A DNA stretch of 64,000 nt, from NCBI GenBank assembly GCA_010093515.1, contig MU001671.1:1497204-1561203 (forward strand). The letters are read 5' to 3'. Each line of letters begins with the position of its first letter. The first letter of the stretch is position 1. The stretch is from Lineolata rhizophorae (lineage: Eukaryota; Ascomycota; Dothideomycetes; Lineolatales; Lineolataceae). Shown here in pieces: positions 1-64,000 of the stretch. The notes under the pieces are model-generated. The model ran no database searches, had not been told where the DNA came from, and saw nothing but the letters and a program-made list of their open reading frames with translations. A program made the position numbers and the translations under genes.

Positions 1-238
1 ACTGAAGGCTGAAGGACCAATATGTGTGGCTCAAGGGCAAGAAATGATCGATGATGAGGAGCTATATGCGCAATGGCAGACCGAATTGGTCGAAGATGTC
101 CTCATGGAGGCCCCCGGCGCCAAGAAGAAAAGGCGATGTGGCAAATGTGGTACCTTAGGACACAACGCCAGGACGTGCCAGCAGGATTCTCCAGATGATC
201 AGCTTCAAAATGAGCCGGAGACCATTCAAATTGAGTAA
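1..238 (+). CDS. C-terminal end of a pogo/Tc1-like DDE transposase (partial, cut by window start)
   Basis: An open frame enters from the window edge and ends at TAA 236-238. It codes an acidic stretch, a KKKRR basic patch and one CCHC zinc knuckle (CGKCGTLGHNARTC) close to the stop. Fungal pogo-family transposases commonly end with such a knuckle after the DDE domain, which here would lie outside the window. No DDE residues can be seen, so this rests on the tail alone. A CCHC retroelement gag tail is the main alternative, but the short acidic extension after the knuckle and the stop fit pogo better. Whether the element is whole cannot be judged from this end. Confidence 0.55.
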   Translation, partial: LKAEGPICVAQGQEMIDDEELYAQWQTELVEDVLMEAPGAKKKRRCGKCGTLGHNARTCQQDSPDDQLQNEPETIQIE

Positions 239-528
239 GAATTGATGGTTCTATGATGAATTGGGATAGGATGATGGTGTTGAGTGGGTCATACGCTGAG
301 GGCGGGTCATACCCTGATAGGAACGGTTAATGTATCTTAAGTGATCTGGCCCGAAACTGTGTACCTCGAAGTGTCAAGATTACTTTCATTTTCCATGTCA
401 TAGTTACAAGCATGGAAAGTGTGCCATGTATCGACTTATGGTATAATATAGTTGTAAATTCTTTTAGTCTACGAGAGCACATCTATATGTTCTAAAGTGG
501 TCTAAGGTCCACAAAAGTTTTCAAAGCA
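239..528. other. Intergenic between transposase tail and alg10
   Basis: About 290 bp of AT-richer sequence with no gene. The 9-mer GGGTCATAC occurs twice (286-294 and 304-312) and could be a subterminal repeat of the transposon to the left, but no inverted terminal repeat can be paired from one end. Confidence 0.5.
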
Positions 529-2490
529 TCACCACATAAACCTCTGCACTTTGCCCGGCTCCTGTGGCCAGGAGAACCCCTTTTGCAAAAAGACAAACCC
601 CGTCACCATGTTCACGCACAAATGCCATGCCGTCTCCACCCACAGCCTGCGGTCATACTCAACCCACAAAGACGACTTCAGCACCTCGAACCAGCTCTCC
701 TCTCGCCGTTCCTTTCCTTTCCCACCCGGATTCTCCTCTACAACCGTCCTCGCCGTCGGAACATGCAGCCGCCACATTAGCCACGGCAAGATAAAGTACC
801 TCGGCTCAACCAGAGGCGCCGTGACAACGGATAGCGTCGTAGCCGCCAGCCAGACGACGACGAAGCTGACGTAGCACCCCTGGTCCTGCACGACGATCTG
901 GTCACGAGCGGCGTTCTCCGCAGCGGCGTCATCGTCTTTCTTCTCGACCGGAGGCGCGCTCTCATCGCCGCCTAGCGTCCGGGTCGCGAACCACCCGCAG
1001 AGGACGTAGACGGGGACCATGACGTAAGGGATGGTCCAGTGCCGGCGCAGGACGCGGAAGACGTAGAAGACGTAGTGGCGGTTGTCGGCGAGGGTGAAAG
1101 GGTGGATGATGGTGTTGTAGTGGACGGCTAGGAGTCCGAGCAGAGTGAAGATGCCTAGCACCGCTGCGCGGGGGAGATGGCGGATGGCGCATCCCTGCGT
1201 GGCGCGTTGAAAGCGAGCCATCTGGGGAAACGGCAGCTGGGCAACGATGGAAAAAATGGGGCCGATGCAGAGAGGGAAGGAGAAGAAGAGGATGTAAGGC
1301 CAGAGGTACAACATCTGCGGAAGATGGATCGTGGCAACGTGGTTCGATTTGTCGCCTTCATGAAGTTAGACGTAGGTTCAGGGGTGAACAGAAGGTCGAA
1401 GTACCTAAGACTACGCCGCCATTCCAGACAACAAAGGCGCCAAATGCAGCGAGAACGATGCTAGGGGCAATAATGCTACGTAGTACGGCTGGCAATTTCC
1501 GTAAAGCGACAATAACAATGGACTCGACGACTTTAAGATAATCTGGAGGGAATGAATTAGTACAGGCAATCCGAGCTTTCTAACTAACATGGCTACTAAC
1601 CTTCGATACTGGCATCGCTCACAGGGACATCGTACAGCACATTGTACGTCCACGATGCTCGTGCAACGGCTCCGAACGGAGCACTCTGAGGGATAGCGAT
1701 TGGCTTCAAGCCTCTCCGTGAACTCTTCAGGGTCGAGACGATAGCAAGCCCGGCGGGGAAGACGGCAACCCAAAAAACATTAGTCTGGCGGAAGAGAAGA
1801 GAGAAGAGACCAGTTGCAGTAAACACGAAGTTGAAAGCTACTGATGAGGCTTCAAAGGCCGCACTTTTTGATCGAATAAAGTAGTAATACGCGAGCAAAG
1901 TCACGCCGGTAGACGCAACGTCTGTATAATATAGCCCGGTGAAAAAGAACATCGGGGGAAAGAAGGAGATATTGACAACGGCATGGATAGAACGGAGAAT
2001 GCTTTGGATAGGGTCGGTGGCAGTGCTGGTTCCTCTGCGCTCCTTGATCGCGTGCAATACCAGGCCGCATACAAAAGCAGTCACGCAAAGTGCGATGCAA
2101 TTCGTAGCTCTGAGTGCTCGCACATCGCATTCCCCTACGCGAGAAAGCGCGTATGAAATCAAATAGCTAGAGGGATTAGTGACTGTCGATCTACTCGTGG
2201 AATGGGACAGCTCACAGGCCGGGCGGAGTAGTGATCTTGGGGTCCCATTGATCGAAACGCCCGGCACAATATGCCTGGGCCTGCCCGATGTGGAATACTT
2301 CATCCTAAGGCCTGATTAGAGGGCGCGCACACTGAACGTTCGGTGAGCGTACGAGGTACGGTTCGGGGGCGGCGCGGCAGGTCAGCCCGTGCCAGGCGCT
2401 GCAGGCGAAGGCTATCGCGGACGTGCTTGATAGCAAGCCCAGCCATACCACCGCCTGCCGGCGCGCACTGTTCCGCTGCGCCCAGTCCAT
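529..2490 (-). CDS. alg10: Alpha-1,2-glucosyltransferase Alg10 (Die2), ER membrane
   Basis: Adds the third, terminal alpha-1,2 glucose to the dolichol-linked Glc2Man9GlcNAc2 glycan in the ER lumen, the last step before N-glycan transfer. Five exons on the minus strand: 2353-2490, 2216-2304, 1601-2166, 1405-1542 and 529-1355 (introns 48, 49, 58 and 49 bp), giving 585 aa. The start ATG (2490) is followed by a hydrophobic anchor and PEPYL. Exon 2 reads [13 protein letters not shown] and [12 protein letters not shown], the family signature of the first luminal loop. Later motifs are [24 protein letters not shown], a short LGDKSNHV segment rebuilt across a splice, [10 protein letters not shown] and [14 protein letters not shown]. 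Many transmembrane segments are visible. The gene is divergent from psf2 with 195 bp between the starts. Confidence 0.95.
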
Positions 2491-2685
2491 TCTGTATCAC
2501 GATTGCATGGCGCACGCAAGGTCTACGACGGCGAGGAGGTCGAATACTTGCATCTGGGGAGTCGCGGCGGCTCCTCAGCGACACGTGCACACGCGGTTGG
2601 TCCAAGCGTCGCTAGCACCTCCCGTCTCGACCGACGCGCCGCACGTCGTCCCACACCTCGCAAGCTTCCCGCCCTCCAGGTCGCC
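2491..2685. promoter_or_regulatory. Shared divergent promoter of alg10 and psf2
   Basis: The start codons of alg10 (2490, minus) and psf2 (2686, plus) face away from each other across only 195 bp, so both promoters and 5' leaders must share this space. No TATA box is evident. Confidence 0.7.
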
Positions 2686-3575
2686 ATGGCGCTCCCGCTG
2701 CCGCGCGGCCTCACGCCCGCCGAGGTCGCCTTCACGTGCGAGATGGAGCTCGTCACCATCGTGCCGCGCCAGCGGCTCGAGGCCCTCGAACTGCTCGGAG
2801 TGAGTTAGACCCCGCCATCAGCCAGACGGCGCGCGCAGCAGCACCCGAGTATGTCTTTCTTCACCCGTCTTGCGCTGCCGCTTTGCGCGCGAGGTGGCTG
2901 ACTCGTCCCGAAACGGCAGGGCACCACGCCCGCGCTGGTGCCGCCGCGCCGCGCCAACGTCGCCCTCTGGCTCGCCCTCCTGCTCAAGCGCCAGCGCCGC
3001 GCCAACATCGTGCCGCCGCCCTGGCTGCTCCCGGCCTCGCTGTCGGCCGTGCTCGAGATGGAGACGAACCCGGCGGTCGAGGGCTTCGCGCCGACGCCGG
3101 CGGCGCCGCGCTCCGGCGGCGCGGCCGCGAGCCCGCCGTTCCTGCCGTCCTGCACCGCCGACGCGCCCCGCAACGCCCTGCCCTACCACTGGCTCGAGGT
3201 GGGCGAGATGCTGCTCGAGGCGGCGGCCGACGACTTCGACGACCCCGACGCTGTGCGCATGCTGCTGAAGGACCTGCACGAGGCGCGCGGCGCCAAGGTG
3301 CGCGCCGGCACCCAGCTGCTGGACGCCGGCGGGGTGTTCAAGCTGAACGGCGTGGGCGGCATGGAGGTCGCCGAGAGCAGAGGCTTCGTGGTCGGCGTGA
3401 TTGACGGGCTGAGGTGAGTGGATGCGTGCGAGCTTACCGGGTGAGAGAGAGAGAGAGCACTTGTTGACTTGCCCGTAGGAAAATAGGTGCATCGAGAGAG
3501 CAGGCACGCCGCGAGCAAGAGGAGGAGGAAGGCGGCATCGGCGGCGATGAGGGCGACGACGATATGGATCTCTGA
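2686..3575 (+). CDS. psf2: GINS complex subunit Psf2 (DNA replication)
   Basis: Subunit of the GINS tetramer, which joins Cdc45 and Mcm2-7 in the replicative helicase. Three exons: 2686-2799, 2920-3413 and 3479-3575, total 234 aa, introns 120 and 65 bp. Exon 1 gives the conserved start [16 protein letters not shown] and [13 protein letters not shown]. Exon 2 holds [28 protein letters not shown], the CTADAP...[13 protein letters not shown] block and GVGGMEV. The last exon is a short basic/acidic tail ending GDDDMDL. Both introns have GTGAGT donors. Intron 2 contains a (GA)n run at about 3443-3457. Length and motif order match the family. An open frame continues past the second donor for one codon only, so the third exon is needed. 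Confidence 0.95.
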
Positions 3576-5174
3576 GCTGATCTCACAGCTCGTCCGATGC
3601 GACGGGGAATAGCGTTGTTGAAACGCCGAGGCATCATGGCCAACCATGCTTCGCCCTGCGCTAGACGTTTCAAACGAAACACCGCCTCTCCACGTCTTGC
3701 GTCTCGAGCATGGTAAACTTGGCCCGTTGAGTCCTCAAGGATCAAGCTTTCTGGCCCCGCTCTGCCTGCTGGCCGAGTCTCTTCCTCGGCATATGTTTCG
3801 GCATGGATGCGGCCAGACAGTCGGCGGGAGCCTCGGCGGAGGCCGCGCACGGATTGTCAAGAGGGTCGAGCAGGTCGAAACATGATGTACAAGGCAAGAG
3901 TAGAACTGGCTTGGTTGACGCGGGGGCAAGATGCAGGTTTGAGCCCATCTGGCAACCAGGCGTGGATCGGCGGGGATGGAGGAGAAACTCAGGTACAGTT
4001 GCCCAACTTCTGATCATGTGCCTATCGCCAGATGCGCTGTCAGGAATGGGATCGGCGCAGTTGTACGACGCCATGATGTCGCCGGCTTGCCTTGGTTGGG
4101 TTCTGTATTGATAAAAGCAAACCTGGCAAGGTTGGTTGGGTCTAGAGCCTTGGAGGTAGGCTAGGTGAGGCAGTCACAGTGCATGTTCCTATCGACTCCG
4201 GCTTTGTGATCTTCAATAGCGCGGAATCTGCGTGCTACAATAGCAAGAAAAATCCATGTTGGGCATATCAAACGCCAAAAAGCAAGGTTCGCGACGATCA
4301 CCTTTCTCTGTGCCTCGAACCTTGACTCGCGTTGCTCAATAATGAGGCCATTCTTACATTTTTGATGTTACCCTTTGAGTTTTTCTAGCCTCGTGCTTCG
4401 ATATTAACCAAGCTCAGCGCTATTGAAAGTGCGCAAATTGCAAGTATCGCAAAATATTGCGATCAAGCGATTTCCCCTCCCACGCGTCCCAAAGGACCCA
4501 ACTGTTTCACGGCTAGGGCTTTTCGGAGCAATCCGCCAGTATCTACATAGCCTCACGAGCCTAAACCATCTTGGTGGGTCCAACCAGGCTCGACTCCTCG
4601 AGAGCTGCGATTCCTGCCCGATGAAGAAACAACCACAATCCTAGACGCATGTACTCCACACGCTACAGCGCGGCCATGCAAGCCTCCCGCTGCCAGTTGC
4701 AAAGACAAGGCCACGCTTGCGGGGGAAGTGCAACCCAACCTCAAAAGAGCGTTGACGAAAAGCACCGAGCGAGTCCCCGAAAGGGGAAGAAGCCGCCGGC
4801 CGCGGCTCCTCGCGCTAGCCAACGACAAACGGCGCGCCGGCTTGCGCAACGGTGCCGGTGTCGTTGATGCCGTGTGACGGTGCACTTGCAGCGGTCGAGC
4901 GCGACACTAACGGTCTTGAACGAAGGTCCCTCGGCCCGCCGCATCTGGACGGTCTCCCGACGGGAAGATTTTTTCGGCGTGGGCTTTTGCAGCAAAGCAC
5001 GACTTGTTGGGGGTTAGCACGGCGGTACGTCAGACCTGATATGCGCAAACTTTGGTGAAGAACACACCACCCGACGGTCAGCCTGTTACATAAGAACCCT
5101 CGGCCCATGAGCCCCCCCAACCACCCTCGTCCCACGGCGAGACACTCCTCCCACGCACGGGCGCGGCGGGGCAG

Positions 5175-5210
5175 GGGGACCGAGGGGACCGAGGGGACCG
5201 AGGGGACCGA
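5175..5210. repeat. Tandem repeat, GGGGACCGA x4
   Basis: Four exact 9-bp units in a row. Each unit contains GGGG on this strand (CCCC on the other), resembling the C4T stress-response element core only loosely. It is not within a recognised gene. Confidence 0.9.
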
Positions 5211-8200
5211 TTGTGTGCTTCCGGCGGGTCACAGCGGATCACAAGAGCGGGCCGCGAGAGCGGCCGCGCTCCGAACAAGCAGCGGGCCGGGAATGACGCT
5301 CACAAAGGGCCGGACGAGGATCGCCCATTCCCCCCACCCCTTCAATCAGCGCAAACGCAACGAGAAGCAGGACACATATCGTCCCGATCCCGCGAGTATC
5401 AAGCGGATCATACTACGTACTCTCGCCGATACGGGGCGTCTCTGGGTCCCCGCTGAAGAAGTCCTTTGATGCCCAAAGGGGACCCGCAAAAAAAGAGCGC
5501 GTCAAAGAGTCCCGCCGCTGATGAATGCCGTGGGACGACTACGTACCCCGGCCGCTGGGGGATTTTCGGCGCTGCGACAGGGTCTCGGGTCGGTCGAAAG
5601 CTCTGGATCTGGAGTGAGGCGGCGGAGGGACTCGCGGGAGGCGGAACGCGACGAGGGCGTCGCGAGTCATCCGCGTCCCCCTGGTGAGAATCGCAACCGG
5701 AGTTGGAGCGGGCCGTGGTGGAATAGAAGCTTAGACACGGCGGGGTCCCCCCAAAGTGGGCTATGAAGCTCTACGCAGGGAAGCCGGCGAGTCAGCGAAT
5801 GGGAAGTGGTACTAGAATGGCCCGTCCATGATGGCTGCTCTAGGAAGTCGGACATGGACCGTTGCAATCAAACATTACCGCGTCGGGACAAGAACGCAGA
5901 CTTGGACGCTGATCGACAGGGGTGGCCGGAAAAGACGTTGCTCGGTTGGAGGACTTTGGCTGGGGAGCCCAGGCCGCTTCGAGAGCAAAAGAAAAAGAGA
6001 CTCAGAGTTTACCTCGACGCTTGCCCGGATCCCTTGTTTGCGCCATGCCGGACAGGGCACAGTGGTGAGGCTTGTGTAGACCCACTTGAAGCATCCCGCG
6101 AGTCAGGTTTGCGTTGAGACCTTCCGTCCCGATAATGCGCGGATCTGCGAGTTGCGGCAACATCCTGTCAACGCGTGGGACTCACGAAGAAGAAGGATAA
6201 AGAAAACCGGTCGTCCGTTGTACCATTCACTGATGGTGGGAAGTTGTCATTCTGGAAAGGGGCTCTGCGACGCGGTTCCTCGCTGGCTTGACGAATCCGG
6301 GTACAAGGACGAAGGTGCCGGGATGTCGGCGGGGAAAAAGCCGTTAGGCCTGAAGCTTAGTCTGGACGCTTTATCGATCTTGCGAAGTGAGAGGAACCCG
6401 GCGGCATGGGTAGGTTCCTGTCGGCATCCTTCCCGCGGGACTCGACGTCCTGAGTCGGGAACGTGAGGGACAGGGGGGCCAGCAGGCACCTACCTTTTCT
6501 TGTCAGTAAGACCCTATATCAACCCTTCGCTATAACCTCGTGGTTGCACTGCTAAAGTGGTCCGGTAGCGAAGTTCCGCGCCGTCAAAGTCACCCAACAC
6601 TTTCGGTCTTGCCATGAAGTTCGGCCGGCGTATTAAAAGGTGAAAATGCTGATCTTGCCGTAGAGAGACCACGCCGAAAGTGGACGTGCGACGGTTAAGG
6701 TTGGCTTGGCCTTCGTCCCCGAAAACTCTCAGGTCTGAGCTCTCAACTCTGGGCAGCGGAATGGTAGCACATACGCCTCGCCTTGCCCGATAACTTCCCA
6801 ACAAGCAAGGAAAAGCAGCAATTAACGATTGTGCAAAATCAGGCACTGCACAACGCAATTGTGCGATCAAGAAAAGAATTAAAGCAAAAAAAGCAACACC
6901 CGGGTTTGAGACGTTCAAGCAATGTGTTTTGACGCATGAAGGCCTTTTTTTGGACCTGCAGCGTTGTAGACCCTGCCATTAAGGAGCGCCTCTTAAGCTA
7001 GTGTCCAATCTCGACGCGTTCGAAAAATAAAAACAAAAGACCAACGGGGTGGGCGGCCATGCGTTTCGCACCGGCATAGGATACGAGCTATTGCTTCGGA
7101 CGGCAGTCACCGTTGGCAGCCAACGTCATGCACGTGTCGACGTTGCTGCTCCCGCTCGTGAGAGGGCTGAAAGAGGCGCGACGATGTCGGCGTCCCATCT
7201 TGCGTCAGCGCACATGCCGCGACTCCGACCATCGGACCTTGGCTTTTCCCCCTGCGAAGCCGCCTCCCCCGACGCCAAAGCGACGCGTCTTCGCCGCGCG
7301 CCGCCGCGCTCAGCGCTGAGCTAGATCGACGCGAGGATGAGATCCACCCCCGAGCCCGCCCGTTTCGTATGTAAGCACCCAAAAAGCTCGCGCCCCGCCG
7401 CCCTCACGATTCAAACATGACCGATCGCATCCTCAACCCCCCGAACCCGAAAATCCGATGGCGAGACTAGGCAAACCTACGTATGTACGGTCTCGAACTC
7501 CCAAAACCCAAAGCAAGAATTCCCCACCTCCTCGGTCGGCGCTCCTCGACATCCGAAACAGCAATGAGACCGCAGCGCATGGCAGACCTAGCGTGCACCG
7601 CGGTGCCTAGCGCGCGCGGTGCGGACGGGCGCCCGCAGACCCGACCCGGCGGGTGGACCTGGGGCACCAGAGGGGGGGGGGGCGGCTTGGCGCGCGGGCC
7701 AATATTGCGGGCTCCCCTTTTTTTTTTTTTTGGTGGCGGCGGCGTGGGGTGCGCGGCGCGCCGATTGGGCCGGGCGTGGTGCAAGCCCCGCGAAAAGAAA
7801 GAAAGAAAGAAAGAAAAAAAGGACTTTAGGTCTTGGCCTGTGATGGTTGGGTAGGGTTTGTGGTTGTTCGGAGGAGTTGGTGATAACGATGGGGATACGT
7901 GTGGTCGTGATGTTGTGACGTGGTGATGGGAGCGATCTGTGGGCGGACGCCCGCCCGCCATGGACCCATGGTTGGCCGGAATTGGAGTGAAGTCGGGTTT
8001 GAATCTCAACTCAATAAGCTCGCGTGATGCCGACGGTCGCCCACCGGACGCACGCTTTTTGCTTTCGACGTGCTGTCACATGCGTTCAACTGTTGTGCTC
8101 TCCAGAACGGAACGCTCGGTGGCATCAATTGATCGGCCCCGGCGCGCCTCTTCCGGCACTTGGGACACACGGTCGATACTCTTTGCGGCACGGAGGGTGG

Positions 8201-10510
8201 ACGGACTTCGGCGTATCCCCGCCATCACTCGCAGCGTAATGATGCTCGGCGCCCAAAAAGTGAGCGATCCAGGAACGAGCGATCTGGGGACCCGCGGTTG
8301 AGCTCGGCCGGGAAGGGCCGGGGCAAGAAGCCCGACGCTATCAGATCAAGATCCACGGAACAGCCCCGCCAGGCCCGTCGTCAGCAGCACCCGGTCGAAC
8401 CACCCTCGCTGCCGTCCTGCACGAGACGCCATGGCATCGCGTCACTTTCGCGTCTCGCGCTGCATTGAGCCATGTCGAGCTACAGTCGGATCACTTTTGC
8501 GCGGGCCAACGCGATTAGAGCAATGGCGAAAGGATTCGCCCTTTTCGCGCCCTCGCAGTAGCTGCTGGCCAGCCCCGTCTCGCAAAAGGAAAAACTCTCC
8601 TATAAGCACCGTCCTAAGCGAAAGCGCGCCTCGTGTACGGCTGTATGTATGTAGCCCGGCATCTCGCTCCCGCCTTCGCTTGACCCTTTTTCTCGTAGTA
8701 AGCAGTTCCAATTTCCCGACTGCCCGGAGCGTCGGATGAGGAGCTGCGCTACGCGGCGCCCAAAGTCAACCTAAGTGGGCCACTTCCTGCACGCCCTACG
8801 TTCCTCGGGGCCGTCCGCGTAGAGAGTCCCCTTTCTGCGGGCTGGAAGAATCGGAGTCTGCTATGAATATCTTCGCCGCGCGCGGGGAGGCTGGCGCCAA
8901 GCAGCGCCACGCAGATGCCCACATTGCATTTTTTTTTTCTCACTCATACGACGGTCGGCCGGGGGGGAGGGGAAGGGGGGAGGGCGTGCGATAACGGGGA
9001 AGGGTTGAGGCAGAGGCGTTGAGGCGTTGAGGCGTCGGGCCGCCGTCAGAAGATTCGCGTACATAGGGTAAGGGTCGCAGGAACGAGATTGAATGTTCCC
9101 GCCGGTTCAAATGACGGCCCTGCACATGTATCCCAAGATACCGGAGGCGAAATGCGGAGACGAGAAATTGGTGTCGACCGTGATATCGATATCACGTATC
9201 GGATACCAGGCCGCAACGGGGAGCGAAGCAAAGATCCAACCCGCGTCCGGATAGCCGGCGAAAAGGGCTAGGCTCCGCCGTAAAGCCACGCTCGCGTGCC
9301 TCCGCTTGTTGTTGAGTTCTCGGCTGCAAAGCCACAGCGACGCCAGATGTTGTCCCGCTGCGTGCAGCAGGGTCCTGTGTAACATTTGTGGGAAAAGAGA
9401 CTAGGTAAGCCTACGTTACGCAGACTGAATGCGAGAGCTGCCCATCACAGCGCCATTGTTACATACGTAGTACATGGCGCGCGATTGACGCTTGACAGCC
9501 AGAGCACGTGAGAAGATATGTGTTGCCCAAAGTTCCACCCCGGCTGCTGTGAGGATGCGATTATCGTGCATATGCAAGGCGCTGCATATGAAGTGGGTCA
9601 CGGGCTGTGGGCGGGACCACGTTCCAGCGCCGCCGCGACTGCTTGCGAACGGTGCTGCTTCAGGCCACCAACGAGCAACTGATGAGGCGGTGGCAATGCC
9701 GTTTTCCCTCTCGTCCGCTCTTGCGTCGGACCGAATGAAGACGGTGATTCCATTCCCGTACGATGTTGCGAGGGCGAATTGCTACGGGACTGTTAGGAAC
9801 CAACGCCGTTCCAAGCCGTTCCGATTTCAGCACGATTATAGCAACAGTTGGAATCTGAAACCAACAAAATCTCGTCCAAAGCCATCTCATCACGCAGGAT
9901 TCAAGCCTCCCAACGTGATTTCCAACCAACGCTTGAAAAGCACGAGAAGGTTATGCTCGCTCGGAAGAGTGCTTGCGAACTACTAAAGAAAAGAAAAGAA
10001 AGAATTGGCATGAAGGCATTCCCTCGCCGGGCAGACTAGAGAAAACGGGCCTTCTTGGCAGAACGCGCTGGAAGTGACGCGGCGTGACAATACTGAGGCA
10101 GACTCACCCGCACTAGACGTTAACGTCGTTAAGGACCTGCGTGGGCGGATGCGTTCGACAAGCCCTAACTGCATGACTGTCACCCACGCAACGACTCGGC
10201 ACATCCACGGGGGCCCCTGCTCAAGCTTTTTCGCTCTTGCGGGGCCCACACACGAGAGGGATGTGTCGTTGCGACGGCTGTCACAGTGATAACTGCGGGA
10301 GCTAAGCCGCAACGAAAAAGCAAAGCAGGAAGCCTTTCTCGCCACGGACGGCTTTAGCAACCGCCTTGCGCGCTCCTCAGTGGCTGGATCCGACGCAATT
10401 TTCCTTCCCGCTCGCCATTCCCGTTGCCGTGCCGCGCTCGCGCGGCCCGTCCTATAGTGAGTCTAGCGGCCGGAAATGGAGGGGTGGGGAAGGGAAGCGA
10501 GGTAAAGGAA

Positions 10511-10514
<4 letters not shown>

Positions 10515-10547
<33 letters not shown>
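10515..10547. repeat. (AG)n microsatellite
   Basis: About 16 uninterrupted AG dinucleotides in the non-coding region upstream of the Ras-GEF. Confidence 0.95.
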
Positions 10548-10551
<4 letters not shown>

Positions 10552-13354
10552 TCCTGGACGAATGACGGTGCGCCAAAATCTTCCGACTCGGCGGTGCCTG
10601 AACCTGGCGGCCAGACGTCTAGAATTGGGCCGCGTTTCAGATCTGGGCCGGCAAGCGGAGCGCAGATCGAGGGCCTAAGGCCAAGAGCCGTCAACGGAAC
10701 AGGCGTGCAGCGGGAACCTACGTAGTACCAGAACAACGGATGACGTCCATGGTGCGGACAGGAAAGACCGAAAGCAAAAGGAACTGAAGGCGGATAGCAC
10801 ATAGAATGTACGAGTTTCGGAGAGTGTGACTAGTAGGCGGCCAGCACGGCTGGCAGGCGGAGGAGACGGGCCCGAGGCAGTGGCTCGTTGATGATGGGCG
10901 TGCAGCAGCTCGCAGCGGGGGCTTTTTGGCTTCTCTTCGCCGCTGCGGACGGGCGTCCCGGCCGCGCACTAGCTTGCCGTGGGCATTTGCTGCTTGGTTA
11001 CACAGGGCCTCTCATTTTCATTTTCTTTTTTTTCCGGTTTCTTTTTTTCTTTGGCTTCCCCGCTCAGCGGCCGCCGCTGTGGCATTGGGGTTGTAGTGAG
11101 TCCCCACCGAGTGGCACGCTACTGGCACGGCGGCGCGCACGGTACGGAGCGTGCTCGCAGACGTCGTCGCTGCTGGGGCCGCGAGAGCGGCCGCACACGA
11201 ACAGATTCTGACGTCGGGATGCCAACCCACGCTCCGGTATATGCCGTCCCCGGCAAACGGCCTGCGCTCCTCGAAAAGCCCGCACGGCGTTACCTAACGG
11301 CAGGCCGGGGGAGGCAGGGGAGCGGACTGCCGGGCCGGGGCGCGGGCTGGGAGGGCAGAGGGCCATGTCTCCGCGTCGCGGCGGCAGGGGCCGGGGTCGC
11401 TCTCGAGCCAAGCCAGGCGGCGGCCGGGGAGCTGCAGGCCGCGGGCTGCAGCTCGCCTCGGGGCACTCGGGTCTCGGACGGGATCGTGCGGGCGAAGCCC
11501 TCGCCCGACGGCGCGCGACGGCGCCGCGAGCTTGCCTGCGCTGCTGGGACCGCTTCGCAAAAGGCCCGCCGGCGAGGCCTTGGGCGGCGGCCCGGGCAAG
11601 CGCGAAGAGGGCGGCGAGGCGAGGACGGCTGCGCCGGCGGGAAATAAAGCAAACGAACCCTCGACCCTTTTTGCCAATTGCCTGTTTGCCAATTGCCAGC
11701 TCCACAACCGAAAAAAAAAAAAGATAGAAAAAAAAGGGACGGGCGGGCCGACGCACGATGACCTACCCGAAACGGCGCCGCAAAACGAATTGCTACAGGC
11801 TGATTGGAGGCGCCGTGGGAGAAACATACGGCCTAATTTGCCCGCGGCCGCAGCCCTGGGCAACGGGCGCAGCGCAGCCGGGGCGGCAGAAGGCGATCTG
11901 CAGCAGTCGAACGGCCGACGTCGAGGGGCAGTCGAGGGGCAAGGCGACGGCCGGCGAAACCGCACCGCGCAGCAGGTGTCGCTGCTTGCAGCAAGCGGCC
12001 TGGCGTCGTTGCGGCCGGCCGCGAGGCGCGTCGCTTGGCGCAGCCCGGCGCGGGCCTCTCGGCGCGGCGTCGACCTCCTGCGATGCTCCGTATGTACATC
12101 GCTGCCGTGGCAGTATGTAGCCCCATGCCTAGTGCCCCGGACCGCTCTGCCTGCCTCGAGAACGGCCGCGCTCTTGTTGATCCCCAACATGCCACCAAGC
12201 GCAAAAGCTAAACACAAGCTCGTGCGGCCCGACGCCCGGGCCTCGACGCCCGGGTCCCATATACACCAGCGCCCTCTCTTGCCCCGTGCCATGCCGTTTG
12301 TGGTGTTTTTGCGCGTACGAGCTCTGGTTTGTGACCGTGGCCGGCTCCTCCGCTGGTCGTCGCCGTGTGAAAACAGCACGTCCTCCTCCACGCCCGGCCC
12401 GATTGGCGTCTCGACTTCTCGCGGGGGCGTGTTGCGTGCGCTTAATTACCCTCATCTTGTTCGTTCGCCTGCGCGCACCTGCACCCCAGCTTTTCCCGCT
12501 CCCCTCGAGACCGGCACCGCAGGCTTCGCCGGGGCCCTTGCTGCCTCTGCCTCCCTTTCCGCTCCCCTCGACTCAACGCCCGCTCCTCGGGCGGGAAACA
12601 CCCCGGCCGCTCGTGGGGAGACCCGAAGGCACGAAAGACTTCGTCTCGCCAGGTCCGCATTGAAAGTTTATTTCCCAAAGGAATCGCCCTGCTCCGCGAG
12701 TCCGTGTCAACTCGTCGGCCGTCCGCGGGCCCGCCCAGAACGCGGCCAACGACTCGCCGCATAGCGCGCCACGCAGCCCGGCCAGGTCCAGCTCGAAACC
12801 ACAACACAGGGTCCGCCTCGGCCTCGCGCCGCCACACGCCCGGCTCCCACGTCAGGGTGTGGAAATCGAAGGGCGAGGAAGGCCGCCGGAACAGCCTTCG
12901 GCCGCGGCGCCACCCATCCGCCTCCGACTTTCTTTTCTTTTCATTTCCCTTTTCGCCTATTTGGCAGGAAAAGACGTTTGCCGGGTTGCGCGCAAGTGCC
13001 AGCAGGGGCCCCCGTCGTTTTTGAGACGTGCGCTGCCGGGCCCCGGGGTCGACGGGGAACATACTCCTGCAGGTAGGTATGGGCCGGCTACCTAGCACCG
13101 GGATGGCGACGGCTGCATTCTTGAGCACAACAGTATACGTACTAGGCCAACCGCGCGCACGCCGCCACCGGATGCTGTTGTGCATTCCTCTCGATCCCCC
13201 ACCACAAACACAACCCAACCGACCGCACGCGCATAACAACGCTGACAATTATCTGTTTACGGCGACATAGACGAATTGCTCCTCCGGTCGCTTCTTCTTT
13301 TCACTTCGAATCGCAATTGAGGGATTCTGTGGGCCCATCGTCTTCGTTGCCCGG

Positions 13355-13357
<3 letters not shown>

Positions 13358-13386
<29 letters not shown>
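13358..13386 (+). promoter_or_regulatory. Pyrimidine (CT)n tract upstream of the Ras-GEF
   Basis: An uninterrupted CT run about 335 bp before the ATG at 13721. In filamentous fungi, CT-rich tracts often lie just upstream of transcription starts of TATA-less genes. Similar tracts precede the CHY/RING gene and the 6-phosphogluconolactonase gene here, which supports a promoter role by inference. Confidence 0.5.
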
Positions 13387-13388
<2 letters not shown>

Positions 13389-13720
13389 ACTCACGAAACC
13401 TCGAACCTACCGAGGCCCCCATCAACTGCGTCGCCTTTTGTGTCAACCGTTTGGGGTCTCGACCGACTTGTACGTCATTCGAGAGACGCTGCTTCCTTGG
13501 AGCCTCGGCGGACTGACTTGACCCTTCCCCAGATCGGCCCGCGGCTTCTTGCGACTCATCGCAGATGACTCCTCGAGCAGCTTTCTAACTTGGATCGCAC
13601 TCTTTTTTTTTTTTCCTGTCGACCAAACCGAACCTTTTACAACCCAACCTCGCCCAGTCTGGAGTGAACTCAACAATCCCCGCGTCATCGTCGTTCGCCG
13701 GCTTGACGCCCGCAGCCGCA

Positions 13721-16700
13721 ATGGCCGAAATCCAGGACCCCGTCTACGCCGTCGAGCACACGGACGCCCAGGTTGCCCCGCTCAACATCCGCAAGACGCC
13801 CTCGCGGGCGCAGAGCCGCGCATCGCAGCACACGCGGCGGTCGTCCGGGTCGCGCAGCCGCCGGACAGGCTCGGCCAAGTCGCAGCAGGGACAGATGTCG
13901 CCGCCGCTGACGCCGCGGGCCTCGCGCGAGGCCATGGACCGCAAGCTACAGCAGCAACCCGAACCCGTCTTCCACCACTACCTGCGCGCCTTCTACCACT
14001 TCCACCCCACCTCGACCGTGTCGTCCTCGGGCGAGGAGTCGTCCATCACGGTCCCCATCAACCAGGGCGACGTCATCCTGGTCCACTCGATACACCCCAA
14101 CGGGTGGGCCGACGGCACGCTCCTGGCCTCGGGCGCCCGCGGCTGGCTGCCCACCAACTACTGCGAGGCGTACGACCACGACACGATCCGCACGCTGCTC
14201 CACGCGCTGACCCAGCTCTGGGACTTTGTCCGGAGCGGCGACGGCGACGGCGACGACCTCGCCATCTTCTCCAAGCACGACTACGTGAGGGGGATGATTG
14301 CGGGGGTGCGAGTGTTCCTTGTAAGTTGAGGCGACATTTCTCCTTTTCGCTTTGTTGCATAAAGTCGGGCAAACTGACGAATCCAGGAAAAAACGACGTG
14401 TCTGAAGCGAGAGTCGTATCTGATACAGTCGCACGTTGCGCTACGGCGCATGCGTAAAGGCCTTCTGGGGGACCTGTCGTCTTTCGTAAAGGTGTCGAAG
14501 CGTCTGCAAGATGTGGTGCTCGAACAGCCGTCGACGACGGCCGTTTTCGAGATGCTCGACGAGCTCGTGTTGAAGGCATTCAAGGTGGTTACGAGGGCGG
14601 TACGGTTCCTGGACATTTGGGCCCAGGACGTGTCGCAGCCGGAAGACGACGATGCGTTGGATTACGGACTCGAGCTGGAACGTCCGCCGACCCCGCCCGG
14701 AGAGACGGCCGACGAGGTGACTCGTTATCCTTCGGGCAACGACGTGGTGTCACCAACCGAAACTGTCGAAACGGAGGATCCCGGGCGACGTAGCCGCGCA
14801 GCCGAGCCAGGCACAGTCCAATCACAGGCGCCGGTGTCACGACCTCTTTCACTCCCGCCGAAGCGGTTCTCCGTATCTCACCGAATGTCGTACAATGGCA
14901 AAGCGACGGGCGCGCGTCGGCAAAACCTCGCCTCTGGGCGCCTGGACGCCGCCCACGACTCTTTCCTGGGATTCATCGGCTCATACATCGGGTTACACCT
15001 CCAATCGCGATCCTCGTCGGAGCTCGTACAAACCACGCAGCAGTCTGTGCTCTCGTGCCAGCGCCTCCTCGCCGTCGTCGACGAAGTATGGGAACGCGAC
15101 TGTCGACACTCGGAAACCCTCGAACAAGCGCGTGAAAACATGGCCATCCGGCTGCGAGAACTGATCCAAGCGACCAAGGATGTCTTTGGCCCCCCCGAAG
15201 GAAGCAACGGGGAGGTGGTCTTCATGCCCGACCAAGGCAAACAGCTCGTCGAGGCTGCCACCAATTGCGTGCGAGCCGCCGGCGAGTGTGTTAATCGAAC
15301 ACGCCACGTCATCGAGAAGATTGGTGACTTTGAATTCGAGGCGGCGGAGCCAGGCCTGTCGGAGGCCATCTTCGAGAGCCTCCCCAAGAGCTATGGCGTT
15401 GCCGAGGAGCACGAGGTGGCGGCGGCCGTCACGGTGGACGACCATTCGCAGGCTGCGCCCGAGAACCTCGACGAAAAGCCGCTTCCTGCACCGCCGACGG
15501 TGGCGCTAGAGACCAAGGCTCTGCCGGAGCCGCCGCAGCTGTCCCCGTTGGTCACCGAAACGTCGCCCCTCAAGCCTCTCATTGTCGAAAGTCCCGTGGC
15601 CGTCTCGGTACGGTCTTCCCGCTCGTCGATCCCGCCGCTTTCCCAGCTCCCCATGCCACACCTGCCGCAGCCCGCGGATCGCAACTCGGCTGAGCACACG
15701 ACGAACAACCACGCCAACCCGGAGAACAACACCCACCGCTTCGGACCTTCGGTGCGCACCGATAGCGTGCACGTTTCGGTCGCGGAGACGAGTAGCACTT
15801 CGCCCAACAGCGTGCGCGGCGACGAAATGAGCGTTATATCCCTGGCCTCGACTCGCGCGACGACCCCCGACCGGTCACCCTCGGCACGGCCCGCTGAGTC
15901 CGGATCCATGCTCAAGAGCTTCGAGAGCGTCTCGGAGCTGCACTCGGCCGCCAGCGAGGACGGCAACGTAGAGGCGCAGCTGCTGGGCAAGACGTACGCG
16001 CATGAGCTCGTGTACAACAAGGACGGCCAGATCGCGGGCGGCTCGCTGCCGGCCCTGGTCGAGTGCCTCACGACACACGAGTCGACGCCGGACGCCATGT
16101 TCGTCACGGCGTTTTACCTGACGTTCCGGCTATTCACGACCCCCGTCGACTTCGCCAAGGCGCTCGTCGACCGCTTCGAATACGTCGACCACAGCCACGA
16201 GATCGGCACGCCGGTGCGGTTGCGTGTATACAACATCTTCAAGGGCTGGCTCGAGAGCTACTGGCGCCCCGACAGCGACGCGTCGGCGCTCGACGTCATC
16301 CTCGCCTTCGCGCAGGGCTCGCTCGCCGAGGTTCTCCCTCAGGCCGGCAAGCGGCTGGCCGAGTTGGCGACCAAGGTGACGGATGTGGAGGCGGGCGCCA
16401 TCGTCCCGCGCGTGGGCTCCTCGGTCGGCGGCAAGTTGGGTGTCGTGCCCTTCGTGCCGGCGCACGCGCCCTCGCCCGTGGTGTCGCGTAGTCAGCTGAA
16501 CGCGCTGCGCAACTTCAAGAACGGCGGGTCGCAGCCAAGCTTCCTCGACTTCGACCCGCTCGAGCTGGCGCGCCAGTTCACGCTCATCGAGTCGCGCATC
16601 TTCTGCGCGATCCAGCCCGAGGAGCTGCTGGCGTCGGAGTGGACCAAGAAGGCCGACTCCAAGGCGGTCAACGTGCGGGCCATGTCGACGCTGTCGACGG

Positions 16701-17131
16701 ACCTGGCCAACCTAGTGGCGGACACGATCCTGCAGCTCGAGGAGCCCAAGAAACGCGCCGTCGTCATCAAGCAGTGGGTTAAGATCGCGATGCGCTGCCT
16801 GGAGCTCAACAACTACGACAGCCTCATGGCCATCATCTGCAGCCTCAACTCGTCCATGGTGCTGCGGCTCAAGAAGACGTGGGACCTGGTCAGCCAGAAG
16901 ACCATGGCCCGCCTCGACGGCCTCAAGGCCGTCGTCGACGTCGGCAAGAACTACGCCGTGCTCCGCCAGCGCCTCCAGAACCAGGTCGCGCCCTGCATTC
17001 CCTTCGTCGGCATCTACCTGACGGACCTGACCTTTGTGGACGTGGGCAACACGACGACGCGGCAGCTGCCTGGCGGCGGTGGCGGCGAGGGCGGCAGCCG
17101 CACCAGCGGCGCGGGCGCCTCATCCTCGCCG

Positions 17132-17180
<49 letters not shown>

Positions 17181-17665
17181 TCAACTTCGACAAGCACATG
17201 CGGACGGCGCGCATCATCGGGCAGCTGCAGCGGTTCCAGATCCCGTACAAGCTGACGGCGGTGCCGGAGATGCAGGACTGGATGGACGCGCAGATCCACC
17301 GGGTCCGCGACTCGGACCAGGCCAACGTCCAGAGCTACTACCGCCGCAGCCTGCTGCTCGAGCCCCGCGAGCAGCCCCCGCGGCCCACCTACGCCCACTA
17401 CCAGACCCCCGTCGCCGCCCCGGCGGCGCAGCAGCCCCCGCGTGAGCAGCTGCACCAGCAGCACCAGCAGCAGGGCCAGGACAGGCGCGCGCATACCCAG
17501 GGCAGCGCCTCGGTGGATGGCAGCGGCGCGGCGAGCATCTTGAGCAGCGGCAGCGGCGGCGGCAGGGAGGCGGGCGCGTCGTCGTCGTCGACCAAGGACC
17601 GGTTCGACTTCTTCAGCAGCATTCCGTTTGTGTCGTCGTCGTCGCGGGAGAAGGTGGCAGACTGA
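13721..17665 (+). CDS. cdc25: Ras guanine-nucleotide exchange factor, Cdc25 type (SH3 + RasGEF_N + RasGEF)
   Basis: Activates Ras by GDP/GTP exchange, feeding cAMP/PKA and MAPK signalling at the plasma membrane. Two exons, 13721-14320 and 14387-17665 (66-bp intron, donor GTAAGT, CTGAC branch site), 1292 aa. The frame is open upstream of 13721 but only from a GTG, so this ATG is taken as the start. An SH3 domain sits at about residues 88-150 (GDVILVHSI, NGWADGTL, ARGWLPTNYCE). A long Ser/Pro/Thr-rich middle follows. RasGEF_N begins near residue 735 (GGSLPALVECL, FYLTFRLFTTPVDF) and the catalytic domain at about 920-1175 (FDPLELARQFTLIE, RIIGQLQRFQIPYKL). A Gly/Ser/Thr-rich low-complexity insert with eight Thr lies inside the catalytic domain between LTDLTFVDVGN and INFDKHMRTA. 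The C-terminal tail is Gln/Ser/Gly-rich. Confidence 0.95.
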
Positions 17666-19209
17666 AGGGAAGCGGGAGATACGAGTTTGGGCTTTTCAAT
17701 TTTTATTTTTTATTTATTTTTATTTTATCATTTTTGGGTTTTTGCGGGCGTTGTTTTGGGAGGGAAAGGGGAGCGGCTACGAACGCTTTTGTATCATTTA
17801 TCTCCCTTTGTTGTGGCTTTTTTTTTTGACGAGAGAGTGTGGTTGGTTCTCCCTATTCTGTCATGCGTTTTACGACCTGTGCTCTGTGCGTGTAGTGTGT
17901 GTTGTTTGATGTGTGTTGTCTCTCGGTCAGTCGGTCGGTTGGTTCCTGGAGTTTGACTAGATACCTCTTTCTTTGTATGGCCCCCTATATTTTCTCTCGT
18001 TTGCCTGACCTTTTCGGCTTCCGGATTCGGTGTGCGATGGTGTTGAAACTGGAGGAATGGATCGGAGGGGGGCTGCGGGTTGTCATTTATTATCCGAGGT
18101 TTCCTTTTTCATACCCACCCTTGATCCCTTCTTTATTTTTTTTCGACCTTTCCATTTTGGAATTTTGTTCCCTTTTTTTTTTTTTTCCGACAAAAATTGT
18201 TGTGCGTGATCGGGGTATATGGAGAAGGAAAAAGCGCCCCTCTTGCGCATCACCGGCATCCTGGACGGGAGCATTAGAGAACGAAAGGTTTCTCTTGAGG
18301 TTCTTTTTGTGGAGGGCTTGTTGGCGGCCCAGGGCGGGCATTCTTGGCCGTACGTAGCAGCCTTGGCCGTCCGCGGCGAGAGGCGGGACGAAGGTGAAGG
18401 AAGGAAGACGCTGTCGTCGGGGGAGGCGGCGGTGCTGTTTGTACTCTGAATTGCTAGATGCGGTCAATGTTTAATTAAGACGTGGCGACGTCTAGGTTTC
18501 AGACCGTTGATGCTAGATCTGGGCATGCGCCTGGGCATGCGCCTTAAGTGGAGCACATATACGTGGTGGAGAGGGGCAGTCTTGTCCGTCTCCGCTGGGT
18601 GCGGCTGATGCGGGCGAAACGCACCCGAGGAATCTACCGTACACAGACGCTGGCAATTCCGCTCTAGCAAGGCAAAAATAGCCTGGCAGGGCATTGCCCG
18701 GACGATGCTGCAGCTTCCCACGTACGCGTCCCGCAGCTGAGCGCCGGCTGGGCGACGATGTGCACGGGCGCAGCAGTGACTCGCACTCGGTGGCGGTTTA
18801 CCGCCAGCGTGACCACCTGCTCACTTTGCTGCCCGCATACGCCCTCATCCCGTCTCCGTCTCTCTCCCTCTCTCTCTCACTCTCGCTCTCGCTCTCGCTC
18901 TCTCCTGCGCACGCCCTACACCACCTAAGCAGGCTATCGACGCCCTGTCCTGCCCGACCTGCGGACACGCCCAGTCGTTCGACCGCCCTCTCCTCTCACC
19001 GGCCCTTCGCTCAACCCGCCTCCCGCCTCCATTCTTTCGCCCTCAATCGCAGCCCGCGCACGCACGCGCTCACTCGCTCGCGGCACCCTTGCGGCGCCGT
19101 GCGCGCGCGCGCGCGTCCTCCCATCCACGCTCCCTCCCGCCCTCCCTCCCCTCTCCCTTCTCCCCTCTCCCCTCTCCCCTCTTCCCTCCCTCCCCCCAAT
19201 GCCCGCGCC
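17666..19209. other. Intergenic: Ras-GEF 3' region and CHY/RING gene leader
   Basis: The first ~700 bp is T-rich (several T runs, for example near 17700-17730 and 18170-18190) and probably holds the 3' UTR and polyadenylation signals. From about 18855 to 19200 the plus strand is strongly pyrimidine-rich, with CT repeats near 18858-18903 and TCCC runs just before the next ATG. No gene is evident. Confidence 0.5.
18855..18905 (+). promoter_or_regulatory. CT-rich tract upstream of the CHY/RING gene
   Basis: Runs of TCTC and CTCGCT on the plus strand about 300-350 bp before the likely ATG at 19210. Placement resembles the CT tract upstream of the Ras-GEF; function is inferred. Confidence 0.4.
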
Positions 19210-22200
19210 ATGAGCAGCATCCTATCCTCCTTCCTCCTCGAGCCCGCGCTCCGCCACGCGCGCCGCTTCTCCACCGCCGGCACCGCCCCCGGCACCGCCG
19301 ACCCGGACCCCGGCCGACCGCCCGCCGCGCCCGCAGCCGCCGGCGCCCGGCCCGCGTCCGCGCCCGCGCCCGCGCACCAGCGCTCGCTGGCATGTGAAAG
19401 TCGCCCGGGCCCGGGCCCGGGCGCGCCGGCGCGCCGGCCCCGCGAGCCCTCCTCGTGCGCGCATGGGCCCGGGTGCTCCCGTGCGGGGAGCGGCGGCAGC
19501 GGGCGGCGAGGCTCTGAGCGTTGGCGGAACGGCGGGGCGGGCGAGGGGGGGAGCGGTGGTGGTGGTGGTGCTGGTGGTGGTGCTGGTGGTGCTGGTGCTG
19601 GTGGTGCTGGGGATGGTGGAGCGGGAGGAGGGCGCGGCGGCGGGGAGAGAGCGCTGTCGTCGGGGCGGGCCCGCGACGTGGAGCTAGCGGCGCGCTCGTC
19701 GACGCGGCCGGCTGGCGGGCGGGCGGACGCCAATTGCGGCGGCAGCGGAGGCCGTGGCGGCGCTCGTGACCGGTCGCTGCAGGGCGGGGCGCTGGACGCG
19801 GAGGAGGAGGAGGAGGAGGAGGAGGGGCGCCCTGCCGCGTCGGACCCCCAGCCCTCGCCGTCTTCGTCCTCGCCGTCCCCCGTCACGCCTCTCGCGCGCG
19901 CCTCCGCTTCTCCACCGCGACCGCCCTCGTCGCCCGCAGCCGCAGCACCGATCGCGGCCCCGGCCCCGTTGCAGCCGTCTGTCGCTCCGGCCGCGCCCGT
20001 CCAATCCGCCGAGCCGAGCCCCGCCGCCTCGGCCCACGCCCCCGTTGGCGATCATGCCACCGGCGGCCCTCAGGCGTCGACGTCAGAAGAAGACAGAGTC
20101 TCCATCGCAGACTGCGACACCACCCATCCACAACGCGGACAGCCCCCATCGGCGGCCACCCGCCAGCAGTCGTCCTCGTCCACGACCTCTGCATCATCAT
20201 CATCCTCCACCTCCGCATCCGCCTCGTCCTCTCGCCCGCTCCCCCTCCAGCCCGACATGTCCTCCAACCCGGCCTACCGCTCTACCGACTCGCTCGCCCG
20301 GCCCGCCGCCGATCCCTCCTCCTCCTCCACCTTCGCTTCCTCCTCCGCCCCCCCCGAATCCAGAGATGCGCAGCAGAACGCCATGTCGACGCTCCTCCCC
20401 GCCGACGACGGCATGCGCCTCCTCCGACAGCGCATCCACACCATCCGCGACCACCCGACCGCCACGCCCGACGACAAGGCCCGCCTGCTCCAGCAGCTCA
20501 TGATGGCGCCGTACGCGAGCGCCGTGGCGCCCAAGTCGCCGTCGGGCGCCGCCAGCCCCCCGCCCACGAGCTCCCGCGGCGTGGCCAGCCGCGCAGACGG
20601 CCCGGCCGTCGCCGGCCGCGGCGAGCCCGACCCCTTCGACGACGACGCCATGGCCGTGGACGGCCACGAGAACCCGTACAACATCCGCCCGGCGGACCTG
20701 GAGCCCTCGTACCAGCCGCGGAAGCGGCGGCGGCGGATGGCACCGCCATCGGGCCCGGGCGAGGGCGCCGTACCCTTGAACGAGAAGCCGCAGTTGCCGC
20801 TGGCCGAAGACGACGAGTCGGACGCGCCCGACGACGCCGAGGAAGACGCGGCGGCGGCGGCGGCGGCGGCGGCGGCTGACGCGCCGCTGCCGCCGCCGCC
20901 GCCGCTGCCGCCGCGCGCCCTCGGCTGCAAGCACTACAAGCGCAACGTCAAGGTGCAGTGCGTCGACTGCGCGCGGTGGTACCCGTGCCGGCACTGCCAC
21001 GACGCCGTCGAGGCGCACGCGCTCGACCGCCGGCGCACGCGCAACATGCTGTGCATGCTGTGCCGGACGCCGCAGCCGGCGGCCGACACGTGCCGCGCCT
21101 GCGGCGAGGCCGCCGCCTGCTACTACTGCGACATCTGCAAGCTGTGGGACGACGAGCCGCGGAAGCGCATCTACCACTGCGCCGACTGCGGCATCTGCAG
21201 GAGGGGCGAAGGGCTGGGCAAGGACTTTAAGCATTGCAAGGTGAGCGGCTCTCCTCTTTTATTTTATTTTATTTTATTTTATTCCTTCCGAGAAAGAGAG
21301 TCGAACTCGACTGGCTAACGAGAGGACCACACCCCTTCCCCCCCCTCCTAATAGCGCTGCAACGTCTGCATCTCCATCGCCTTCGCCGACTCGCACCGCT
21401 GCATCGAGCGCGCTACCGATTGCGACTGCCCCATCTGCGGCTCCTACATGTTCACCTCGTCGCGGTCGGTGGTGGCGCTTCCGTGCGGGCACTACATGCA
21501 CCGGGCCTGCTACGACGCCTACATGCAGCACAGCTACAAGTGCCCGTTCTGCAAGAAGTCGGCCGTCAACATGGAGCTCCAGTGGCAGAAGCTCGAGCTC
21601 GCCATCGAGGCCCAGCCGATGCCGGCCCACTTCGCCGACGCCCGCGTCGTCGTCCGCTGCAACGACTGCGGCGGCAAGAGCGAGGTCCGCTACCACTGGA
21701 TCGGCAACCGCTGCGAGGCCTGCGACAGCTTCAACACCAACGAGCTCCGCCTCGTCCTCCCGCCCGGCTCCGCCAACCCCGCCGCCAGGGACGACGCCGT
21801 CGCTTCCGCCTCCGCCTCCGCCTCCGCCTCCGCCTCCGCCGCCGCCTCCGCCGCCGCCTCCGCAACGACCGCTCCCGTCGACCCCGCTGCCGCCGCCACC
21901 GCCCTCGCCGCCTCCGAGCGCGCCATCCCGTCGTCGGAATCCGCCGCGCCCGCCGCCCCGCCCCGTCGCGACGTGCCCTCGTCCCCGGCCGCGACGTTGC
22001 CCGTCCCGCGCCGGTCCGGGTCGTACTTCCGCGACGACGGCGGCGGCGACGACGACGATGAGGGCGGCGGCGATGACGGCGGGGTTGGGGCCGCCGCCGG
22101 CGACGGTGAGGTGCGGCGCTTCTTGCCGTATGAGGTGTTGAGGCGGGTGGGGAGGTCGCTGTCGCCTTTGCGGGAGTACTATTTGGGGGGGCGGAGGGGG

Positions 22201-22482
22201 GGAGGGGGTGGGGTTGGGATTGTGGGAGGGGACGCGGAAGGGGAAAGGGCGGGGGATGTGTGTAGTGAGTGTGGGGGCGGGTCCGTCGGGGAGGAGGAGG
22301 ATGATGGTGATGACGACATGGTGGATTTCTGGGGCGCGGACGGGCGGTTTTTGTCTGGGGAGGAGGGGGACGAGGATGAGGATATGGATGATGATGATGA
22401 TGATGAGGATGAGGATGAAGATGCGGAAGAAGAGGACGACGATGACGATATGGACGGGATTGAGCTGACAGGGCATCGCTGA
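19210..22482 (+). CDS. CHY-type / CTCHY / RING zinc-finger protein (RCHY1/Pirh2-like E3 ubiquitin ligase)
   Basis: Predicted E3 ubiquitin ligase of the Pirh2 architecture. Two exons, 19210-21240 and 21355-22482, 1052 aa; the 114-bp intron contains a (TTTTA)n run. The chosen ATG gives MSSILSSFLLEPALRHARRF; a conservative alternative start is the Met near 20383 (MSTLLPADDGMRLLRQRI). The CHY finger starts near residue 572 (LGCKHYKRNVKVQC, WYPCRHCHD, MLCMLC). CTCHY follows (CYYCDICKLWDD, YHCADCGIC). Exon 2 opens with RCNVCIS, then the RING domain (DCPICGSYMF, LPCGHYMHRACYDAY, CPFCKK; about 700-745), then a zinc ribbon (RCNDCG...GNRCEACDS). The N-terminal 350 residues are Pro/Ala/Gly low complexity, there is an (Ala-Ser)n run after the ribbon, and the C-terminus is a long Asp/Glu tail. 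An extra intron in the glycine-rich N-terminal part cannot be excluded. Confidence 0.88.
21256..21283 (+). repeat. (TTTTA)n repeat inside the CHY/RING gene intron
   Basis: About five TTTTA pentamers lie in the 114-bp intron, which is about twice the usual intron size in this window. The repeat probably accounts for part of the extra length. Confidence 0.85.
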
Positions 22483-22992
22483 AATGGGGGTTGGGTCCGC
22501 GGTGCAAGGAGCTGGTGTTGACTTCGAAAAGCGTGGCTTGGGCGGGCGTGCTTTTTGTACTTTAGTGCAATTGAGCTCTTGGATGGCTCTCAATTCGTGT
22601 TTGTACGGGCGTGATGACGTTGTTTTGGATTTTCGTTTGCGAGCCGCCTACGGTTGTGATGTGAGGCTTGATTGTTGTATGGAAATTGGCAGTAGCATGG
22701 CGCACGTGACTGCGCGTTGTCGCGTAACGTCGTTTGCCAATCGGCACCTCGCTCCCGCTTCCGCACCACTTGACCCTCGTCACCTCCGCCCGCATACATT
22801 TTCATATTCGCAACGCATGATTCCTGGGAAGCATACGAGCATGAAATCCTAGTTGAGCTCCGCCAAACTCGACACCTACGAGCCTCGGAGCTCTACGTCG
22901 CAGAGCGGACGTCGCAAACCGCAACCTAGAGAACCGTTCTTCAACCGGCGACAACACGCAGCAGCGATCCACACCTCTTGCAACAGCCAAGC
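22483..22992. other. Intergenic between CHY/RING gene and alg14
   Basis: 510 bp between two co-directional genes. It should contain the 3' UTR of the first gene and promoter of the second. No additional gene or clear motif was seen. Confidence 0.5.
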
Positions 22993-24063
22993 ATGCTCCT
23001 CACCCCCCTCCTCCTTTCCGCGCTCCTCCTCCTCCTCCCCGCCACCCTCTTCCTTCGCCGCAGCAACGCCTCCCGACGCCCGCGCTCCGCCCGCCGCCGC
23101 CGCCGCCAACGACGCCGCGCGCCCGGCACCCCGACCCACCTCTGCATCGCGCTCGGCAGCGGCGGCCACACGGCCGAGATGCTGGCGATGCTAGCCGCGC
23201 TCGACCCACGCCGCTGGACGTACCGCACGTGGGTGGTCAGCTCGGGCGACGGCGTGAGCGCGGCGCGGGCGCTCGAGTTCGAGGCCGGGCTGGCGGCGCG
23301 CTGGGCGCCGCTGCCGGCCGACGCCTGCGGCCGCCCCTGCGTCGGCCCCGCCAGCTGCGCCGTCCGCGTCGTGCCCCGCGCCCGCCGCGTCCATCAGCCC
23401 CTCTGGTCCGCGCCCGCCTCCGCCCTGTGCTGCCTGGCCGCCTGCGTCAACGTGCTGCTCGCGGTGCCGCGGCCGCGGCCGCCGGCATCCTCGCAGACCG
23501 CCGGCGGCGGCGGCGGCGGCGGCAGCAGGAACGACGACAAACCGCCGGCGCGGAGCCGCGATGCCGACGACGACGACGACGACGACGACGACGATGGCGA
23601 CAGGGCGCACGCCGCACCGAACGCCGCGACGCCGCTCGGCCCGCCCGACCTCGTGCTCACCAACGGGCCCGGCACGGGCGTCGTGCTCGTGCTCGCCGCG
23701 CTCGTTGTCCGCGCTGCGCAGCGCATCTGCCTCGCCCTGCGCGTCCCGCCGCCCGTCGCGAACCACTACTTCCGCGTGCCCGCGGTGCGGCTCCGGCGCT
23801 CGTCCGCCGCCGGCGATCCCGCCGCCGACCCTCGCCTGCCGCGCACCGTCTTCGTCGAGTCGCTCGCGCGCGTCAAGGGCCTGTCGCTCAGCGGCCGGTT
23901 GCTGCTCGGCGTGGTGGACCGGTTCGTGGTGCAGTGGGAGGGGCTGGCGGCGGAGCTCGAGGCGCAGGACGGTCGCGTTGGGGGGGGGATCGTGCCGGGA
24001 TGGGCACTGGAGCTGTTTGGGGGGAGGGGTGGGGACGTGGAGTACGGAGGGTTGTTGGTTTAA
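22993..24063 (+). CDS. alg14: UDP-GlcNAc transferase membrane subunit Alg14
   Basis: Membrane anchor that recruits Alg13 to the cytosolic face of the ER; the pair adds the second GlcNAc to dolichol-PP-GlcNAc. One exon, 356 aa. The first ATG is followed by a leucine-rich N-terminal anchor and an Arg-rich stretch, then the family signature ALGSGGHTAEML (about residues 53-64) and YRTWVVSSGD. The C-terminal half has DLVLTNGPGTGVVLVL, the ARVKGLSLSG block, FVVQWEGLA and the terminal YGGLLV. Family members are usually 200-250 aa; the surplus here comes from low-complexity inserts, chiefly a poly-Gly run and about ten Asp coded by GAC repeats (near 23565-23595) ahead of DLVLTNGP. Tail-to-tail with the next gene. 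Confidence 0.92.
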   Translation: MLLTPLLLSALLLLLPATLFLRRSNASRRPRSARRRRRQRRRAPGTPTHLCIALGSGGHTAEMLAMLAALDPRRWTYRTWVVSSGDGVSAARALEFEAGLAARWAPLPADACGRPCVGPASCAVRVVPRARRVHQPLWSAPASALCCLAACVNVLLAVPRPRPPASSQTAGGGGGGGSRNDDKPPARSRDADDDDDDDDDDGDRAHAAPNAATPLGPPDLVLTNGPGTGVVLVLAALVVRAAQRICLALRVPPPVANHYFRVPAVRLRRSSAAGDPAADPRLPRTVFVESLARVKGLSLSGRLLLGVVDRFVVQWEGLAAELEAQDGRVGGGIVPGWALELFGGRGGDVEYGGLLV

Positions 24064-24401
24064 GGGGGTGGGGGATTTGAGCTTTCAGAGGTAATGTGAG
24101 GTGCTTGGGAGGATGAACGGTTTTGCACTATATTTGATTGGATTGCGTTCTGCGGACATGGGACTTCTGGCATGACGGCTTTTACGCATGGCGAGGTGTT
24201 TTTGTAATCTTTCGACTGTTTTGAGCATTGTCGGAAAGGCCTGCCGCCAGGGGACGCGATGCTGGCATGTAATCACTTTTGACTTGCTCATACATCTGCT
24301 GAAGCACGTAGGATAGGGAGGCTTCGGCGGCATAATACCCATGTCCTAGCATCAGCAAATGATGGCTAGTGGCAATTTCGCCTTTTCGGTTTGTCCTAGA
24401 C
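24064..24401. other. Convergent intergenic between alg14 and the TPR-type gene
   Basis: 338 bp shared by two 3' ends. AT-richer than its flanks; nothing else recognised. Confidence 0.5.
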
Positions 24402-26194
24402 CTAGACCAAATGCACCAGCTCTTTCATGACAAGCCCGAAGTGGCCTTCCTCAATGAGCCCATCCTCCACCATATCTCTCACCCTTTCGCCCACTTCGTC
24501 CCTGTGTTTCCCAACCATCTGTCTCCGCGATACCTGCCGATTCTCGTCCACCGTCCCGCCCTTAGTCGCCATCATGCCATCGCGAATTACTCCGGCCACA
24601 GCCCACTTCACCGTCGCCTCCTCCAGCACCTCGGCGCCCGCATCCCGCGTGGTCTTCAGATTCGCAACCGCGCCCTCCACCTCCCTCGCCGAATCCCCGT
24701 ACAGCGCCTCCGCCTCACGCAGCATGTCCTCGCTTCCATCCTGCCCGCACCGCCCCAGCAGCATCGCCGCGTCCCCCGCCATGACGCCCACCTTGGCCTT
24801 CTCCAACCACGCCGAGCGCCGCAGCGCGCGCCGCAGCACCTCCGCAGCTCCCAGCAGCGCATCGCGCCGCGCCCCCGCCGCCGCCGCCGCGCCCTCGCCG
24901 GCCTCGTCCAGCGTGGCCACCGCCTCCATCAGCGCGTCCGCCTCGGCCGTCAGCACGGCGCCTTCGTTCCACGCGCTGGCGGCGGCGGCGGCGTCGTCGT
25001 CGTCGCCGCCGCGCCCGGCCTCGCCGAAGGCGCCCCGCACGCCCGCGACGTACTCGTCCGCGCCGACGACGCCGCTGCGGAACTCGGCGTCGGCGAAGGC
25101 GGCGCGGTAGGCGGCGACGGCGAGGCGGGCCTCGAGGGGCGCGAGGCGGGCGTCGGGCTCGTCCCTGGACGAGGGCGCGGCGGCGGCGGCGGCGGCGGCG
25201 GCGGTATGCCGCGAGATGTAGGCCGGGATCTTGTCGCGGATGAGGGGCCGGGCGATGCCGGCCACGGTGGCGAGGGTGCCGTCGGTCGAGGGGGCCGCGG
25301 CGACGGCGAGCTGGCCGAGGGCCGACAGCGTGGCCGTCGCCGTGTCGAGGAGCGTCGTCGCCGTGACGGGCGTGATGACGGCGGCCCATTCGGCGTCGCC
25401 GCTGGGTTCAAGGGCTGCGGCCGGCGCGCCGCTGGGAGGCGGTGCCGCGCCTCCTTGTGCGGACTCTGGCGTCGCCGACGCTGCTGCCGCTTCGGCGGCG
25501 GCCGCCGACGCCGCCGCCTGGCTCTCGGAGAACTCGAGCTCTTGCCGCGTCAGGCACGAGGAGAGGAGCTCGATCGACTCCTGCAGCAAGGGCACGGCGT
25601 CGACCTTGCCGGCCTCCTTGCCGGTTGCGTCCGTGATGGCTTCGGCCAGGCTCGAGAGCACCTGCGCCGTGTTGAAGAGCAGGTTCGAGTCCGTCTGGTC
25701 GATGTTCATGGCCCGGCGGTGGCTCTGCAGCGTCTCGCGGAGCAGGCTGACCGGGTCGCCCAGTAACGGCGACAGCCGGGGGTCCTGTGAGAGCTCATAT
25801 TGGAGGCGGGCTCTTTGGGTAGGTTAGACCGGCGAGGCATTTACCTAGTGTAGGCAACTTACTTGTTGTATGCTAGGTCGAGTGACTGCGGGAACTTGCG
25901 AAGACCGGCGTCGTAGATGTCGATTGCTCGTCGGAAGAAGCGAAGGGCTTTGGTGGCATCTCTACACCCATATAAGCTTTCTCATTCGCATTGATCATAG
26001 CTGCACGACTACCCAGCTCGCCATTTGCCGCCGCCGAGCTCTTCGGCGTCAGCAGCTTCGAGGAAGTCGTTTTCGGTCTCTGGAGCCTGGATAACACCTC
26101 AGTACGCGAACGTGTTGGACAACTGCAATAAAACACGTACCGATGTCTGGGGCTTGCCCGCCTTTTTCTTTTTTGGAATGGGTGGCCGCGGCAT
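24402..26194 (-). CDS. Conserved ascomycete TPR-type protein with poly-alanine expansions
   Basis: Four exons on the minus strand: 26141-26194, 26013-26086, 25863-25961 and 24402-25812 (introns 54, 51 and 50 bp), 545 aa. The start MPRPPIPKKKKAGKPQ is strongly basic. The next segments read DFLEAADAEELGGG, KALRFFRRAIDIYDAG, LAYNKARLQYEL and LLFNTAQVLSSLAEAI, spaced like consecutive TPR helices in the first 150 residues. A later helical segment is rich in alanine, with poly-Ala and poly-Asp runs coded by GCC/GAC triplets. The family is recognised as a fungal TPR-domain protein without a defined role; function is not claimed. Splice junctions each restore the expected TPR reading. Confidence 0.8.
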
Positions 26195-26506
26195 GATGAA
26201 TGTCGAAAGACTCGTTGATCGACGCTGTAGAGCAGTGTGGGGTTGGAATACGCGAGGCTGCAGCTCGGCTCGAGACTACTATGATCGCCTATCCACCTAA
26301 GCAGCTGTGCGAAATAGAGGCTGCTTGTGGGAGTCGAGAAATTCAATCTCTAGCTTAGGGAGATCCATCAGCATCGTGCATGGGCATGTGAACGAGACGT
26401 CGTGTTCTATTTATGCGCGCGGCGATGACATGAGATAGCACCAATCCAGGAGATCAAGAATTACACAATTCCATGCCGTAGGTCGCATTCAGCGCCTCCT
26501 GGTCCG
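26195..26506. other. Promoter of the TPR-type gene / 3' region of the alkyltransferase gene
   Basis: 312 bp between two minus-strand genes. Nothing else recognised. Confidence 0.45.
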
Positions 26507-26910
26507 CTACTTGCACTTGCGCACGTCAAACTCGTCCCAAAAAAGCCCCTGATCGATCAGCTTGCCGCTTGCATCAAACTCGACGCCTTCTTCCTTCAAT
26601 AATACTGTCTTCTTGTCCATGTTGACGCCGCTCGGCCGATCCCTCCAATCACCCTTGTACCCGCCGATGTACTGCGCCGTCCTCAGCATCAGCACACAAA
26701 GTGTTGCCAAACCGAACTTACCCCGTCAGAAGCTATGCATCTGTGACACGGCACCTCGGGCGCGAAGGGATTGTTTGCGCAAGCGTTGCCGACGGCTCGC
26801 GGCGAGGACTGCAGCGCCGAGGCGATGGCCTTGTATGTCGACACCCGCCCTTCCGGGATCTGCTGGAGGAGGGTGTAGACCTTGGTTTGGAACTGTGTCA
26901 CGGATGCCAT
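26507..26910 (-). CDS. mgt1: O6-alkylguanine-DNA alkyltransferase, short fungal form (MGMT/Mgt1)
   Basis: Direct reversal of O6-alkylguanine by irreversible transfer of the alkyl group to an active cysteine. Two exons, 26722-26910 and 26507-26671 (50-bp intron, donor GTAAGT), 117 aa. This is the helix-turn-helix/active-site domain only, without the N-terminal ribonuclease-like domain of bacterial and animal enzymes. The DNA-binding helix region reads EGRVSTYKAIASAL, SPRAVGNAC and NNPFAPEVPCHRC. The PCHR motif keeps the reactive Cys (residue 55), so this is a true alkyltransferase rather than an Atl1-type protein, in which Trp replaces Cys. Exon 2 continues YIGGYKGDW and ends in the usual EEGVEFD...G tail. 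Confidence 0.93.
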
Positions 26911-27488
26911 TGTTTGCCGTTTGGGTGAGAAATGAGGATGCAGATTGTACGATGCCTCTGTGACGCGCTTTCAAGGGGCTTTCGCGTACACGCGCTCTCA
27001 CGTGAACGGCTGTTAAAGTGACCAATCAAGGGCTAAAAGTTTGACAGCACTCATGGACAGCAATGGATCTGTTGATAGGCTTTTGATACAGAGAGTTCAC
27101 TTCCAAATGTGGATTTGCTAGAGAAATTCACGGCTACTCTACCCATGTTATATATCTAGTTACCAAGTTCACAAGATCGAGGCGGAACCCCTAGTTTTAA
27201 TATAAAAACAACATTATTATCGTCTTAGATGCCTTTAGAGTGAATGAGGTGTAGGTTGTAGTATACATCTGTCGATAAGCTGGGGGAAGAATTCTGAGCA
27301 TAATCTCCAAAAGGTGTACTATACTCAGGTCGAAACCACCCTGCACTTTGGTTCTTTCCACTACCTCTCCATCGCCTTACTCGCCCACGCATCTGTTGTT
27401 GAACAGAGTTTAACGGGTGATGTGGTTGACCATGGTTATCGTGTCCTAGACGTTTGCTACTGAAATCCTTTTGCAGGCTATTGCACTA

Positions 27489-27830
27489 GCTTCAGTGTTG
27501 TCCAGTCTGCTATTGGCCGACTGAGGCCGCCAGATGCTTTACACGCTCTGTATGAGCAGGTTAATACTGCGAATACCCCTATCACTATGGATCCCAGGCA
27601 CTCATCACTCCAAGCCATCCATCACTATGAGTTCTAGCGTGCGTGTATGTGCGGCAAATACAGCCGTCCTCAGCAGACCGCCGCGTCGGTTTCAGCGTCG
27701 TCTAGCCCGCTAGTGGCCAACTGAGGGCGGCAAATGCTTTACGCGCTCCGTCTTCACAGGTTACTACCACACTTGTGTCCATCACTGCTGGTTTCGGCGT
27801 GCGTGCCTGTGTGGCAAATTCAGTCACCCC
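27489..27830. repeat. Diverged direct duplication, two units
   Basis: Two blocks repeat in the same order. The block at 27489-27566 matches 27688-27767 (sharing GCTTTA.GCGCTC, GGCC.ACTGAGG and CAGGTTA). The block at 27618-27669 matches 27777-27830 (sharing CCATCACT, GGCGTGCGTG.. and GGCAAAT). Most visible differences are C/T or G/A transitions, as expected if repeat-induced point mutation (RIP) acted on a duplicate. The spacing between the two blocks differs between units. Confidence 0.75.
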
Positions 27831-27885
27831 CGGGCGTTAAAACGGTGTCACATCTGGGGTTCGCTCGAAACTCTTTGGCTAAAGG

Positions 27886-27895
27886 TATAAAAAGG
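27886..27895 (+). promoter_or_regulatory. TATA-box-like element, TATAAAAAGG
   Basis: A good TATA consensus lies about 139 bp before an ATG at 28025, next to the gag-like region. No other gene is near enough to use it on this strand. Confidence 0.45.
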
Positions 27896-28024
27896 CCTCC
27901 CTGGGTGCCCGTTCCATCTCTTTTTCCTCCCTTGGCCTCACCACCTTGGCAAAGTTTTTGCCCAAACACTGCTCTTGGCTGCCAAACCCAGTAACCTGCT
28001 GAACAGTTTGACGCCCTCATTACA

Positions 28025-28860
28025 ATGGCATCTGATGAGGACCCCTATGTTCTAGAAGTGGGATTGAGCACGCTTCCAGGCGTGCCTTTTGTTAGCACAA
28101 GTTTGTATCCCTTGCTTGACGATTATCCCAAGCATTTGAACACTCAAAGCGTTTCTAACCAGCCCTTGCCACAGCGAACCCTCCAGTTCGCGGTGTGCCT
28201 GTTCGCGACAGCCCCTACTGGCCTATCCAGGTGTCGATTGAGCACGAGAACGTCACAAAACCTTTGGCTAGGCCGGGTATCATTGGCATCTTCTGTCCGT
28301 GCCCGACGGAGTTGCTTGGCCTCATGCCTCGCGAGAAGCAAGTGGAGACCGACACAGACAAATTCATCGAACGGCTTGAGGGGATTTCCGAGTTCATGCA
28401 GGTGCGGTGCATGCCGTACTGTCTGCGTGGCGAAGCGCAGATCTGGTTCAATAATTTGTCCTTGGAGCAGCAGCGCTGGCTGTGCAATGCGCCCCTCAAA
28501 TCCTGGATCTCTCTCCTCGATCGCCTCTGGCCCTCCCCGGAGACTGCCTCTCGCCGTCTCGCGAAATTGTCGTATTCGGAAGAGGATTGGTCTAAACGCA
28601 TGAGCCTCGTACAACATGCAAACGAGGTCTTGCACCTAGTTAATCGCCTGGCACCTGAACGACGCAGCCGTCGCCCCACCGAGTTTATCTGGAAATCCAT
28701 ACAGAAGAGGCTGCATAACAAGCTCTACAAGAGGGGCGTAAAGTACCACTTGTCGATGGATGACTACATGTCTATTTTGAAGAAAATTGACCAGGGGAGA
28801 CGTGACGGTCGAGTTTCGAAAGCACTGGAGGAGGATGGCCTCAAATACTATAGGAACTGA
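28025..28860 (+). mobile_element. Orphan gag-like fossil of LTR-retroelement kin (incomplete)
   Basis: The main open frame (28195-28860) resembles the helical core of fungal retrotransposon Gag: an FIERLEG..F segment, CLRGEAQIWFNNLS (a typical C.RGEA..W motif), a W..LLDR.W block and an EDWSKR region. A separate short open frame begins at ATG 28025. No protease, reverse transcriptase, integrase or paired LTR is visible within 2 kb on either side, so this is only a part of an element and looks broken. The flanking AT bias suggests RIP and considerable age. A domesticated gag-derived host gene is the alternative. Family placement (Ty3-like) is inferred. Confidence 0.5.
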
Positions 28861-30414
28861 GAAGGATCGCAGGCCCGGCTTGAGGTACTACCGAGAGGAT
28901 TTGTCCGGGCCTAGACCATCGTGGGTGTCCTCCAGAGGTTGCTAAGAACAATGAACGTGTTCATTCAGGAGTTTAGATAGCCGGCTTGGTGAAAGGGCGC
29001 ATCTCTGGCTCATACTCACCACTTGCGAATAAAGTCTGCTAAATCTTTCATTTGCTCTACACTAAGTTGATATAACTGAGCAAGAATTGTGTTGATGACC
29101 TGTCGTGGTGGAAGATTGGAATTGAATAGCTAAAATACCTCGTATGCTAGTGAGGATATGTAATAGTCATGGGCCTAGTAACACCAGTCCTATTCAACAG
29201 CTCGGGCGATGCTTTCACGCTAACTTATTTTGATAGGAACCTCTAATAGAACAGCATTCAACTGTTCTGACTATATCTTGCTCAAAATATGGATAACTAG
29301 CTATTTCGTAAAAGTGTGTGGAGAATAGATATTGCACAATAGATTTGGTTTCTCAGCTAATATGCTACAAGCTGTTTGGTTTGAGCCCCCTAGAGAGCTC
29401 CGAAGTACTAAAATTAGAGGGTGATGGCTAGGCAATACTGAACCCTTATATTTCTGTTCTGTTCCGCTGCCGAAATTCAGTTAACTTGGCCTAGCGTAGC
29501 TATGCAGAGACGAAATATCTGGTCAGGAACAGATTTTGGCGGCAAAATGTAGCTTGTTGGTTCGTAGGGTAATATGTATTATTGTAAAGATACAATAGCT
29601 GTGTCAAGCAGGAACGTCTATTCTGGGTTGTAACGTTAAAAACAACTATGTGCTTGGAATGCTTTCTAACTTTCCTAAAGAAGTTTGAAACTCACATCAC
29701 ATGTACTAGGATCCTATTTTTTGACCTTTGAGCCCAACTGTTCGAATGTCATGTTAGGAAGCTAGGCTGCGAGTGCGAAGTAAAGCTGTTTCACATCATC
29801 ATGTTGTGACTTATCACGATATCTTCGCGGCATAGCGGTTTTGTAAAGCACTAGATTAGCTCTAGTCGTGATATTATGCGAAACTAGTTTTTGATTAGAT
29901 GATTCGTAGGCTTTCAAAAGGCAAGTAGCATAAAGCAAGTAACCTCATGTTCTGCCCATCGTCGTGAAAACCCAAAACCATGCTGGCAGCTGATGCCGCA
30001 ATCGGTTCGTCCACAATGAGAGACGAGATCCGCATGCACATATGATCAGATTAGCGTTAAATTGCAGTCATAGGCTCGAACAACCCATTCTCATTTTCAA
30101 CGTCATTCGGGACAGGCAACGGACAGAAATCGCTGCACTGATCTCTACGTCAGCTCCGTAGAGCAACCTTTCATAGGCCATACGGCGACTAAGCGAACAA
30201 ATTTAATCCCACTTTACATTACAAAGTAGGTTGAGGGAGTAGTGCTGGGATTGGAAGGTCTCTGGATTCGTCGGTGATGAAGTGAGGTTGTCAGGGTCAG
30301 ACTGCTTATCTTATCGCATCTTGGCATTTGTGCATGTGTACAACCTTCATCCCGGCCGCTAGGCTACCGAAGCTCTAGGAGAATTTTTGTCAGTGCTTGG
30401 CCGGCCATGCGACA
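28861..30414. other. AT-rich gene-free stretch
   Basis: About 1.55 kb with frequent stops in every frame and TA-rich composition, consistent with decayed repeat DNA. The last ~200 bp should be the promoter of the following gene. No feature was recognised. Confidence 0.5.
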
Positions 30415-31113
30415 ATGGAGCCCATTAGGACAATGTCGCGATTAATTCGGCGTCCTGCCGCTTTTCGATTGCCCATGTTCATGCCGTGCATCTTTCTCGT
30501 TCGACGATTCAGCACCTCTCGCGCCTTCCTCGACGGTACCCATCTTCCCCGAGTCGCTCAGTCCTCCTTCTGGGCCTCCCTGATCCCGAAGCCCTTTCGC
30601 AACCGCGGCACCGACCCCCATCAGGCCGTCGCCTCGAAGTCCAAGCCTAGAAGCAAGGACTGGAACCCGTCGACCCTGTACATCATCTATGGCATCCTGA
30701 TCGGGTCGCAGGCCATCCAGACCATCGCTGTGAAACGGGACCTCGTCAATTTTAGTCGCAAGGCGGACGCCAAGATTGAGCTATTGCGGGAGGTCATCGG
30801 GCGAGTGCAGCGTGGAGAGGAGTTTGACGTGGACACAGCACTGGGGACGGGGATTCCCCAGGATGAAAAGGAGTGGGAGGATGGTAAGTTGGTCCTCATG
30901 GTGCCAGACAACGCTGACATTGTGTTACGAACAGCGCTCAAGGAATTGGAGGAAGAGGATACTGCCTGGACAGTGAGGCAAAAGAGGATGGAGAAAGAAT
31001 CGAAGAAGCAGCAGGATAGCGAGACATCAAAATTGCAGGGCTCAAATGTTGGCACGGCGGCCGTCGAGGCGGACGCAGCACAGCGGCCGAGAGGGGCGCG
31101 AGGATTTTATTAG
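30415..31113 (+). CDS. Mitochondrial inner-membrane protein of the fungal DUF5321 type
   Basis: Two exons, 30415-30883 and 30935-31113, 215 aa. The N-terminus is basic and hydroxylated (IRTMSRLIRRPAAF, RRFSTSRAF), as in mitochondrial presequences; a second in-frame Met lies at 30433. The conserved part follows: SLIPKPFR, KDWNPSTLYIIYGILIGSQA (one transmembrane span), IKRD-like VKRDLVNFSRKADAKI, ELLREVIGRVQRGEEFDV, then ALKELEEED after the splice and a charged coiled tail. The 51-bp intron (GTAAGT...CAG) is in phase, so the unspliced frame stays open; splicing is favoured because it joins EWED to ALKELEEED as in the family. Exact role is unknown to me. It converges with the next gene across 211 bp. 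Confidence 0.8.
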   Translation: MEPIRTMSRLIRRPAAFRLPMFMPCIFLVRRFSTSRAFLDGTHLPRVAQSSFWASLIPKPFRNRGTDPHQAVASKSKPRSKDWNPSTLYIIYGILIGSQAIQTIAVKRDLVNFSRKADAKIELLREVIGRVQRGEEFDVDTALGTGIPQDEKEWEDGKLVLMVPDNADIVLRTALKELEEEDTAWTVRQKRMEKESKKQQDSETSKLQGSNVGTAAVEADAAQRPRGARGFY

Positions 31114-31324
31114 ACATTCATACCCAGGTAACAGCTACTGGTAAATCTTTATGTCTATTCGGGGTTAAATTACTAAGTTTAAGTTCTAGGTGCATCGAAA
31201 TATAAATGACAACTTGATTATATCCCTCCTTTCAAGACCGAAGCGCAGGGCAGTTCCTTCGACCGCGGTGCCCGACTACATACGCAGGCTTTTTTCCTTC
31301 TGGGTCACAGGCTAGTGCCTTGAC

Positions 31325-33445
31325 TTAATCATCATGCGTGCTGATGCGCTGTCTAACTGTCTTAACCAACTCAGGCCCTCCCGGGTGGCCGTGTTGGATC
31401 CGGTACTCGCAAACATCGCAAGCCTTGGGGAACTCGCCCTTGTGCGGCGCATTCTCGGGCCACGCGCCTCCACGCCACGGCCTGCCGGCGTGGTTCTTCG
31501 GGACGCAGGGGCTTTCCTTGTGGTGTGCCGGCAGGTTGTCGTGGCTACAGCTCGGCTCTTCCGGGAAGGCCACGGGTATGTTCGCATGTCGCTCGCGCTC
31601 CTTAGTAGGTGTCACGATGGGCTTCAAGGTGCCCGGGGTGTGCTCGCGCTGCTCGTTGGGAAGGATCCAGCTGTCGATCGAGAACCGGAACGCCTTTTCG
31701 GCACCATGGGCGCTCGGTGCGGCAGCCTCTTGCGGGCCGTAGCCGTGCCCTTTGCCGTGCTCTACGCCGTGCTCTTGGCCGTGCTCTTGGCCGTGCTCTT
31801 GGCCGTGCTGGTGCCCGTACTGGCGCCCGTACTGATGCCCGTGCTGGTGCTCATGGTCGTGATCGTCCTCGTGATGCCTGGCCTTAGCGGACAAGAACCT
31901 CGAGATCGCCTTGTCCTTGTCGGTCCTGACATCTCTGTGAGAGGGCGAGGGCTTGGAGTGCGTGGAAGGGGACGACGCTGACGAGAGAGCCTCTGCCGGC
32001 AACGCCCATGGTGCCTTGTCGTGTCCGAACCCGTGCGGCACGTGCCCGAAGTGGAACGGCCCCTGAAGCGGCGCAAACGGCACCCAGTCGGGCAGCTTTT
32101 TTGGCGCTGTGACCGGCAAAGACTTGGGCGACGGCTCTGGCCAGGACGATCCCTTCGAAGCCGCTTCCTTTGTAGTCACGACCGACGGCGCCGTGAATGT
32201 TGGTGGTTGTAGCGCTTCCTCGGACTTTTGGGGCGTCTCTTTGGACATCTTGGAGTCTTTGGGTGGCTCGGTGTCTTTGGACGGCTGGGACCCTTTGGAC
32301 GGCTCGGACTCTTCAGATGGCTCGGACTCTTTGGAAGGCTGGGACGCTTTAGACGGCTGGGACTCTTTGGACGGTTCAGGTGCCTTGGACGTCTCGGCCG
32401 CCTCTTTGGACGTTTCGGGCTCTTCTTTGGAAGTCTCCTTGGGCGTCTCGTGCGTCTCCTTGGGCGTCTCCTTGGGCGTCTCCTTGGGCGCCTGGGGCAG
32501 GAACCTGAAGGTGTTGTCCGGGATGTGGAACAAGCTCATGGACTCGAGGTTGGGGATCGGCGTCGGCGGCCGGTGCAGCTTCTCGGTCGGTTTTGGCCAG
32601 TGCTCTGGCGCAAAGGGCGTCGGGTTCCAGAAGCCCGGCATGCTGGACGGCTTAGACGTCTCGCTGGGAGTGCCGCTGTGCTCGCTACCGTGGCTGGAGG
32701 CGCTTGGTCCGGCAATCTTGGATTCGCCCGTTGCCTCGACTATGCTGCTCGTTGCCCCGCCATGGCTGGTCTTTTCGATAGGACTGCTCGCCCCTTTGCC
32801 ATGGCTGGTTTCCTCGACGGGGCTGCTCGTCTCCTTGCCATGACTAGTCTCCTCGGCGATGCTGCTTGTCACCTTGCCATGGCTAGTCTCTTCAGCGGGA
32901 CTGCTTGTCGCCTTGCCATGGCTGGTTTCCTTGACATGGCTGCTCGTCGCCTCCCCATAGTTGGCCTTCTCGACGGGGACGCTTGTTGCCTTGCCAGGGC
33001 CGGTCTCCTTGATTGGGCTGCTCGTCTCCTTGATGGAGCTCCTCGTTTCATTGACGGGGCTGCTCGTCGCCCTGGCGTGGCTGCTCATCGCCTTGGCGTG
33101 ACTGCTCGTCGCCTTGACGTGGGTGCTCGTCGCCTTGACGTGGGTGCTCGTCGCCTTGATGTGGCTGCTCGTCGCCTTGGCCGAGCTACTCGTGGCCCTA
33201 ATCGGGCTGAAGGTGGCGGGCTTGCTTCCACTAGATTTGCTGGGCGAGGTTGCTGCTGAGGAATGCTCAGAAGCCTTAGATGACCCTGATCCGTGCGGCA
33301 CAGCCGTCACTGGACTGGTTTCGCCGGCGAAGGTAGCCTTTACATAGCTTTCCGATGAGACGAACGAGGCACTTTCGGTTGGCTCTGTCAAAGGAGCCGC
33401 GGCCGTGAGGGCGGCGAGGGTCGTGAGGAAAATTGAGACGCGCAT
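31325..33445 (-). CDS. Secreted repeat protein: Ser/Thr-Lys heptads, Pro/Glu/Lys repeats and a His-rich region
   Basis: Single exon, 706 aa. A signal peptide is clear (MRVSIFLTTLAALTAAAP). Residues ~90-148 are about eight heptads of the type KATSSHx. Residues ~171-240 are five copies of a 14-residue unit (EETSHGKxTSSxx), which looks like a doubled heptad. Residues ~320-400 repeat KETP and SKESEP/SKxSQP. Residues ~522-570 are His/Gly-rich (HGQEHG repeats). The C-terminal ~120 residues are not repetitive and carry four cysteines (about 633, 647, 676 and 679), including CDVCEYR. There is no hydrophobic GPI-signal tail, so it is likely released or wall-bound by other means. I do not recognise a family. 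The His-rich stretch could bind metal ions, and adhesin or effector roles are possible; both are inference. Confidence 0.8.
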   Translation of the reverse strand: MRVSIFLTTLAALTAAAPLTEPTESASFVSSESYVKATFAGETSPVTAVPHGSGSSKASEHSSAATSPSKSSGSKPATFSPIRATSSSAKATSSHIKATSTHVKATSTHVKATSSHAKAMSSHARATSSPVNETRSSIKETSSPIKETGPGKATSVPVEKANYGEATSSHVKETSHGKATSSPAEETSHGKVTSSIAEETSHGKETSSPVEETSHGKGASSPIEKTSHGGATSSIVEATGESKIAGPSASSHGSEHSGTPSETSKPSSMPGFWNPTPFAPEHWPKPTEKLHRPPTPIPNLESMSLFHIPDNTFRFLPQAPKETPKETPKETHETPKETSKEEPETSKEAAETSKAPEPSKESQPSKASQPSKESEPSEESEPSKGSQPSKDTEPPKDSKMSKETPQKSEEALQPPTFTAPSVVTTKEAASKGSSWPEPSPKSLPVTAPKKLPDWVPFAPLQGPFHFGHVPHGFGHDKAPWALPAEALSSASSPSTHSKPSPSHRDVRTDKDKAISRFLSAKARHHEDDHDHEHQHGHQYGRQYGHQHGQEHGQEHGQEHGVEHGKGHGYGPQEAAAPSAHGAEKAFRFSIDSWILPNEQREHTPGTLKPIVTPTKERERHANIPVAFPEEPSCSHDNLPAHHKESPCVPKNHAGRPWRGGAWPENAPHKGEFPKACDVCEYRIQHGHPGGPELVKTVRQRISTHDD

Positions 33446-34324
33446 GTTGGAGAGGAATACGGCTTGTCTGCCCGGGTCGAAAGTGAGCGATGGTGGTGGG
33501 CAAGAGAACGAGGTTGTTCGGAAGTATATCTAATGTGGATTGATTTGTAGATTGTTCGCCAACTTCCCCGTGTCGATGGCCCGGCGAGCCATGGGTAAAG
33601 AATATTGGCTTGGAAAGTTGCCTGATGCTCTTACGGAAGATGCGTCCTTGGTAGAATTTTGTGATGGATGGAGACCCGACTCGGCTCCAGGGAAGCAATT
33701 GTGTTGACCTTTGTAACTAGTAGGCATGCTTCCATTTTGCCAATTTCGGCTGGTCGATTCTGGCATCTGCTAGGACAAGATGCAAACAAGCTACTAGGGT
33801 TCCTTGAAGCATCGCGGGGCTGGGAGTGGGTAATACAGAGGGATAACCATGGAATCACACGGGACCAAATGCCTGGGCATGTCCCCCTCCACGCGAGCGG
33901 ACCGGGCCGCACCCGTTAGTTTGATTGCGAGTGCACTGCGCAAAGTGTTGTTGAAGTATGGACGCAGTCTTGCACTCTCGATGAATTTGAGCAGCTCTGT
34001 TGAGGAGCTAACTGTTCACTACTCTAATACTGCACCGTCCGCATGGAATTGACGCAGATGGATATATCTTAGAGCGTATTTCACTAGTACGAAGTAAAAT
34101 CGCTTTTTAAATGCTGGATGAGAAAATACCAGGTGTGCAATTATTGAATACGCATAACAGGCGCAACAGACGCCGTATAGTTACAACCCTCTTATGCACA
34201 CACGTGCGGTTTTTGCACAAGACGCTGCTAGGGGGTTCCAGATTTTAGCGACCCATTCCCTCTCGCCACTATCCGCATCGCCATGACTGCGGGACGCCAT
34301 TCCCTCAGCCCTCAGCCCTCAGCC
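33446..34324. other. Intergenic upstream of the secreted repeat protein
   Basis: 879 bp between two minus-strand genes. The part next to 33446 should be the promoter of the repeat-protein gene. AT-richer sequence lies at 34000-34250. No other feature was seen. Confidence 0.5.
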
Positions 34325-36172
34325 CTACGCTCCCTTCCAACTCGGCACCCCTTCCACTTCGAGTGCACCCAGATCCACGTTCCCCAACCCCTCATCCACC
34401 CACTCCCTCTCCCGCGCCAACACCTCGCTCTCCACCCCCAACATGGCTCCCACCTCGGCGCTCATCCCCCGCACCAGTTCCCCGCACAGCTCCACCAGCT
34501 GCGCCACGCTCGGCCCCGGCAGCCCCTTCTTCGCCGGCGGCGGCGGCGGCGGATCCGCCAGCGCCTGCGCGTCGCGCGCCAGAGCCGCCAGCTTGCGGCT
34601 CAGCGCCTGCGCGTCGCTGCGCCAGCTCGGCGGCAGGGGCTCGAGGGCCGTCGACGAAGCGGCCGCGCCCGCGCTCGCGCCCGCGCTGCTGCGGCCGCCG
34701 CCGTGGTGGTGATGATGATGATGATGGTGGCGATGGTGACGGTGCCGCGCGGCCCACGCGGCGTCCACGCCGTCGACCCAGCGCTCGAACGCCGCCACCA
34801 GCCGCGCGAAGCGGCCGCCCGCGTCGCCGAGCGCCGCCGCCTCGCTGAGCAGCGAGCCCAGCACCTGCACGTTCTCCGCCATGCCGGACAAGGCGCCGCC
34901 GACGCTGGCGCGCCGGCCCGGGGCGCCGCTGCCGCCGCCGTTATTGCCGCCGGGGCCGCCGCCGCCGCGTGCGCCCGCGGACAGCCCCCCGCCGGCGGAG
35001 GCGCTCCACTCGCGCAGGGCGCGCAGGTTGCGCTGCTCGACGGCGGCGCGCTCGGCCTGGCGGCAGGCGCGCAGGGCGGCGGCGCAGTCGGCGTGGCGGG
35101 CGCGCAGGGCGGCGCGGGCCGAGGCGCGCCAGGCCGCGAGCGCGCCGGGCGCCGCCGCGTGCAGCACGTGCAGCTGGAGCAGCGACGTCTGGACCGCGAG
35201 CAGGGCGGCGGGCACGGCGACGGCGGCGTCGGCCGGCGTCGGCGTCGGCGTCGTGGGCGTCGGGGAAGCGCCAGAGACGCCGCCGCCGTTGCTGGCTGAG
35301 AAGTACGACGACGACGGCGGCTTGAGCGCCAGCGACTTCTTGGGCGAGAAGTGCTGCTGCAGCGTCGAGAACGGGGGGCGGCCGTCCTTGCTTCCCGCCG
35401 CCGGGGCGCCGCTCCGCGCCGCCAGCTTCTCCGGGCTCGCGCGCCCGCTGCCGCCGCCGCCGACGGACGCGGCCGAAGGCGGCCGCGCGAGCGCGCTCCG
35501 CGCCTTCGCGCCCGCGCCCGACACCGTCGTCGACGCCGCGCGCGCGTGGCTCTGCTTCGCGGCGCCCGCGGCAGCGGTCTTGGTCGCCGCGGCGCCGGCC
35601 GGCCGGCCGAGCGTCGACGGCGGTGGCATCGAGCCTTTGCGCTGGCGCTGGTGGGCGTCTGTCCCCCCGGCGCCGATGCCAATGCCGCCGATGGTGGCGC
35701 TGCTGCTTCCGGGGGCGAGGCCGCTCCAGCCCTGCGGCGGGCCGGCGATGGAGATGGGACGGGCGCGGCGCGCGCCGCGCGCTCCGGCTGTTGTTGTTGT
35801 TGTCGAGGGGGCTGCGGGGGCGGGCGCGCGCATCATGGATACGGGGCGGCTGGTCCGGGTCGTGCTCGTGCTGCTGGCGGGGCGGTCGGGGTGTTTGGAG
35901 GTGGGCTTCGAAGGGGGCGGTGGAGCGTCGTCTAGAGGTAGAGAGGCGCCGGCGCCGGTGTCGTCGTCGACGGCATCCAGGTTGCGTTTGGTGGGATCGA
36001 CGTTATCGTTGTTGTCGGAGGAGAGGTCGGCTGATGAGAGCGTCGGAAGGAGGTTCCCAGACGATGTGCGCTGAGGGATGAGGCTGCGGCGCTTAGCCTT
36101 CTTGGATGTGGTTGTGGTGTCATGAGACGAGGTTGTGCGGACGGGGAGGCGGGTAGGGGAGCGGGTGTCCAT
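34325..36172 (-). CDS. Unrecognised Ser/Pro/Ala-rich protein with a helical C-terminal half
   Basis: Single exon, 615 aa, start ATG at 36172 (MDTRSPTRLPVRTTSS). The first ~320 residues are disordered: Ser/Thr/Pro runs, poly-Pro, poly-Thr, and SP/TP sites that could be phosphorylated. From about residue 325 a helical region begins (LLAVQTSLLQLHVLHAA, RHADCAAALRACRQAE, NLRALREW). It continues past a glycine-rich insert with AENVQVLGSLLSEAAAL, a histidine run (nine His in a row after HRHHR), and a last helical part (LSRKLAALARDAQAL, VAQLVELCGELVRGM). The helical segments look conserved; the low-complexity inserts are coded by GC-rich triplet repeats. No catalytic motif is seen and no function is proposed. 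Confidence 0.7.
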   Translation of the reverse strand: MDTRSPTRLPVRTTSSHDTTTTSKKAKRRSLIPQRTSSGNLLPTLSSADLSSDNNDNVDPTKRNLDAVDDDTGAGASLPLDDAPPPPSKPTSKHPDRPASSTSTTRTSRPVSMMRAPAPAAPSTTTTTAGARGARRARPISIAGPPQGWSGLAPGSSSATIGGIGIGAGGTDAHQRQRKGSMPPPSTLGRPAGAAATKTAAAGAAKQSHARAASTTVSGAGAKARSALARPPSAASVGGGGSGRASPEKLAARSGAPAAGSKDGRPPFSTLQQHFSPKKSLALKPPSSSYFSASNGGGVSGASPTPTTPTPTPADAAVAVPAALLAVQTSLLQLHVLHAAAPGALAAWRASARAALRARHADCAAALRACRQAERAAVEQRNLRALREWSASAGGGLSAGARGGGGPGGNNGGGSGAPGRRASVGGALSGMAENVQVLGSLLSEAAALGDAGGRFARLVAAFERWVDGVDAAWAARHRHHRHHHHHHHHHGGGRSSAGASAGAAASSTALEPLPPSWRSDAQALSRKLAALARDAQALADPPPPPPAKKGLPGPSVAQLVELCGELVRGMSAEVGAMLGVESEVLAREREWVDEGLGNVDLGALEVEGVPSWKGA

Positions 36173-36984
36173 GGTGGTGGTGAAGCCGAGGGGAAGTTGC
36201 GCGAGGAATGTGACCAGGCCAATGTCGTTATACGAATATCCGGGGCGAATCCTTGCCCTGGCCGGAGATCTCTGTATACTCCTCGAACTTGAGGGGTGTC
36301 GTCGTCCAGCGTGCTACGGCTAACCATGCGATGCTCGTAGGGGTTGTTTGCCCCGACAGCACGCACTTGATGGCAGGCAATTGCCGCCAGCGCGGGGCAA
36401 CGAGTAGCAGCCAAGTCGAGGGGGGAAGGCTCTGGCGGGAGTGCGCGCATTCGTGTTGCGCCGACCTCTGGATGTCCTGTTCTGCGGGGGGACTTGGGTG
36501 GGATCACGATGCGGTGTGCGCCCTGAGAGACGCGTCTGAGGCCGCTCGGAAGCGAAGCCACACTCCTGGCGGGGTCAGCCACTCATGAATCAGTGTCACG
36601 CAGATCAAGCCACAGCGCACAAATCTCAGCGCAACTGATTTTTTATTTTTTATTTTTTTTTCAAAAAAAGAAAGAAATTCTACTTGATTCATTGGGGGAC
36701 TAATAAGCTGTTCGGCTAAAGAGCCCATACCGGACACAAAAACCCGTCTCGTCAATTCGCCATGCTCTGCCAGGGGACGCGGATATCCTTGCAAACTAAC
36801 GGACTGAAGTGGAAGACAAGTCAGGACGCCCAGCACAAGTCATTGGCAACGTCGTTAAAGAGGTAAGCTGATGCTCTTTCGCTCTCCGCGCATCTTCCCC
36901 TCGCCTCCGGCCCTCCGCAAAACCCACGCCGTTTCCTTCCGTCTCATTCTCCTCCTCCTCCCACCCTCACGTCTTCCCCGTCCC
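36173..36984. other. Intergenic between the unknown gene and 6-phosphogluconolactonase
   Basis: About 810 bp between minus-strand genes. A T-run/A-run patch lies at 36640-36672. No gene was recognised. Confidence 0.45.
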
Positions 36985-37800
36985 TCACAGCGAGCTCTTC
37001 TTCGGGAACGCGACGCCCTCGACGGCCGGCTCGTCCGTAAACCACGTCACCTTGTCGCCGGCGCCGTCGTTGACCATGGCGGCCGGCAGCTGCCTCCCCT
37101 CGTCGGTGTCGAAGATCTGGCGCAGGATGTCCTTCTTGCCGGCGCCGGTGGCGACGAAGGCGACGCGCAGGCCGTGGGTGCACACGGGCAGGCTGAGCGT
37201 GACGCGGCGCGGCGGCGGCTTGGGCGAGTCCTCGACGGGCAGCACCCAGGCGGCGCTCTCGCGCAGCAGCTCCGACCCCGGGAACAGCGAGCACGTGTGG
37301 CCGTCGGGCCCGCAGCCGAGCAGCAGCAGGTCGAACATGGGCAGCTTGACGCTGTCGCGGGCGGCGAACTGGCGCACCAGCAGCTGCTCGTACTGGTCGG
37401 CGAGCTCCTGGGTATCGTCGAGGTAGGCGACGTCGATGGGGAACACGGCGGGCCGCCAGCGCCGCCCGTCGCCGCCGTCGTCGTCAGCCGGCAGCTTGTC
37501 CACCAGCCCGTCCATGATGGCCTTGTAGTTGCTGTCGGCGTGGTCGAGCGGCACCGCCCGCTCGTCGGCGAAGTAGATCTCCCACCGCGCGAAGTCGACC
37601 ACGTCGCCGGGCGCGCCGCCGCCCTGCGCCGGCAGCAGCGCCGCGGCCAGCTGCGCCGGCAGCGACCCGCCCGACACTGCCACCCGAAACACCGAGTGCC
37701 GCTCGAGCGCGGCGTTCTGCGCGGCGACGACGTAGGAGCGGAGGGAGGCGGCGAGGGCGTCGGGGCTCGCGAAGGCGCAGAGCGTCGGCGGCTTCTTCAT
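36985..37800 (-). CDS. sol3: 6-phosphogluconolactonase (Sol/DevB type)
   Basis: Hydrolyses 6-phosphogluconolactone to 6-phosphogluconate, step two of the oxidative pentose phosphate pathway, in the cytosol. Single exon, 271 aa, start MKKPPTLCAF. Family motifs in order: FRVAVSGGSLPAQLA (phosphate-binding GGS), WEIYFADERAVPLDHADSNY (the DER..P..H.DSN signature), LLLGCGPDGHTCSLFPG, and the late AFVATGAGKKDIL block. Length matches the family. A (GA)8 tract (37846-37861, CT on the coding strand) lies about 46 bp before the ATG. A short acidic-glycine insert (ADDDGGDG) precedes the AVFPIDVAYLDD segment. Confidence 0.95.
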   Translation of the reverse strand: MKKPPTLCAFASPDALAASLRSYVVAAQNAALERHSVFRVAVSGGSLPAQLAAALLPAQGGGAPGDVVDFARWEIYFADERAVPLDHADSNYKAIMDGLVDKLPADDDGGDGRRWRPAVFPIDVAYLDDTQELADQYEQLLVRQFAARDSVKLPMFDLLLLGCGPDGHTCSLFPGSELLRESAAWVLPVEDSPKPPPRRVTLSLPVCTHGLRVAFVATGAGKKDILRQIFDTDEGRQLPAAMVNDGAGDKVTWFTDEPAVEGVAFPKKSSL

Positions 37801-37845
37801 CGCGGCGGTGGCGGGTGCTTGTTTGCGTAGAAGATTGGACGGGCG

Positions 37846-37861
37846 GAGAGAGAGAGAGAGG
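37846..37861 (-). promoter_or_regulatory. CT tract immediately upstream of the 6-phosphogluconolactonase ATG
   Basis: Eight GA repeats on the plus strand, read as CT in the gene's direction, about 46 bp before the start codon. Position fits a 5' leader or initiator pyrimidine tract. Confidence 0.45.
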
Positions 37862-40800
37862 AGGCTGGGCGATTTGGTGCTGGAATTGGGGTCGGGGAGA
37901 GCGCGCTGGGCGGTTTGCTTGTAGAAGGCTGTCGAGGGTTTCGGCGTCGCAGGCCGCCTTGGACGGGAGCGGTTTCACGCCGGCGGCGCCAAGTCGGACG
38001 GGAGTCGGACGCCGCTGCTCGTCGGAGACCTGGAGCAGGCAAGCGAAGCCGGGCGCTTGGGCGGGGGGACGGCGAAGCGCGAGATGTCACACAACGGGGG
38101 GACGTCGCCTGGGGACGGATCGCTGAAGCTGCGGCGGCGGAGGGGCAACGCGCGAGGCCAAATAAACCCATGGTGGGGCACCTCGTCGCCTTCCTCCCAC
38201 CTCCTCCCGCGCCCGCCGCCAGATCCTGCCCAATCACCCAATCTGCCGGCGGACTTGCTGCAGCACGCGCGGTACGGGGCAGCACTCAAGTTGTGACGTC
38301 GTTATCGACGGCGGCCCGGTCCCCCCTGGCAGGCCGCCCTGTGACCCGCCGCGCCTGCACGCGGCCTCGCCCGGCAGCAAACCCATGCTCATCATCCCGT
38401 CGAAGTTTCGCGCGGCGGTTGCCGGGCGAGAGCGAGAGGCTGCTGCATATGTACTGCGTAGGTACGTACCTACCTCCTGATCCACTGATAAGCGGCTGCA
38501 TATGCCTATGTAGGCGGCCCCGCCGTGGTTGTTATTGCGTAACTATCGCCGGCCTGCTTACCGCACTGACGGCCGTTTCGAGCCGGGCGACCGGTCAGCC
38601 ATTCGGCCTTCAAACGGGCAATTCTTCCGTCGTGCCACGACGGCGGACCGCCCCGCATTAAATTGTCATTCCACCCGTGAGACTTGTTCTAGCTGCTTTG
38701 GCGGATGGCTGCGGCAGTTTGAAGTCTGCAGTGGTCCCCGATTGGTTCCTGCGGGGCCCAAGGCTGGGTCTGCTTTTGAGCAGGCCTTGCGTAGGAAAAG
38801 CCGGTTGAATGATTTAGCGGAGAAGCTAGCGTCTAGCTTCTGCTTAAACCATCTACATACGTAGTAAACATTTCTTTTTGACCATCATCCGTCTGTAGGC
38901 TAGGGAAGAGTGGCTTCTTGGCTCGAAGCGGGAGCGGCATCGTATGTGCACTTTGGCAGACGGTCAGAGATACATCGTTTCCTACGATGGCAATTGTTGG
39001 CAGCTATGCAAGGACTCTTCATGCTTGTGAGACGGTCTGAGAGCAAACGAGTCCATGTTGACAATGGTAAGCTTGACTATGTGTTGTGCAAAGGCTAAAT
39101 ATACACCACAGAAGTGTTTCGATTTTTTTTCTTTTTTCTTTTTTTTTTTTAAAAAAAAATTGGTTAGGACGAAACACTGGGAGTTGAAAATATCACCCAC
39201 AGCTACTGAGCTGCTTGAATACCTAGCACTTCAACACTTTCCCTTGTTGTGTACCCCTTTGTTACGTGTTGTGAGATTCTTGTCGAACATTTCCCGATGT
39301 ATACAGCTCCTCGTAGAACCTGCGATGATTGAAAGTTCGAGTCGTACGCAAAAGGCGGTCTGGGAACGGGTGCTCGGTATTGGACATCGTAGACCGCGTC
39401 TCAAACGTGATACGAAGTTTAAATAGTAACCCAAGTTGCCTGGAACGTAGACGGGGATGAAAGGTAAAGCTGTGTACGCCTGATGAGTGGAGCGTAGGCT
39501 ACGACATGAGGTGCTCGAAGTTATCAGCGCTAAGCTGCCACCTGCATCAATTTATGGAGGTATTTGTAGTAATGGGAAGGTCTGTCCTGATTCTTAAGGC
39601 AACTTGACAGCTTCCAGGTGTCTGGTAGATTGCCTTGAGCTCGTCAAGCTCGTTAGTTTATGGTGCATTCAGATGCTGTCTCTGAGCAAAAATGGCGAAA
39701 CCGCTCGTGGTCATACTAAATGTAGACGTATTGACGACTAAGCAAAACACCAGTGCGAACGGTCAAGGACATGGAAATTACCTGTGGGAACGACTCTGCT
39801 CCATGACGTTGCTAGGCTATGTCTTTGCTGCTCACAATCACCTTTGGGCACCCTCCTTGAGCATGCTGTAGGCCTCTATACTTCGTATAACCTTCTCCGT
39901 TCTCTTTCACTCCACGCTAACAGTTTGCTGCCCTCAGTCCCTCTCATTGCCTGCGATTCCTTCTATGCAAGCTTGCTTCTTTTCTCATACATTCTGCTGA
40001 CCCTGAACCCACCTCTGATCCATCAATCTTCTAGCAGAGCCGAATTTGTTGTCGCTTTGTTCTGCACGCCCTTGTGTCATTTTATGCCCATTGTCGCCTA
40101 AGCTCATATCCTATAAAATTTTCGCATAACTGAGAACGAAGCAGTCTTTAGGTGCTACTCGTGTCCATATTCACAGGGCGTTAAGCTAGAGCCTTTTCTG
40201 CCTGCGTTCTACAACGAGGCTACAACCTGCGCTGGCTTTTAAGCCCAACGTAAACACTGGCTCCGCATTTCTTCGCCATGCCACTTTCGCTGCACATATA
40301 CCACACATTTGGTGTCTCCCACTGCATTTTCAAATGGTAAGTTGCTCGCACTATGTTAACTCCCAAGTTTTCTCCATCTACATCCTCGCCATCGCAGACG
40401 GGAAGCTAACCAGTGGAGCTTGGCAGATTCTAGCTACTAAAATCCTCCATACAGCACGTCGTCAAGCGTCAACTACGCCCGTCCTTGCTACCCCGGGTTG
40501 ACCGATGCCCCACGAACCCTTGACTAAGGTAGCACATCACACCCTGTTCTACAACCCTTCACACATCATAGTTAATACCCCGGTCAGAATACCCTAATGT
40601 ACACGGGCCGCTCGCTTGTATATGGGCATTCCGGAGTCTGGCCGATCGAACCCACCCTAGGTAACCGGGGATCTGTGGACGCGGCGGTCGAGATATCTTA
40701 GTGCAAGCCTCTCTTTTTGAGCGGCCCAAGAACGAAGCAATGCCCTTCAGATGGAGGTTGAAAGTAACCCATTTCATCCCCCGCCGTAGGGGGCGTACAT

Positions 40801-42449
40801 AGGTGGTCGGGTCAGAGACCGAGAGTCTTTCGAAGAGACTCGGGCGATTGGAACGCCCCTTTGCGGAGCAGATTTCGATGTCTGGAAAGTCTTAGGAGTC
40901 TCCCTTTCCGTCTTAAATAATCCTAGATTGAGAGCCTTACGATTGTGTATCTAAAATGTTTATTTAGGCATACTTGAATCGGAGAGCTTGCATGTAACCT
41001 GCCCTGGAATCATGTAGATGTCGCTCTGGTGTCTTGCTGCGTTAAGGCATCAAAGTTACAAATACCAGGCGTATAAGAGCGATGCTATCATCATATCATA
41101 GAATAAATCTAGAGCAGCGTTAATTGAAACCAGTACGGTGCCTTACGGTCGTGATTTCCTCATACGGGCATCGAGAGAGCATCTGTTGTCAAAGCCCACG
41201 CCGCACGCGCTGCCGCTTGCTTAAACAGAAAGCAAGTCCATCACCATAAGTGTCGTACCTAGTCTTCGTTTCAAGTACATGACTCCACTGCAGCGCTTCC
41301 GCAATTTTTGCCCGGGGTATCATCACGCTTGTGTGTATGATATTGAATCTCATTAGCGTGTAGTGGGGCCAGCCATACAACTACGTGATGCTCTTTCAAC
41401 TTTGCGTACGATAGCATCTGGTGTCAGATGCACTTCGCTGGTGTGTAGAGCTTACAAGCAAACGCAGATTCTGTCGTCCAAATAATTGTGACTTAAATGC
41501 TCATAATCTAGCGTTCTATATCAACAAAGTTCCTCAGTCTATTCAAGGAACAGGCCAGCGCGACGATTAACTAAGGTATCGAAAACCATAGTGTTTGGCG
41601 CCCTTGTTGAAGAGCATGAAGAAGTAAGAAGGGTGTGTAGGCCAGAAGTGTCTACCCTAGAAGATCTACATATTTGCACATGGTGCGGCTTGCGTGACGG
41701 GCCAGTCTCAGTCAACCCGCTCGTTAGGCCTCGTTGTATAAAAGCCATAGGCTATGTAGGTAGCAAAGTCCTCTAGATAACACATACAAGTTTAGAAAGA
41801 GGACGTGTTATTAAGGAATGAATTCAATTCAACTAAAGCTACGATATCCTCCTCTACCCCACCCCTTCAATAGTAGGGCCAGCAGTACTGCCAGTTGACC
41901 AGGCAGAATTTTTCGTTGGGGAGATTGGCAAGACTGCGGGAGCTGGCGACTCTGATGTCGGCCGTAACGCCCCACGGGGTCAGGCTTGTCACGGCCATGG
42001 AGCTTGAACTGGCCTTGCAAGCTTTTCGCCGTCTCTTTTTCCCTTAGGCAGCGGCCTTAGCCGTCTGATCGAGGAGCGCCTCTACGTTGAAGTTAGGCAT
42101 TGCTAACGCAAGACACCATAAGGTGTTTACAAGCCTCCAAATATGGGGCTGCATTGGACATCGTCTGCCATATTATAGGCGTTTATGGGTGGGTTACCTT
42201 CCCCGCTGGAATTCTTCAGATTCTTGTCTGTAGTATGCTTTCCCGCCCTTTTATCCTGTCCTATTTCACAGCAAGCCATGGCGACTAGGTTTATTCGCCA
42301 GCTTGTCGGCTTGCGCTTGGGAGCCTGGCTCTTCGCAGGCTGGTCGTCAATGTCCATACGAGCCAGCCGGTTTGTGGGAGTCTCCCGACCGCTGGAGTTA
42401 GAGTTTCCTAGCCAAGTCGCTACTCCGGAGTACGGTGGTACCCGTATTT

Positions 42450-42710
42450 TTATTCTTCGTGCTCATTGATCAAAGCAGAGCGGCGACCCCGCTCCTGGCA
42501 TAGTTGCCACGCTGCGAGGAGGAGATCCTTGATACTGTTGGCCGTCACTACCAAGGCGGCGCTGTAATGGGGTAGAGCGTTTGAATACAGAATTTTGATT
42601 CCGTAAATGAGGAAGTCGAGGCTGTCGACAATCTGATGTGGCATTCGGGTCTGAGGTATGGAGCGTGCGAGATTGAAGGTAGTAAACAAGACGGTGCCTA
42701 GTAGTCATGC
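42450..42710 (-). other. Coding-like segment, family not recognised
   Basis: The minus-strand frame 42450-42689 reads smoothly: TRMPHQIVDSLDFLIYGI, then YSNALPHYSAALVV and IKDLLLAAWQLCQERG before a stop. A second smooth stretch lies upstream (about 42830-42930: LLPTSAFMLPTWVLGPATV) and is followed by a GTGAGT donor. These look like exons of one gene or gene remnant, but a full model with a start codon could not be built. No family is proposed. Confidence 0.25.
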
Positions 42711-44353
42711 AAAAAATGCCATATTAGCGATGTAGTTTTACCGCGTAGTTTTCGAGGACTTACTGTAGATGGTTGGACGCATATTTGCCACGTGATATGC
42801 CGCGAAATATAGTGTGTAGAGAGTCGGACTCACTTTGACGATCCTAACAGTCGCCGGCCCCAGAACCCAGGTTGGCAGCATAAAAGCACTGGTAGGCAAC
42901 AGTACCTGCTGGCCACGAGCTCTGCAAGTAGTCAAAGTTGAGGAGGTAATAGATAGAGTTAGAGGAAGTTTGGAGGTTGATCGGGTGGCGCAGGTTCCCC
43001 TTTCAGCGAGGTCATTCTGAGCAAACTATAGGATTATCGCCTCGGCTGAAAAACAAAAATGTTCACCATCTGACAAGAAGATGTACTGTGGTGGGATTTC
43101 ACTATACTTCGAAGGAAGGTCTGTAGTTCGCTTGCTAATCTAGAAACGACGCCATCATACGCGAGAGCATTCGGCCACGGCGCGCTTGAAACATGAAATA
43201 CTACCCTGCTACTGTTGCCTAGCCTCGAGCTTATAGGCGACACACTGCTCTCAACCGTTAGGTTAGAATAAAAACATCAGGTTCCATCCATATATACGAT
43301 AGGTAAGTTAAGAATCGTCTAGTCACCAAACAGGACAGCACCAAGCGAGCGCTGGCATGGCATCATGGCACGAGCATCGTGTATTTAGGCTCTGTTCTAC
43401 TAGCTACTCGACGAACAAAATCCCCAAGATAAAACAGTTTAAAGATCACCTTGCGTGAGATTTGAGCTTAAACACATTTTCTCAAAAATAAGATTGATGA
43501 TTCTAAATGGAAATGTTGCCCCAGAGGAAGACGGGCTATCCCACAAAATCCAGGATGCCCGCTCTGTTCCGGTTCGTTATTGTACCCAATATTTAAGCAA
43601 GAAGGAAAAATCTCTATTGATCCTCCATGTGCTATAGCGGGCGTCTCGAAGGACATGAGCATCCACCACCCTAAGGTGTGGTACCCTTACGTCCTCGTTA
43701 TCGACTGTGGAGAAAGAAAAAAAGAGAGAGGTTTGGTGGGGGGAGGGGGGTTTTTATACTCTGAGGGAGCCGGTTTCCAGCTCTCGCCAAGGCAAAAAGG
43801 GGTGAATGGAAGGCAGCAAACTGACAAAGCAAAGCGGGCTAACTGTTTGCGGAAGGAACTTGGATATATTCATGTTTACAGTGAATGCTCAAGACTACAT
43901 CACTTGCGGGGCCATCGTACGTAGGCCTTGGAACTCGAGATCCACGTTTAGTATCTTTAGTGTATCTACTAGTTTGACATTTTTGGTATGGCTAGTTCTT
44001 GATTCGTGTTGCCGCGTGGGTGTGATTGTTGTGTGGGACTTGGGAGGCTGGCAGAAGCATATGCTGCATGCACAACGCATACGCTTAACATATACGCTTA
44101 TATGAACGCACCTGCGACAACTAGCGCGATCTCAAGCGATGTATACATCGATTAGAAGTAAAGATTGTTATGGAATTACTATTTCTACAAAAAATTCTTT
44201 GTTCTTCTATAAGCACTGCTATCGCACTGGGTACATTTATAAGCCCAAAGCCAACTCAAACGCAATGTACAAACGCCACTCACGCGTCTAACCCAAAATT
44301 CTTACAGACATACGTACATACGATAGAGTTGGTCCGTCTGATCGCCCAAGACA

Positions 44354-45766
44354 TCATCGTCGGGAGAACCTGTCTCTCCAGGCGGCGAGAGACGACTCGT
44401 TGACCCCTATCGACTACGGCGTCAACACTGAGGCCTTGCACAACGGGAGAGCGCTGGAGACAACCTACCGTATACAATCGCATCGGCAAAACCCTGAACT
44501 ACGATACATGCCTGTGGAGCGCCGGTGAGTAGCGAGGGACATTGGGATGACATATGGAGATTCTCACCTTGTCGACCGTCGCAACGGCGAGAGGAGCAGA
44601 CTGGCCGCTCACGGACTGATATATTCGGATACTGGTAGGTATGACCCAGATCAACATGTACACGAGCGGGTATATCATCATCTTTCCAGCAATCTAAGAG
44701 CGATTAGAGCCTTGTTTCCGTGCGAGAACTGATCATTCGTACCCTTTTCAGCTCGCTATTTGGCTTCGCCACGCTTCCACGCGCCACGTCCACGTTTTCA
44801 CCTTGTCCAACGCTCGCGCCCTCGCCAACAGTGGCCGGCTTCGAACCTCCTGAGTCGAGAAGCTCGGTTGACGAGCGAAGTGTCCCCTCTAAAGCGCCTG
44901 ATCCCGTTCCGATGTCCGCGGCCACCTCGGCGTCTAGCTCGGAGAACCGTGAATGTGCTCGGTAGATGATAAAGTACAAGCGGGTGTAGATGCATAGGAT
45001 GATTGCTATAATGACCCAGCGTGGGAGGAAGTTGACGAGCAGTCGGACTTTGTCGCTAGTGAACCAGCACCCTACGAGATCTTGAGTAACGGCCAACGCT
45101 TGCTTCGGGTTTAGACGTACAAGCTCCAATGTCGTCGTATCCGGCCAGTCCGAGTCCCAGCCCCGCCCACAGAGACGAGAACACCCAGGGGATGCACCAC
45201 AGGTAGATGCGGTGATCCTGGATCCACATGGACTGCTTTCTGTAGTTGGCCAGGATCAAGAACGTGCACGCGGCAATCGTCAGGACCCAGTAATCGGCTG
45301 CTCGGTTAGCTCGGTTCAAGTACCTCGTACGGTGAGCCCTACTTTGAATCACGAAGACTTGAGTCATAAAACCGTTGAAGCTGCAAACCTTGTCTTGAGC
45401 AGGATCTCCAATCATGCGCCCCGAGACGTTGAGACCGGTCGACAGGCAAAAGTTGGCCGCCATACAAAAGTCGCTAATCGCTAGACCTCTACGAACGTTA
45501 GCATTCGCCAATAGCCTACGCGTCTAATACGCACAGAATGAGCTGGTGGCGGAACGATCTCAAGGCTTTGAACACCTATGGTGCGTTAGCTGTTGTCATA
45601 TGGAGACTACTTGGCAGAGCCGCTAACGCACCATAAAGCTCACGATCATCCAAGCTGCACCGACGGCGGACAGTATCGAGACGGCAAGAATAGCCTTGCT
45701 CTGAATCTTGTTTCCTTCTCGGGTCAATGGCGCCGAGAGCACCGTCCGCACTGCGAGCGCCGCCAT
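44354..45766 (-). CDS. Seven-transmembrane G-protein-coupled receptor (fungal GPR1 / cAMP-receptor-like)
   Basis: Eight exons on the minus strand: 45632-45766, 45535-45575, 45343-45488, 45121-45297, 44743-45071, 44568-44693, 44469-44511 and 44354-44406. Introns are 45-62 bp with good donors. Total 349 aa from the Met at 45766. Transmembrane segments are visible in order, with FRHQLIL, LAISDFCMAANFCLS, NVSGRM, FNGFMTQVFVI, TDYWVLTIAACTFLIL, WCIPWVFSSLWAG, DIGAWCWFTSDKVRLL, VNFLPRWVIIAI, YFIIYRAHSRF, then a Ser/Glu-rich third loop, LKRIAGKMMIYPLVYMLIW, IPTSIRIYQ and VVQGFADAIVYGVNES. These match fungal receptors related to Gpr1 and cAMP-type receptors, which signal through Galpha to cAMP. The frame stays open upstream (LYPDAPPGPVDTTH), so a further 5' exon and an earlier start are possible. 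The ligand is unknown. Confidence 0.85.
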
Positions 45767-48700
45767 TCCAACAGCCCGAGCGAGGTGGGTGGTGTCTACC
45801 GGGCCCGGCGGTGCATCTGGATATAGGTACAAAAATTGACCTTTCGATGGGAAGAGACGTGTCGAAAGCGTTCGAATTCTCTGATTTCCAACCCCATGTT
45901 TACGACGGCGACCTGTTTCAATTGCGACCACCCTTATCTGAAGCTTCTCAGTCGACGTCAAGGCGAAAAAGCAAAGAGCTGCAGATCCCAGCTCTATACC
46001 CGAAGCAGAGGCGATTGGCGACAATGTCTTGACCGCGACCGAAATCTATTGGCTGAGAGCATCTGCCAGGCAAAAATATGCATTTTGGAGGTTAGCAATT
46101 GGCTCTAGAATGTTTAGCGTAGCTGGGGTTGACCTGGTCGACCGCGGAAATAGAGATCAAGCCTTACTACACGAGCACTTTGCTCGGAACAAGATCTTTA
46201 GGGGTTGCATCCTACACAAAAATTGCGACCATCTTAGGTGAAGGTCGATGCTGAATGGTTTCGTCTGGACCTTTTGGTTACTCCACTACTACACTTATTC
46301 GCTTGTGCCAATAGGACCAATCACAGCCTTCATCGTTTGTCTTTTCCGCGATGGTTTGCGTCTTTTTGGCCAACCTTTATTCACATGGTGTGTAACCGAG
46401 GAAGCCTTGAAAGGCCCGTTATATCAACTGCTTCTCGCAATCCCTATACACACTTTTTTGTACGCTATAATAAGGCCTTCTTGTGCGCGCTTCTAAACCT
46501 TAGAATACCTAACGCGCGCGTCATGCAGTCTAAAAGCCATTCTCGCGGTCGCATAAATCATCCTTCTGCCAATCGCGATTTGCGGCCCAGACCCTAACCT
46601 GAGCTTTTACGCAGTGGGCTCCCAACGCAGACACGGAGGAATATTCCGCGTTGTAGTCTTGATCAGTACAGTGGCTTTGGGATATCCGACTCAGTCTCTG
46701 AAGTCCTAAGCCTGAAGCGTGCACATGTGAATTGAAGGAGAATAAGAAGAGCAAGAAAAGCAAGGCGAAGGAGGCGAGAGAACTAGCTTTCAAAGCTCGT
46801 GTCTCTATATGGGATACGATCACCTTTTCTTCTGGTGTTAGTTCGTCTGCCTAGGGCCTAGGGAGAACGCAGTACGACGCTACGCTAGAGGCAACTAGAG
46901 TAGGATGCAACAAACGCTGCGCATTTTGCGCGGAAGGTAAGGCAAGACTAAGGCATTTGAAGTATTGCTCATGCTCAATGTGAAAGATCGATTCTCCTAC
47001 GGTATGCATTAGACGCAAAGAATGCTAATTTACATATGCCAACGCTATCCTCGTCCTCGAAGGCGCCATGCACATGAATAAAATCTTGCCATCATTGTCC
47101 CACTCCATTTAGCCTCGTGGGAGGTACCCACTGCCGAAAAGGTAGCCATCATGCGGAGTCGGTTCTAACATAGAAACAACTCTCATCTAACAGGTTCTAC
47201 ATGACCCCAATCCGCACACCGCCTCTTTCCTTTCCCGCTCAGGGAACTGAGCTATCCCTGCTTCAGCCTGGGCTGTGGCTGTGTTGGCGTGAGTGGATCC
47301 TAAGGTTGAGGTTGAGCAGCCTGAGCTTGGCCCGGCACCGCTCAGTGCCGGGTTTTGGGCCCTCTCCATAGCTCGGAAGGCATACCTACATGTTGTGTAC
47401 AACAGTAAATGCTACTAAAACACTTCGTATCGCTGACTGATTGCGTGAGCTCCTAAGTGCCAACCTCATCCGGCACAGCTGAAGTTCAATGCGAACAGCC
47501 CGTGCTGTCTAGTTAGGTGCGACGATCCATCCTTTGCGGTTTCGTGACGGTAGAATGCGGCGCGGGTTGCGCGCAGCCAATCAATCGTGTTACTAAAAAC
47601 TTTAAGACAGCTTTAAACTTCGGACTCGGTGGTATTCCCTACAAGGTGAACGAACAGACATGAGGTAGGCTAATTAGATCTTGTTCAACATTCTCCAGCT
47701 CACCTACTGCTAACCACGTCAGGGCGAGCATGAGTCAAAACGACACGCTCGCGAAGGACGTCCACCATCCCTAGGATAGATATGCGAGATTACGGAATGC
47801 GACCCGTTTGGTATCACCGGCTAGTTGGCCCTTAATCGATATGAACATAACTGCAGTTGAAAACGTCACATACTACACGTATTAATACGAGCTCAACGCG
47901 TCTTTATGCTAGCGCATTTAGCTAGCTGACATTCCCCACACCCTGCCTAGCAACATCCTTTGTCCGCGCGCAAAATCTACCGCGACAGGACGATGACTAT
48001 GAGATGGTCGATGACGACGTCCGCTCTCTTTAAAACCTACTACAGCCGGAGCCACTCGAAAACGACTTGGATGACCATACTACGATTCTTACAATGCTTT
48101 CGCCGGTCGAGGTCACGCGGATAAGCATTCAGTTAAGAAAAGGAGATACGAAAGCGAGATTCGAAATCTGCTGGAGTGTTACGGAAACGCCTGGCTAGGA
48201 ACGTTAGGTTTACCTCACATCATCTAGCTTCCTGGTAAGTCTGACGGGGAAGTGGTGTTTCTAAAGTTCAAGTCTCGGGTTGTCATTATAGTATTAACCG
48301 ACTCGCTCACTGTTTACAAGTCCTGGATCTTGCAACTGATTGACGGCCTCGATTACTTCCATTCTGTAAAAATTACCTATCGCGACCTGTGAGTCGATAA
48401 CCTTCTCTTCTCTCTTGATGGATCGTGCTTGACCATTTGTGGTCTCGAGTCGCAGTGGGGAAATCGTCTGGCACCCGAGGTTTCCCGCGAGCCTATTCTG
48501 GACGTTGGTTAGACGGAGAAATCCGACATCTACGATAAAGTCCATGATGTACGCAAATGTGCCAATCACAAATAAGGTGGAATTGTCTGCACCTCATCCT
48601 CTTGATGCGGTTGTGAAGGTGTGCACACGTTATGTACCCGGGAAACGGTCAAGCTAAGAGGATCTGCACGTTATAGTGGAAAGAATTGGAAGCTCTTGAG

Positions 48701-49199
48701 CCTAGAAGGATGTATATTCAATGGGCATTTACACGTAGCATCCAAAAGAAGAATATCATAGAATTTTCCCTACAAACATATTGGTAACAACCGCATCAGT
48801 CTTAGAGGCAAGTGCAATATGCTTCGCATATTAGCAAGACTTTCTCATGTCATGTTTGATTAGAAGCCTTGCACCAAGCCATTCGGTTGCCCGAAGAAAG
48901 TTACAAACAATACTTCCGTTTACTAGGTCGATGTATAAGAAAATCTGGTTCATACACATAGCAATCGATCAAGTAACTTGCCGATGAGCGTGCATATCCC
49001 TCAATGCTAAATTTAGGAACAACTTAAATTTGAAAGATAGGTGAACCGAGGGATCTGTCGCTGCATAAGATGTTGTCTCCTATATTTCTTTTAGTGATAT
49101 TATATCTAGAATGTCATAGAAAAACTTTTGAAAGTTTACGACTAGCTACAGCTTTAGGTGCCTTAGGAATATCTCTAACATGACGCTGTCTAACTTATT
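45767..49199. other. Gene-poor island, middle part
   Basis: Includes the GPCR promoter on the left. The rest is AT-rich with short frames. A minus-strand frame at 48294-48569 reads smoothly (FIVDVGFLRLTNVQNRLAG, VIDSQVAIG) and may be a gene remnant, but nothing flanks it. No RNA gene or intact protein gene was recognised. Confidence 0.45.
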
Positions 49200-50090
49200 A
49201 GGGGTGATTTAGCGCCGTACCTTCATATAAGGTACTATTCCGGGTCATACCCATATCGCACGTAATAACGTACGCCACAATAACTATGTCTTCTTTCGCG
49301 GGATTCTATACGGTCTCGGTATAGTCTTCTACCTGAGCTTCGTTACTCCGTATAAATAACCTCAGTATACTTTTTCATGACTCGGTATACTCGATCTTTT
49401 TGCCTCCTATTAAGTCATCAATATAGTACAGACCAAGAACGCTAATACGAGTAGTAAGGCGCTGGAATTCCTTGATAAACTTAGCTGGCAGTATAGTCGT
49501 AACCCTCGTAGTAAACTTATATAGATATAGTTCTCTATAGTTAAATAGGAGTTAAATAGGTCGGAGCCCTTTCCTTTATCGATTTAGGAATTTTCTACCT
49601 AAGCACGTCCTTTATATACCTTCTCTTATTCTCTTAGAGATTAGCAACTATACTTAGATAATAATGGTCCCTAGACGCTTATCGGGGCTACTAAGTTATA
49701 GAAATCCGTAGGAACGATCTCGTTTATCGCCCGCCGCCACGCGGATATAAATTTTCATATCTTGTTTCGTACCGATTTAACCGTTCCTCTATTCGGCCTT
49801 TTATCTAATCTCGGCTTAGTTGCGTACACGACCGTCTCCGTAAAGTACTTTATATCTTCTATATCGCGCGGGTCGCGACCTGGGAGTCTCCTCTCGTAGC
49901 TATGGTATATTAGTGCTGTTTCTAGACGTAACTTAGTGATACTGGCAATGTATGCTCGCTAGAATTTCATCATGCTGTCGTACTGCGGTTCACTACCGCA
50001 GGTAAACTTCTATAGACAGGGTTGCTGCCAATCCCAATAGATCTGTAGAGAGTCTATCTATACAGTCGTATCGATCTGATCGTCTAGATC
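49200..50090 (-). pseudogene. Decayed DUF3435-type tyrosine recombinase (Starship captain-like relic)
   Basis: Reading the minus strand, the longest surviving stretch (about 49790-49930) contains YHSYERRLPGRDPRDIED followed by IKYFTETVVYATKP, LDKRPNRGTVKSVRNK, and then, shortly after, ISAWRRAINEIVPTDFYN. Further on TIENYIYI is seen. These words recall fungal DUF3435 proteins, a tyrosine-recombinase family that includes the captains of Starship elements. The region is extremely TA-rich (TATA, GTATA and CTATA throughout) and interrupted many times in all frames, the picture left by RIP. No catalytic Arg/Tyr box can be assigned. It is clearly non-functional. Assignment is by remembered motif pattern, not by search. 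Confidence 0.5.
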
Positions 50091-52197
50091 TGCTATTTTT
50101 TTAACCCTTTTTAGGTCGGGTATTCATGGCCTGTGGAATTCCGACCGCGCCAAAGTACAGGCTGTAGTAGAAAAAGGCAGTAGCATTAGAGAGACGGTGG
50201 AAGCGATGAAACAAAAATAAAAGGAGAGGTGGAAAAAAACACAGGAGAGCAAGAGAAAGACGGGCCATGTTATAGAGTAGTGCACTCCACGTCGAGGAGG
50301 ACAAGGGCAGACAATCCCCCCATGGAGAGGAGCTCGAACTCTAGAATTTGTAAATCGTGCGTAGGGCCGCATTTCGACCTGAGCCGACCTGACCCGGGCC
50401 GCGCCACAGCGGCGCAAAGTCACATGAGCAGAAGGTTCAGGCAGCGTGTGGATTGAAGCCGTATAACAGTGTAAATATTACGTCGGGGTCCTGTCAACTC
50501 CTAAGATCGGAGTCATACTCCCGCCGTAACATAATCATCCGCGCTATATACAATTCAACCGGCTCACTTGAAGAGGGACAAAGATTCTGATAAAAAGTCT
50601 GCCGGCTGGTCATCCAGTCACTGTTCAACAGGAAAGAGCGCCGACAGCGTTGTTGGCGTTGTCGTAATCGACGTCCTCCTTCCATCCGACTGAGCCTAAC
50701 ATCACAAGGATACGTTGAATGCGCCACCGCATCTCCAGCAGGCCCGGGTTTGGGAGCGGTTTTTGTGGCGATGGGCTTCGTGGGGTTGTGGAAACGACAG
50801 AACGCGAAACTACGGCAAGAGAGTTCGTCTGATCACAAGAGTAAGAGGATGCTCCATAAAGTCCACGTTTACAGTTGAATCACGATGTGATTGTGTAAGT
50901 AAGTAGAACTCTAGGTCGTGACTTTTGTCTGAGGCGTTCTTAAAATGAAAGCAATGGAAGGTTGACGTAAGAGTTAGCATGTTGTCCGCCGTCTCGCTTT
51001 CTAGTTGTGTCGTAGTCCTGCCATCCCGAAAATTCTTGTTATACCACAAATCCTCCTTGTCCGTGGGCCAGAACACCCAGAGAATATCCCGGACCCTTTT
51101 TGCCAAAGGTGCATCATGGTAAAGATGGATGTTTAAGGTTGTGCTCGGAACGACATGACCGGGCTTGGAGGGATTATCACAATCTTGATATCATTAGATC
51201 GTGACGGCTGATGAATGACTGAGTTTGGGCCATCTCTAGTTTGGTGTCTAGCGTATAGGATTAACAAAGATACTGCCGACGGTTTAGAATTAGTATCCCT
51301 TAAGCTCTAGGCTCTGGCATAATTAAGAAGGTTACTTTATAGTGGTACCGGTAGTCCGTTTCGATCCTTGTCGAGGATGCTGATACGAAACATTGGCAGG
51401 AGTACTTGGCTTGGAGCCGATACCGTGGAAGAGAAGCGGTAGATGATGATAGCGGCTTTAGATGCTGATGTTCGGACGGTACCCGTATCTTCGACGAATC
51501 GTCTGCGTTCATCTAAGCACCTGCTGAAGTATTCGATGTCATCGTTAGGGGTGCAGTATACCCAGCTTGAAGACATGATGCTGGCATTGATCAATAAAGT
51601 GAAGAAGATACAGAATCGAAGTAGTAAAAGATAATTGTTCTTCTAAACACACGGCAGGCGGCGGTGAAGAACATGGAAATGGAAGAAGAGGGACAACCAA
51701 GGGCGACTTTGCCGTCATGACATTAGTTGCGGGCAGGCGTGACTCTTCGCTACGCCGAAGCTAGTACAGAACCTTCGGACAGCCGGTGGCAATGGCGCGC
51801 GATACAAACTGGGAAGGAACAAGGCCGGTTGAGCTGCCGTGCCGGACGCGAGGGCGGAGCGAATTTGCCACGCCCCATTCCGCACGCGCCAAGGCTCGTT
51901 CGGAGCGCGCTGTGAATTCGCTGCGCGATCGGTCCAGAAAGGGTGGACGACGACGCCAGCCCGCCAAAGGCGGGGCCAAGAAACGGGATGGATACGACGG
52001 ACAGCGAGCGCAAGCTTCGTCGGTGGACGAAGCCGAGTCGGACATCATGTACATAGGTGCAACTCAGCGGAACTCATTGACGGCGGCCAAGTGCCATTGG
52101 GTCGGAATGAGCCGGAGTGACCTTGCAACCACCGTTTGCAATTAAGTGCCACTGTATTCTCAGTACATGATCGCATAACATACGGGAAACACGAATC
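50091..52197. other. Gene-poor island, right part
   Basis: Mixed composition, still poor in open frames until about 51750, then rising GC next to the TCF25-like gene. A minus-strand frame (51337-51594) contains MSSSWVYCTPNDDIEYF and could code a ~79 aa peptide, but it has no recognised relatives and no supporting context. Nothing else was recognised. Confidence 0.4.
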
Positions 52198-54169
52198 CTA
52201 GTCATCTTCCTGGCGGTGCGCCCCGCCAAGCTGGACCATAAGCTCCTGAACCCGCCGCAGGCGCTCCTGCATCGTCTGCATCGAGATGCCCGTCTCGGCG
52301 AGGAAGTGCAACCTGGCCTCATCCGACGCGTCGCCTTGGGCGGACTCGAAGAGCTGCCGTTGCTCAAGGAAGAAGTGCGTCAGATCGTCTAATTCCTGCT
52401 GCATCTGCTCTCTACTGGTGGGCCGCGGCCGCTCGATGCGGTACGGCGAAAGGCTTTGTGGCGGCGGTAGGGGGTCGAAGGAGCTGAGGTCGCGGCCTTT
52501 GATTGACGACGCGACGAGCGAGACGAGTTCGGGCTTGTCCACTAGCAACACGTGCCGCGCGACGTTGTCCGAGATGGGCCTGTCGTCTACTTGCGCGGAG
52601 TCTGGCTTCGCATAGGAGGCCACCTCGGACAGCAGAGCGGTGGCCTCGGGCGTGTTCCAGAGGTCGCGTGCGCTCGAGACATACAGTCTCGTAGACAGCG
52701 TCTCCCAGAGTGAGCGGGGCTTGCGGCCCCAGATGGCGGGCGGGATGGGCTCGAGGTTTAGCTCGCGGAAGAGCGCCGCGGCCACCCAAGGCGCATCCTC
52801 GATGGCGGAGCGTAGCTTCTCGCGGCCGAGGCGGGCATCGCCGGCCTGTACATGGGCTAGCCCGACGGAGTACTGAACGTTACAGAGACCCCGCCAACGC
52901 TCCTCGAACCAGGGGCTCTCAGCCAGGTCGACGATGGCCTTGGGCTGGCGCGCGCGGAGGGCGAACTGATCAAGGGCCAGGCAAACGCCGTAGGGGTCGC
53001 CGGCCGGGTCGAGGCTCAGCGTGAGCCTGGCCCACTCGAAGACGGTCCGCCACGTCGCGCGCATTCCTAGGTTAGACACGTACCGCCAGGCAGCCAGCCA
53101 AAACTCGCGGTTCTCCTGACTCGCAAAGTCCAGCCGGGCCTTGCCCTGGGCCAGCTTGGCGGCAAAGGTCGAGTGCACAGCGCGGCCGAAGGAGAAGAGG
53201 GCGCGCTCGAGGAGGTCGCCCGAGGTAGTGTGGTCACGCTCTTGCTTGGCAATCTCTGAGACCTGGAGAAGGGTGGCGACGTGGTAGGCTGAACTGTCAG
53301 CTGGGAAAGCGATCGCTGGGCGGGATCTGGAACTCACGATTGAAGCGAAGGAGGGATATCATCCGCTCGTGGTCCATGATCGCGACGCACTCGAGAAATT
53401 GCCGCTGCACATCCTGGTACGCGCTGCCGTGCACGAAACGATACTCGGTGGTGCCGTCAGAGTGGCGCTCGACGACCTCCATACCTAGCCCGCCGCTCGT
53501 GCCGCGCGGCCACTCCTCCTTGCCCTGGACGAAGACGTTGCGGCGCAGGCCGAGTGCTCCGAGCCCGCCGCGAGCAGCTCCCTGGCGGCCCGCGGTAGTC
53601 TGAGCACCGCCGCGCCCTCCTCGGCGACGGCCGCCGTTGTCATCGTCATCATCATAGGCTCCCTGTAGAGCCGCCCTGCCAAACAGGCGGCGCATCTCGT
53701 TGGCAGCCTGCAAGTGCTGCGTGTCGATGGCGAGCAGGTTGTACGGCTGGGCGTCGCCATCCCTGGGCGAGGCAGTCTCACCTCCCCACGCGCGGCGCAA
53801 CTCCAGGTCGAGTGAGCGGATGGCCTGCTCGATTTCTTCCAGCTGAGTGGACGCATTGCTGGTCCTGGGCGGCGAGGATTTCCGCTTGCCTTTCTTCTTC
53901 CTTTTCTTCTTCCTCCTGGCCCCGGCCGCGGGTGTCTCGGGCTCTTCCAGTGTGGGCTCTCCTGGCGTTTCGTCTGGAGAATCGCCTTCATCTCTATCAT
54001 CGAGCATCGCGAACATGCTAGTCTTAGTCGCAGGCGCGGGCCCGCCGTCGTCGTCGTTATCGTCGTCGTCGTCGCCGTCTTCGCCGTCGATCTCGGCTTC
54101 GGACGCCCTGCGGAGCCGCTTCTGCTCCTCCTTCTCGCGCTGCGCGCGACGCAGCGCCCGGGACGACAT
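52198..54169 (-). CDS. rqc1: TCF25/Rqc1-family protein (ribosome quality control)
   Basis: Homologue of yeast Rqc1 and human TCF25, which act with Ltn1 and Rqc2 on stalled 60S nascent chains. Two exons, 53338-54169 and 52198-53288 (49-bp intron), 640 aa. The start MSSRALRRAQREKEEQ is followed by a long acidic run and a Lys/Arg-rich block (RRKKKRKKKGKRK), typical of the family N-terminus. The splice joins LLRFN to PYHVATLLQVSEI, the family hallmark after the N-terminal region. The C-terminal domain is helical with SGDLLERALFSFGRA, WRYVSNLGMRATWRT, DPYGVCLALDQFALR, YSVGLAHVQAGD and ALFRELNLEPIPPAIWG. Divergent from the PP2C gene with 259 bp between starts. Confidence 0.92.
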
Positions 54170-54428
54170 GGTTGAGGCTCAGACAAATGCGGGCAAGTGG
54201 AGGCGACAACTGAAACTATGCTCAAGCAGCTCTTCGGCGTTAGTAAAAGCTTAGGAAATCTAGATCAAGAGTATGTAGAGACTTATTCAGAGGCGTGTAA
54301 CCGACTGACGTTGCTTGACGTTGCATCCCTGCACCGTGCATTCCGGCCCGACACCGGCCGACCGCCGGCGTCCCAACCCCGAAGTCAACACCGCCTTCGC
54401 CCAGTCTCCGTCAATCATCACCTCCCCG
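54170..54428. promoter_or_regulatory. Shared divergent promoter, TCF25-like / mitochondrial PP2C genes
   Basis: 259 bp between two divergent start codons (54169 minus, 54429 plus). Both promoters must lie here. No canonical TATA was seen. Confidence 0.65.
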
Positions 54429-56244
54429 ATGCGCCGCGCGGCTCTTCAACTCCGCTCGCTCCGTCCGCAGGTGCACAGGCTCGCTCGCGTCCGCCAGCCC
54501 GGCCATGCGCGGAGGGCGCTGTCGACCCACCCGATGCATCTGCGCAGGTTTTCCGTCGCGCTTGTGTCGACCGTCGTAGCGTCAGGGGCTTACTACGCGT
54601 ACCGCGGCGCCGAGTCCCCGGCCAGTAGCCCCGCCGTGCAGACGCGCTCGTTGACCTCGCCGTCGGCCGAGGCTACGGCGTCGCGCCGCGCTATCGTGGT
54701 CGAGCAAGGCCAAGTGTACATGGGCAGCATCCCCGACAACGAGCCGCTGTCTAAAGAGACCGATACCCAGGGGCGCCGCGTGCTCGAGATGCTGACGCCG
54801 GAGCAGGCGACGCGCAAGCTGCGCAAGAACGAGGAGTCCTGGCTGGTCGGCCGCGGCAAGGGCGTGGTGCGCTACGACGTCGTCCAGATCCCGAGCAACG
54901 ATCCCATCGAAGACGACCACGCCGAGAAGATCATCGAGGTGCCGCAGACGGTGGCCGCTACCGAGGGCGGGCCAAACAGCGACTGGATGTTCTGGGGCGT
55001 CTTCGACGGGCACAGGTACGTTTTATTCATATTTTGTTTGGCCCCGCTAATTACGTAGTGGCTGGACGACCTCGGCCAAGCTGCGCCAGGTCTTGATCTC
55101 GTTCGTGGCTCGCGAGCTCAACGCGACGTACCAGTCGGCCCTCACGAACCCCGCCCTCACTATTCCGACGCCCGAGTCCGTGGACGCGGCCATCAAAAAG
55201 GGCTTTCTACGGCTGGACCACGAAATCGTGCACGAGGCTGTCAACAAAGTCAACAAGGCACAGAGCAAGAGCGCCGCGGCGGAGCTGCTGGCGCCGGCGC
55301 TGTCCGGGTCGTGCGCGCTGCTGTCATTTTACGACAGCCGCTCCAAGCTGCTCCGCGTGGCATGTACTGGCGACTCCCGCGCGGTGCTGGGCCGCCGCGG
55401 CGGCAGCGGCAAGTGGACCGCGACGCCCCTCTCGGTCGACCAGACGGGCGCGAGCGAGACGGAAGCGGAGCGGCTGCGGGCCGAGCATCCTGGCGAGCCC
55501 AACGTCGTGGCCAACGGGCGCGTGCTAGGCCGGCTGGAGCCTACCCGCGCCTTCGGTGACGCTGTGTACAAGTGGAGCGTTGAGACACAGGAGCGCATCG
55601 CGGCGTCGTATTTTGGCCGCAGTGGCGGCAAGCTGATGCAGACACCGCCGTACGTCACGGCTGAGCCTGTCGTGACGACGACCAAGGTGGAGCCGCAGAA
55701 TGGCGACTTTCTCGTCATGGCGACCGACGGTCTGTGGGAAATGCTAACCAACGAGGAGGTCGTCGGGCTCGTCGGGCGCTGGCTTGAGGAGCAGGCGAGG
55801 CGCGAAGGCGCGGCGTCCGCTGGTGGCTCCTGGCTCGGCAGCTGGTTCTCGTCGGCCAAGGCGGGCCTGCCTGTCGAGTCGCCCGTGGCGGACAAGGACG
55901 CGAGCGGCCAGCGCAGCCCCATCCGGCGGCAGCAATGGGGCCTGCCTGACGACCAGACGGGCCGCTTCGTCGTCGAGGACGAGAACGCCGCCACGCACCT
56001 CGTGCGCAACGCCTTGGGCGGCAAGGATAGTGACCAGCTCTGCGCCCTGCTGACCCTCCAGTACCCGACGTCGCGGCGATTTAGGTGAGTAGATTCCTGC
56101 CGGTCACCCATCTTCTCTACTAATGAGACTAGGGACGACCTCACGGTCGAAGTCGTCTTCTTCGGCGACAGCGGCGGCGACGGCAACGTCTCCGTCAATC
56201 AGCGGGCCAGTGCATCTGCTGATGGGCTCAAGGCCAAGCTCTAG
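54429..56244 (+). CDS. ptc5: Mitochondrial PP2C-type protein phosphatase (Ptc5/PDP-like)
   Basis: Mg/Mn-dependent Ser/Thr phosphatase, likely acting on the pyruvate dehydrogenase complex. Three exons, 54429-55015, 55059-56084 and 56133-56244 (introns 43 and 48 bp), 574 aa, near the length of yeast Ptc5. The N-terminus is a mitochondrial presequence (MRRAALQLRSLRPQVHRLAR) followed by a hydrophobic span (VALVSTVVASGAYYAY). PP2C motifs in order: WMFWGVFDGHSGW (metal-binding Asp; made across the first splice), GSCALLSFYD, ACTGDSRAVLGR, LEPTRAFGD, VMATDGLWEMLTNEEVV, and DDLTVEVVFFGD in the last exon. A Gly/Ser-rich loop with two SW/GSW repeats sits between the last two motifs. Confidence 0.93.
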
Positions 56245-56476
56245 ATTAGTGTGGCGTTTGCATATCTCGATCAGTCTATGCTTGTGTCTATAGATTCCTG
56301 TATGCAGCAAGCTCTGGCGTCTGGCAAATTGATTGCAGTTTGGCCCCGCTTAACAGGGCCCCTGGCCCTCAATTTATGTACAATCTGTCCTATTTCCTAT
56401 AAGAAGCCGCCCGCTCGCAGGTCCAAACCGCACACTCTTGATTCCAACCGCACAATCGCAACTTCAACAGCACACC

Positions 56477-57628
56477 ATGAAGTCTATCGCAATCGCTCTC
56501 GGTTTTCTCTCCCTCGCGGCCGCGCAGGACGTGTGCCCGACCCTGCCAGCCGACATCAACTTTTCCGAGCCGGCGCTTCCAGACCCGTTCGTCGCGCTGG
56601 ACGGATCAGAAATCACGACCGTGGATGCGTGGGAGTGCCGCCGAGAGGAAATTAGGGACCTCTTCCAGCGCTACGAGCTTGGCCCCAAGCCTCCCAAGCC
56701 GTCTGAGGTCAGCGCATCCTTCTCCGGCGACCAGCTCACCATCAATTGCTCCGAGGACGGCAGTTCCATCTCTTGGTCCGTCCAGATCAGCTATCCGTCT
56801 TCCGGGCAGGCGCCGTACCCCGCCATCATCGGCTACGGTGGCGGCAGCATCCCGACGCCGGCGGGCGTGGCGAGCATCAACTTCTTCAACGATGAGATCG
56901 CGGACCAGATCACGTACAACCGTGGCAAGTTCTACGACCTATATGGCTCGGAAAGCTCTTCCGCGGCCCTGATTGCGTGGGCTTGGGCTGTCAGCCGCAT
57001 CGTCGATGCTCTCGAGATGACGCCCGATGCAAACGTCGACACTAACAAGCTCGCCGTCACGGGCTGCTCGCGCAACGGCAAGGGCGCCATGATTGCGGGC
57101 GCCTTCGACGACCGCATCGTGCTCACAATCCCGCAGGAGTCAGGCTCGGGCGGGCCTGGCTGCTGGCGCCTCGTGCAGCAGCAAAAAGACCAAGGCGGCT
57201 CCGTCGAGACGGCCGGCCAGATCGTCCAGGGCGATGCGTGGTTCTCACGCGACTTCTCAAGCTACACGGACCGCTTGGACGAGCTGCCGTACGACCACCA
57301 CATGCTGACGGGTCTGTTCGCCCCGCGCGGCCTGCTCATCATTGAGAACACAGCGTTCGAGTGGCTCGGCGACATGAGTACGTACGGGTGCTCGGTGGCG
57401 GGGCAAAAGATATTCGAGTCGCTCGGCGCGGGCGACAACATGGGCTACTCGCAGGTCAGCCATAGCGACCACTGCGGGTTCCCCAGCTCGCAGCAGCCGG
57501 AGCTGACGGCCTTCTTCGACAAGTTTTTGCTTGACCGCGAAACGGATACGGACGTGTTCAAGACAGACGGCAACTTTAACTTTGATGAGAGCCAGTGGAT
57601 CCAGTGGGATGTTCCCGAGCTGGCTTGA
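56477..57628 (+). CDS. Secreted 4-O-methyl-glucuronoyl methylesterase, CE15 (Cip2-like)
   Basis: Cleaves the ester between glucuronoyl groups of xylan and lignin alcohols; secreted. One exon, 383 aa. Signal peptide MKSIAIALGFLSLAAA, cleavage probably before QDVCP. The nucleophile motif GCSRNGKGA places the catalytic Ser at 198. IPQESG (Glu 221) and HSDHCGF (His 332) fit the remaining catalytic residues. Substrate-site and disulfide cysteines are in the expected places (QDVCP, WECRREE, INCSED, PGCWR, YGCSV). There is no cellulose-binding module at either end. The ATG is preceded by ACACC. It lies about 1.2 kb upstream of the GH35 gene on the same strand. Confidence 0.93.
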   Translation: MKSIAIALGFLSLAAAQDVCPTLPADINFSEPALPDPFVALDGSEITTVDAWECRREEIRDLFQRYELGPKPPKPSEVSASFSGDQLTINCSEDGSSISWSVQISYPSSGQAPYPAIIGYGGGSIPTPAGVASINFFNDEIADQITYNRGKFYDLYGSESSSAALIAWAWAVSRIVDALEMTPDANVDTNKLAVTGCSRNGKGAMIAGAFDDRIVLTIPQESGSGGPGCWRLVQQQKDQGGSVETAGQIVQGDAWFSRDFSSYTDRLDELPYDHHMLTGLFAPRGLLIIENTAFEWLGDMSTYGCSVAGQKIFESLGAGDNMGYSQVSHSDHCGFPSSQQPELTAFFDKFLLDRETDTDVFKTDGNFNFDESQWIQWDVPELA

Positions 57629-58836
57629 GGTTCTCGTGGCAGAAAGCCGGAAACATCATTGTTAGTCACGCGGGGTCTTAATTGGATCGTGTGGGATACG
57701 CCAAACTAGCTTGAGCTTGCCTAGTATAGCCATTTCACTTGACATCGTAAGACTTAGACTCGTCTTTTCAACCAGGAGACACATTCATATATCATGCAGT
57801 TATTGAGGTGATTTGGCTGGGTTAGACCTGGAATTGCTTGAATGCGCTGATTTCGTAGCGGTGTCGGTGGACTTTAGCCCCTAGTTCGAAGCTGGCAGTA
57901 GCTTTGACAATATTAAGGATAACTGGATAGAATATTAAAGAGCCACAGCACCATGGCTGCACAATTAGCCTTTGTTAGCAAGAGCTGATGGGCATGCCAA
58001 CATGAACGCTCTCATCATTTTGATTTTGTAAGTAACGCAATCAAGATTTCCCTTGCTGAGCTTGAAACTCCTATCCACGTCTCGCGTGGATATTCTTAAT
58101 TGTGATGCAAACACTGAGTACTCAAGGCTAAAGACAACTCGGCTGGGGATCAGTAGATACTCTCAAGTAAGCATGATTTCACGTAAATTGCCTCCGCAAA
58201 CGCTTTCAATGCCTCTAAAGTGAACGGCAGCTCAATTCCGAGGGCTACCGGGCCGAATTGGATGTCTCGAAGGACCCAGAGATTTTCGCAGAGCTTTGGA
58301 CTTTGCCATTAAGCGTTTTCGGCAACATGTTACCGACAATACTTTGGAATCCATTAGGCCTCGTGAATAGAATTCACTGTGCAACCGAATTAAGTGAATC
58401 CCTGCAGTGACCTCGCTTGCGCCTTGGCAACCTCTGCTCAGTGTGCGGAGAACCCAGTTCTCCACCGTGCGCCGAAACTTGTTGGTCCGATATCTTTGAA
58501 GCCAGTCAATCGGAGCGTTTGCCCCGGCCCCAGGACAGCATAGCTGCCTAACCCCCAGCAGAATCGCCTCGAAACTCCAATCTCATCCATTTCAATTGGA
58601 ACATGAAGCGACGAGACCCTTGACCGTATCCCCCAGAAGCAAAGAGCTTGGCATGATGCGCAACATCAATATAGTCCGCGTGTCATAGTGGCCAATGCAG
58701 TCGGATAGATGAGGTTGAATCGCAGAGGAACGGAGCAGGGTGGCAAGGTCTTGGTGGATTCTACTCGGACATGGGACTATAACTTGCAATGGTATGGCGT
58801 TGACGTCCCAATTGGCTCGCAACGTGCATCCGCAAG
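57629..58836. other. Intergenic between CE15 and GH35 genes
   Basis: 1.2 kb, AT-richer in its first half. It should hold the CE15 3' UTR and the GH35 promoter. Short frames on the minus strand (for example 58232-58465) have no recognisable content. Confidence 0.45.
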
Positions 58837-61800
58837 ATGGTCTCCCTCAAGTGCTTTGTGACGCTCCTGGCGTCTTCGTCTCTGGCAAAGGCATTCAGCA
58901 TCCTACCCCGAGACGGCAATGGCCTTCAGGATGTGGTAGGTCGGCCACCGGTCGTGCGAGAACGTTGCTGAAAAACCTAGGTCACCTGGGACGAGCACTC
59001 GATGATGATCAATGGGACTCGCCTTGCGGTCCTGTCTGGAGAGGTGAGTAGATCGATGCCATGACGAGACGCGCGCTGATTACATAGATGCATCCATGGA
59101 GGTCCGCCAAACCCGCCCCTCGTCAATCATACGCCTTGAACTAAACCCTGCAGGATGCCCGTGGGCTCTCTTTGGGAGGACGTCTTTGAGAAGGTGCGCG
59201 CTCTAGGCTTCAACACAGTCAGCTTCTACGTGCACTGGGGCATCGTCGAGTACAAGAGAGGCGACATCGACTTCGAAGGCTGGCGGAGCCTGCAGCCTTT
59301 CATCGATGCCGCCAAGCGGACGGGGCTGCACCTCATCGCGCGCCCAGGACCGTACATCAACGCGGAGACGACGGGTGGCGGCACGCCGGGCTGGGGAGCC
59401 AGGGTACCCGGCGCGTGGAGGACGTCCAACGCAACGTACGTCGATGCCATGGAGGGCTACGTCCGTCGAGTCTCGCAAATCTTGGCCGAGGCCCAAATCA
59501 CGCGAGGTGGCCCTATCATCATGGTCCAGCCGGAGAACGAGTATTCATACTGCTTCGAGACTCCGGACTGCCCGGTGCCGTGGCCGCAGCCGCTGTACAT
59601 GAACACCCTCCAAGACTTGATGCGCGAGGAGGGCATCGTCGTGCCAACTATTTCGTGAGCGGACCCCCCGCTCGCAGATTGCAGTTCTGACGGCCTCAGG
59701 AACGAGGTCGTGGCGACCTCCTCAAACTACGCTCCCGGGTCTGGCCCCGGAGCGGTCGATATTCGTGGATACGACAACTACCCGCTAGGTGCGTCTCCGC
59801 CTTCGCCGTCGCGACTTAGCTAACCGGCCAGGCTTCATCTGCAACGCGACGTCTTTCTGGCCCGACGGCGCCCTACCGACGAACTACTGGGAGCTGAACC
59901 ACAACATTTCGGGCGGCAATCCGAACTCGATCGTAGAGGTGATTCTTCGCTGCCGCGTGCTGTTTCTGACACTGACCGAATCAGATGCAAGCCGGCGCGC
60001 ATGCGAGGTGGGGATGGTTTAGCAGCGATGACTGTGCCGACATGACCGGCTCCTCGTTCGAGCGTGTCTTTTACAAAAACTACATCTCCTTCTCCACGAT
60101 GACGATGAATCTGTACATGGTACGTCGAACTCGCCACGTCTCAGGCGGCCGCTAACGGGTTCAGTTGTACGGGGGGGCCAACTGGGGAGGGATTGCTTCG
60201 CCGGCCACCGTTACGAGGTTCGTGCGCCACTCCATCTTTCGAACCGCGCTGACGACGTTAGCTACGACTACGGAGGCCCCATTCGGGAGTCGCGGATGCT
60301 GGACAGGGAAAAGTACTCGCAGCTGAAGTTGATCGCGCAATTCCTGCGTGTCTCGCCCGCGTACTACACGACCAAGCCGCTCAACCAGTACCCGGTCAAC
60401 GCGGTCAACGGGTCCTTCACCGACAATCCGGGCCTCGCCGTGACGCAGCTCGCGGACATCGTCGGAAACAAGACTGTTTTCTGGGTCCTCAGGTGTGCCA
60501 CCTCCAAAATCCCCGGCGATCTAAGCTAATTGAGGCAGGCATGCCGCGTACAACTCACTGGAGGATGCAGAATACAAGCTGCAAATCCCAACAAGCCGCG
60601 GGAACTATTCGATTCCCACACTGGGTGGAAGCCTGAGGTTAAACGGACGAGACTCCAAGGTAGGGTCGGACGATGGCACATTGCGCCGGCGACTGCTGAC
60701 AACGCCAGATTCACGTGTCGGACTACGAGTTTGGGGGCAACAAGAAAATTCTCTACTCTTCCGGGGAGATTCTGACTTGGTTCGCTCATCGGCCCATCGC
60801 CGTCCCTGGCAGTGCTAACGCCCGCGCAGGCAAAATCTCGGCTCCAACACCATACTCGTAATTCACGGCTTCTCAGGCGAATTGCACGAGACCGCATTCC
60901 TCATGGAGGCCGTTCGCGTCGAGGTGCTCGCGGGGGACGCCCTACGGGACTCCAGAAGCGAAAACGGCGTCGTCACGATTAACTACCGCATCACCGACTC
61001 GCAAACTGTGGTGGACGTCGGTGAGACCTTGCACGTCATCGTCGTCAATAGGAATGACGCCTTCGAATTCTGGATCCCTGAGCCGGAGCGAAGCCCCGCC
61101 ATCGTCAAATCGCCGTATCTGATACGCTCCGCCGTGCGTACCGATGCAACGCTGGCGCTCCGAGGCGACCTGAACCAGACACAAGCCACAATCGAAGTCT
61201 TTGCCGCCCCAGGAGTGGAATCGGCCACGTACAACGGTCGGAACGTGTCCTTGAACAAGACGGCTTACGGCTCGCTCCTGTTTGACGTTTCCACTACTTC
61301 GGATCTTCAACTTTCGCTTCCGAGCCTACAGGAACTGGATTGGGTAGGAAATTCGCCCCGGCGGGCAATCGAGAGCTGACGAGATAGAAATACATCAACG
61401 GCCTGCCGGAGCTCCGGCCCGATTTCGACGACTCGGCGTGGCCGGATGCAGACCTCGTCAATTCCACGAATCCGCGGACGCCGACGACTCCAACGAGTCT
61501 CTACTCGAGCGACTACGGGGTAGGTTCGATTCGCGTTTGGGACGAGCTCAACGCTGACAGCTCAGTTCCACACCGGTAACATCCTGTGGCGAGGCCATTT
61601 CACCGCGTCCGGCGGCGAACAGGCTTTCAACTGCGAAATCCAAGGTACGTCGACGCTCCAAAGGTACTCCAAGCATGCTTAAAAAATAGGTCAGGCGGAA
61701 GTGCGTTTTCAGTCAGCCTATTCCTCGACAATAGCCAACTTGACTACTTTACCGGCATATATAACGTTGCTTCGGTCAACCTCACCGGCCAGCTGCCGTC

Positions 61801-62705
61801 GGTGGAGCCAGGAAGCGAGCACGTCATAACCGTCCTGCAGGTTGGTCGAAGATCTCGAAGGTCCAATCCTCACGCTGACGGGCCCAGGATCATATGGGAC
61901 TCGAACAGAACTACGGACCGGGTGGTGATCTCCACAAGGTATGGGCGCTCGTCCGGTTCCGTTCAGCGCTGACAAATGCAGATTCCGCGCGGAATTCTAA
62001 ATTACAACTTCACGGGCTCGAACGCCACCAGAGTCACTTGGAAGCTCACCGGCAACCTCGGCGGCGAGTCGGTACGTCGAACAGAACCAAACGCGAAAAA
62101 CTTGCTAATGAAGAACAGTACGTCGATCGCGTCCGCGGGCCGCTCAACGAGGGCGGTCTCTACGCCGAGCGGCAAGGCTTCCACCAGCCCGGGGTAGATA
62201 TGTCGTCGTGGGAGAGCGGCAGTCCGCTCGAAGGAGCAGCTGAGCCAGGAGTCCGCTTTTACAGGTATGCGTTTGTTGCTCCCAAGCGCTCACCGCGCTA
62301 ACTTTTCAGCGCAACATTCGACCTGGACATTCCGTCCGACCTCGACTCTCCCATTGCGTTCAGCTTTACCAACTCGACGACGCCGGCGAACTACCGCTGC
62401 CTTTTGTTCGTCAACGGCTGGCAGTTTGGAAAGTACGGTGCGTGCGTCGACCGAGTCTCAATCCGTGCTTCAGCTAACCTGGATCAGCGAGCAACCTGGG
62501 TCCGCAGAAACGCTTCCCCATTCCCGAGGGCATCCTCAATCACCGCGGCGAGAACACTGTCGGCCTCGAGCTGTGGGCGATGGACCCGGAAGGCGCGAGC
62601 TTGGAAGACTTCTTCCTGGAGCCGGTGGGCGTGGTGGAGACGAGCATGAGCGAAGTTGAACCGCTGCCGCAGCCAGTGTGGGAGCCAAGACTTGGCGCGT
62701 ACTAG
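58837..62705 (+). CDS. lacA: Secreted beta-galactosidase, GH35 (LacA-like), 20 exons
   Basis: Releases terminal beta-galactose from oligo- and polysaccharides; secreted. Exons: 58837-58935, 58981-59043, 59088-59101, 59154-59654, 59700-59788, 59832-59938, 59985-60119, 60165-60217, 60262-60492, 60539-60659, 60709-60779, 60830-61343, 61388-61519, 61566-61644, 61695-61840, 61888-61938, 61982-62071, 62119-62264, 62310-62437 and 62488-62705. Total 995 aa; the 19 introns are 43-52 bp. Signal peptide [19 protein letters not shown]. The (beta/alpha)8 domain shows [32 protein letters not shown], the acid/base Glu in QPENEY (about 188) and the nucleophile Glu in VEMQAG (291, at a splice). Then come [16 protein letters not shown] and [11 protein letters not shown]-terminal jelly-roll motifs include [21 protein letters not shown] and [10 protein letters not shown]. 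Exon 3 is only 14 nt. Confidence 0.93.
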
Positions 62706-63279
62706 CTCACGTGCCGGCGCTCCAGATGCGCACGACTTGCGAACCTCTTCCTGCGAAGATTAGGTGTATATTGGAGCGGGCTAGATGCAGTGGAAGTAGC
62801 TACTACATACATAGACACTTAAACACTGCTGGAAGACAAATCACGTGACAAAGCCTGACCTGCGGTGATCGGCGCCCAGCACTAGCCAATCAGGAGTGCG
62901 CGAAGAGTAAACAGAAGCACCTCGAAACCGGCACGCCGCACGGCGGGCAGGCCGGTGTGGCACGACCAGTGCGAGAAGCTACTGAATCAAGGAAAAGATA
63001 CGGACGAGGTTTCGGGGGCGCGGATGTGAATGTGATGCAGGGCGCCGGCGGGCCAAGTGCGGAGCTGCCAACTCAACGCCCGTCCTTTGTCCTGCGATCG
63101 CTCCTTTCCTCCCTAATCCTCTCTTCCTCAAAGCCCCGTTTCCTTCGTCCCGTCCATTGCTAAGCCTACTCCACTCGCCTCGACTGCCGGACCGCCCCGC
63201 TCGCTTCCTCGGTTCGCCGCACATTCTTAGCATCCCCAACCTCCACGGCCGACGCCCCCGCGTCGTGCCCGCGTGCACC
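62706..63279. other. Intergenic between GH35 and the Ecm25-like gene
   Basis: 574 bp. The right ~200 bp is pyrimidine-rich on the plus strand (CCTTTCCTCC, CTCTTCCTC), likely promoter or leader of the next gene. No other feature was seen. Confidence 0.45.
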
Positions 63280-64000
63280 ATGCGCTCCCAGTTCGCCCAG
63301 CGGCTCCGCAAGTCGTCCATCAGCGCAGTGCCGCCGCCGCGGTCATCGTCCGACTACTCGGAGCGCCTCGCCCGCAGCGCCGCCAGCATCTTGTACCGCT
63401 CGCCGCTGCCGTCGCAGGCGGACCTGCCCGTCTACGTGCTCAACGCCGCCGCCTTTCCCGACGCACGCGAGACCGACTACGACGCGCTGCTGCCTTATGT
63501 GCTGGCCCGGCTGCCCAGCGAGGAGGAGCTACTGACGGGCACCGAGTACGAGGTCGTCTTCTTCGCCGGCGGCGGCGACGACGGCGTCACGTCGCAGCGC
63601 CGGGCCCGCCCCGGCTGGGGCTGGTTCATCCAGGCCTACTATGTGCTGTCGCGGGCCATGCGCAAGCGGTTGCAGCGCCTGTACGTGGTGCACGAGCGAA
63701 GCTGGGTGCGCATTCTGGTGGAGATGTTTTCCACCATCGTGAGCCCAAAGTTTCGCCGCAAGATTGTGCACGGTGCGTGGATCGAGGATGACGGACGCGG
63801 GCTTCATCACTAACGAGACCAGTGTCCACACTCAGTTCCCTCGCTCTCCACGTCGCCCTCGAGGACTTGCTCATCCCCTCGAGCGCCTACTTATACGACC
63901 GCCGCCTATCCGACGATATCTACGCGCCCTACGCTAGTGGCCGGAGGGCCTTCGGAGCTAAGAACCCCCTACCCAAGAGCTCGTCCGGACGATCGAGGCT
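63280..64000 (+). CDS. ecm25: Ecm25-like protein with divergent CRAL/TRIO (Sec14-type) domain, 5' part
   Basis: The window ends inside this gene. Two exons are visible, 63280-63772 and 63823 to the edge (50-bp intron). Start MRSQFAQRLRKSSI. The visible part reads VYVLNAAAFPD, WGWFIQAYYVLSRAMRKRLQ, LYVVHERSWVRILVEMF, IVSPKFRRKIVHVSTLSSLA (across the splice) and EDLLIPSSAYLYDRRL. This is the pattern of the Sec14-like region of p50RhoGAP/Ecm25-type fungal proteins, in which the domain usually precedes a degenerate or active RhoGAP domain. A RhoGAP domain, if present, lies outside. A role in polarity or Rho signalling is inferred from the family. Confidence 0.8.

Follow-up and report, generated by a model that had tools for sequence, protein, structure and literature searches.

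A probable RIP-killed duplicate of a solo, captain-like tyrosine recombinase gene in Lineolata rhizophorae

A stretch of 64,000 nucleotides of contig C2 of Lineolata rhizophorae (the window), compared with the genome to which it belongs (30.97 Mb in 48 contigs), holds near 49.1–50.34 kb what is probably, at roughly 70%, a dead duplicate, truncated at its 3' end and killed by RIP, of a solo gene for a captain-like (DUF3435-related) tyrosine recombinase. RIP is a change of C to T, chiefly at CpA, that takes place in the sexual cycle and marks duplicated DNA. The window copy is a relic and no working member of its family; its coding part covers about 340 codons by span and is read towards lower coordinates, in the direction that the first-pass annotation of this DNA had given, its frame is broken, and translation shows stops in all frames. 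The relic and its parts are as follows.

49100..50340, minus strand: RIP-marked relic, a 5' flank plus a piece of a probable DUF3435-like recombinase gene, delimited by RIP indices and DNA homology to contig C22
49674..49958, minus strand: coding piece in the best state of preservation, an N-terminal domain interrupted by one TGA, from translation and protein matches
50125..50127, minus strand: candidate start codon, aligned with the ATG of the C22 copy, from pairwise alignment and translation
50128..50337, minus strand: 5' flank common to the C22 copy, 64% identical over 184 aligned columns

The peptide words from which a decayed DUF3435 recombinase had been proposed are real. A single minus-strand frame, from about 49958 to 49674, holds ERRLPGRDPRDIED, ETVVYATKP, KSVRNK and SAWRRAINEIVP, with its single TGA between KSVRNKI and KFISAWRR, and this frame has homologs on contigs C22 and C14. 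The interval first assigned to the gene, 49200..50090, contains these words and falls slightly short of the relic, which spans 49.1–50.34 kb. The open piece of 67 amino acids found in the relic is one among 132 stop-to-stop frames of at least 60 amino acids between 36 and 54 kb, and homology was therefore needed to decide on the presence of a gene. Searched against its own genome, the relic DNA finds one other place, on C22 (69% identity, query 1–573, E 1.4e-46), and a more sensitive alignment extends the match to window positions 49466–50337 against C22:60055–60891 (65% over 903 columns, E 6e-81), so that the homologous DNA is limited in the window by 49.47 kb and 50.34 kb and includes about 210 bp of 5' flank; the gapped protein alignment continues weakly to about 50.39 kb. 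At the protein level the relic peptide matches C22:60329 (51%, E 3.1e-10) and C14:280209 (35%, E 1.6e-10), with C39:78531 as a marginal match (29%, E 0.05). Two other weak protein matches lie at C37:125456 (E 0.005) and C13:727214 (E 0.07). Because the relic DNA aligns with C22 and the relic peptide matches both C14 and C22, the words are not a product of chance. The stops in all frames and the lack of a direct family match are what a chance match with no gene behind it would offer in its favour, and against it stand the C22 and C14 matches and the coincidence of the RIP footprint with the homologous block; this highly improbable reading is already refuted by the C22 copy. A third copy on C8 was considered and rejected, since the C8 segment matches only 50532–51100 and no relic is visible beside it. 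On C22 itself, at 43.8–43.9 kb (L041 1844–1936, minus strand), about 16 kb from the C22 relic, lies a possible second DUF3435-like N-terminal fragment; it sits in a RIP-positive bin, and the match is weak (E 0.77) and was judged by eye.

A bin was called RIP-positive when TpA/ApT was at least 1.1 and (CpA+TpG)/(ApC+GpT) at most 0.75. In the window, 2 of the 128 bins of 500 bp are RIP-positive, namely 49001–49500 and 49501–50000, both of them in the relic. The segment 49101–50100 (TpA/ApT 1.43, (CpA+TpG)/(ApC+GpT) 0.53) has the highest 1-kb composite index (CRI) of the window, 0.90, a value reached by none of 10000 base shuffles; 36 of 631 sliding 1-kb windows have an index above 0 and the best of those that do not overlap the relic is 0.25. 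In 300-bp steps the CRI jumps from -0.63 at 48801–49100 to +0.98 at 49101–49400 and is down to -0.06 at 50151–50450, and the rest of 47–51.3 kb contains weak positive steps only (at most 0.35 at 47.45–48.5 kb and 0.31 at 50751–51050). The edges of the RIP signal and of the DNA homology nearly coincide at about 50.3 kb. On C22 the strong signal covers about 59.5–60.85 kb, and a weaker tail (58.6–59.5 kb, CRI 0.2–0.5) is set off from it by a near-zero step. Of the 400 bins in 20 stretches of 10 kb, selected near repeat and DUF3435 matches, 7 were RIP-positive, two of which belong to the C22 copy; the C14 and C39 loci have no RIP-positive bin. The duplicated unit looks gene-sized, since the RIP signal extends no further down than about 49.1 kb in the window and, tail included, about 58.6 kb on C22.

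The relic thus has three marks of a RIP-mutated repeat: its indices, a duplicated partner on C22 and an excess of transitions between the two copies (over 814 aligned columns, 67.2% identical, transitions number 174 and transversions 93). No CpA bias was seen between the copies; CpA accounts for 34 and CpG for 47 of the 172 transitions whose context was classified, so that the dinucleotide indices, with the transition excess, carry the case for RIP. The first-pass annotation had described the surroundings as saturated with TpA, as after RIP: the TpA excess and the loss of CpA/TpG hold for 49101–50100, and saturation of the surroundings is not borne out. When the indices were followed along 38–52 kb, as had been proposed there, the relic was positive and none of the 22 bins of 38–49 kb was (mean CRI -0.17). 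This mean exceeds the -0.47 of the window's remaining low-GC bins (n=30; Mann-Whitney p 0.006) and is near the -0.28 of the low-GC bins of the other loci sampled (n=246).

The relic is probably a DUF3435-like tyrosine recombinase, an identity that is not proven and that is reached through C14, whose 3' half comes near the DUF3435 cut-off, and through mixed profile comparisons. Direct scans of the window piece gave no Pfam or NCBIfam match, which in the case of Pfam says little since the N-terminal domain of a canonical DUF3435 gene on C27, the sole control, likewise has no DUF3435 match; the recombinase proposed in the first-pass annotation stands as a decayed gene of probable family. A six-frame Pfam scan of 38.3–52.3 kb (E 0.5, stops as X) returned no DUF3435 and only sub-threshold GPCR and kinase matches, and none of seven in-frame canonical DUF3435 pieces searched against the window matched the relic (best E 0.029, at 21 kb). 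In both C14 and C39 the N-terminal piece has a second conserved half behind it on the same strand, and the two loci share that half at 47% and 36% identity in two stretches. The locus at C18:316 kb matches the N-terminal piece marginally (25 residues, E 0.05) and the shared 3' half better (34% over 59 residues, E 1.1e-4). The 3' half of C14 matches positions 227–331 of Pfam DUF3435 (E 7.9e-6, 25.5 bits, below the cut-off of 25.8), a score to which a coiled-coil stretch contributes: after trimming, E is 0.011 and 0.026, and the match is lost when the half is split. A mid piece of C39 matches DUF3435 positions 125–155 weakly (E 0.15), in collinear order with the C14 match, and the C39 3' piece has no Pfam match. 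An H-x-x-R box is found in C14 and C39, and in C18:316 kb with a stop inside the box; a YL/HYL element is also found in C14 and C39. These elements resemble the catalytic motifs of tyrosine recombinases.

Of the profile comparisons, one was clear of its shuffles and three were not. A four-row N-terminal alignment compared with three canonical DUF3435 N-termini scored 21.25 (probability 14%, E 0.0019) and exceeded all 200 column shuffles (highest 18.16). Adding C18:316 kb lowered the score to 14.9, a value that 4 of 150 shuffles surpassed; shuffles also surpassed the middle comparison (12.5; at least 6 of 150) and the C-terminal one (16.2; 5 of 200). These three results, together with Pfam support that is sub-threshold and partly coiled-coil, are what speaks for a smaller transposon or a host gene family unrelated to DUF3435, such as another fungal tyrosine-recombinase element or a gene of a different fold. 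We consider such an origin improbable, as C14 has DUF3435 as its best family and the C39 mid piece has it, weakly, as its sole one, at collinear model positions, and the alternative Pfam families for the longer pieces are weak (E 0.08 to 0.22); the isolated coil alone prefers PspAA (E 0.011). A PDB search yielded nothing useful, the predicted structure of the window piece (pLDDT 54) is too poor for use, and among viral contigs 49 pattern matches included no relative.

The second half of the recombinase was not detected in the window: tblastn with the C14 and C39 3' halves found no relative there, and nothing correctly placed was detected in the window or near the C22 copy (best E 0.63). The catalytic R, HxxR and Y of a tyrosine recombinase were accordingly not found in the window copy, as the 3' half would hold them. 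For the preferred reading, that of a RIP-killed duplicate of a solo gene, the following course of events may be proposed. A gene-sized piece, which begins about 210 bp ahead of the start codon and extends into coding sequence, would have come to at least two places, the window and C22. RIP would have recognised the duplication in the sexual cycle and mutated both copies, adding stops and raising TpA, and ordinary mutation would have added further changes to both. The window copy would have lost, or would never have had, the catalytic 3' half, and the edge at about 50.3 kb would show where the duplicated unit stopped on its 5' side. An intact version of the protein would presumably have cut and rejoined DNA by means of its active-site tyrosine, as captains do.

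In Starships, the captain is the first gene at the 5' end and is transcribed into the element, which is flanked by direct repeats and sometimes has terminal inverted repeats. The first-pass annotation had proposed that 38–50 kb may be the carcass of such a cargo-carrying element, and the genes of this region are the following.

36985..37974, minus strand: flanking gene of the 6-phosphogluconolactonase family (Glucosamine_iso, E 1e-65)
44560..45766, minus strand: GPCR gene (Git3-like), inside the proposed carcass and outside the relic, exon pieces open
48159..48572, plus strand: protein-kinase pseudogene fragment, outside the relic (Pkinase, E 9.2e-6, 25.7 bits, below the cut-off of 31.7)
52198..54178, minus strand: flanking gene of the TCF25 family (Tcf25, E 1.2e-64 for 52198–53358)

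The second piece of the TCF25 gene, 53297–54178, is below the cut-off (E 7.9e-5). The exon pieces of the GPCR gene, joined by hand with X, match Git3 at E 9.9e-10 (39.1 bits, cut-off 24.2), and a 107-amino-acid piece of it finds no other genomic place at E 0.001. The kinase fragment has one TGA and two TAG stops, and other genomic places match it at 38–41% only.

A captain at the end of a degraded Starship would have its 5' boundary at about 50.34 kb and its cargo towards lower coordinates, with sister elements that carried other cargo; only the captain would have been RIP-mutated because it was all that the sister elements had in common. The orientation of the relic fits, the limit of the DNA homology and of the RIP signal, about 210 bp ahead of the start codon, is what the end of an element would predict, and the island below is GC-poor, with the kinase fragment and three diverged repeats. 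There is also a precedent in Sanctuary and Frontier, where, according to the available part of the report, the captains of sister elements are almost identical in sequence and their cargo apparently differs, and one of the captains is RIP-mutated (PMC12257634). These features are compatible with the placement of a captain and define no element. There is no second boundary and no cargo common to C22: outside the relic, 38.2–52.2 kb matches nothing in the 30-kb neighbourhood of the C22 copy that was examined, and one further match, of 170 GC-rich columns (65%), lies inside the flanking 6-phosphogluconolactonase gene. Inverted repeats of at least 16 nt number five pairs in 37.9–52.3 kb (17–25 nt, 72–89% complementary), none of which has an arm at the relic edge or links it to a boundary. 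The carcass is disfavoured since 38–49 kb is RIP-negative, the GPCR exon pieces inside it are open and no DNA flanking the relic within 38.2–52.2 kb is shared with the stretch examined on C22. A published RIP-mutated Starship had a positive CRI over the whole element, in the portion of the source at hand (PMC11905480), and the solo state is the commoner one for DUF3435 genes, as far as the excerpted text of another study goes (PMC12134995). A Starship origin is therefore unlikely; no trace of a surrounding giant element emerged from the tests made, and nothing shows that the relic was the captain of one.

Three repeats of the region were seen in passing. The segment 50532–51100 is 60% identical over 646 columns to C8:1209.7–1210.4 kb, is similar in translation on both strands and has one ORF that was scanned and matched no Pfam family; 47101–47361 is a short interspersed repeat, 70–83% identical to places on C7, C35 and C23; and two pieces of 41990–42559 resemble C1:158.3–159.9 kb in swapped order, suggesting rearranged debris.

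Among known systems, the solo (non-captain) DUF3435 genes of Pezizomycotina (PF11917) are alike in their dispersed copies, broken frames, lack of a detectable boundary and probable family, but the window copy is truncated and too decayed to be scored directly, and its relatives barely reach the Pfam model. The RIP-mutated Frontier captain, as far as the available description extends, shares with the relic the action of RIP on a captain-like gene with a close partner elsewhere; however, it heads a named element, whereas the relic has no demonstrated cargo, direct repeats or empty site, and the relic and its C22 partner are 65–67% identical, as against over 98% for the Frontier captain and its partner (PMC12257634). 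The gene-poor Starship of Gaeumannomyces tritici type A likewise combines a gene-poor region, a tyrosine recombinase and RIP, but in the accessible portion of that account its RIP is element-wide, with an average CRI of 0.2–0.3, against about 1.2 kb for the relic (PMC11905480). In the available literature the majority of such genes have no element assigned to them: in Verticillium, 21% of 556 captain-like genes lay in Starships found by Starfish, according to the part of the article available (PMC12289983). Another study, in its available text, calls it unclear if solo DUF3435 genes are pseudogenes or arise where Starship boundaries were missed (PMC12134995).

Taken alone, the locus is an ordinary pseudogene, and it adds a caution that a RIP-scarred DUF3435 fragment beside a gene-poor interval need not imply a Starship. 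A further, doubtful idea is that the captain-like gene spread by itself with a short 5' flank and no cargo, the RIP footprint measuring the unit that was duplicated. Since duplicated DNA is what RIP marks, a footprint about 1.2 kb long in the window and one of 1.3 to 2.2 kb on C22 (without or with the weaker tail) would mean cargo-free spread. If true, some solo DUF3435 genes would be small self-moving elements and not leftovers of giant ones. The footprint would offer an independent estimate of the length of DNA duplicated with a solo DUF3435 gene, and footprints over many solo copies could help to separate the missed-boundary view from the pseudogene view. Two canonical DUF3435 genes in a better state of preservation, each with some in-frame stops, lie at C27:452.8–454.2 kb (L026), about 8 kb from a contig end, and at C18:60.3–61.6 kb (L025); for a Starship search they are more promising starting points than the relic in the window.
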